Source: a virus
Virus record (IMG/VR): IMGVR_UViG_3300005329_000021
Coordinates: 1-31,521 of that record
Direction: 5' to 3' (one strand)
Length of the DNA stretch: 31,521 nt
How positions within the stretch are numbered: the stretch's first letter is position 1; the number at the start of each line of letters is the position of its first letter. The notes beneath the pieces were generated by a model, which ran no database searches, was not told the DNA's origin, and saw nothing but the letters and a program-made list of their open reading frames with translations. A program made the position numbers and the translations under genes. This document shows, in pieces, positions 1 to 31,521 of the stretch.

Positions 1-194
1 TCGTTGACCCCGATGACCCCGGTGGTGGCGGCCTCGCGCCCCGCCTCGCGCAACAGGCGCGGGCCAAGGTTGGCGGCGATCCCCTCGCCAATGCCCCGCG
101 CGAAGACCCCGCCACGGGCGAGCGGCACGGCCTCGCTGCCCTCGGCCTCCAGCGCGGCGTAACCGACTGGCGGGCCGGAGTAGAACCCCGGCAT
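1..194 (-). CDS. Large virion/ejection protein, N-terminal fragment (partial)
   Basis: This is the first 64 codons of a gene that runs off the left edge of the window. The start ATG at 194-192 overlaps the TGA stop of the preceding ejection protein gene as ATGA, so the two are translationally coupled. The visible residues begin MPGFYSGPPVGYAALEAEGS and continue as an alanine/glycine-rich, probably helical stretch. I do not recognise a domain in this short piece. Its position directly after a transglycosylase-bearing ejection protein suggests a further internal virion protein, equivalent to the last of the T7 gp14-15-16 set. That is inference from gene order only. Confidence 0.6.
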   Translation of the reverse strand, partial: MPGFYSGPPVGYAALEAEGSEAVPLARGGVFARGIGEGIAANLGPRLLREAGREAATTGVIGVN

Positions 195-3100
195 CAGTAG
201 GGCGAGCCCGACACGACGGGCGCCGGCGCAGGCTGCCACGGCCAACGGATGTTGCCGATCTGGCCTATCGCCGGCCCGCTGATCACATTGGCGGGCGAAT
301 TGGCGATTGCCGGCGCATCCCTGAACATCAGCGAGACGCGCGTACCGTCGCCCCGCACGACCGGCACCATTGCCCCGTTGCGCAGTTGCGCCATCAGGAC
401 GATGCCCGTGTCGTCCTCGTTGTTGGCCCAGCCGCCGTTCTTGATGCCCTCGAGCCAGATCGCCTTGCGCTCGGCCGGTGTGCGCACCGGGCTGCCCGGG
501 ATCGGTGGGAGTTGGTCGACGTCGATGCTCTGCTGCACCCGCTCCGCGGCGCGGAGCGTCACCCCGGTCATGTCCTGGTCGCCGAGCTTTGGCACCCGCA
601 CGGTGTTGTTCCCGAATTTCTCGAAATCGTACTTGTGGTTGATGATGCCGTCGATCGCGTGTGTCGCCGCTTTGGAGGCGTTCTCGCCGCGGTAGGCGTA
701 GTAATAGGCCAGCGCCTGCGCCGCCTCCTGGACAGTCTCGTACAGCTTGATGCCGCCCTCGTTCGGCCCGGTCGAATAGCGGAACTTCTCCAGCTGGCTC
801 TCGACCTGCTTGTCGATCTCCTTCGCCTGGTCGGTGGCGCCGGCCTTGACCGCGGCCATGCCGCCTTTCTGCGCGATGACGCCCATCGCCCGCGACAGAT
901 CGGCCGCGGCGACCTTCTGATCTTCGCGGTCCATCGTGCCGAGCACCTGGTAGGGCCCGGGCAATTTGCCTCGTGTGACCAATTCCTTGTAGACCTGCGG
1001 CCAGTGATCGTTGGTGCCCATGCCCTGGCCGTAGCGCTGTGCGACCTGGTTGATCGCCGCTGCCGGGTCGGTTTTTGAGGCGTCGATCCGGGCGATGCCG
1101 GCGGCGATGTTGCCCGCCTCGGTATCCGACAGGATCGACCGCTTCTGCACCGGCACCCCGAGCCGCTCCTGTTCGGCGAGTGTCGCGTGCGCGTAATTGG
1201 CAAAGGAGCGCTGGGCCGCATCGATGGTTGCCGCACCGGCTGGCGTTCCGGGGATGGCGGTCTGGGCCTCATTGGCGAGCTGCGCCTGCTGCTGGTAGAG
1301 GGCCTTAACCTGCGGGCTGTAATTGGCGACATACGCGCTCGGGTCTTTGGCAAGCCCGGCCACGTGGTTCTGCACGACCTCGTCGTAGATTTCGAGAAGC
1401 CTGCTGCGCCTGGCGTAATTGTTGGCGGTGGGGTCGTCGGTGCCGGCGGCCAATTGCGCGCGCTGCGCGGCGATGTCCGCCGGTGCCTGGGTCCGCACGG
1501 TCGAGATGAAACCGCCGCCGGTGCGTGCGTCGTCGGCGACCTCGAGCAGCTCGGCGGCCTTGTCGGCCGGTAGCAAGCGCCGGATGCGGTCGACCGGCAC
1601 GGTCCATTCCTTGCCGTCGGCGAGCGCTGCGACGCCGTCCTTCAGTTCCTTGTCGAGCGCGGTGCGTTCGGCGGCGGTCTGCGTCTGCCACAGGCTGTGG
1701 GCGTGGCGCAGCTGGGTTTCGACCTTCTCGGCGACCTCCGGGGTCATCGTCCCGGCGGCGACCCGGCGCTGAACCTCGGCGAGGTTGGCGTCGAGGTCCG
1801 CCGCCTTTGGCCGGCCTAGCACAGCGGCGGGGGCTGCGGTCGCCGGTGTCGCGGGCGGCGTGCTGCTACCGGTGGTCGCGGCGGGTTCTGCCCCGGCGGG
1901 AGCCCCTCCGGCTGCAGCCAACGCCCCGCGCACTGCCGTCATCTCGGCGGCCGGGTCGGTGGAATGGATCTTGTCGCCACCGGTCTTGCGCTGCGGCCCG
2001 GCGAAGATGACGCCGACGCCCTTGTTCTGCTCCGCGATCTGCGCCAGCCGATCGTTGACGCCAGCCAGCTTGGGGTCGGTGCCGACCCCCATCAGCACGA
2101 TGTTCTTTGCGCCGCGCTCGCGCAGGGCGGCGATCTGGGCCGGGACCGTCTCGGTTAGATGCCGGTCGATCTCTTCCTTGGTGGCGTTCGAGATGCCGGT
2201 CGACAAGGCAACCGCCCTGTCCTTGACCTGCCCCTCGGGGATCTTCGGGATGATCTCGCCGAGCACCTGGTCCGGGTTCCAGCCCGATACCGCGGTGTCG
2301 CCCTCACGGTAGCTGCCGACGCGGGTGCGATCCTCCTTGCCCTGCGCCCCGCCGCGGCGGACGAGGTGCGCCGCGAGAGAGTCGCCGACAGCGGTGATCG
2401 GCGCCTGTGCCGATGAGCCTGCGGCCCCGGGTGGCACGGGTGGCGTGAGCGTGGTCTTGGCTGCCTCTTCCAGAAACTTCTGCGCAATCTCTGGCTTTTG
2501 GATCGAGCGGTGCTGGGTCGCTACGTCCTGCGACACCGTGTAGGTTTTGCCATCGGTGCCGGTGATCGAGACCGTTCCGGTTGTTGGCGTCTCGCCGCCC
2601 GCACTCGCTGGCGGCTGCGCCGGCGCACCGCCGCCGCCGGCCATAGCTTGCCGCATGCTGCCGATATAATTGCTGATGCGCGTGCCGTTGCTGTCGGTCC
2701 GGTCGATCTTTCCGCCACTGTTGAGGTAGGCGGTGACTCCCCCCACCCCGCCGAGGTGGGCGCCCATCAGGATTCCCGCCTTCTCTTGCGGCGAGGCGTT
2801 GCGATAAGCTGCGCTTTGCGCCATCAGGCTTTTGTGGTGATCGAGGGTGTAGCTCTCGAGAAAGCGTTCCTGCAGTTCGGGATTGCCGAGAAACTCCTGC
2901 TGGCTCGGCACCGGCACGCCCAGGCGCTCCGCCGTCTCCCGGATCTCGGTCCTGCCCAACTGATAGCGTCCGCTATATCCGCCCGTGTTGGGCGGCTGGT
3001 CGTATCTGCTGCTTTCGCGGGAAGCGAGATGACTGCGGAATATCTGATACTGCTCGGCATTAAGCCCGGTGCCGGTGAGGAACTCGCCGCCGGGCGTGTA

Positions 3101-3997
3101 CGGGATCAAGCCTGTGGCGCGGCTCGCACCACCGCCACCCCCGCCGCCGGCGCCCGTCCCGAGTATCTCGCCGGTCTGCCGCCGCGCTTCCGCCCTCTCG
3201 CGGTGCGGCTTCAGCTGCTCGGTCAGGCTCTGCCAATAATCGCCCAGTGCGCCCTTGTTGTTGTTGATGAACCGCTCGGCGCCGTCGTAGTCGCCGCGCG
3301 CGAACATGCCGGTGGCCCAGTCCTTGGCGTTCTCCTTTCTGAGCCGCTGCTTGTGCTCGTCTTTCTGCGCCGGGGTCAGATCGGAGCTGTCATCGATCAG
3401 CTTCGCCTGCTGGTCCGCGTACTCGGCGAACGCGCTCTGGTTGCCCTCCGCGGCGGCGGTCTGCAGGTTGCCGCCGGTGACCTTGATCGAGGAGTCCAGC
3501 TCCTTCCTTCGATATTCGCGCACCGAGGTGGCGTAGTGCGCCCCGGCTGCGCTCATCGCGTGCTCTTGGTACGGCCGCATGCGCTCGTCGTAGCGGCGCT
3601 GCTGCGACGGGGTCAGGTTGGCGCGGCCCTCGGCAATCGCGGTCGCGACGTTCTGCGTGTAGGGCTTGTAGGCGTCCATCGCCCCGCGGTCGGTCAAACC
3701 GTGGAACCCGACATCGGTGGGGTCGTTCGGGTCGCCGTAGCGCAGCTTGTTGATGCGGTCCATCGCCGCGTTGGTCTGCTCGTCGGCGGTCGCTTTGTCG
3801 TAGCGGTCCTGGATGTTCTCGAGCGAGCCGGCGGCCTTCTCGAGGCTGGTGCCGAGCCCCGACAGAGCGGTCGCGGTGGCGGCGCCGAACGCACCGGCTG
3901 GTGCCGGGATTTGCTGGTAGGTTTCGGGCGCGGCGGCGAGCGGGTCGACGCTGGGCGCGCGCGGGACGGCGTAGCCGGTGGCCGGCAAGGTCGGCAT
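194..3997 (-). CDS. Ejection (internal virion) protein with lysozyme-like transglycosylase and SGNH-hydrolase-like domains
   Basis: A 1267-residue protein likely carried in the virion and released to open the peptidoglycan during DNA entry. The N-terminal 280 residues are charged and helical. A glycine-rich linker follows (about 280-292), then a lysozyme-like transglycosylase domain (about 305-455). Its probable catalytic Glu lies in SRESSRYD (about residue 328) and is followed by the GYSGRYQLG motif typical of the family. After a Gly/Pro linker comes a second domain (about 530-695) with GDSL (Ser about 540), GISN (Asn about 604) and DKIH (DxxH, about 675-678), the signatures of an SGNH/GDSL hydrolase. 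The remaining roughly 550 residues are helical and unassigned. The ATG at 3997 overlaps the upstream TAA as TAATG. An in-frame GTG at 4033 would add 12 residues but lies inside the previous gene. The domain calls are family inference; enzyme activity is not shown by the sequence. Confidence 0.75.
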   Translation of the reverse strand: MPTLPATGYAVPRAPSVDPLAAAPETYQQIPAPAGAFGAATATALSGLGTSLEKAAGSLENIQDRYDKATADEQTNAAMDRINKLRYGDPNDPTDVGFHGLTDRGAMDAYKPYTQNVATAIAEGRANLTPSQQRRYDERMRPYQEHAMSAAGAHYATSVREYRRKELDSSIKVTGGNLQTAAAEGNQSAFAEYADQQAKLIDDSSDLTPAQKDEHKQRLRKENAKDWATGMFARGDYDGAERFINNNKGALGDYWQSLTEQLKPHRERAEARRQTGEILGTGAGGGGGGGASRATGLIPYTPGGEFLTGTGLNAEQYQIFRSHLASRESSRYDQPPNTGGYSGRYQLGRTEIRETAERLGVPVPSQQEFLGNPELQERFLESYTLDHHKSLMAQSAAYRNASPQEKAGILMGAHLGGVGGVTAYLNSGGKIDRTDSNGTRISNYIGSMRQAMAGGGGAPAQPPASAGGETPTTGTVSITGTDGKTYTVSQDVATQHRSIQKPEIAQKFLEEAAKTTLTPPVPPGAAGSSAQAPITAVGDSLAAHLVRRGGAQGKEDRTRVGSYREGDTAVSGWNPDQVLGEIIPKIPEGQVKDRAVALSTGISNATKEEIDRHLTETVPAQIAALRERGAKNIVLMGVGTDPKLAGVNDRLAQIAEQNKGVGVIFAGPQRKTGGDKIHSTDPAAEMTAVRGALAAAGGAPAGAEPAATTGSSTPPATPATAAPAAVLGRPKAADLDANLAEVQRRVAAGTMTPEVAEKVETQLRHAHSLWQTQTAAERTALDKELKDGVAALADGKEWTVPVDRIRRLLPADKAAELLEVADDARTGGGFISTVRTQAPADIAAQRAQLAAGTDDPTANNYARRSRLLEIYDEVVQNHVAGLAKDPSAYVANYSPQVKALYQQQAQLANEAQTAIPGTPAGAATIDAAQRSFANYAHATLAEQERLGVPVQKRSILSDTEAGNIAAGIARIDASKTDPAAAINQVAQRYGQGMGTNDHWPQVYKELVTRGKLPGPYQVLGTMDREDQKVAAADLSRAMGVIAQKGGMAAVKAGATDQAKEIDKQVESQLEKFRYSTGPNEGGIKLYETVQEAAQALAYYYAYRGENASKAATHAIDGIINHKYDFEKFGNNTVRVPKLGDQDMTGVTLRAAERVQQSIDVDQLPPIPGSPVRTPAERKAIWLEGIKNGGWANNEDDTGIVLMAQLRNGAMVPVVRGDGTRVSLMFRDAPAIANSPANVISGPAIGQIGNIRWPWQPAPAPVVSGSPY

Positions 3998-4524
3998 TAC
4001 ACGGCGCCCGTCGATGGCATGTAGCGGTTCCACTTGTCCGCGAAGCTCGCGCCCCCGCTCAACAGCGAGCCGAATGCGCTCATGGTCCCGGCGCGGCGGG
4101 CGTCGGAGGCAGCGGCAGTCTGCAGACCGGCCTGGGCGCCGTAATCGGCTGCCTGGGCCTCGTAGGCGCGTGCCCGTAGTGCCGCGTTCTGCGCCACATT
4201 GGCGGTGTCGAGCCGGCCGATCTGCGCCGCCCCCTCGCGCACATCCACCAGGGACGGGCTGTCGAAGCTCAATCCGCTCGCGCTTTGCGAAGCGGCAATC
4301 GAACCCTGTTGCGCACGGTTCTTCAAATCCTGCGCCTGTGCCTGGGTCTCGCCGGCCTGGCTCGCGTACTCGGCATTTTGCTGCGCGATGATCTGATTGT
4401 TACGCGCGACCTGCGCGGTGTACTCGGCCTGCCGCCCAGCCGCCTGCCCTTGCGTTATGCCGCCGACCATGCCCATCACGGTCGAGAGACCCGATAGCCC
4501 GAGACCTACCCCGCCAGCCGCCAT
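3997..4524 (-). CDS. T7 gp14-like internal virion protein
   Basis: A 175-residue protein with a glycine-rich hydrophobic N-terminus (about 3-30, GVGLGLSGLSTVMGMVGGI) that could insert in a membrane. A long Ala/Gln-rich helical region follows (YTAQVARNNQIIAQQNAEYA and onward), of the type seen in small ejection proteins of podoviruses. It ends in a short conserved-looking GSLLSGGASFADKW segment. It sits between a gp13-like gene and the large ejection protein, the order found in T7-type ejection modules, where the gp14 homologue helps form the conduit through the outer membrane. The ATG at 4524 overlaps the previous gene by 19 bases. The longer open frame upstream of it is an arginine/proline-rich shadow. 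Confidence 0.65.
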   Translation of the reverse strand: MAAGGVGLGLSGLSTVMGMVGGITQGQAAGRQAEYTAQVARNNQIIAQQNAEYASQAGETQAQAQDLKNRAQQGSIAASQSASGLSFDSPSLVDVREGAAQIGRLDTANVAQNAALRARAYEAQAADYGAQAGLQTAAASDARRAGTMSAFGSLLSGGASFADKWNRYMPSTGAV

Positions 4525-4970
4525 TTCCTGCTGCCCTCTATCGTGAAGACCAAATGCCCCTCCGGGTGCGGGAGCTTGCGAACCCGGGCGCCGCACCAGG
4601 TCAACCAGCGGACGGAAGCCGCGAAGTCGCTCTCGATCTCGCCGTACAGGAGGCTGTAGCGCCCGCGCAGCTCGCCGAGCGCGGCACGGCTGTGGCGCAG
4701 GAACGCGACCCGGTGGTGCTCGATCGCGGTCGTTCCGAGCATCCAGACGTAGCCCTTGTCGTCGAGCAGGTTGACCACCCGCACGCCCCACAGCACGGCA
4801 ATCTCGCCGTCGACGTCGACGGCCCAGGCGGCGACGGAATTGGCGAGGCCCGCCTCGACGACCCGCACCGGATCGCCGAGGCGCAACAGCGCTTCGGCAT
4901 CGCGCGGGCGCAGGCGCGGGACGATGGCACCGGGGTCGAGATAGTCGGCGCCGCGGCAGACGATCCTCAG
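4506..4970 (-). CDS. T7 gp13-like / GNAT-like internal virion protein
   Basis: A 154-residue protein resembling the T7 gp13 type of internal virion assembly protein, which has an acetyltransferase-like fold. Supporting features are an N-terminal PRLRPRDAEALLRL helix, the strand pattern DVDGEIAVLWGVR, the GYVWMLGTTAIEHHRVAFLR segment, and a C-terminal region running from ASVRWLTWCGARV to the end. This order is typical of the phage family and the length is close to T7 gp13 (138). The start is a problem. No ATG lies at the 5' end; a CTG at 4970 overlaps the TGA of the nozzle gene and has AAGG nine bases upstream, while a GTG at 4868 would remove a conserved-looking N-terminus. I chose CTG tentatively. 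The 3' end overlaps the next gene by 19 bases. Confidence 0.6.
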   Translation of the reverse strand: MRIVCRGADYLDPGAIVPRLRPRDAEALLRLGDPVRVVEAGLANSVAAWAVDVDGEIAVLWGVRVVNLLDDKGYVWMLGTTAIEHHRVAFLRHSRAALGELRGRYSLLYGEIESDFAASVRWLTWCGARVRKLPHPEGHLVFTIEGSRKWRLAG

Positions 4971-7633
4971 ATGACGTCGCCTTGCGCCAATTCGGGATAA
5001 ATCGAGAGCACCGTGGCCGGATACCCGCCGTCGGACTGAATGCACACCCAGCCGCCGATCGAGAACTCCTGATCGAGCCACAGACGCTGGTCGCCTGAGT
5101 AGAGACCCCAAGCGCGATAGGGCAGCACGACCGGATCGTCGGTCGACGAAGTGCCCTCGTTCCACGGCAAGAGGTCGTTGAAGGTTGGTCCGTACCTGAG
5201 CCCCGATGTATTGCGCACCCGGATCGAGGCAGCAGCTATCTTCTTTCTCTTCCCCTGGATCGTGGCGGCACCAGGGGTCTCGATGTAGAGCGGCTGCAAT
5301 TGCGCCGAGAAGCGGTATCCCACCACTATCTGCGATCCCGGTGTGGTCAGCGTGATCGCACCCCCCGTGACGGTGAATGGCCCCTGCAGGGTGCCGTCGA
5401 CCGCGGCGTAGACGCTTGTGCCCTCCATGTGCCCAAGCCCGGTGACGGTGCTCAGCACCGGGTCCAGGCGCCACAGCCCCGGATACATGGATTGAGCAAA
5501 AAACGGCCTGTCCGGGTCTATGGCGACCAGCACCTGGGTCGGGCTGTCGTACTGCACGATGGTGCCGCGTGAGTTTACCGCGTGGATGTGATAGCCGACG
5601 TGGCCCGGCAGGAAGATCGCGGCCGAGGCTATGGCGATCTGTGTCCCGGTTGTATTGCCAATATCCAGTTGGCAGTTCGGATAATTGGAAACGGTCGATA
5701 ACGCACCATCCAGCTGCCACGCATCGCTCGCCTGGAACAACCGCTGCTGTGCCTGCCGCTCGATCCAGCGCGAACCGAAGCGCTGCACGCTGAAATACAC
5801 CGCGTTGACTTCGCCCTCTTGGATCATCGCGACCGACTCGACGATGCCGTTCGGGGTGTCATGCCGCGCCCATCCGGCGATCTCTTGAGCCTTGAGGTAG
5901 GTGAGCGAGAGGAGCGTGCCGGTATTGAGCACCGCCCACACCACCTTATTGGGTGCGTCGGCATAGGCCCAATCGAGCACCCGCGCCTGGTCGAAGAAGT
6001 GGTTGGACAGGATCGTGAGGTCGCCGCCGGCATAGATGTTAAAAGTGAAATTGAAGGTCAGTTCGCGAACCGTCCCCTCGGTCTGCACGTAGAGCACGTT
6101 GTGGTCGACGACGATCGGCTCGACATCGGCTGAACCGAACTGCGATTGCGGCACGATCACGGCATTTGTGGCGCTGACCGCCACAGGGTTGGTAGCCTGC
6201 GAACTGCCGCCGGTCAGCTGCACCACCCCGGAATTGGTGCCGATCAGGAGTCCGCCCGGCATTGCATGCAGCCAAAAGATGCGGCTGACCTGCGTGTCGA
6301 AGATGTCGAATTGGAAGGCGTCGCCATCGGTCACCGGGTTGCTCTTGCGGAAATCGTCCGGGCTGCCGGGGCGCGAGGCAGCCAGCGAGACCGGCTTGTT
6401 GATGCTCGAGGCGTAGACCATGCGTTGCTGGAAGAGGCCGACCGTGGCCGGATCGAGGCCGCTCGAGGGGCCGACCGTGAAGGTGGCAGCGAACCCGGTC
6501 CCGGCACCGACAGCGGTTGCGGTCGGCGCGGTGTAGCCGCGGCCAGGGTCGGCGATGTAGAGGCCAACAACGCCGCCCGCCGTTCCAGCGATGTTGCTGC
6601 CCATCACTGGATAGACGAGCGCGCCTGTCCCGGTAGAGTCTACAACCGTGATGGTCGTAGCCCCCGGCATATACCCGGAGCCGATATTCGAGATTGCGTA
6701 GCCGGTAAGCGCGCCCGGCGCGAACGGGTCAGCTGCCTGAACCGGCGCCTGCGTGAAGTCGGCCACGATATTGCTGTCGGTAAACTCGACCCCGTAGCTG
6801 TAGCCACAAAAGCCAAATTGCTCATGTGGCAGCGGCACGCGGTTACCGTGCGCCGGTAACGCTTTCCATACTTTGTAGTACGCCGGGCTGCCTGTCGCAT
6901 TCCAGCGAACCGTCACGGTACCCTGCGTGAGCCCGATATTGATCCCGGCATCGCTGACCATCGGCACCGACGGCAGGCTTTCATCGCCGTCCGTACTTAC
7001 TGCCGAGACGGCGTACATATATCTGGTTTCTACCGCTGGGGCCGGTGTCACCCCGGACGGCGCGGCACTGACAGTGACACTCGACATCACCGGCGCGGCG
7101 ATACTCGGCGTCGAGGACACCTCGGTCAGGGTCCAGTTGTCGTCCGCGTAACGTGACAACTTCTTGCGGGTGCGGTTGCGGCACACGAGCCACATTACAT
7201 CGGCCATCTGCACATAGTGCAGCTCGCGAATGTCCGCCTCGGTGTATGGGGTCAGCACGTCGTAAGGGAACCCGCCACTCTGGATGAAGCCGGCATTCGA
7301 GCCGTTCGGATACGAGGGCGTACCAGGGTTTTTGATAAAGCGAATATGGCCGGCGCTGAACACCAACACATAACTCTGGCCGACATCCGGCGAGAATTGG
7401 AAGGGGATCAGGCGGCAGTAGCCGGGAGTAGCAGGATAGCCGATAAACTGCGTGCCCGGGCGTATCGTGGCGCCGCCGCGCGGATCGACATAGAAGTTGC
7501 GCATGACGGCGCAGCCGGTGCCGTATTTCTGCAGATCCTGCCTGCCATAGAGGCCCGGCGCCACCTCGCCGGCGGCAAAGCTGTTCTGCGGTACGGTCTG
7601 CGGAGCTTCGGGGTCCGGCGCGCTGCGCGCCAT
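4967..7633 (-). CDS. Tail nozzle protein (T7 gp12 / tail tubular protein B-like)
   Basis: An 888-residue protein predicted to form the distal nozzle of the short tail. The N-terminal motif NSFAAGEVAPGLYGRQDL, followed by KYGTGCAVMRNFYVDPRGGA and RPGTQFIG, is characteristic of the phage nozzle (gp12-like) family. The rest is mainly beta-strand, rich in Gly, Thr and Val, as expected of a beta-propeller-type tail tube component. The length is in the normal range (T7 gp12 is 794). The ATG at 7633 shares its A with the TAA of the upstream adaptor gene (TAATG). Its position after three gp11-like genes and before the ejection genes supports the assignment. Confidence 0.85.
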   Translation of the reverse strand: MARSAPDPEAPQTVPQNSFAAGEVAPGLYGRQDLQKYGTGCAVMRNFYVDPRGGATIRPGTQFIGYPATPGYCRLIPFQFSPDVGQSYVLVFSAGHIRFIKNPGTPSYPNGSNAGFIQSGGFPYDVLTPYTEADIRELHYVQMADVMWLVCRNRTRKKLSRYADDNWTLTEVSSTPSIAAPVMSSVTVSAAPSGVTPAPAVETRYMYAVSAVSTDGDESLPSVPMVSDAGINIGLTQGTVTVRWNATGSPAYYKVWKALPAHGNRVPLPHEQFGFCGYSYGVEFTDSNIVADFTQAPVQAADPFAPGALTGYAISNIGSGYMPGATTITVVDSTGTGALVYPVMGSNIAGTAGGVVGLYIADPGRGYTAPTATAVGAGTGFAATFTVGPSSGLDPATVGLFQQRMVYASSINKPVSLAASRPGSPDDFRKSNPVTDGDAFQFDIFDTQVSRIFWLHAMPGGLLIGTNSGVVQLTGGSSQATNPVAVSATNAVIVPQSQFGSADVEPIVVDHNVLYVQTEGTVRELTFNFTFNIYAGGDLTILSNHFFDQARVLDWAYADAPNKVVWAVLNTGTLLSLTYLKAQEIAGWARHDTPNGIVESVAMIQEGEVNAVYFSVQRFGSRWIERQAQQRLFQASDAWQLDGALSTVSNYPNCQLDIGNTTGTQIAIASAAIFLPGHVGYHIHAVNSRGTIVQYDSPTQVLVAIDPDRPFFAQSMYPGLWRLDPVLSTVTGLGHMEGTSVYAAVDGTLQGPFTVTGGAITLTTPGSQIVVGYRFSAQLQPLYIETPGAATIQGKRKKIAAASIRVRNTSGLRYGPTFNDLLPWNEGTSSTDDPVVLPYRAWGLYSGDQRLWLDQEFSIGGWVCIQSDGGYPATVLSIYPELAQGDVI

Positions 7634-8397
7634 TAGCTGAAAACGATCGGCGTTGCCGCGCCGGTGCGGGCGGCGAGCCAGTCAGGAACGTGGTCGCGCA
7701 CCGTCCAGGCTTCGTTGGCGTCCTGGACCCGCGCATCGATAAGCGCGTCGCGCGCGATGGCGGCCATGTCGCCGCGCAACGCGCGGGCGGCTGGTTTGTC
7801 CTCCACGGCGGCCAGCGCGATGCGGCCGGCCAAGGTGGCGATTAACGCCCGTTTGAACAGCGGCGGCCAGCTGTCGGGGTACTGCACAAGACCTGTGTAG
7901 ACTGCGACCGCGCCGAGCTGGTCGGTCAAGACCGCGCGCGTCGATTCAGGGCTGTGTCCCTCGACGAGCGGCCAGTCGCTGGCGACGTCGCTGGGCCACG
8001 GCATATCGCCGACCGCAAACGGCGCCGCTCCGGCGAGGGCGAGATTGCACCAAGGCGCGGCGTACACGGGTGCCCCCGATGGGTCGAGCGTGTAAGCGTT
8101 GAGCGCCAGGACTTGCCGCACATGCACGCAGTCAGTCGGCCACTCGTAGCCGTAGGCCCACGGTTCAGGGACGGTTCGGTTGTTGAGGTAAACGCCGCGG
8201 CGGTCGGCGCGCATGTCGAGCTGGCGTTGCCGGCGTGCGAAATTCCACGGTGCCGCTGCGAACATTGACCGCAACACCGTATCGTAGACCCTGCGCGCCG
8301 CATTGCCAGCGTGTGAGCCGGCGTATATGTCGACATCCTCGTCGAGCCCGAGTTCGACCAGCGCTTCGCTGACGATGTCATCTGGGGTTGTCGGCAT
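7633..8397 (-). CDS. Tail adaptor/gatekeeper (T7 gp11 / tail tubular protein A-like), copy 3
   Basis: A 254-residue protein of the gp11 type, which forms the adaptor ring between portal and nozzle. It shows the family pattern: an N-terminal helix DDIVSEALVELGLDEDV, then AARRVYDTVLRSMFAAAPWNFARRQRQLD, then YGYEWPTDCVHVRQVLAL, and a C-terminal helical half with PLFKRALIATLAGRIALA. It is the longest and most complete of three successive gp11-like genes. The start chosen is ATG at 8397, preceded by GAGAAGAG and overlapping the previous gene by 20 bases. In-frame ATG codons at 8424 and 8442 lie deeper inside the upstream gene. Confidence 0.75.
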   Translation of the reverse strand: MPTTPDDIVSEALVELGLDEDVDIYAGSHAGNAARRVYDTVLRSMFAAAPWNFARRQRQLDMRADRRGVYLNNRTVPEPWAYGYEWPTDCVHVRQVLALNAYTLDPSGAPVYAAPWCNLALAGAAPFAVGDMPWPSDVASDWPLVEGHSPESTRAVLTDQLGAVAVYTGLVQYPDSWPPLFKRALIATLAGRIALAAVEDKPAARALRGDMAAIARDALIDARVQDANEAWTVRDHVPDWLAARTGAATPIVFS

Positions 8398-8938
8398 CGC
8401 TCTTCTCTTTCTCGACTGCGCCATGGACCAATGCCGGCGCAAACTTGTTCGCCAGTACCCGCACCATTCCCTCGATGAAATCGTTGTGCCACAGATCCAC
8501 AGCTATAACACTGTGAACAGATGTCAGTATCGGCGCCGGATCATCTCCTAACAGTACAGACGTACCGTGAGCATCTTTCACTCGAAAGCGCATCGGGAGA
8601 GGTCGCCATATCGGCAAATAATGTGGGCGCGGTTTGATCGCCAGCGGCACCAAACAATCGGTTGGCAATATATACTCATAACGCCACGGAAGGTCCGGGT
8701 CCGTATCAGATGTCCACACTCGGATGTCATCGTAGTAAGGAGGGGCCGTCTTCCACGGTGTGAGAGGGTCATCCCATATCGAGAAGTCTGGCCGCATTGC
8801 CATAAGAAGCGTGTCTCGTGTATCGCCCCAGGCGTTGAGGGCGACACGCGCGGCCGGACTGCCATCCCAAACCGAACCGATGTGCCGCTTGTACCCGATC
8901 AGATCGAGCGCCTGGTTGCAGATCGCTTCGATCGTCAT
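8378..8938 (-). CDS. gp11-like tail adaptor protein, copy 2
   Basis: A 186-residue protein related to the tail-tube adaptor family. The N-terminus TIEAICNQALDLIGYKRHIG followed by GSPAARVALNAWGDTRDTLLMAMRPDFS matches the gp11 pattern of one helix, a Gly turn, and a helix with an aromatic end. A YEYILPTDCLVPLAI motif corresponds to YGYEWPTDCVHVRQV in the next gene. The C-terminus is helical (DLWHNDFIEGMVRVLANKFA). Compared with copy 3 it lacks part of the C-terminal half. It may be a ring or head-completion subunit of its own. The start ATG is at 8938, directly after the stop of copy 1. Confidence 0.65.
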   Translation of the reverse strand: MTIEAICNQALDLIGYKRHIGSVWDGSPAARVALNAWGDTRDTLLMAMRPDFSIWDDPLTPWKTAPPYYDDIRVWTSDTDPDLPWRYEYILPTDCLVPLAIKPRPHYLPIWRPLPMRFRVKDAHGTSVLLGDDPAPILTSVHSVIAVDLWHNDFIEGMVRVLANKFAPALVHGAVEKEKSDADNPR

Positions 8939-9478
8939 CTACATATCCCGCAGTTTGGTGATGCCGGCGAACCCGAGCGCCTCGTCCAACTTGACCTTGC
9001 TGGCTTCGATCCGGTTCTCCAGCGCGAAGGCCAGCGCGCTCGCGAGCATCCGCACAAATGCCTCGCGGAACATCGCGTCCCACAGATCCTCGATAACAGC
9101 AGCCGTATACAGTATGATTTCGATCTGATGCGAGGCAACAATCGTTCGGACGCCGCCATTACCTATCACGTTCCACTCGACCGGAAACGGGTCCAGAGGG
9201 CGCATATTTGTGGGAACTAACTGGCGAATGCGCAGCGCACCTGAAGGATATGCGTAGGAATAGTTCCACGGCCCTGGATTTCCAGGCGCCTCTACAGGCA
9301 AGTTTTGAACTGCCATAGACCAGTCATAATCGCCATCGACCAGCAGGAAGTCTCGGATCGGTCCGTACAGAAGGTTGATGTACGTCGCCTCCGCGCTCCC
9401 ATCATCCAGCGAGACGATCTTCGACCGCGTGCCGATCTGGGCCAATGCCTCGCGGGCAACATCAATCCGAGTTGTCAT
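8939..9478 (-). CDS. gp11-like tail adaptor protein, copy 1
   Basis: A 179-residue protein with the same plan as the two genes after it. It has an N-terminal ARE-ALAQIGTRSKIVSLDDGSAEA segment, then YINLLYGPIRDFLLVDGDYDWSMAVQNL, then YSYAYPSGALRIRQLVP, and a helical C-terminus (LWDAMFREAFVRMLASALAF). This is the adaptor/gatekeeper architecture of T7 gp11 and related connector proteins, in a short form. The ATG at 9478 overlaps the TGA of the tailspike gene (TGATG). A GTG immediately before it (9481) is an alternative that changes the protein by one residue. Confidence 0.65.
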   Translation of the reverse strand: MTTRIDVAREALAQIGTRSKIVSLDDGSAEATYINLLYGPIRDFLLVDGDYDWSMAVQNLPVEAPGNPGPWNYSYAYPSGALRIRQLVPTNMRPLDPFPVEWNVIGNGGVRTIVASHQIEIILYTAAVIEDLWDAMFREAFVRMLASALAFALENRIEASKVKLDEALGFAGITKLRDM

Positions 9479-11277
9479 CACGGCAGACCCAGATTGTTCG
9501 CGAACTTCCAGTTCGATGTCGGCGCGTTGTTCAGGATAGGAGCGGTAGTGTTTGCGCGCATGTCATTGCCGACGACGAGCAATCCGCCGGCAAAGGCCGC
9601 ATCCACAAAGAGACTGTAAGTGGTGTAGGGGTGTCCCCCATCCATCCAGTCGCCCCACAAATTGCCCACGAACGCGATGTTCTCGCCGCCATTGACCTCG
9701 ATAGCGGACAGGTTCTGGAAGGAGAGGTTGGATGCCAGGAAATGATTGCCGGTGAAAGTTATTCCGCGCACGTTTTCGATCACAACATTCGCCGCCCCAG
9801 AGCCCACCAGGGTAACGCCACTAAATACTACGTTGAAACTCCGCGGACCCATAACGCGGAGGTTGTTTCCAACCTCGCTGTGACTTATCCGTCCGCCCGT
9901 AAACGTTACCTCGCTTATCGTGCCGCCGTCACGGCTATCCAGCACGACGCCAAAATTGCGCGCGCTCTCAAAGTTTACGTTGTTGGCGTAGATGTAGCGC
10001 GCACCGTGAGCAGTGCTTGGCTTAACATACATTCCATAAAAACCGCCGACAAACGTGCCACCGTTGATATGCAGTTCTCCTACCGCATTAACGTTGATGC
10101 TGGGAGCAGTTTGGTGCTGCGCCTCAGGCAGCGTTGGACCGGAGAAGCTGGTGCAGTCGGTCATGTAGACGGCCTGCGGGCCATTGGGGAAGCTCACAGT
10201 GTCCTGGCCCTCAAAAGAATACGAGGTGCTCTTGGTTTGTTGAACCTTTACCCGCGTCAGGTTCACAATACCGGCATCGACCGCGCGAATGCCCTCGTAG
10301 GTATTGCTGATAATAACGTCTTTGATATCTATATCAGTGACCCGGCCGAACACCATGCCTGACCCGTTTGAGTGAACCTGCATACCAGGGCCGATAAGCG
10401 CCAGATCGGAGATGGTAGCCCCGTAGTAATAGTCAGGAGAAGCGGGGCCGTTGAACCTGAAGATGTCGTCCCCTGTCGAAATCTGGAAGATGGCAGATTT
10501 ATACCTATCGACACCGCGTATGCACACCTTTTGTCCGCTCCACACCAAAGCACTCTCTAATCGAACACCGCCAACCGGAACCAGGAGACAACTGCCTCTG
10601 GTGGACATCTGCCAGTTGATCGCCTTTTGAAACATCGCCTCCGACGGTATCGTGGCGGTCATGTCCACGCCCCAGACAGAAACACTTGCCGCCGTCAGAT
10701 CGGTGAAATCCGCGACCCAGCATCCAGTGCCGCTTGGCTGCACCTGCGCACCATCATCGGCCGCAGCGCAATTACCATCCTGCCAATTATAGGAGGCCAC
10801 CCCGCCATCGCCTGGCCCCCAAAAACCAAGCCTCAAAATATGTTTGCCTGGGGTGCCGATAACGTTTTTGAGCGCGGCGGTGTTGGAGACAGCGGCATCC
10901 GATCCGACAAGCGCCGCCGTCCCTGGCAACTCGAAACTCGTGCCGTTGATAACGATTTTGATTGTACCCTGGGGCGGCGTCTTGGTCCCATCGAGTCTGA
11001 TCGTGCCGGTTTTGGCGTCGATGCACATCCGGTAGTACCCGAGCGGGTCATCGGTTGGTGCGCTGTAGTCGCAGCGGCCTCCGACCACGCTGTCGCCGGT
11101 CGTAACGGTTTGGCCGGTTGGGGCGCCGCTCACGGTCGCGCCCTGCCGAGCGCGGTTGTTGCCGCGGAACATCATCGGCGAGTTCTGCAGGACGGTGCCC
11201 TCCTGCGTGATCGCGTTCTGCGCCGCGAGCGGCCATGGGGCGCACAGCGCCAACGCCAGCGCCAGGATCTTCCTCAT
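9478..11277 (-). CDS. Beta-helix tailspike-like protein with Sec signal peptide
   Basis: A 599-residue protein. Residues 1-20 (MRKILALALALCAPWPLAAQ) look like a complete Sec signal peptide: two basic residues, a hydrophobic core and an AAQ cleavage site. Residues about 150-560 have the repeating short strands of a right-handed parallel beta-helix (for example VIISNTYEGIRAVDAGIVNLTRVKV and VNFESARNFGVVLDSRDG), the fold of phage tailspikes and pectate-lyase-like depolymerases. Position between the head genes and the tail tube genes suggests a receptor-binding or polysaccharide-degrading tail protein. The ATG at 11277 overlaps the preceding stop (ATGA). A longer frame to 11361 overlaps the previous gene and would bury the signal peptide. 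The signal peptide is odd for a virion part. Catalytic residues cannot be assigned by eye. Confidence 0.7.
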   Translation of the reverse strand: MRKILALALALCAPWPLAAQNAITQEGTVLQNSPMMFRGNNRARQGATVSGAPTGQTVTTGDSVVGGRCDYSAPTDDPLGYYRMCIDAKTGTIRLDGTKTPPQGTIKIVINGTSFELPGTAALVGSDAAVSNTAALKNVIGTPGKHILRLGFWGPGDGGVASYNWQDGNCAAADDGAQVQPSGTGCWVADFTDLTAASVSVWGVDMTATIPSEAMFQKAINWQMSTRGSCLLVPVGGVRLESALVWSGQKVCIRGVDRYKSAIFQISTGDDIFRFNGPASPDYYYGATISDLALIGPGMQVHSNGSGMVFGRVTDIDIKDVIISNTYEGIRAVDAGIVNLTRVKVQQTKSTSYSFEGQDTVSFPNGPQAVYMTDCTSFSGPTLPEAQHQTAPSINVNAVGELHINGGTFVGGFYGMYVKPSTAHGARYIYANNVNFESARNFGVVLDSRDGGTISEVTFTGGRISHSEVGNNLRVMGPRSFNVVFSGVTLVGSGAANVVIENVRGITFTGNHFLASNLSFQNLSAIEVNGGENIAFVGNLWGDWMDGGHPYTTYSLFVDAAFAGGLLVVGNDMRANTTAPILNNAPTSNWKFANNLGLP

Positions 11278-11486
11278 GGAGTGCGCGATGTCGGTACGAG
11301 TTCGCCGAACGGCGTAGCGATCGTCCACTCTTCGCCATTTTCCATTACCAAGTCGCTCCACCCTGGATCATCGCCGCAGGGCGATGCCTCCAGGATATGG
11401 CGTATTGCGATCGCGATAGGTTCGGGATCCACCACCCCAGTGACGACCTTTTTGGTCAAGATGAACTCGTCGGTTGAGAGAGGCAT
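11274..11486 (-). CDS. Small hypothetical protein
   Basis: A 70-residue acidic protein (begins MPLSTDEFILTKKVVTGVVD) that I do not recognise. It has a very good ribosome binding site, AGGAG, nine bases before the ATG (11496-11500 on the given strand). Its stop overlaps the start of the tailspike gene as ATGA. The strong site and coupling make it the likely entry point for ribosomes into the tailspike gene. No signal peptide or membrane segment is visible. Confidence 0.65.
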   Translation of the reverse strand: MPLSTDEFILTKKVVTGVVDPEPIAIAIRHILEASPCGDDPGWSDLVMENGEEWTIATPFGELVPTSRTP

Positions 11487-11570
11487 TTTGATCGGCTCCT
11501 ATTGCATTGTCTCAAATCCGAACAGATCGCACTTGACGCTCGCGTGGCTGGTGCAGACTGTCGCGTTGTT

Positions 11571-11700
11571 GGGTACCGCCAGGAGGGCGGGAACGGGGCG
11601 CAAGCCCGAAAGCGAGTGGAGACTGTGTGAGACCTGCGGGGTCTGTAGGTTCCTGGTGCAGCCAGGGTAAAGGTCCCGTGAGGGGGAGACCCCGTGGGCA
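11571..11700 (+). ncRNA. Candidate structured RNA in an intergenic gap
   Basis: The 283-base gap between the 145-residue protein gene and the small gene at 11486 contains a dense series of hairpins: CCGCC/GGCGG (11576-11590), GGGC-GCAA-GCCC (11596-11607, a GNRA tetraloop when read on the plus strand), AGACC/GGTCT (11630-11644), CCTGG/CCAGG (11652-11666) and GGGG/CCCC (11683-11693). Such a run is unusual next to the compact coding around it. It might be a structured RNA, part of an intron-like element, or a terminator/attenuator complex. No RNA family is recognised and the strand is a guess from the tetraloop. An open minus-strand frame also crosses the region. Confidence 0.3.
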
Positions 11701-11769
11701 GCGGTCGTTGAAGCTACGAATGTCGTGGATTCTCTGTGAGGCAAAGCGATAACTCCGGCTTGGTATCTC

Positions 11770-12207
11770 CTACGGCGCCTGGCCGAAAATCTGCGCAGTG
11801 GCACTCGCGGTAAGCGAAGCACAGCCGGTCGTGCTGAAGGCGGCCAGGACGCCGGTCGTGAACGACATCGGCGAGTTCCACTGCTTGTCGACGATGCCGT
11901 TGGCGGCGACCGGGGCGCACCACATCAGGCACGGCCGCGCCGTTGCCGGCCCCGCACAGGACGCGACTGCCCCGTTCGCCGGCAAGCTGGCCGCATCGAG
12001 CACCAGCACGAACCCGGCGCTGGCGCCCGCGACCACGGTCAGCGAGGCCAGGGCCTTGCTCGGACTGCTGAACAGGAAGCTCGAAGCGGCGGCGGGGCTG
12101 ACCTGCTGATCGATCTCCACCTGGTTGAGCGGGGCCACGAAGGTCTGCGCCTCGGCGTCGAGCGAGGTGCCGAGCACAAAGGCCAGTGCCAGCGCAATGT
12201 GTCTCAT
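11770..12207 (-). CDS. Small secreted-type protein with signal peptide, tail region
   Basis: A 145-residue protein beginning MRHIALALAFVLGTSLDAEA, a typical Sec signal peptide with an AEA-type cleavage site, leaving a mature domain of about 125 residues. The mature part is beta-rich, with the pattern GASAGFVLVLDAASLPANGAV and later TTGVLAAFSTTGCASLTASATA, resembling small domains that accompany tail-fibre genes in rhizobial phages. It has several cysteines (CAGP, CLMWC, GCAS) that could form disulphides outside the cytoplasm. The ATG overlaps the upstream TGA (TGATG). Function is unknown; association with receptor binding is inferred from position. Confidence 0.65.
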   Translation of the reverse strand: MRHIALALAFVLGTSLDAEAQTFVAPLNQVEIDQQVSPAAASSFLFSSPSKALASLTVVAGASAGFVLVLDAASLPANGAVASCAGPATARPCLMWCAPVAANGIVDKQWNSPMSFTTGVLAAFSTTGCASLTASATAQIFGQAP

Positions 12208-12572
12208 CACGACGCCCCCTTGCCCGCCTGGTCGGAGCGGGGCTCCGACCGAGGCCGCTGCCGGTTGGAACCCGGCACATAGCGGCTCTCGTAATCGTCG
12301 CCGGTGGTCCCGGGCAGCTGGTCGACCGGCGTCATCGTGCCGCCGTTGCGCGCCAGCCGCTGTTCTTCGGCCGCGAGCATCGCCTCCGCCTCCGCATCAA
12401 GCGGGACCATCTCGGTGGTGGCGCTCTCGACCGGGTACGGCGTGCCGTCGCCGACCACGGTGCCCTTCTCGTCGCCGAGGTGCTGGTTGTCGGTGTCGCC
12501 CGGCAGCCACGCCGGGCTTTTCGTCTCGGCGTTCATCAGGTGGTGCGCCGCGCGCAGGCGGAAGCGGGCCAT
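12207..12572 (-). CDS. Hypothetical head-region protein, related to its upstream neighbour
   Basis: A 121-residue hydrophilic protein. It starts three bases after the previous stop, with AAGGGG nine bases upstream of the ATG. The first 75 residues share a plan with the 197-residue protein just before it: a short basic beta start (RFRLRAAH against KYRLLARH), then GTVVGDGTPYP against GTEVGDDTEHP, then EMVPLDAEAEAML against QMEALDDAAREKV. The C-terminal 40 residues are disordered (Arg, Ser, Pro). This looks like an old tandem duplication. No known domain is recognised; a minor capsid or head-tail role is possible from location only. Confidence 0.6.
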   Translation of the reverse strand: MARFRLRAAHHLMNAETKSPAWLPGDTDNQHLGDEKGTVVGDGTPYPVESATTEMVPLDAEAEAMLAAEEQRLARNGGTMTPVDQLPGTTGDDYESRYVPGSNRQRPRSEPRSDQAGKGAS

Positions 12573-12575
12573 GTC

Positions 12576-13169
12576 TCACCCCTTGGGGTATTGGTCTTCG
12601 TTGGGGTTCTTTGGCCTCGCCTCGTCCCCCTCCGGCGGTTTTGGCGTGGCGACGCCGCGCGCGGGAGCGGTGGTGCCGCCGCGGGTCGGCGCGGTGGTGG
12701 CGGTGTGCGACGGTTGTCGCGCCGGGCCGGGCGGCGCACCGCCCGGTGCCATTGGTTGGCCTGCCTGTGTGCCGCGGGACGGGATAGAGGGCGCGGGCTC
12801 GCGCCGCGGGCCGTGGCCGCGCTTTTCGCGTTCCTTGTCCCACTCGCGCTCGAGGTGCTGCTGCTCGCTGACCGGCTCGGAACCCTCGTCGAGCTTCTCC
12901 TGCTCCTCCTTTTCCTTGGTCCGGGCCTGCCGCACCTCTTCGCTCTGGCTGCCGCTCCAGTCGGGCTCGGAGCCGTAGAGCTGCTGGTGCAGCCCTTTGA
13001 CCTTCTCGCGCGCCGCGTCGTCGAGCGCCTCCATCTGGGTCGAGGGCTCGGCGTCCGACCCATCGGGGTTTTTCCACGGATGCTCGGTGTCGTCGCCGAC
13101 CTCGGTGCCGGCCTCGAGCACTTCGCCACTGACGGGAGCGGTGTGCCGTGCCAGGAGTCTGTATTTCAT
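12576..13169 (-). CDS. Hypothetical protein with coiled-coil-like middle and proline-rich tail
   Basis: A 197-residue protein placed between the cement protein and its shorter relative. Residues 1-60 contain the shared GTEVGDDTEHPW...QMEALDDAAREKV module. Residues about 70-115 are very rich in Glu, Lys, Arg and Gln and are likely helical. The last 70 residues are Pro/Thr/Ala/Gly-rich and disordered. The gap to the following gene is three bases and to the cement gene 12 bases. The composition resembles phage assembly proteins, but there is no motif on which to base a function. Confidence 0.6.
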   Translation of the reverse strand: MKYRLLARHTAPVSGEVLEAGTEVGDDTEHPWKNPDGSDAEPSTQMEALDDAAREKVKGLHQQLYGSEPDWSGSQSEEVRQARTKEKEEQEKLDEGSEPVSEQQHLEREWDKEREKRGHGPRREPAPSIPSRGTQAGQPMAPGGAPPGPARQPSHTATTAPTRGGTTAPARGVATPKPPEGDEARPKNPNEDQYPKG

Positions 13170-13181
13170 CTTTGATGCTCC

Positions 13182-13661
13182 TCAGTTCGGGACGGTCGAG
13201 CCGGCCGGGTAGATGACGCGGTCGGCCCGGTCGAGCACGAGCGCACCGACGATCTGGCCGGTGCTGTGGGTTCCGGCGCTGACGTATTGCAGCCGATAGA
13301 AGCGCGGCAGCGGCGCCCCCGGCGGCGGCCTCGGCACGTCGGTCGGCAGGAGATACCGGCCGGCGATCAGATCGGCCTCGAGCACCGCCGCGCTCTCGAC
13401 GTAGGTCACGTAGGTGCCAGGCGTGCCGCCCCCGGCATCCGGGGCGCCCTGAAACTGCACCTGCAGCGATGTGCCCGCAGTAAAAGTCGTCTTAACCGTG
13501 CAGAGCAGCTTCAATGCCGGGTCGTCGCCGATGCCCATGTCCCGCGCATTGACGAGGTCGATGATGTTGGTCGACTGCTGGGTGCCGGTGGTTGGCGTGT
13601 CGAAATTTGCGGTGATCGAGCCGGGCGTGCCGGTGAACACCAATGCACCGTCTTCAATCAT
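13182..13661 (-). CDS. Capsid cement/decoration protein (Bbp16-like)
   Basis: A 159-residue mainly beta protein directly downstream of the major capsid gene. The pattern STNIIDLVNARDMGIGDDP, then LKLLCTVKTTFTAGTSLQVQFQGAPD, then YLLPTDVPRP and PRFYRLQYVSAGTHSTGQIVGALVLD, fits the Bbp16-type cement protein that locks capsomers together in Bordetella phage BPP-1. Gene order (capsid, then cement) is the same as in that group. The ribosome binding site AAGGAG stands seven bases before the ATG at 13661. The capsid stop is 11 bases upstream. Confidence 0.75.
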   Translation of the reverse strand: MIEDGALVFTGTPGSITANFDTPTTGTQQSTNIIDLVNARDMGIGDDPALKLLCTVKTTFTAGTSLQVQFQGAPDAGGGTPGTYVTYVESAAVLEADLIAGRYLLPTDVPRPPPGAPLPRFYRLQYVSAGTHSTGQIVGALVLDRADRVIYPAGSTVPN

Positions 13662-13672
13662 CTCATAGCTCC

Positions 13673-14716
13673 TTAAACAACACGGGCTTCGGTCGACAGG
13701 ATGGCGTCGCAGATACGCACCGGGATGCCGCGGAAAGTCGTCACCGCGCGGCCGTCGAACTCTTCGCGGTTCAACAGCACGTTTGTTTTATTCATTGCTT
13801 GGAGGTCCAAATACGTCGCGACCACCCGGTTGCAGTAGATCACCGTCTGACCCATCGACCCCTGGATCTTCGGGCTGTCCGAGGTTTGGATGTTGGTGGT
13901 GCGCGAGGACGTCGTCGGCAGGCGGTAGAGCGCCCGCACCAACCCGTTTATCAGGTTCGGCGCCGAGCCGCCGTTCAGCAGCGTCACGTCGATGTTGGCG
14001 AGCCGAGCATTAAAGCGCCAGTCTCGGACAGACAGTCCAATTTCCCACTTATAGTGATCTCGATACGCCATGTATGTGTTGCCGTTTGTATCCTGCACCG
14101 GCCACTCGCCCATGTCCTTGTGCTGCAGCCCGGTAATCTTGCCCTTCGGGAAGATGCCGTGCGTGGTATTTGCGCCCCAAGTCACGATCCACACGCTTGT
14201 GTTGGTGCTGCCGGTGCCGCCCATATCGACGACGTTGGCGGCGGAGGCGCCGGTTGCGGTGTTTACCGTCGAGTACCGCGGCGCGAGGCCAGTGAAACGC
14301 TCCGGGGTGACGGACTCATTGCCGTAGATCAGCGTGGTCGCAACCTGCTGGTTCATCCCCTCCAAGAACGCCATGTTCTCGCTGGCGCGGAAATTCTCCC
14401 TGTCGCCGGCCAGGTTCACGATGTCGCTGTCGATGAGAGCGAAAGCCTCCAGGTTGCCGCAGGTGTCGACCACCTGCGCGGTCGTCGATTTCGACCCTGG
14501 CACGCCGTAGTTCAAAAGCCTCCACGTCGCGGTCGGCAGGCCGGTGCGAATAGTTGTTTTATGGCCGGTCGCTAAATTGCCCTCCAAGGTCAGCATGTCC
14601 AACAGGATTTCGTTAGTCTGCGAGAGCAGTTCGATGATCGTGCCGATCTTGTACCCGTCCTCGACCCGTTTGGCCCAGTCCGCGTAAGTCATAACGTTAG
14701 TGCCTAACGTTGCCAT
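13673..14716 (-). CDS. Major capsid protein (Bbp17-like, HK97-type fold)
   Basis: A 347-residue protein recognised as the major capsid protein of the BPP-1 (Bbp17) group. The N-terminus MATLGTNVMTYADWAKR, the segment GHKTTIRTGLPTATWRLLNYGV with SKSTTAQVVDTCG after it, and ENMAFLEGMNQQVATTLIYG followed by PERFTGLAPRYST are all hallmarks of this family. In BPP-1 this protein has an HK97-like fold with permuted topology. The ATG at 14716 has GAGG nine bases upstream and lies 11 bases after the scaffold stop. Length is normal for the family. Scaffold, capsid and cement genes follow each other directly. Confidence 0.85.
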   Translation of the reverse strand: MATLGTNVMTYADWAKRVEDGYKIGTIIELLSQTNEILLDMLTLEGNLATGHKTTIRTGLPTATWRLLNYGVPGSKSTTAQVVDTCGNLEAFALIDSDIVNLAGDRENFRASENMAFLEGMNQQVATTLIYGNESVTPERFTGLAPRYSTVNTATGASAANVVDMGGTGSTNTSVWIVTWGANTTHGIFPKGKITGLQHKDMGEWPVQDTNGNTYMAYRDHYKWEIGLSVRDWRFNARLANIDVTLLNGGSAPNLINGLVRALYRLPTTSSRTTNIQTSDSPKIQGSMGQTVIYCNRVVATYLDLQAMNKTNVLLNREEFDGRAVTTFRGIPVRICDAILSTEARVV

Positions 14717-14727
14717 GTGTCAGATCC

Positions 14728-15414
14728 TCATCTGCGCGTCCCGTCGTTACGGGAACTGTTGGGATAAAAAACTTCGCCCAACGTCTGCGCTTGGCGCGAT
14801 CCATTGGCGGACGGGCCACCTTGAACAGGTCTGCCCTCGGAGAGGATGCGGGCTACGCGAAGAAGCGGGATAACAACTTTCGGGTTGTTGCCGACAGCTG
14901 GGATTGCGCTCAGGAAATCGGGACCGAACGGACCATTCGGATCGGATGCAACACGCTTGAACGTGTTGACCGAATCCTGTAGCCGGTCGCCGCCGAACTC
15001 CTTGTCGGCCTTGATCTCCGCCAGCCATTCGTTGTTCTGCTTGTCCCAGCTGGCTTGTTGCCTTTGGGTCGCAGCCTCGAGCATCTGGCCGGCGAAGTCG
15101 GTGAGCTTTTGTGCTTGCGGCGCGGAGAGCCGCTCCTCCTTGGCAAAGTTCGTAAACTCGGTGAAAACCGCATCGTTGGGATCGATGCCGGCGGGCACCG
15201 TGAGTTTTTCTGGGTCGAACGGCTCTGGCGCCTGCGCTGCCGGCGGCTCCGGGTCGCCCTCAAGCAGCAGGTTCGCGGCCTCCGCCTCCGGCGGCACCTC
15301 ATTCGGCGAAGCCGGTGTCGTCGTCTCCGTCTCGGTCGGAGTCCCGCTCCGACCAGGTGTCGTCGCCGGTGTCGTAGTTTCCACCGAAGGCACTTGGCCG
15401 GCTTGGTCGCTCAA
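14728..15414 (-). CDS. Scaffold-like capsid assembly protein, TTG start
   Basis: A 228-residue protein immediately before the major capsid gene. Residues 1-75 are low-complexity and acidic (Thr, Pro, Glu). The rest is helical, with WDKQNNEWLAEIKADKEFGG, then a helix with FKRVASDPNGPFGPDFLSA, then GNNPKVVIPLLRVARILSEG and a closing LGEVFYPNS. This is the pattern of scaffolding proteins in BPP-1-like and related podoviruses. The start codon is TTG at 15414, with a perfect AAGGAGG six bases upstream (15421-15427). As a result the gene overlaps the previous one by 116 bases in another frame. No upstream ATG or GTG in the frame fits this site. Confidence 0.7.
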   Translation of the reverse strand: MSDQAGQVPSVETTTPATTPGRSGTPTETETTTPASPNEVPPEAEAANLLLEGDPEPPAAQAPEPFDPEKLTVPAGIDPNDAVFTEFTNFAKEERLSAPQAQKLTDFAGQMLEAATQRQQASWDKQNNEWLAEIKADKEFGGDRLQDSVNTFKRVASDPNGPFGPDFLSAIPAVGNNPKVVIPLLRVARILSEGRPVQGGPSANGSRQAQTLGEVFYPNSSRNDGTRR

Positions 15415-15679
15415 CTCGAACCTCCTTCAGCATTTGCGCGTACATATCTTCGTTAGCCTGTATCAGCTCTTGTTGGAGCCGCAGGCCGATGAACCGCTCA
15501 CCTTCGCGGAATGCCATAGCCAGCGCGTTGGTGGATCCCGAGGTAACCCACAGGTGACACTCGGCCAGCATCTGACGCGCCCAGCGGCGCCCGGCCGGGT
15601 CTTCCATCAGCCGGGCAAGCGCCGCCAACTCCGCGCGGCGTTCGGCGCGCAGCCTGGCCCGCTCGGAGCCTTTCGCCAT
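15299..15679 (-). CDS. Bbp19-like small phage protein
   Basis: A 126-residue protein between portal and scaffold. The segment LARLMEDPAGRRWARQMLAE, then LAMAFREGERFIGLRLQQELIQ and MYAQMLKEVR, matches the small Bbp19-type family found next to portal genes in BPP-1-like phages; its function is unknown. The C-terminal 35 residues are acidic and disordered and correspond to the part that overlaps the scaffold gene, so this tail may have arisen by read-over. The ATG at 15679 lies eight bases after the portal stop. Confidence 0.7.
   Translation of the reverse strand: MAKGSERARLRAERRAELAALARLMEDPAGRRWARQMLAECHLWVTSGSTNALAMAFREGERFIGLRLQQELIQANEDMYAQMLKEVRVERPSRPSAFGGNYDTGDDTWSERDSDRDGDDDTGFAE
15421..15427 (-). 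promoter_or_regulatory. Strong ribosome binding site for the scaffold gene, inside the preceding gene
   Basis: The sequence AAGGAGG on the minus strand is an ideal Shine-Dalgarno site, six bases before the TTG at 15414. It lies within the coding region of the Bbp19-like gene and fixes the unusual start of the scaffold gene. Confidence 0.7.
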
Positions 15680-15687
15680 CTATCCGG

Positions 15688-17376
15688 TTATGTTCCCTGC
15701 GTCGGCGCCGTGGCGTTGCCGAGCATCATCTGCATCGCGTTGATGCCGCCCCCGACATCGGTCTCTGATAGGGTCTTGGCGCCCTGCGCGGCTGTAGCCG
15801 CCATCTCGGTCGCCTGCGCCATCTGCTGCTGCTGCGCTCGCCCTTGGCGAACCGCCGCCGCATCCTCGTCGGAGACGATGATCTTGGGGCTAACGCCGAG
15901 GGCGGCGGCGTATTCGTCGACCGTCTGATCGGCGTTCAATTTGTCCAGAATGTCCGGCTTGACCGCCGCCAGATTGCCGGCAAACGCCCACAGCTTCTCG
16001 ATCCCGGCGGTCGCGATGCCCTTTTGCGCCATCGCCAACATGCTGAGGTAGTCGACCTCGATGTGGGTCGCCTGGCCGGCGAGGCTTTGCGGCGGGGGCG
16101 GCAGCAGCTGCCCGCGGAACATGATCCCCCAGACCCGGTCAATAGCCGACCCCAAACCCTCCCGGCTCGACAGGATCCGCTCCAGCACCGGCCCCAAAAG
16201 CACCAGCTTTTCTTCCCGCCGCGCATCGATCTCGGTCGCGGTTCTAACCGTGGTCAAGTCGGTGATGCCGGTAAATAAATCGTTGTGAAATGTTATTTTT
16301 ATCCGCTGTTGTACTTCTCTTATATCCTGCATCATCTCGGCGATCGGCGGCATCACCGTGTAGACCGGCCGCGCCCCTTCACGATCGCGCGAGAGCCCCG
16401 ACACATAAGTCGTGCCGCCAGGCAATAATGACATCGGTTGGTTTTTGAGCTGCACGTCCGCCAACAAGGGCGGGTTCACCATCTTGTCGATCGCCTGCGC
16501 TTTGCGCCGCGTTTCCTGCTGCAATTGCTTGATGTCGCCCAAAGCGTCCATGCCGGGGCTGCGGCCATACGGGTCGTTGGACTGCACGTCCCAGCGCGGC
16601 GCCATAACCGGCCAGTCGTGGAAGCCGCGCGCCCGCAGCACCTGGTCCTGTGGCGAACCGACCTCCCAGTAGACCTCGCGGAACGGAAAGGTCTTCGCCA
16701 CCCCGGCACTCTCGCCGACATTGCGCTCGATTATGTGGCAGATCACCTTCTCGCGGCTCTTCAGCGCGCCGTCCTTGTAGCCGTCGCGCACGTCCCGCGA
16801 CACCTTCTCCTCGCCGAACTCCTCGACCAGCTGGCAATAGGTCAGGGTAAACTCGCGCGCCACCGTGCCGATTTCGAGGTCGTTGTTCAAGTCGAAGAAA
16901 AACTCTCCCAAACACGGATTGGAGCAGTGAATGACGTTCTCGAAATTTTCATAAATAACGACGCAAGCCGACCCGAATACCACCAGGTCGAAATACATGA
17001 TAGCCATTGCCTGGTAAAAGTTGCTGGCTTGGAACACCGTCATCATGCGGCGCTCGCAATCGGTCAGCCACGACTGGACCTCGTAATCCTCCTCGTACCC
17101 CTCGATGCGCAGCCGGAACCACGGCCTCGTTGGCGAGGTGATGCCGTTCATCATGCCGCTCGCCAGCGTGCGCGCTGCCAGCGTGCCGGTCGAATCCAGT
17201 ATCCGGTGGTTTATCTGGCTGCCGCGCGAGGTGTCGTTGGCCGCGACCAGCCAGCGGTAGCGGCGCGGCAGGACGTGCCCGGCGACGTCGCGCCAGTGCT
17301 CGAGCCAACTCTCGCGAGCCCCGCGCAGCCCGGCCAGCCGTGCGTCGGCGTACCGCCGGAATGCTTCGCTGGTCAC
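15688..17376 (-). CDS. Portal (head-to-tail connecting) protein
   Basis: A 562-residue portal protein of the T7/podovirus head-to-tail connector family, forming the dodecameric channel for DNA packaging and ejection. The N-terminal RESWLEHWRDVAGHVLPRR, then LDSTGTLAARTLASGMMNGITSPTRPWF, then WLTDCERRMM and FDLVVFGSACVVIYE are typical. Later LQQETRRKAQAIDKMVNPPLL and the C-terminal AEMMQDIREVQQRI and RTATEIDARREEKLVLLGPVLERI helices also fit. Length is normal. The start is a GTG at 17376, with only a weak GGGA upstream; an earlier start is excluded by the polyproline gene, which ends 33 bases before. Confidence 0.85.
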   Translation of the reverse strand: MTSEAFRRYADARLAGLRGARESWLEHWRDVAGHVLPRRYRWLVAANDTSRGSQINHRILDSTGTLAARTLASGMMNGITSPTRPWFRLRIEGYEEDYEVQSWLTDCERRMMTVFQASNFYQAMAIMYFDLVVFGSACVVIYENFENVIHCSNPCLGEFFFDLNNDLEIGTVAREFTLTYCQLVEEFGEEKVSRDVRDGYKDGALKSREKVICHIIERNVGESAGVAKTFPFREVYWEVGSPQDQVLRARGFHDWPVMAPRWDVQSNDPYGRSPGMDALGDIKQLQQETRRKAQAIDKMVNPPLLADVQLKNQPMSLLPGGTTYVSGLSRDREGARPVYTVMPPIAEMMQDIREVQQRIKITFHNDLFTGITDLTTVRTATEIDARREEKLVLLGPVLERILSSREGLGSAIDRVWGIMFRGQLLPPPPQSLAGQATHIEVDYLSMLAMAQKGIATAGIEKLWAFAGNLAAVKPDILDKLNADQTVDEYAAALGVSPKIIVSDEDAAAVRQGRAQQQQMAQATEMAATAAQGAKTLSETDVGGGINAMQMMLGNATAPTQGT

Positions 17377-17409
17377 AGCGTTCCCAGGTCGAAGCGAGCT
17401 TCGCCCGAG

Positions 17410-17619
17410 CTACTCACCCAGGAGGCTCTTGCGGGCGGTCGTGCCCGGGGTCACCGCCCCCAGCGGCCCGGTCAAAATACTGTCCGACAGCGCCCCGTAG
17501 CGCCGCGGTTGCGTGCGCGGCGCCACCGCGGCCGAGCTCGCATAGGTCGGCGGGGTTGGCGGCGGGGGCGGCGGCGGGGGCGGCGGGGGCGCCGATGCCT
17601 TGGCGCCTCCACCGAACAT
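17410..17619 (-). CDS. Small polyproline protein preceding portal
   Basis: A 69-residue protein with an uninterrupted run of eleven prolines near the N-terminus (residues about 11-21). The C-terminus has the motif SILTGPLGAVTP followed by ARKSLLGE. The last motif (TGPLG and a final SLLG) is a recurrent feature of small proteins encoded beside the portal in podoviruses of Proteobacteria; their role is unknown. GAGG is placed about ten bases before the ATG. The proline run would need elongation factor P for efficient translation. Confidence 0.65.
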   Translation of the reverse strand: MFGGGAKASAPPPPPPPPPPPTPPTYASSAAVAPRTQPRRYGALSDSILTGPLGAVTPGTTARKSLLGE

Positions 17620-17650
17620 CAGGGAACCCTCAGCAAAAGCAAAGAACGGA

Positions 17651-17902
17651 TCATTTTTGCGCAGCTCCGACCGTGTCCATCAATCGCTTAACCGTTTCGC
17701 ACGGCTCCAGAACGGACAACAATTTGCCATCGGCGAGCCACACGATGCAGCGCGCCTCGCCGGTGACCAGCTTGTTTTGCGGGTTGGCCGGCGCCCGTGA
17801 GTGCATGCTTGTGATGTGCGATGGACTGACGGCAACCTCGCCGCCATCGACCCGGTGCAGGATCACAAGAGACATCGCGGCGATGAGCACGAAACCGCTC
17901 AT
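17651..17902 (-). CDS. FlbD-like small protein with N-terminal hydrophobic segment
   Basis: An 83-residue protein. Residues 1-16 are hydrophobic (MSGFVLIAAMSLVILHRV) and may be a weak membrane anchor or just the first beta-strand. The core, with HRVDGGEVAVSPSHITSMH, then ARCIVWLADGKLLSVLEPCETVKRLM, has the strand-strand-helix plan of FlbD-type proteins (short beta protein with a conserved DG turn and a final VxExxxEV helix). It overlaps the LamG gene as ATGA. In phages this type of small gene occurs between fibre and portal genes; its job is not known. An ATG at 17875 would give a shorter form. Confidence 0.55.
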   Translation of the reverse strand: MSGFVLIAAMSLVILHRVDGGEVAVSPSHITSMHSRAPANPQNKLVTGEARCIVWLADGKLLSVLEPCETVKRLMDTVGAAQK

Positions 17903-18600
17903 CGGTTTGGGAACGCTGCGATGGGCGGCGTGAACGCGCCCGCGTACCTTGCCGTGCCTTTAGTAACCCTGATGTCGTCAAGGCGGCCGAAGAAGTTGCG
18001 GTTAACATTTTTGTCGTTGCCGATACATACGACCTGTGTCGAGGCGAAGAATGTCGAGGCGACAGTGGCGGATGCGATCACCGCGCCATCGGTGTAGACC
18101 CGCAGCACGTTGGAGGCATCGCGATCGGCGGCGAGATGCACCCATGTGTTAAGCGTGGGAGAGTAGCTCGCGCCAACAACGAGACTATTTGTGCCGGTAG
18201 TACTGTAGTAGAAATTCAGATTGCCGCTGGACGTTCCGAGGAACCAACCAAGATTGCTCGAGCCGCCGAACTGCGAAAGCACCCCACGGATGGCGGTTGG
18301 TGTTGACGTGAAATATGCCCACGCCTCTACAGTGAATTGGCCCGCGCCGAACTGGAACAGGTTAAAGTTAGTCGTTTCTATTCGCGACCCGCCAATCGTC
18401 GTGAAATCGGCGCTGCCAGTACCGAATTTTGGAGCGGTGGTGCTTACCGTAGTAAGAAATGGCGATAGCGTATTCGCGTAGGAGGACATATCCGTGAAAC
18501 TGGCCGAGCCGTCGATCCCGTCACAATGGCACAGCAGGACGACATTGGCGAAAAACGGATCGACAGGAGTGCCGCCGAACGGGTTGATCAGGTAGCTCAT
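17899..18600 (-). CDS. LamG/concanavalin-like lectin domain protein
   Basis: A 233-residue protein formed mostly by one LamG-type jelly-roll domain. The order VVLLCHCDGIDGSASFTDMS, then APKFGTGSADFTT, then FTVEAWAYFTSTPT, then NTWVHLAADRDASNVLRVYTDG, and LDDIRVTKGTARYAGAFTPP is typical of concanavalin-A-like lectins in phage tail proteins. It likely binds glycans of the cell surface or decorates the fibre. It is coupled on both sides by ATGA overlaps: upstream to a fibre-like gene, downstream to the FlbD-like gene. Confidence 0.75.
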   Translation of the reverse strand: MSYLINPFGGTPVDPFFANVVLLCHCDGIDGSASFTDMSSYANTLSPFLTTVSTTAPKFGTGSADFTTIGGSRIETTNFNLFQFGAGQFTVEAWAYFTSTPTAIRGVLSQFGGSSNLGWFLGTSSGNLNFYYSTTGTNSLVVGASYSPTLNTWVHLAADRDASNVLRVYTDGAVIASATVASTFFASTQVVCIGNDKNVNRNFFGRLDDIRVTKGTARYAGAFTPPIAAFPNR

Positions 18601-19154
18601 GCGCGCGTTCCGATGAACGCGACCTTGAGTCCTTTGGCATTTGTCCCCGCCGCGTCGATGTCGATAGTGATCTCGGCGTCGTCGGCGAGGTTCAGATCGC
18701 TGATTACCGCGGCGGTGGCGGCGGTCGTGCTGGTCTTCTCGTTCGCGTCAATCGTCAGTCCGGTCGAGAATATCGACACACCGCCCTCGTTGACGTCTAT
18801 CGCCGGATTGCCCGAGGTGCTCGCCGTCGACAGGCTGGCACGCACTGCCGAGAGCGTCATCGCCCACGGCATCCGGAAGGTCACTTTGGCTGCGCCGGTG
18901 GTCAGGTTGGACGTCTCGTCCGATACCGCTATCACCAGCGTCTCGCTCTTGGCCTGCGCTACGGCCGCGTAGGTTGCAGGCGATACCGCGCCGAGATTGC
19001 CGCTGCCATTGTTGGTCTGCAAATCGCCGCTAGTGCCGGCGACGGCGAGCACGGCAGTACCCTGCGCGATCCACTTCGTACCGTCCCAGCGCCACGAGGC
19101 AGCCCCAGCTGTAAAGCTCTGGTTGAGGGTCGGGCTGGCCGGGAAGTCGATCAC
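18597..19154 (-). CDS. Tail-fibre-associated protein
   Basis: A 185-residue protein. The N-terminus has the repeat seen in many phage fibre proteins: DFPASPTLNQSFTAGAASWRWDGTKW. A short linker leads to a beta-rich C-terminal domain, with ETSNLTTGAAKVTFRMPWAM and LNLADDAEITIDIDAAGTNAKGLKVAFIGTR, a plan seen in small phage head or tail jelly-roll domains. The start GTG at 19154 overlaps the stop of the large fibre gene (GTGA). It is probably a fibre tip, chaperone or accessory receptor-binding protein, judged by position. Confidence 0.65.
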   Translation of the reverse strand: MIDFPASPTLNQSFTAGAASWRWDGTKWIAQGTAVLAVAGTSGDLQTNNGSGNLGAVSPATYAAVAQAKSETLVIAVSDETSNLTTGAAKVTFRMPWAMTLSAVRASLSTASTSGNPAIDVNEGGVSIFSTGLTIDANEKTSTTAATAAVISDLNLADDAEITIDIDAAGTNAKGLKVAFIGTRA

Positions 19155-21241
19155 CGCTTCGCCTCTAGCGCATCGAGCTTCGCCAGGGCATCATCGAGTT
19201 GTTGCCGCAGTGTCTTTATCTCGGCCTCGTGCGCCTGCCATCCGACCACAAGATCGGGAACCAACTTGGAGTAGTCCGCCATCCACGGTGTGTCGGGCAT
19301 GTCGTCGGGAGGACGCACGATCATCTCTGGAAAAATGGCTTCCTGCTCTTGGGCAATGACGCCGCGCCCCCGAGAGCCGTCCGACTTCCAATTAAAATCC
19401 CAGATTTTAGTATCTCGCAGTGCGGTAAGGTCTGCCGCCAGGCACTCGTCAGTCTTGAGGCGTCCATCCGATGAGGTCGCATAAGTTGTCGCGGCGGCAT
19501 TAGTAGCAATCGCCCCGACCTGCCCGGTAGCGTTCCGAAAGATGTGGTGATAGATCGTTGTGTCGATGGTCGTTGCCGTAATCATGACGCTGGACGCACT
19601 GGCCGCTATGTTTTGCTGAACATGAAAGCCAGTGGCGTCGATCGGCGACGCATTGGCGACCATCACCTGTCCGTTGAGTAGCGCACTGCCGGAAACTACC
19701 GTAGCGCCGGAAAATGTCGTGGTGCCGGTTGCGCGAACAATAGATAACACCTGTCCGACATACGTCCCTGCGTCGGAATAGCGGTGGATGCCGAAATCCG
19801 AGCCGGCATTTGATCCGCTCTCGAGCGCCTCATTGCCGAACTGTACAAGCCAGCGGGGCGATGCGCCGGTAAAGGCGAAAATATTGTTCGAGAACGCCCC
19901 TGCTACTTTCTGCAGGTTCAGTACCGCGTCGCCTGCTGTGGCAATAGTCGCAGGCCCGGTCAGCGTGCCGCCCGTGAGCGGGAGCGCTGGCGTCGTCAGA
20001 GAGAGCGTACTGCCGGTGAGCGTAAGGCCCGATCCCACCGTCCAATTCGGGCCGGTGGCCCCTGTAGCACCCGTCGCGCCCTGCGGCCCCGGCATGTTGC
20101 TGGCCGGCACCCACTGCGACGAGTTGCCGTCATTGTACCACAGATAAAGCTGCCCGCCCGCGCTGTCCCACCACCCGGTGCCCTGCGTCGGGCTGGCCGG
20201 GGGCGCGTCGCCGATCGAGATCGAAGCGGCACCACCGCCACCGCCACCCGCTGCGACGCCATTGATGTATAGCGCCTGAGCATTGACCGAACCGGCGCCC
20301 ATAAAGCCGCCGCTCGGATTGCCGACCTTCATGCCGCCCGAAACACTCAGGCCGCCTGCCGTGCCGTACACCTCCGTTTGCACGGCATCGTTGATATCGA
20401 GCCACCGAAAACTCTGCCCGGTGAACAACTCCATCGCAACGCCGCGGCCACCACCACCAACCGAGTTATCCAGCGCGGTGTCGTGGAAGATGATGCCCTT
20501 ACGGAACTTCGCCACATTGTCGATGAACACCAGCCCGGCCGAGACCGGGTTGGGTGCGCTCGCCCCACCAGCCGCGATCGACAACCCCAAGGTCTGACCC
20601 GGCCCACTTATGAGGTGCGGCGTCACATCGTAGGTGGAACCGTAATTACCGATGTCGATCTCGACGCCGACAGTGGACCCGGTCACACCCGCGCTGCGCC
20701 GCGCCTCAAAGTAACCGCCCCAGGCAGCCGGGTTCGGGAACGGCCCCGCTGCCGAGGTGTCGTCATTGATCCCGTACCCGCTGATGCCGATCGCAGCCCC
20801 GGTGGTGCCCCCTGTGGCGGTCTGAGAGTCGCTGGTCCTCGACCCAACAGTGAGCGCCAGCGTGCCAACGGTCGAGAGAATGACCGACTGCGACCACTCG
20901 CCGGTATAGTTGAGGTTGGTCAGTTGCGACAGCCAGTTGCCCGGGCTGTTGGCGTGGTTGCCTGCGGCTACGGCCGCCGCTGCGCCGACAAACAATCGAT
21001 CCGACAAACGGACAACGTGCGCGCCATAGTCGGTAAACAGTGAGTTGAGATTACCAATATCGCCGCCAGTTACGGTGAAGTCTCCGTCGATCGTATCGGA
21101 AGAACCACCCGCCCCAATATACGCCTTGATCTGGTCGAGCGAGATGTAATGCGGCATCGGACTCGAGGGATAGGAGGGCCGCAACAGCATATCGCCAGTG
21201 ACGGCGGGCCACAGCGGCCAGAGACGCAGATCACCGTCCAT
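19151..21241 (-). CDS. Tail fibre with collagen-like segment and C-terminal S74 chaperone domain
   Basis: A 696-residue trimeric-type tail fibre. Beta-rich sections occupy the first 370 residues. A short collagen-like repeat (GPQGATGATGATGP, about residues 383-396) follows, then more beta repeats. The C-terminal 110 residues form a peptidase S74 intramolecular chaperone: SSDGRLKTDE carries the Ser/Lys dyad, followed by IWDFNWKSDGSRGRGVIAQE and a terminal helix EAEIKTLRQQLDDALAKLDAL. This domain normally trimerises the fibre and cuts itself off before the Ser. The start ATG at 21241 shares a base with the terminase TGA (TGATG). A GTG at 21250 is the alternative. Its place directly after the large terminase is unusual. 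Confidence 0.8.
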   Translation of the reverse strand: MDGDLRLWPLWPAVTGDMLLRPSYPSSPMPHYISLDQIKAYIGAGGSSDTIDGDFTVTGGDIGNLNSLFTDYGAHVVRLSDRLFVGAAAAVAAGNHANSPGNWLSQLTNLNYTGEWSQSVILSTVGTLALTVGSRTSDSQTATGGTTGAAIGISGYGINDDTSAAGPFPNPAAWGGYFEARRSAGVTGSTVGVEIDIGNYGSTYDVTPHLISGPGQTLGLSIAAGGASAPNPVSAGLVFIDNVAKFRKGIIFHDTALDNSVGGGGRGVAMELFTGQSFRWLDINDAVQTEVYGTAGGLSVSGGMKVGNPSGGFMGAGSVNAQALYINGVAAGGGGGGAASISIGDAPPASPTQGTGWWDSAGGQLYLWYNDGNSSQWVPASNMPGPQGATGATGATGPNWTVGSGLTLTGSTLSLTTPALPLTGGTLTGPATIATAGDAVLNLQKVAGAFSNNIFAFTGASPRWLVQFGNEALESGSNAGSDFGIHRYSDAGTYVGQVLSIVRATGTTTFSGATVVSGSALLNGQVMVANASPIDATGFHVQQNIAASASSVMITATTIDTTIYHHIFRNATGQVGAIATNAAATTYATSSDGRLKTDECLAADLTALRDTKIWDFNWKSDGSRGRGVIAQEQEAIFPEMIVRPPDDMPDTPWMADYSKLVPDLVVGWQAHEAEIKTLRQQLDDALAKLDALEAKR

Positions 21242-22722
21242 CAAGCCCACATCCTCTCCGGCGCAAATGGATCGTACTCGCTCTCCACAAGCGGTTTGTG
21301 CGGATGCTCACCACCAGCGTCGAGGCTGGGGACAACCGGGAACGCAAAGGTGAGGCAAAGCGCGTCGGCCCAGTCGGGGCTCGGCACGCCCCTCGCCCGC
21401 ATGTCCGCCTTGCGCTCGAGCTGGATCTCGTCGCGGCTGTTGAACCCATAGGTCGGGGCCAGCAGCTGCTCCTTCAGATCCTGACTGTCCTCAATCGCGC
21501 CGCCCACCAGCCAAGCACGCAAAGAACCCCACATCTCAGCCCGCTTGTTGGCATACCGCTCGCCCCCGGTGACCAGGTCGGAGCGGTCGGCGCGAGCGCC
21601 GAACTGCACGTCATGGACAGAGAGCCGCAGCTGCCGGCAGCGGTCAATTACCCCACCCCCGACACCGCCGCCGTCGATAAACACCGCATCAGCCCGGAGC
21701 GACTGCGCCAACTCGATAACCCGGCTCGCCAGCGCCATCGTGTCGAGACCCCGCAGCCGGGTGGCGGGGATGCTGCGCGCGTCGCGGCCCTTCCTTACGA
21801 CGATGACGCTCTCGTCGTCGCCATAACGCGCCACGTCGACGCCCAGGACGCACGGGTCGAACCGCTGCGGCATCGCTTCGCGCTGCTGGGCCTCAGCAAC
21901 AATCGCCGCGCTGATGAACTCACTCTCCCCGCTGCGCGGAAACACGCCGCGCACCCGGATGCGGAAATAGTCGCTGTCCTCACCGTAGGCGCGAGCCCAA
22001 TGCTCAAACTGCCCCTTGGAAGTGAAGCTGACGCGCCGCGCATCAACCTGCGTCGTGTGCCAGCCGCTGCCCTCCGTGAAGGCGTCGCGAAAACGTCCCG
22101 TCGACTTGGTCGGGTTGCCAAAGGCAAACCACAGGCGCTCAGTGTCGGCGTCCGAGAGAAAGCCCGACGCCGTCTCCCAAATGATCGGAGGAATGGCGCT
22201 GGCCTCGTCAAAAACCATAAACACGCGGCGACCCTGGTTGTGAAGCCCAGCAAATGCCTCCGGGTTGCGCTCGCTCCACGCGATCATGTCAGTGCGCCAA
22301 GTGCGCGCCCGCTCCGCGTCGACGCTGAATAGGGCGGTGGCCTCCAAGCGAAAAAGCGGGCGGCCGAGAAATAGGCGATACCATTTCGCCAGTTCGACCC
22401 ACGTCTTTGTTTTTAATTGCGTTTCCGTGTTCGCCGTGACGACGCCCCGGGTGTCGGTCGCGGTACTCATCGCCCACAACACCAGCCACGCCACCAGGGA
22501 CGACTTGCCTACACCGTGGCCCGATGCCACCGCCTCAAGAACCGCCTCGTCCGGCGACAACCCCTCGCCCACCCGCCGCAGCAGATCCGCCTGCCAGGGC
22601 TCAGGACCAGGCGAGGAGGAGAGCTCACCATCACCCCAGGGAAAGACAAAACGCACAAAACCCAACGGGTCGCCGGCATACGAGGCCAGGGCGTCTATAA
22701 GGGCGGAGAGATCCTCAGACAC
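21241..22722 (-). CDS. Terminase large subunit
   Basis: A 493-residue packaging motor and nuclease. Walker A is SGHGVGKSS (67-75, Lys73). Walker B is VFMVFDEAS (Asp172, Glu173). The nuclease domain has three acidic positions: Asp296 in LGVDVARYGDD, Asp350 in AVFIDGGGVG and Asp453 in DWADALCL, the RNase H-like arrangement of large terminases. Length is normal and no residue is missing. The start is a GTG at 22722, with a stop codon two codons upstream in frame and no clear ribosome binding site. The gap to the small terminase is 378 bases, unusual for this genome. Confidence 0.85.
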   Translation of the reverse strand: MSEDLSALIDALASYAGDPLGFVRFVFPWGDGELSSSPGPEPWQADLLRRVGEGLSPDEAVLEAVASGHGVGKSSLVAWLVLWAMSTATDTRGVVTANTETQLKTKTWVELAKWYRLFLGRPLFRLEATALFSVDAERARTWRTDMIAWSERNPEAFAGLHNQGRRVFMVFDEASAIPPIIWETASGFLSDADTERLWFAFGNPTKSTGRFRDAFTEGSGWHTTQVDARRVSFTSKGQFEHWARAYGEDSDYFRIRVRGVFPRSGESEFISAAIVAEAQQREAMPQRFDPCVLGVDVARYGDDESVIVVRKGRDARSIPATRLRGLDTMALASRVIELAQSLRADAVFIDGGGVGGGVIDRCRQLRLSVHDVQFGARADRSDLVTGGERYANKRAEMWGSLRAWLVGGAIEDSQDLKEQLLAPTYGFNSRDEIQLERKADMRARGVPSPDWADALCLTFAFPVVPSLDAGGEHPHKPLVESEYDPFAPERMWA

Positions 22723-22845
22723 AAATCGTCAACCGATGGCGCTCATGAGGTATGTACCTTTGTGCAAGTAAAGGCCAAATAATCGCATGTAATCGGAGAG
22801 GGGGGTGCTGGAAAGCGAGGCCGCCCCCATCGGCGGCGGCACCCC

Positions 22846-22861
22846 CCGGGTGGCCACCCGG
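22846..22861. repeat. Perfect 16-base palindrome
   Basis: CCGGGTGGCCACCCGG reads the same on both strands. It could be a protein-binding site or a hairpin in the terS-terL transcript. It is not followed by a T tract, so an intrinsic terminator is unlikely. Confidence 0.6.
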
Positions 22862-22932
22862 TCACGACCACCCCCCACCCTCGCGCGCGCGTGCGTATAG
22901 AGACGGTGTCGAGGCGCCGGGCGGGCCTGACG

Positions 22933-22948
22933 TGTCGCACTGTCGCAC
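22933..22948 (+). repeat. Tandem octamer TGTCGCAC (two copies)
   Basis: Two adjacent copies of TGTCGCAC. A further direct copy lies at 23031-23038 and an inverted copy at 23091-23098, all inside the terS-terL gap. Confidence 0.6.
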
Positions 22949-23100
22949 TGTTGGTTGTCGCTCTGGACCTTGCCCCAGAGTATCAAATGGGCTGCAGCTG
23001 GGTGAGTGGCGGATATGCTGGGGATCGTGCTGTCGCACAATGTCGTGGACAGCGTTTTGCGACGGCTGTCGCGCTACGTCATACAGTGTGGTGCGACAGG

Positions 23101-23760
23101 CTAGCCCTTGCCGTCCGGCTCCATGTCGATGATCGGCCCCTCGCCACGCTGTAATCTCTTACGCGCGCGATCAAGCTCCTCACCGATGCTGATGACGTTC
23201 TCATTGCGGTTGATCGAGCTGGTCAGCTTAGGCCGCTCATACGCAGCCGCAGCCGAGGCCGCACGCAACCTCGTCTCCGCCGGCTGTGTCGGGTCGTTGG
23301 CGATCTGCAGCAGGATTGTGTAGGCATCCTGCGGCTCTTGCGGCACATCGGCGCTGACACGCTGCGCGACGCTGTCGCCATATTTCTCGGGCCGGAGCTT
23401 GGCAATCAGCCATTTTCGATTGTCGGTGCGCAGTCGAGACCGCTGGATGTGCTCGGCGTTCAGCTCGACCCGGCCTTCGCGCTCCATCCAATCATTACTC
23501 GCGTCGTCGCTAATCTCGAGCAAGTCATCAGCCCAGCATTCTATTTGCAGTTCTTTCGCACGCGCGTACATGCTGGAAAAAGGCTGGCGATTTTGTATAA
23601 GCCAATCGACGACTGTTTGCCGTGGTGGCATATGACTACTTCGGCAGATGGCAGTGAGGGTTTCGCCGTGTGCAACGCGATCGCAGATTTCGGTAGCGAT
23701 CTCGTCGCGGTAGACGCTTGGGCGACCGCGCGGTCGCTTGGCAACCGCCTTATCGCTCAT
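23101..23760 (-). CDS. Terminase small subunit
   Basis: A 219-residue DNA-recognition subunit. The N-terminal basic RPRGRPSVYRDEIATEICDRV, then GETLTAICRSSHMPPRQTVVDWL forms a helix-turn-helix typical of small terminases of the Sf6-like type. Then YARAKELQIECWADDLLEISDD, SRLRTDNRKWLIAKLRPEKYGD, and a helical C-terminus follow. These motifs are standard for this family. The gene is adjacent to the large terminase apart from the repeat-bearing gap. The start ATG at 23760 lies four bases after the stop of a small upstream ORF. Confidence 0.8.
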   Translation of the reverse strand: MSDKAVAKRPRGRPSVYRDEIATEICDRVAHGETLTAICRSSHMPPRQTVVDWLIQNRQPFSSMYARAKELQIECWADDLLEISDDASNDWMEREGRVELNAEHIQRSRLRTDNRKWLIAKLRPEKYGDSVAQRVSADVPQEPQDAYTILLQIANDPTQPAETRLRAASAAAAYERPKLTSSINRNENVISIGEELDRARKRLQRGEGPIIDMEPDGKG

Positions 23761-23764
23761 CCCG

Positions 23765-23905
23765 TTAGACCTGCCTTCTGGAGCGTTCTGGAGCCCGCTG
23801 GATAGCCGGAAACCATTTTCCGCTATCTCGGATAGGGTTCCGCTCTTCCCGCGCTGTACGGGCTTCCAGCGGCGACTGCCGCATCCTGCTCATAAACGCC
23901 CTCAT
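23765..23905 (-). CDS. Very small basic ORF upstream of the small terminase
   Basis: A 46-residue ORF (begins MRAFMSRMRQSPLEARTARE) between the DUF6456-like gene and the small terminase. It has an AGGAAG ribosome binding site nine bases before the ATG, and its stop is four bases before the terminase start. The spacing fits the tightly packed operon. It is rich in Arg, with no recognisable domain. It could instead be only a leader that couples translation of the terminase. Confidence 0.4.
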   Translation of the reverse strand: MRAFMSRMRQSPLEARTAREERNPIRDSGKWFPAIQRAPERSRRQV

Positions 23906-23920
23906 GTCCGACACTTCCTG

Positions 23921-24478
23921 TCAAGTCTTTTTGCGCGGTTCGAGCCCAAAATGTAGTGCCAGAACGCTCAGTGCCCCCAACAGGATGCCTTTGGCGACGT
24001 GTTCGTTGAGGCTTCGTCCGTTCCAGCCTTCCCTGAGCGCCCACTCGCGGATCGACATCTCGACCCCCAGCACGAACCACGATGCGCAACCGGCGGGGCT
24101 GTGCATGCCGCCGCAGGCAATGACCGCGTCGTGGATTTTCTGCTGGGCGCGCTCGGTGTGGTCTGCGCCGTCCGGCGCAGGCGTGCCGCCGCCCTGGCGC
24201 AGCCATGAGGGTGAGCGCAGCGGGTCGAGGTGGGCGCGTCGGAAGAGGCGTGCGAACAATTCGCCGGCTTGTCGGTGCTCCGGCGAGATATCGCCGCGGC
24301 GTTCGAGCTTATTCAACAGGCTTTCGACCTCGTATGGGCGTCCGATGCCGCCGGATGCGTCAGCCACCGTCTCGCGGGCCCGCTTGACGCGGCCGTGCTG
24401 GCTGCGCTCGGGCGATATCGGTGCAAGCGCGCTTGCACCTGAGGTGGCGATATCGGGGGCGCGTGCGGATCGGGTCAT
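23921..24478 (-). CDS. DUF6456-like protein before terminase
   Basis: A 185-residue protein. After a disordered N-terminus, the core has RRGDISPEHRQAGELFARLF, then AHLDPLRSPSW, then ERAQQKIHDAVIACGGMHSP, and a final KGILLGALSVLALHFGL. This order (AGxxFxxxFxxAxLDPLR, a central Gly-rich turn, then a helix ending in LALHFG) is that of a family of small DNA-associated proteins of alphaproteobacteria and their phages. A regulatory role ahead of the late genes is plausible but not shown. The ATG at 24478 is overlapped with the previous gene (ATGA). The longer frame upstream of it is a shadow. Confidence 0.55.
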   Translation of the reverse strand: MTRSARAPDIATSGASALAPISPERSQHGRVKRARETVADASGGIGRPYEVESLLNKLERRGDISPEHRQAGELFARLFRRAHLDPLRSPSWLRQGGGTPAPDGADHTERAQQKIHDAVIACGGMHSPAGCASWFVLGVEMSIREWALREGWNGRSLNEHVAKGILLGALSVLALHFGLEPRKKT

Positions 24479-24714
24479 TGCAGGGTCACCGTGTCGCTCT
24501 CGTGCCGTATGACGGAGCGCAAAATCTCCGGCATGTCGTCGATGAGCGCCTCGCAATCGGTGCAGCGCATGCGGTCGATGGCGAGCGCCAAAAAATATGC
24601 CATCGCGAGAAACACCTCGGCCGGCGTATGCCCAAGGAGCGCGTCCTCGACGTCCTCGATCAGCGCATCGCGGCTGTCGCGGTCGACCGATGCGAGCACC
24701 TGGGCCAGCGTCAT
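24475..24714 (-). CDS. Small hypothetical protein
   Basis: A 79-residue acidic helical protein (starts MTLAQVLASVDRDSRDALIE). It includes a hydrophobic helix AEVFLAMAYFLALAI and a CTDC pair. ATGA overlaps join it to both neighbours. Function is not recognised; the gene is supported by its coupling and by the change in composition against the shadow frame upstream. Confidence 0.55.
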   Translation of the reverse strand: MTLAQVLASVDRDSRDALIEDVEDALLGHTPAEVFLAMAYFLALAIDRMRCTDCEALIDDMPEILRSVIRHESDTVTLQ

Positions 24715-24998
24715 AGCGGGTCCATGCCCATCTCTACCGCGCCCGCGATCCAGACCTCTATCGTTGAGCGCGAGGTTAGGCAGTCGACCAGTCGGCGCTG
24801 CATCGCCAACCATTGCCGGTGGCCTTCCGTCGCGTGCGGGTTCTCGTCCCATAGCGGCGACATGACCCATTGCCGCAGGTAGGCACGCAGCGCCGCTATC
24901 TGATCGGCCGACAATGGTCCGCCGTCGAGATAGGCTTCGACCGCTGGGCGCAGCACACCCGATGTCTCGTGCATCCAGTAGCCCGGCAAATCGGTCAT
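24711..24998 (-). CDS. Small hypothetical protein
   Basis: A 95-residue protein beginning MTDLPGYWMHETSGVLRPAV, with a Trp-rich central helix (LRAYLRQWVMSPLW) and IEVWIAGAVEMGMDPL at the end. It is joined to the genes on both sides by ATGA overlaps; this favours the ATG at 24998 over an in-frame ATG at 25010. I do not recognise the family. Confidence 0.6.
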   Translation of the reverse strand: MTDLPGYWMHETSGVLRPAVEAYLDGGPLSADQIAALRAYLRQWVMSPLWDENPHATEGHRQWLAMQRRLVDCLTSRSTIEVWIAGAVEMGMDPL

Positions 24999-25150
24999 GG
25001 CGCAGGCCACGGGAGGTGGCCGGCGAGCAGTGCCAGCGCCAGGAACAGGATCGCTGCCGACAGGTGGTGCCAGCGCGGATGCTCGGGGACGCCGGTGGTC
25101 GAGAGCAGGGCAAACACCACGGCAAGCAGCAGGAACAGGGTGGCGATCAT
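24995..25150 (-). CDS. Two-segment small membrane protein
   Basis: A 51-residue protein with two hydrophobic segments, about residues 1-19 (MIATLFLLLAVVFALLSTT) and 31-46 (LSAAILFLALALLAGH), separated by a short polar loop with HPRWHH. It is coupled at both ends by ATGA. A size and topology like this occur in holins, but no endolysin is adjacent and the gene lies among small early genes, so the holin idea is weak. The frame upstream of the ATG at 25150 is a shadow. Confidence 0.55.
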   Translation of the reverse strand: MIATLFLLLAVVFALLSTTGVPEHPRWHHLSAAILFLALALLAGHLPWPAP

Positions 25151-25455
25151 GGCGGAAACCCTATTCGCTTGAGGTATGGCACCGGAAGGGATCGCCATTC
25201 GAACTCGTCCTTGAACTCGCCGCATACGTGTTCTCGGCCAGTCACGACATGACCGGAAGGCAATCCCATTGACGAACTCGAAAGCCCCAAAATATCCACT
25301 CTTTCTTCGCCGCTGACTGGTGGAGATTCTATGCACTCACCAACCAACGAACTCAACGACCGCCACCAATCGCAGCCGGCGCAACACTTGCCGTTTGTGA
25401 AATAGAAACTGTCGAGAATCTCCTGCCTTTCGGTTTCGATGGTGCGGACGGCCAT
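25147..25455 (-). CDS. Cysteine-containing metal-binding-type small protein
   Basis: A 102-residue protein with NGKCCAGCDWWRSL, GECIESPP and HVCGEF. The pattern CxxC, then GxC, then a final CGxF is shared by a group of small phage and bacterial proteins thought to bind a metal. It overlaps the following gene as ATGA and begins three bases after the previous stop. A regulatory or structural role cannot be chosen from the sequence. Confidence 0.6.
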   Translation of the reverse strand: MAVRTIETERQEILDSFYFTNGKCCAGCDWWRSLSSLVGECIESPPVSGEERVDILGLSSSSMGLPSGHVVTGREHVCGEFKDEFEWRSLPVPYLKRIGFPP

Positions 25456-25458
25456 GGC

Positions 25459-25671
25459 TTACTCCGCGGCCTGCCGGCGTGGTTGCCGGGCGGCGGCGAC
25501 GGCGCGCACCAGGCCAATCGAGAGCATGTAGGAAAAGCTCGGGTAGCCGAGTTCGCGGGCGATCGCCTCGCGTGCGGCGTGGGCACGGTTGTCCTTCTCG
25601 TGCTGCCGCTGCCGCGAGCGCTCGAATTGCTCGGCGAGCTGGCGCCGCTTCTGGGCGAGGTGGTCGGTCAT
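25459..25671 (-). CDS. Small helical hypothetical protein
   Basis: A 70-residue highly charged, helical protein (MTDHLAQKRRQLAEQFERSR...), ending in a helix with GYPSFSYMLSIGLVRAVAAA. It starts with an ATGA overlap on the HNH gene. No family is recognised. Confidence 0.55.
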   Translation of the reverse strand: MTDHLAQKRRQLAEQFERSRQRQHEKDNRAHAAREAIARELGYPSFSYMLSIGLVRAVAAARQPRRQAAE

Positions 25672-26258
25672 GACGGTGGCCCGGGATCAAACAGGCTCGG
25701 TTGGTAGTAGCGCGTTGGTTGATCGATAACCGATGGTTGCCGTTTATTGCTCAGACGGCACTCCTCCTGCTCGTCCAGCCACTGTGAAAACGATTTCTTG
25801 CCCTTTGTGTTATTACACGAAGCGCAAAACAGCCGCACGTTGCGCGTATGTAATCTCGCCCAATCCTGGGGATGCTGTGGCGGCTCGCAGTGCTCTATTT
25901 GAATATCACGCTCATTAACAAACTCATGGCCGCAACCGAGGCACAAGCCCTCATCTGTCATCAGCGCGCGCAGTATGGGCACAAGGCTTCGGTAATTCAT
26001 CTCCACCATAAAGAACTCGAACGAAGCACCAGCTTTCTGTGCCGCCGACCGCGCCCGTTGTTCGATAATCGCTCGGGGCCGATCGGCATTCTTGCGTTCA
26101 TTACGGATTTTCTGTTCGCAATCCTTACAGTCGGTCGCGAACGTCACGGATGTAGATACGGTACCGTCTCTACGCCAACTCCGGTATCGGCTGTGATGTT
26201 TGAACCTTCCGCAGCTTCGGCATTTCCGCTCGCAGGGACGGTGTTGTTCGTTGCTCAT
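25668..26258 (-). CDS. HNH endonuclease
   Basis: A 196-residue HNH nuclease. The N-terminus carries a zinc-binding set, CERKCRSCGRF and later CKDCE. The catalytic region has LCLGCGHEF, then DIQIEHCEPP, then TRNVRLFCASCNNTKG: the first Cys pair, His-containing beta strand, Asn and second Cys pair of an HNH (beta-beta-alpha metal) motif. The C-terminus ends in QPSLFDPG, close to a sliding-clamp-binding peptide. The gene is coupled by ATGA to both neighbours, downstream of a DUF1376 replication protein. The role may be in recombination or DNA processing. The ATG at 26258 was chosen from the overlap; 63 upstream residues of the open frame are a shadow. Confidence 0.7.
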   Translation of the reverse strand: MSNEQHRPCERKCRSCGRFKHHSRYRSWRRDGTVSTSVTFATDCKDCEQKIRNERKNADRPRAIIEQRARSAAQKAGASFEFFMVEMNYRSLVPILRALMTDEGLCLGCGHEFVNERDIQIEHCEPPQHPQDWARLHTRNVRLFCASCNNTKGKKSFSQWLDEQEECRLSNKRQPSVIDQPTRYYQPSLFDPGPPS

Positions 26259-27190
26259 GCGGCGCCTCGCAGTTGGGATGTTTCGCTCTTCCGAAACCTG
26301 TCGAGGCGGTCGATGTGCTTGCGGACATGGCGAGGCGTCGCGTCCCGCGACCCGGCGGCGATGGCGCAGTCGATGGCCTCCCAGGCTTGCATCCGTTGCG
26401 CGCCGTCCAGGCGGCCGGATGCCCAAACATGCAGGTCGCGCAGCCAAGTGTCCCGCTTGTGCTCGGTCACGGCCTGCCGGTGCGCCGCCGGGTCGCGGAC
26501 GTGGACGGCGGGCGGCGTCCCGCCGCGCAGGCCCTCCAAGACCGCATCCAGAATGGCGACACGCTCGGCCCGCTCCTCCGGGGTCAGAGCATCCTGCTCT
26601 TCAGCGTCCCGCTGTTCCCGTTCGGGCGGATCGGCGTCGGCTCGGGCGAAGCCTCCTTCGCCCTGAGGCGGAACTGCTTCCGGCACATCCCGCGCCGGTG
26701 CCTCAGGCCCAATCTCGCTCGGGCCGCCCTCGTGCGCGCTCGCGCGCGGGAGCGGAGCGACCAAGTCCTGAGTCTTAGATTCTAAGATTCTTTCTTTAGG
26801 TTCTTGGTTACCCTTCGCGCGCGCGTAGGAACCGCTTGGTTTTGTTACCTCATTGATTTTATTAGAAGGACGTCCCCCTTTAGCACCGTTTTGCGACCAT
26901 TTTACGACCCTTGTAACAGCCTTTTCCAACTCGTTTAGGCACCGTTTGCAGCAGATTTGAGTGCCGTTCCGGGTCAGCTTGCCGGCAGCGACGAGCCGCT
27001 TCAGGACAGCGTCGAACGCCCTCCCATGCAGCCGAACGAACCGCTTCAACTCGGCAACCTCGATCGGCCCGCCGCGGCTGTAGATCATCGCGCAGGCGAT
27101 CCAGTAGACCCCGACATCGACGACATCGAGCGTCGCGGTGCCGGCCAGGAACTCGTCCGCATAAAAATCGACGTGCCGGATTTTGGTCAT
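26255..27190 (-). CDS. DUF1376-type replication-associated protein
   Basis: A 311-residue protein. The N-terminal domain (1-100) has HVDFYADEFLAGTATLDVVD, then GVYWIACAMIYSRGGPIEVAELKRF and LVAAGKLTRNGTQI, the winged-helix plan of DUF1376 and phage replisome organiser proteins. A basic linker follows, with SQNGAKGGRPSNK, a motif usual in this family. The middle is acidic, Pro/Glu-rich and disordered, and the C-terminus has a helical region. These proteins are likely to recruit the replication machinery at a phage origin. AGGAG lies ten bases before the ATG at 27190. It is linked by ATGA to the HNH gene. Confidence 0.7.
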   Translation of the reverse strand: MTKIRHVDFYADEFLAGTATLDVVDVGVYWIACAMIYSRGGPIEVAELKRFVRLHGRAFDAVLKRLVAAGKLTRNGTQICCKRCLNELEKAVTRVVKWSQNGAKGGRPSNKINEVTKPSGSYARAKGNQEPKERILESKTQDLVAPLPRASAHEGGPSEIGPEAPARDVPEAVPPQGEGGFARADADPPEREQRDAEEQDALTPEERAERVAILDAVLEGLRGGTPPAVHVRDPAAHRQAVTEHKRDTWLRDLHVWASGRLDGAQRMQAWEAIDCAIAAGSRDATPRHVRKHIDRLDRFRKSETSQLRGAA

Positions 27191-27492
27191 GCGTCATGCT
27201 CTCCTGGTTGTATCGGTCCAAGCCCTGCTTGGACCTGCGGCAACCCGGCTGGAGGCGGCATTCGGGCGCACGTTTCCTGCGCGGCCCAAAAGGGCTTGCA
27301 AAAGCCGAGGATGTGGGGAAGGATTGGAGCTGTAACGCACCAATTTCCTTCGGCCTCATCGCCGAATATGGCAGGCCCGGCTCTCAGCCGGGTTTTGCTA
27401 TTTCTGGGATCTCTCTCCCGAGGATTGCTCCACCGGACAGCGTAAGCGAGGCGCCCCGGCTCCGGCAACAAGGATTGGGCGCGCTCGCTCAT
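27187..27492 (-). CDS. Doubtful small ORF ahead of the replication gene
   Basis: A 101-residue open frame beginning MSERAQSLLPEPGRLAYAVR. It is bounded by ATGA overlaps at both ends, which favours reality. Against it, the composition is unlike neighbouring proteins, no domain is visible, and it contains the strong hairpin of a plus-strand terminator. It may be an untranslated leader with control signals instead. Confidence 0.35.
   Translation of the reverse strand: MSERAQSLLPEPGRLAYAVRWSNPRERDPRNSKTRLRAGPAIFGDEAEGNWCVTAPILPHILGFCKPFWAAQETCARMPPPAGLPQVQAGLGPIQPGEHDA
27200..27396 (+). ncRNA. Candidate antisense RNA ending at the plus-strand terminator
   Basis: No plus-strand gene is convincing upstream of the terminator, so the transcript it stops may be a short RNA antisense to the leader of the DUF1376 replication gene. 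This parallels antisense RNAs that regulate phage replication genes, such as lambda OOP. The 5' end and promoter are not identified; the limits given are approximate. Confidence 0.25.
27376..27396 (+). terminator. Intrinsic terminator on the plus strand
   Basis: A perfect seven-base-pair GC-rich stem (CCCGGCT and AGCCGGG) with a CTC loop, followed by TTTT. It faces against the operon. This shows that a plus-strand transcript is likely to end here, 180 bases upstream of the replication gene start. Confidence 0.65.
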
Positions 27493-27710
27493 TTCGCCGG
27501 CCCCCGCACGACGCCCACCCGGTGATTGCGCTCGCGCGCCAGGTGCGAGGCAACGGCGCCGGCCAGATCGGCAGCGAGCCGCGCCGCCACCTCAAGCGGC
27601 AGCTCGGCGACCCCGGGCGGCGCCTCTACACCGGCGACATAGACCGAGATCCTGATGCGGTGCCCGTCGTCGCTGACGACCGCGCGGTTGGGCGGGGGCG
27701 GCTCAGCCAT
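27489..27710 (-). CDS. Small hypothetical protein
   Basis: A 73-residue protein (MAEPPPPNRAVVSDDGHRIR...) with a short beta part RIRISVYVAGVEAP and a helix EVAARLAADLAGAVASHLA. It overlaps the upstream gene by eight bases (ATGGCTGA). Unknown function. Confidence 0.55.
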   Translation of the reverse strand: MAEPPPPNRAVVSDDGHRIRISVYVAGVEAPPGVAELPLEVAARLAADLAGAVASHLARERNHRVGVVRGPAK

Positions 27711-27960
27711 CGACGCCCTCGAGGTACATCTCCACCAGCTCGCGCACGTGCTGGGTGTGCATCTGCAGCAGCTCCGCGCGCATGCAGTCGCCCTCGGCGC
27801 GGTCGCCCGCGACCCGGTGCCCGGCGATCCAGATCGCGGCCAGATCTGTGATCACCGCCCCCTGCAGCTCGGCGGACTGGCCGGCCAGGAGCGGCATGAT
27901 GTGATCGAGGAGCGCGTCGGCCTCTTCGCCGAGCGCCGCCACATCGGCGTCGTCGCTCAC
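27703..27960 (-). CDS. Small hypothetical helical protein
   Basis: An 85-residue acidic, helical protein (MSDDADVAALGEEADALLDH...), ending in AELLQMHTQHVRELVEMYLE. The GTG start at 27960 overlaps the stop of the DpdA-like gene (GTGA). Its family is not recognised. Confidence 0.55.
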   Translation of the reverse strand: MSDDADVAALGEEADALLDHIMPLLAGQSAELQGAVITDLAAIWIAGHRVAGDRAEGDCMRAELLQMHTQHVRELVEMYLEGVDG

Positions 27961-28628
27961 GGCGTCACCTCGCTTGGGCTGCGTGCCCAGCGCAGTTGCT
28001 CGTCACGGTTTTTGGGCGGCGCCCACATGTCCCACTGCCTGCCGGCATGGTCGAGCATCGGCAGGGTGACCGAGTAGCGGCTGGCAGAGCTGCCATCGAC
28101 GCTGTCGGCCCCGGCAATGTGAGCGAGACGGCACCGCCGCTGCGTGTTGACCCGGCCGACGTGGTAATAGACGCCCCGCTCGGCGCACCAATGTCCCCAC
28201 TCGACCATGCGGTCGAGCTTCCACTTCGTGCTGCCGCCCATAAAAATGCCGATGCGCCCCGGCATCACGATCTTTACGAGATCGTCCGGCTCCATCCCAT
28301 CCTGAACCGGGATAAGCACAAGCTTCGTGCGGACCAGCAGAGGCGCGAGCCACACCAGGGATAGTCGAAGGCTATCGAGCCCGCCCTCGACAATGTCGGG
28401 GGCGACCACCCAATCTGCCTTCCGGCCCAGGCGATCGACGAGGGTCTCGAACCCAACATCGTCGAAATCGCGCCCAGTACGAAAGTCGGACCAGGCGCCA
28501 TTGTCGATGCCATAGGCGAACCCCTCTGTGCGCCACGACCCCGTGCGCGAGACCACCAGGCGCCACCCCGCTTTGCGCAGGGCGGCGAGGTTGCGCTTCG
28601 TCCCGGTGCGGCTGGCGTAGCAGATCAT
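27957..28628 (-). CDS. Putative 7-deazaguanine transglycosylase-like (DpdA/TGT-like) protein
   Basis: A 223-residue protein starting MICYASRTGTKRNLAALRKA. It has the tRNA-guanine transglycosylase-like features found in phage DpdA-type DNA-modification proteins: GFAYGIDNGAWSDF, then DWVVAPDIVEGGLDSLRLS, then KLVLIPVQDGMEPDD, then GIFMGGSTKWKL, and the conserved end YYHVGRVNTQRRCRLAHIAG followed by GADSVDGSSASRY. The Asp in APDIVEGG and the Asp in GADSVDG are candidate catalytic positions. In DpdA systems the enzyme exchanges guanine in DNA for a 7-deazaguanine, protecting it from restriction. No preQ0-pathway gene is in the window. The start is fixed by an ATGA overlap; it is shorter than typical TGT proteins. 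Activity is inferred. Confidence 0.5.
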   Translation of the reverse strand: MICYASRTGTKRNLAALRKAGWRLVVSRTGSWRTEGFAYGIDNGAWSDFRTGRDFDDVGFETLVDRLGRKADWVVAPDIVEGGLDSLRLSLVWLAPLLVRTKLVLIPVQDGMEPDDLVKIVMPGRIGIFMGGSTKWKLDRMVEWGHWCAERGVYYHVGRVNTQRRCRLAHIAGADSVDGSSASRYSVTLPMLDHAGRQWDMWAPPKNRDEQLRWARSPSEVTP

Positions 28629-28735
28629 CGCAGCTCGATCCGCCGCAGCATGAGGAGCACATCGGCGAGCCCTACCATCGTGCGGGCGAGAACCCAGATG
28701 CAGGGCTTGATGATGAGGCGGGTGAGCAGCCTCAC
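28625..28735 (-). CDS. Tiny hydrophobic ORF
   Basis: A 36-residue ORF with GTG start (VRLLTRLIIKPCIWVLARTM...). Its GTG overlaps the stop of the PEP-CTERM-like ORF (GTGA) and its stop overlaps the start of the DpdA-like gene (ATGA). The two-sided coupling supports translation. It has one likely amphipathic or membrane helix. Its role may only be to couple translation. Confidence 0.4.
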   Translation of the reverse strand: MRLLTRLIIKPCIWVLARTMVGLADVLLMLRRIELR

Positions 28736-28887
28736 GACGACCCGGCCCGACGGCGCCTCCCGAGGAGCCCCAGCCCCAGGAGCGCGCTCCCCAGCATCGC
28801 GAGCGAGCCCGGCTCGGAGACCGGGACCAGTTGTGCATTAAGGAGGGATGCTTTATAGCAGGGCGCACCCGCCGGATGTTTGCGCAT
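28732..28887 (-). pseudogene. PEP-CTERM tail without its protein body
   Basis: The 51-residue ORF from ATG 28887 ends in SEPGSLAMLGSALLGLGLLG followed by RRRR: an acidic-Pro motif, a membrane helix and a basic end, the PEP-CTERM sorting signal recognised by exosortase. It lacks the signal peptide and mature domain that such proteins need. It lies just upstream of the plus-strand GIY-YIG gene, on the opposite side from a complete PEP-CTERM gene with a similar tail. It looks like a remnant whose 5' part was lost, perhaps by insertion of the nuclease gene. It could also be a short functional membrane peptide. Confidence 0.5.
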
Positions 28888-28939
28888 CACGGCGGGCACT
28901 TGACCCTCATCCGATCCAACCGGACGAAAGGCCCTCCCC

Positions 28940-29896
28940 GTGATACAACTCCCCCTCGATCTACGCCAGAGTGGCGTTGCCTTCCCGTTTGGCCGCGAGG
29001 CCTCCGATCTCTGGAATAACTTTCGCACTGTAATAGGCAACACGCCGGTGTCTCGTGCAGGCGCATACGGCATCTATTGCATCCTTAATGGCAAGTGGTA
29101 CATAGGGATCACAGGAATCAGCGTAGCTAAACGCCTCCACCAACATCGCTGGTCGGCGAACGGTGCCGGCCCAAAATTTAGAAACGCTTTGGTTAAGTAT
29201 GGTTTCGATAATTTCATTGTAGTCCCCTTATTCTATTGCATCAGTGATGATACAACAGAGCTTCCGTATATAGAACTAGCTCTGATCAGCACATATAGCT
29301 CTAGCGGAAAAACCGGATTTAACACTAACCTTAGCGCCGGCATAGTGGGTCCATATGGACCCGAGTTTGGTGCAATAATGAGTGCCGTTAGAAAAGAGCA
29401 TTTTTCTGATCCGGACAATTTGGCGCGACACAAAGTAAGACAAAAGAAATCGCATGCCCGGCCTGAGGTGCGGGCCAAACTGAGCGCCTCCTTGACGGAA
29501 TATTTCGCAAGTCCGGAAGCGAGAGAGAAAGACGGCGCCGCCGTGAAGCAATCACATGCGCGTCCCGAGGTAAAAGCCAATATAGCCAACGCCCAACGGA
29601 AGCGTTTCGCGAATCCTGAAGCCAGAGCCGCAACCAGCGCGGCGACAAAGGCAGCGATGGCACGGCCTGAGGTTTTCGAGAAAGTGAGCAAGGCGTCCGT
29701 AGAAACATGGAAGGACCCTGAGGTTAGACAAAAGCGGGTAAGCGCTAGGAGAGCCTTGTCTATAGTTGAATGGCAGGACCCGGAGATAAGAGCGAAACGC
29801 ATTGCGGGTCTAAAGGCATCATGGCAAAACCCTGAAGTTAGAGCTAAGCGTCTTGCTGGCGGGAAAGCAGTACGAACACGAGACGCGGCCGATTAA
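28940..29896 (+). CDS. GIY-YIG endonuclease with modular DNA-binding repeats
   Basis: The only clear plus-strand gene, of 318 residues. The GIY-YIG nuclease domain (about 40-130) has AGAYGIYCILNGKWYIGITG, then the conserved Arg in SVAKRLHQHRW, and later Glu in LPYIELALISTY. From about 165 to the end there are nine repeats of about 20 residues centred on PEVRAK, PEAREK, DPEVRQK, DPEIRAK and the like, resembling NUMOD3-type DNA-binding modules of homing endonucleases. Codons are less GC-rich than in nearby genes, so recent transfer is likely. The start is GTG at 28940. It converges on the PEP-CTERM gene and the two stops overlap. Probably a free-standing homing endonuclease. Confidence 0.75.
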   Translation: MIQLPLDLRQSGVAFPFGREASDLWNNFRTVIGNTPVSRAGAYGIYCILNGKWYIGITGISVAKRLHQHRWSANGAGPKFRNALVKYGFDNFIVVPLFYCISDDTTELPYIELALISTYSSSGKTGFNTNLSAGIVGPYGPEFGAIMSAVRKEHFSDPDNLARHKVRQKKSHARPEVRAKLSASLTEYFASPEAREKDGAAVKQSHARPEVKANIANAQRKRFANPEARAATSAATKAAMARPEVFEKVSKASVETWKDPEVRQKRVSARRALSIVEWQDPEIRAKRIAGLKASWQNPEVRAKRLAGGKAVRTRDAAD

Positions 29897-29903
29897 TCGG
29901 CCG
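29886..29903. repeat. Palindrome covering two convergent stop codons
   Basis: CGGCCGATTAATCGGCCG is a perfect 18-base palindrome. The TAA stops of the plus-strand GIY-YIG gene and the minus-strand PEP-CTERM gene both lie in its ATTAAT centre. It may act as a bidirectional transcription stop, although no long T tract follows. Confidence 0.55.
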
Positions 29904-30615
29904 TTCTCCTGCGTCTGTAGAATATCCCCAAACCCACAAGAGCAGAGCCAAGCAGTGCAAGAGATTCCGGTTCTGGTACAGCTTGGCTTGTTTTTATCTC
30001 CGTCGCGCCACGGTTCAACAAATTTGCCCCAGCAGTCAGCACGCCGGTCGCCTGCTCCGTCATCGAGAAGAGGGGACCGTCGCTCACCACCCCGGAGCCG
30101 TTGTGCGAGAAACTGTCGGCAGCGAAGATGGCGCTGCTGGTGAACGTGTCGATCAGCGCGCCTGGGGTGTCTGTGGCGGTGTCGGCACCCTGTGCATTGG
30201 CCGGGTCGTTGTACCAATTGAGGGTAATGTTGGACCCCACCGCGTTCTGCCACACGCCGCTGCCTGCGGTCGCGAATTGTGTTACCGGCCCGATAAAGTT
30301 GTTATCCGATACTGTGACCGTGACCTGAATATCGGACCCGGTGGTGTTGATAACGCTCAGCGAGGAGGTGTTGAGGATATCGAGAGACGCGCTTTTCGTG
30401 CTCGTCTGAATGCTGCCGTTGACCGTAACCCCATTGATCGTCTGGTCAGCTAGTTGAAGCGTTCCGACAGCGGCGTTGAGGTCGCACCCGGTGTTGTCGA
30501 CGCATATCCCGGTCGTGCCGCCGAAGTCCCAGGAGATTTGTAGCGTGGCGTGCGCCGGCGCCATGCCGGCAGCGAGGGCAATAATCGATGCAGTTGCTAG
30601 TACAATTGTACGCAT
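29893..30615 (-). CDS. Secreted PEP-CTERM protein
   Basis: A 240-residue exported protein. Residues 1-23 (begin MRTIVLATASIIALAAGMAP, cleavage site AHA) form a Sec signal peptide. The mature part is rich in Thr, Ser, Asn, Gly and beta strands (LQISWDFGGTTGIC, VTVTVSDNNFIGP). The C-terminus has VPEPESLALLGSALVGLGIF followed by YRRRR, a standard PEP-CTERM signal: PEP motif, membrane helix and basic tail. Host exosortase would process and release or anchor it. GGAG stands eight bases before the ATG at 30615; a GTG at 30627 is rejected. Such proteins are found in bacteria that make extracellular polysaccharide, and are rare in phages. Function is unknown, perhaps surface alteration of the infected cell. 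Confidence 0.75.
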   Translation of the reverse strand: MRTIVLATASIIALAAGMAPAHATLQISWDFGGTTGICVDNTGCDLNAAVGTLQLADQTINGVTVNGSIQTSTKSASLDILNTSSLSVINTTGSDIQVTVTVSDNNFIGPVTQFATAGSGVWQNAVGSNITLNWYNDPANAQGADTATDTPGALIDTFTSSAIFAADSFSHNGSGVVSDGPLFSMTEQATGVLTAGANLLNRGATEIKTSQAVPEPESLALLGSALVGLGIFYRRRRTAD

Positions 30616-30630
30616 GACGGTCTCCACTGG

Positions 30631-31020
30631 TTAATACAACTCATGTAACATGCATTGAACATCGTCCCATGACGAGGCCACGATGTATTCGACCCCGCAG
30701 TCCACGCAGCGCTGCTGGAATGCCTTCTGCTCCGGCGACAGGCGGCCCTTTGGCTTGCGGCCAAACAGGTCGCGCGAGGCGGGCCTTTTGAGTTCGACCA
30801 TCACGGCGCGGCGCTCGCCGGCTATGCACAAATCGGGCGAACCTGGCAGTAGCATGCCGTCAGTCTTCATCCGGTTGACGACGCGAGCGACGACGACGCG
30901 TTCGGCCTCGTTGTGCGAGGGGATCCACAAACCATTCGGCACCGGCACTGCCACCACCGGATAGCGCGCGAGGCGGTAGAGGATTTCGCTCTGCAGCGAG
31001 CGCTCGATCTGGGTGGTCAT
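30631..31020 (-). CDS. VRR-NUC nuclease
   Basis: A 129-residue nuclease of the VRR-NUC (PD-(D/E)xK) type. The segment GSPDLCIAG carries the Asp (63), VELKRP the Glu76 and Lys78, and SPEQKAFQQ the Gln (98), followed by ASSWDDV. All the catalytic positions of the family are present and length is normal for phage members. It is probably involved in DNA repair, recombination or junction cleavage. The ATG at 31020 overlaps the previous ORF's stop as ATGA. The gap to the PEP-CTERM gene is 15 bases. An upstream part of the same open frame is a shadow of the preceding ORF. Confidence 0.75.
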   Translation of the reverse strand: MTTQIERSLQSEILYRLARYPVVAVPVPNGLWIPSHNEAERVVVARVVNRMKTDGMLLPGSPDLCIAGERRAVMVELKRPASRDLFGRKPKGRLSPEQKAFQQRCVDCGVEYIVASSWDDVQCMLHELY

Positions 31021-31325
31021 GGGCGGCCCCGCCCGGCACAGGGCGAAGCATGCTTCGCCCGCACGCGCCCCCCTGCCGCAAAGGAACGCGGGACTGCGGC
31101 ACGGCGCGGCCGGGCGGGACAGGTGTGTTTCACGTGAAACATTCGCGCGGGGAGATTGCGCGAGACCGTCGCATCGGCAATCTGCGATACGCGGCAAGCG
31201 CTATTTAGGTCACCGCAGGTATCTAAAATTAGAGATATATTGGCGGGAAATATCCGCCATTCTCTGTCGCATAACAGGACAGGAATGGGAGGATATATGC
31301 CTAAACGTCGAGCAATATCAGCCAT
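31017..31325 (-). CDS. Possible small ORF carrying the parS site
   Basis: A 102-residue open frame (begins MADIARRLGIYPPIPVLLCD). It overlaps the regulator gene by eight bases (ATGGCTGA) and the VRR-NUC gene by four (ATGA). The same kind of coupling is found elsewhere in this genome. The first 65 residues look protein-like (REWRIFPANISLILDTCGDL); the rest is Arg/Pro/Ala-rich. Residues about 62-67 (MFHVKH) are encoded by parS. It may be a real gene or a control region that happens to be open. Confidence 0.45.
   Translation of the reverse strand: MADIARRLGIYPPIPVLLCDREWRIFPANISLILDTCGDLNSACRVSQIADATVSRNLPARMFHVKHTCPARPRRAAVPRSFAAGGRVRAKHASPCAGRGRP
31126..31141. other. parS: Perfect parS centromere site
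   Basis: TGTTTCACGTGAAACA is identical to the 16-base consensus site bound by chromosomal ParB proteins across bacteria. ParB binds it, loads CTP-dependent clamps on DNA and links it to the ParA segregation system. No parA or parB gene is visible in the window, so host ParB is the likely partner. It is the only full copy seen here. Confidence 0.85.
31217..31259. promoter_or_regulatory. AT-rich patch with inverted repeat (possible operator)
   Basis: An AT-rich stretch in otherwise GC-rich DNA holds TGGCGG and CCGCCA as inverted arms (31241-31246 and 31254-31259) separated by seven bases, and an ATCT/AGAT pair nearby. It is situated between the small regulator gene and the VRR-NUC gene, so an operator or promoter is possible. 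No clear -35/-10 pair was assigned. Confidence 0.25.
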
Positions 31326-31518
31326 CGGCGGCTGCCGGTTCGGGCGGAGCTTGCTCCGCCCGGGGCGGCGCCTGCTGCATGAAGGCGTCGGCCCGTTCCA
31401 TCGTCCGAACCGTGATGTTCTGCCCGCCGCGCAGCCGGCTGGCGAATTTCGTATCGCCCAACGCGAGCTTGCCAAACGTCGTCTCGCTGATGCGGTGACG
31501 CAGGCAAAACCGTTCCAT
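31318..31518 (-). CDS. Small helix-turn-helix-like regulator
   Basis: A 66-residue protein starting MERFCLRHRISETTFGKLAL. The pattern RISETTFGKLALGDTKFASR, then GGQNITVRTMERADAFM, resembles short DNA-binding proteins of alphaproteobacteria: a helix pair ending in FxxRLRxG and a second helix with TVxTMERxxxFM. It is the first gene in the window in the direction of transcription and probably controls the genes after it. Its last residues are Ala/Pro/Glu-rich and disordered. The start ATG is near the right edge, so its own upstream region is not seen. Confidence 0.6.
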   Translation of the reverse strand: MERFCLRHRISETTFGKLALGDTKFASRLRGGQNITVRTMERADAFMQQAPPRAEQAPPEPAAADG

Positions 31519-31521
31519 GTC

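Follow-up and report, generated by a model that had tools for sequence, protein, structure and literature searches.

Bacteria move their chromosomes apart by means of a 16-letter DNA tag, parS, and P1 and the extrachromosomal mycobacterial prophages encode ParA and ParB together with a private site. The phage described here resembles these P1-type ParABS phages in that a centromere site lies in its genome, and differs from them in that its site has the chromosomal sequence and that no ParA or ParB match was found in the part of the genome covered. Mobile elements can also take the site of another replicon. SGI1 has two sites that imitate the IncC parS; they are bound by the plasmid ParB, and they stabilize SGI1 while destabilizing the plasmid (PMC10954446). 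SGI1 is thus a mobile element that has another replicon's parS but no parAB and depends on the ParB of that replicon for its stability (PMC10954446), and our phage, with no parAB match in the part of its genome covered, would resemble it in this. In contrast, it is an integrative element with two sites, it relies on a plasmid's ParB with the protein Sci added, and its binding and stability were established by experiment, whereas the present case is a phage with one chromosomal-type parS that is known from sequence alone. In addition, a single parS together with chromosomal ParAB can stabilize an unstable plasmid (PMC7022226).

Among phages, phi29 depends on Spo0J for spore entrapment, according to the summary of Meijer (2005) given in PMC9437464. 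In that account, a phage genome exploits the chromosome-segregation ParB of its host (Spo0J), which is the proposed likeness to our phage; the differences are the sporulating Firmicute host, the linear protein-primed genome and the control by Spo0A. Phages of Alphaproteobacteria carry sites for the host CtrA (PMC9437464). They resemble our phage in offering sites to a DNA-binding protein of the host cell cycle, but CtrA is a transcription regulator and not a segregation protein, and no CtrA site (TTAA-N7-TTAA) was found in the DNA analyzed here. By analogy, the best reading of the orphan site is that it would work like the stolen parS sites of SGI1, recalling the use of Spo0J by phi29. A phage with an orphan parS belongs to a kind already known but thinly documented, and it is the wide spread of such sites in phages that deserves to be followed up. 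A literature search that covered neither most subscription journals nor any bioRxiv preprints turned up no survey of phage-borne orphan parS sites.

An exact chromosomal-type parS in a phage contig

The window, i.e., the whole stretch of 31,521 nt analyzed here, is an IMG/VR virus record of the linear class (often a fragment). By Pfam and PHROG matches, its genes include those for a terminase, a head-tail connector, a major head protein and a tail protein, all of phage type, and it is a partial podovirus-like genome. A preliminary description, made from the letters of the window, had reported an exact parS near its right end and had considered it unlikely by chance. Both points hold. The 16-bp palindrome that defines chromosomal-type parS, TGTTTCACGTGAAACA, was located by pattern search and direct reading (Table 1); it is a perfect palindrome, the match is exact, and a further check for copies, as that description had proposed, showed no other match at ≤3 mismatches in the window. 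Under Markov models of order 1-3 trained on the window, 1.2e-6 to 2.4e-6 exact copies are expected, that is, about 2e-6, and only 5 of 100 shuffled windows contained any match at ≤3 mismatches. The parS observation in the window is thus confirmed and is not chance in the ordinary sense.

Table 1. Positions of the features discussed in the text.
Feature	Record	Position	Strand	Evidence or remark
Chromosomal-type parS palindrome TGTTTCACGTGAAACA	Window	31126..31141	.	Pattern search and direct reading
VRR-NUC domain nuclease	Window	30631..31020	-	PF08774, 25.6 bits vs cut-off 23.8; PHROG 824 and endonuclease families; next minus-strand gene after parS
Small 67-aa ORF, cut by contig end	Window	31318..31521	-	No Pfam match; weak PHROG 7669 (function unassigned), E 1.5e-4
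PEP-CTERM protein	Window	29893..30627	-	PF07589 above cut-off; 60% identical homologue in relative G006
Second ORF with PEP-CTERM-like tail	Window	28732..29073	-	
GIY-YIG domain protein	Window	28940..29896	+	C-terminal half repetitive
Large terminase	Window	21241..22722	-	PHROG 2 terminase large subunit; query for relatives and probable host group
CRISPR array	G002, left end (L206)	1229..2459		19 repeats of GTCGCAGCTCGTACGAGGGCGTGGATTGAAAC type
ParB_N protein	G006, C1 (L209)	13920..15161	-	Above cut-off; methylase-like C-terminus by eye
parS copies	PQ006149.1 (L305)	635-650, 662-677, 1414-1429, 2857-2872, 4096-4111, 5628-5643		Three of them ≤3 bp from an annotated CDS end

Two sister contigs (G001 and G002) come from the same phage, with 99.98% identity to the window. 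Their overlap with the window stops at positions 25408 and 30362, so that the last 1.16 kb, including parS, rests on one assembly, and a DNA pattern search just past parS retrieved no second one, although near-identical records may lie outside the scope of that search. On the other side, G002 extends 12.8 kb past the window, bringing the covered part of this phage to about 44.3 kb of a genome that is not closed. The single assembly, together with the position of parS at 380 nt from the contig end, would be compatible with a chimeric join to a bacterial chromosome. Nevertheless, we consider such an artefact extremely unlikely: the PEP-CTERM gene spans position 30362, where the overlap with G002 ends, it has a homologue in a related phage, and the VRR-NUC gene follows it after 3-4 bp on the same strand, which makes the parS end continuous with phage genes. 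Moreover, no mnmG, rsmG, parA or parB gene was found in the window, the contig end included.

The preliminary description placed the site between an HTH-like regulator and a VRR-NUC gene. The VRR-NUC assignment stands, with PF08774 above its cut-off, but the HTH label is unproven, since the small ORF at the contig end has no Pfam match and its PHROG 7669 match is weak; its search for relatives gave one 16-residue match alone, which is uninformative. The VRR-NUC protein has no relative in the viral contigs nor in the 34 terminase relatives, and among phages only Pseudanabaena phage Pam1 carries one, at 32%. That no parAB is in view, as also stated there, agrees with our searches: ParB_N, ParA (AAA_31) and Phage_integrase gave no match in the window and the two sister contigs (G000-G002, about 44 kb of an incomplete genome). 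A P1-like arrangement, with parA and parB adjoining parS, is therefore not what the window contains.

The start codon of the VRR-NUC gene lies about 105 bp from parS, with parS upstream, and this position bears on a regulatory role, in which host ParB bound at the site would silence or time the transcription of VRR-NUC and its neighbours instead of serving segregation. In Pseudomonas aeruginosa, ParB represses promoters near parS once the site has been placed there (PMC7022226), and many phage sites fall in gaps between genes, often beside early genes such as A1/A2. However, a sigma-70 scan, of a kind that is weak here, showed no convincing promoter next to parS, and some of the phage sites fall inside coding sequence. 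Regulation as the main role thus appears unlikely.

The site in possible hosts and its absence from relatives

Relatives of the phage were collected as terminase matches, from viral contigs and from bacterial genomes, many of these records being incomplete. The bacterial genomes with terminase relatives are mostly alphaproteobacteria (e.g., Reyranella, Acetobacteraceae and sphingomonads), and the host of this phage, which we infer from these relatives only, is probably an alphaproteobacterium. Of 12 genomes with a related prophage, 7 contain the exact 16-mer and none its reversed control, and some members of the host group do not have the exact 16-mer. The copy in Reyranella and in several other genomes is close to mnmG, rsmG and parA/parB (genes identified by eye from translations), so that the phage site appears identical to the chromosomal site of the probable host group. 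One contig of Gluconacetobacter carries both a prophage relative and a parS; the latter was considered as a phage site and discarded, as it is near parA and therefore chromosomal.

The preliminary description had asked whether parS is kept in relatives, and it is not. No parS at ≤1 mismatch was found among the 33-34 terminase-relative viral records searched whole (G001 and G002 included), as far as these mostly incomplete contigs reach, nor at ≤2 mismatches in any of 80 prophage loci in bacterial genomes. A site in G011 with 2 mismatches, AGTTTCACGTGAAACT, was set aside because matches with 2 mismatches to random palindromes also occurred in this set of records. From this absence in the searched viral relatives and prophage loci, parS looks accessory, or recent, in this phage lineage rather than ancestral. 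Non-conservation in relatives is also one half of what had been named as grounds for abandoning the idea of ParB borrowing, the other half being a lack of binding by host ParB.

A different question is whether the remaining part of the phage genome could encode a ParB-like protein to which the site belongs. This is conceivable because the relative G006 encodes a ParB_N protein above the cut-off (Table 1), and G010 and G012 show weak ParB_N matches. Nevertheless, we give this explanation very little credence: G006, G010 and G012 carry neither parS at ≤3 mismatches nor a ParA match, and the own ParBs of plasmid SCP1 bind sites unlike chromosomal parS (PMC13245405).

Recurrence of the same palindrome in phages

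The strongest of the new evidence comes from phages at large. The exact 16-mer is present in at least 120 IMG/VR stretches, while a palindrome matched in composition, TGTCTTACGTAAGACA, is absent from IMG/VR. When the 16-mer, padded by N, served as a BLAST query against INPHARED, 286 of 50,697 phage records were retrieved, a figure that does not equal the number of independent origins because these records are redundant; the corresponding 824 places count both strands and represent about 412 sites. With the same method, two control palindromes gave 0 and 0 among the 50,697 records (n = 3 control searches across IMG/VR and INPHARED). As matched palindromes are absent while parS occurs in hundreds of records, chance composition can explain few of the sites observed. 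This comparison is also what weighs against the 16-mer being, in our phage, a neutral passenger that arose or was picked up accidentally and lies idle; in favour of a passenger are its absence from the searchable relatives and the fact that the site was chosen out of a very large collection. On balance, we regard it as very unlikely.

The named hosts of the carriers include Listeria, Microbacterium, Arthrobacter, Gordonia, Lactobacillus, Bacillus, Ruegeria, Clavibacter and Vibrio, and no enterobacterial phage was found among the matches listed. Inoviruses and microviruses are among the carriers, as are the phi29-type phages B103, Goe1, BSP11 and Chedec 11. A second palindrome, TGTTCCACGTGGAACA, which we take to be the parS form used by Pseudomonas, was retrieved in 58 phage records, where Pseudomonas phages form the largest group (17); Klebsiella phages account for 10, and in several of these the site is inside a baseplate gene. 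The parS type would therefore match the type of the host in part.

Part of the INPHARED signal must be interpreted cautiously. About 12% of the matches sampled resemble bacterial contigs, namely the records named Listeria phage LM 4-11-1 and LM 4-14-1, and are to be discounted; these records are short and unannotated, and several have up to four parS sites. An Acinetobacter record containing a betaine transporter was likewise discounted as a phage carrier. For IMG/VR, a ParB profile (TIGR00180) gave any match in 5 of 100 carriers and a match above the cut-off in none. Contamination by host chromosomes is therefore an unlikely source of most of the IMG/VR signal, and most of the sites are orphan within the reach of these records.

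The sites are not placed at random with respect to genes. Where the carrier has a GC content of ≤52%, a simple ORF map leaves 47 of 96 sites outside ORFs, vs 11.1 expected (binomial p ~2e-19). More than one site is found in 17 of 120 IMG/VR stretches, most spacings being shorter than 1.3 kb. Nine Arthrobacter Korraviruses share the core GTTTCACGTGAAAC unchanged within an otherwise variable gap, the short one that separates the DNA polymerase I gene from the PurA-like gene; the outer pair is T...A in Nubia and C...G in the others, both sides changing together. In Vibrio phage phi 3, one copy lies in the terminal repeat, with A1 on one side and A2 on the other, and the 5.9-kb inovirus bajarodino virus 6 has six exact copies (Table 1).

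These six copies in so small a genome would fit a titration of ParB, in which replicated phage genomes soak up the protein and disturb origin segregation and division of the host to the benefit of the phage. The SGI1 case points in the same direction, as extra parS copies destabilize the resident parABS replicon in a dose-dependent manner (PMC10954446). In contrast, the phage of the window has a single site, and titration as its function is distinctly improbable.

Probable borrowing of host ParB

The preliminary description had proposed that the phage may borrow host ParB. Our results uphold this idea in part, through the identity with the 16-mer of the host group, the rarity of the sequence, its recurrence as an orphan and its conservation in Korraviruses, but not through conservation in the phage's own lineage. 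Recruitment of host ParB by the 16-mer of the window, as an orphan chromosomal-type parS with a selected function, is in our view reasonably likely. This reading is favoured because the sequence is exact and rare, because it is identical to the one that possible hosts have at their parAB region and because orphan sites recur in phages; counted against it are the absence in relatives, the single copy near a contig end in one assembly and the host-group genomes that do not have the 16-mer. The use to which parS is put within this phage is unproven, and we can only tentatively suggest, at somewhat less than even chances, that segregation or positioning is the main one. In such a mechanism, host ParB-CTP would load at the orphan parS and then slide across the neighbouring phage DNA, and it could thereby link phage genomes, whether replicating or extrachromosomal, to host ParA and perhaps also to SMC. 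Phage genomes coupled in this way would be positioned and shared out like the origin region, and competition for ParB could follow as a by-effect in cells with many phage copies.

Beyond this phage, the hundreds of other phage records with the 16-mer suggest that phages probably borrow the segregation protein of their hosts more often than the few known cases imply. A wider proposal is that phages across many groups of hosts, whether as small as the 5-kb inoviruses and the microviruses or as large as lytic myoviruses, have time and again taken up and retained a parS identical to that of the host. Docking on ParABS/SMC would then be common and largely unrecognized, with the window as one alphaproteobacterial case; we would hold this to be evenly balanced between true and false. 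If host ParB does bind phage-borne parS, these phages would use a segregation machinery without encoding it, which could account for the positioning or retention of some phage genomes, and ParB would be an added host dependence. Many sequenced phages would then be directly testable, through one 16-bp site each, in laboratory hosts as well studied as Bacillus subtilis and Arthrobacter.

Other features of the phage contigs

The CRISPR array at the left end of G002 adjoins a cut TnpB/IS605-like ORF (identified by eye), and its 18 spacers have no full-length match elsewhere among the fetched loci. In the window, the GIY-YIG domain protein is encoded on the strand opposite to that of the surrounding genes. 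The two proteins with PEP-CTERM or PEP-CTERM-like tails (Table 1) are possible substrates of a host exosortase.
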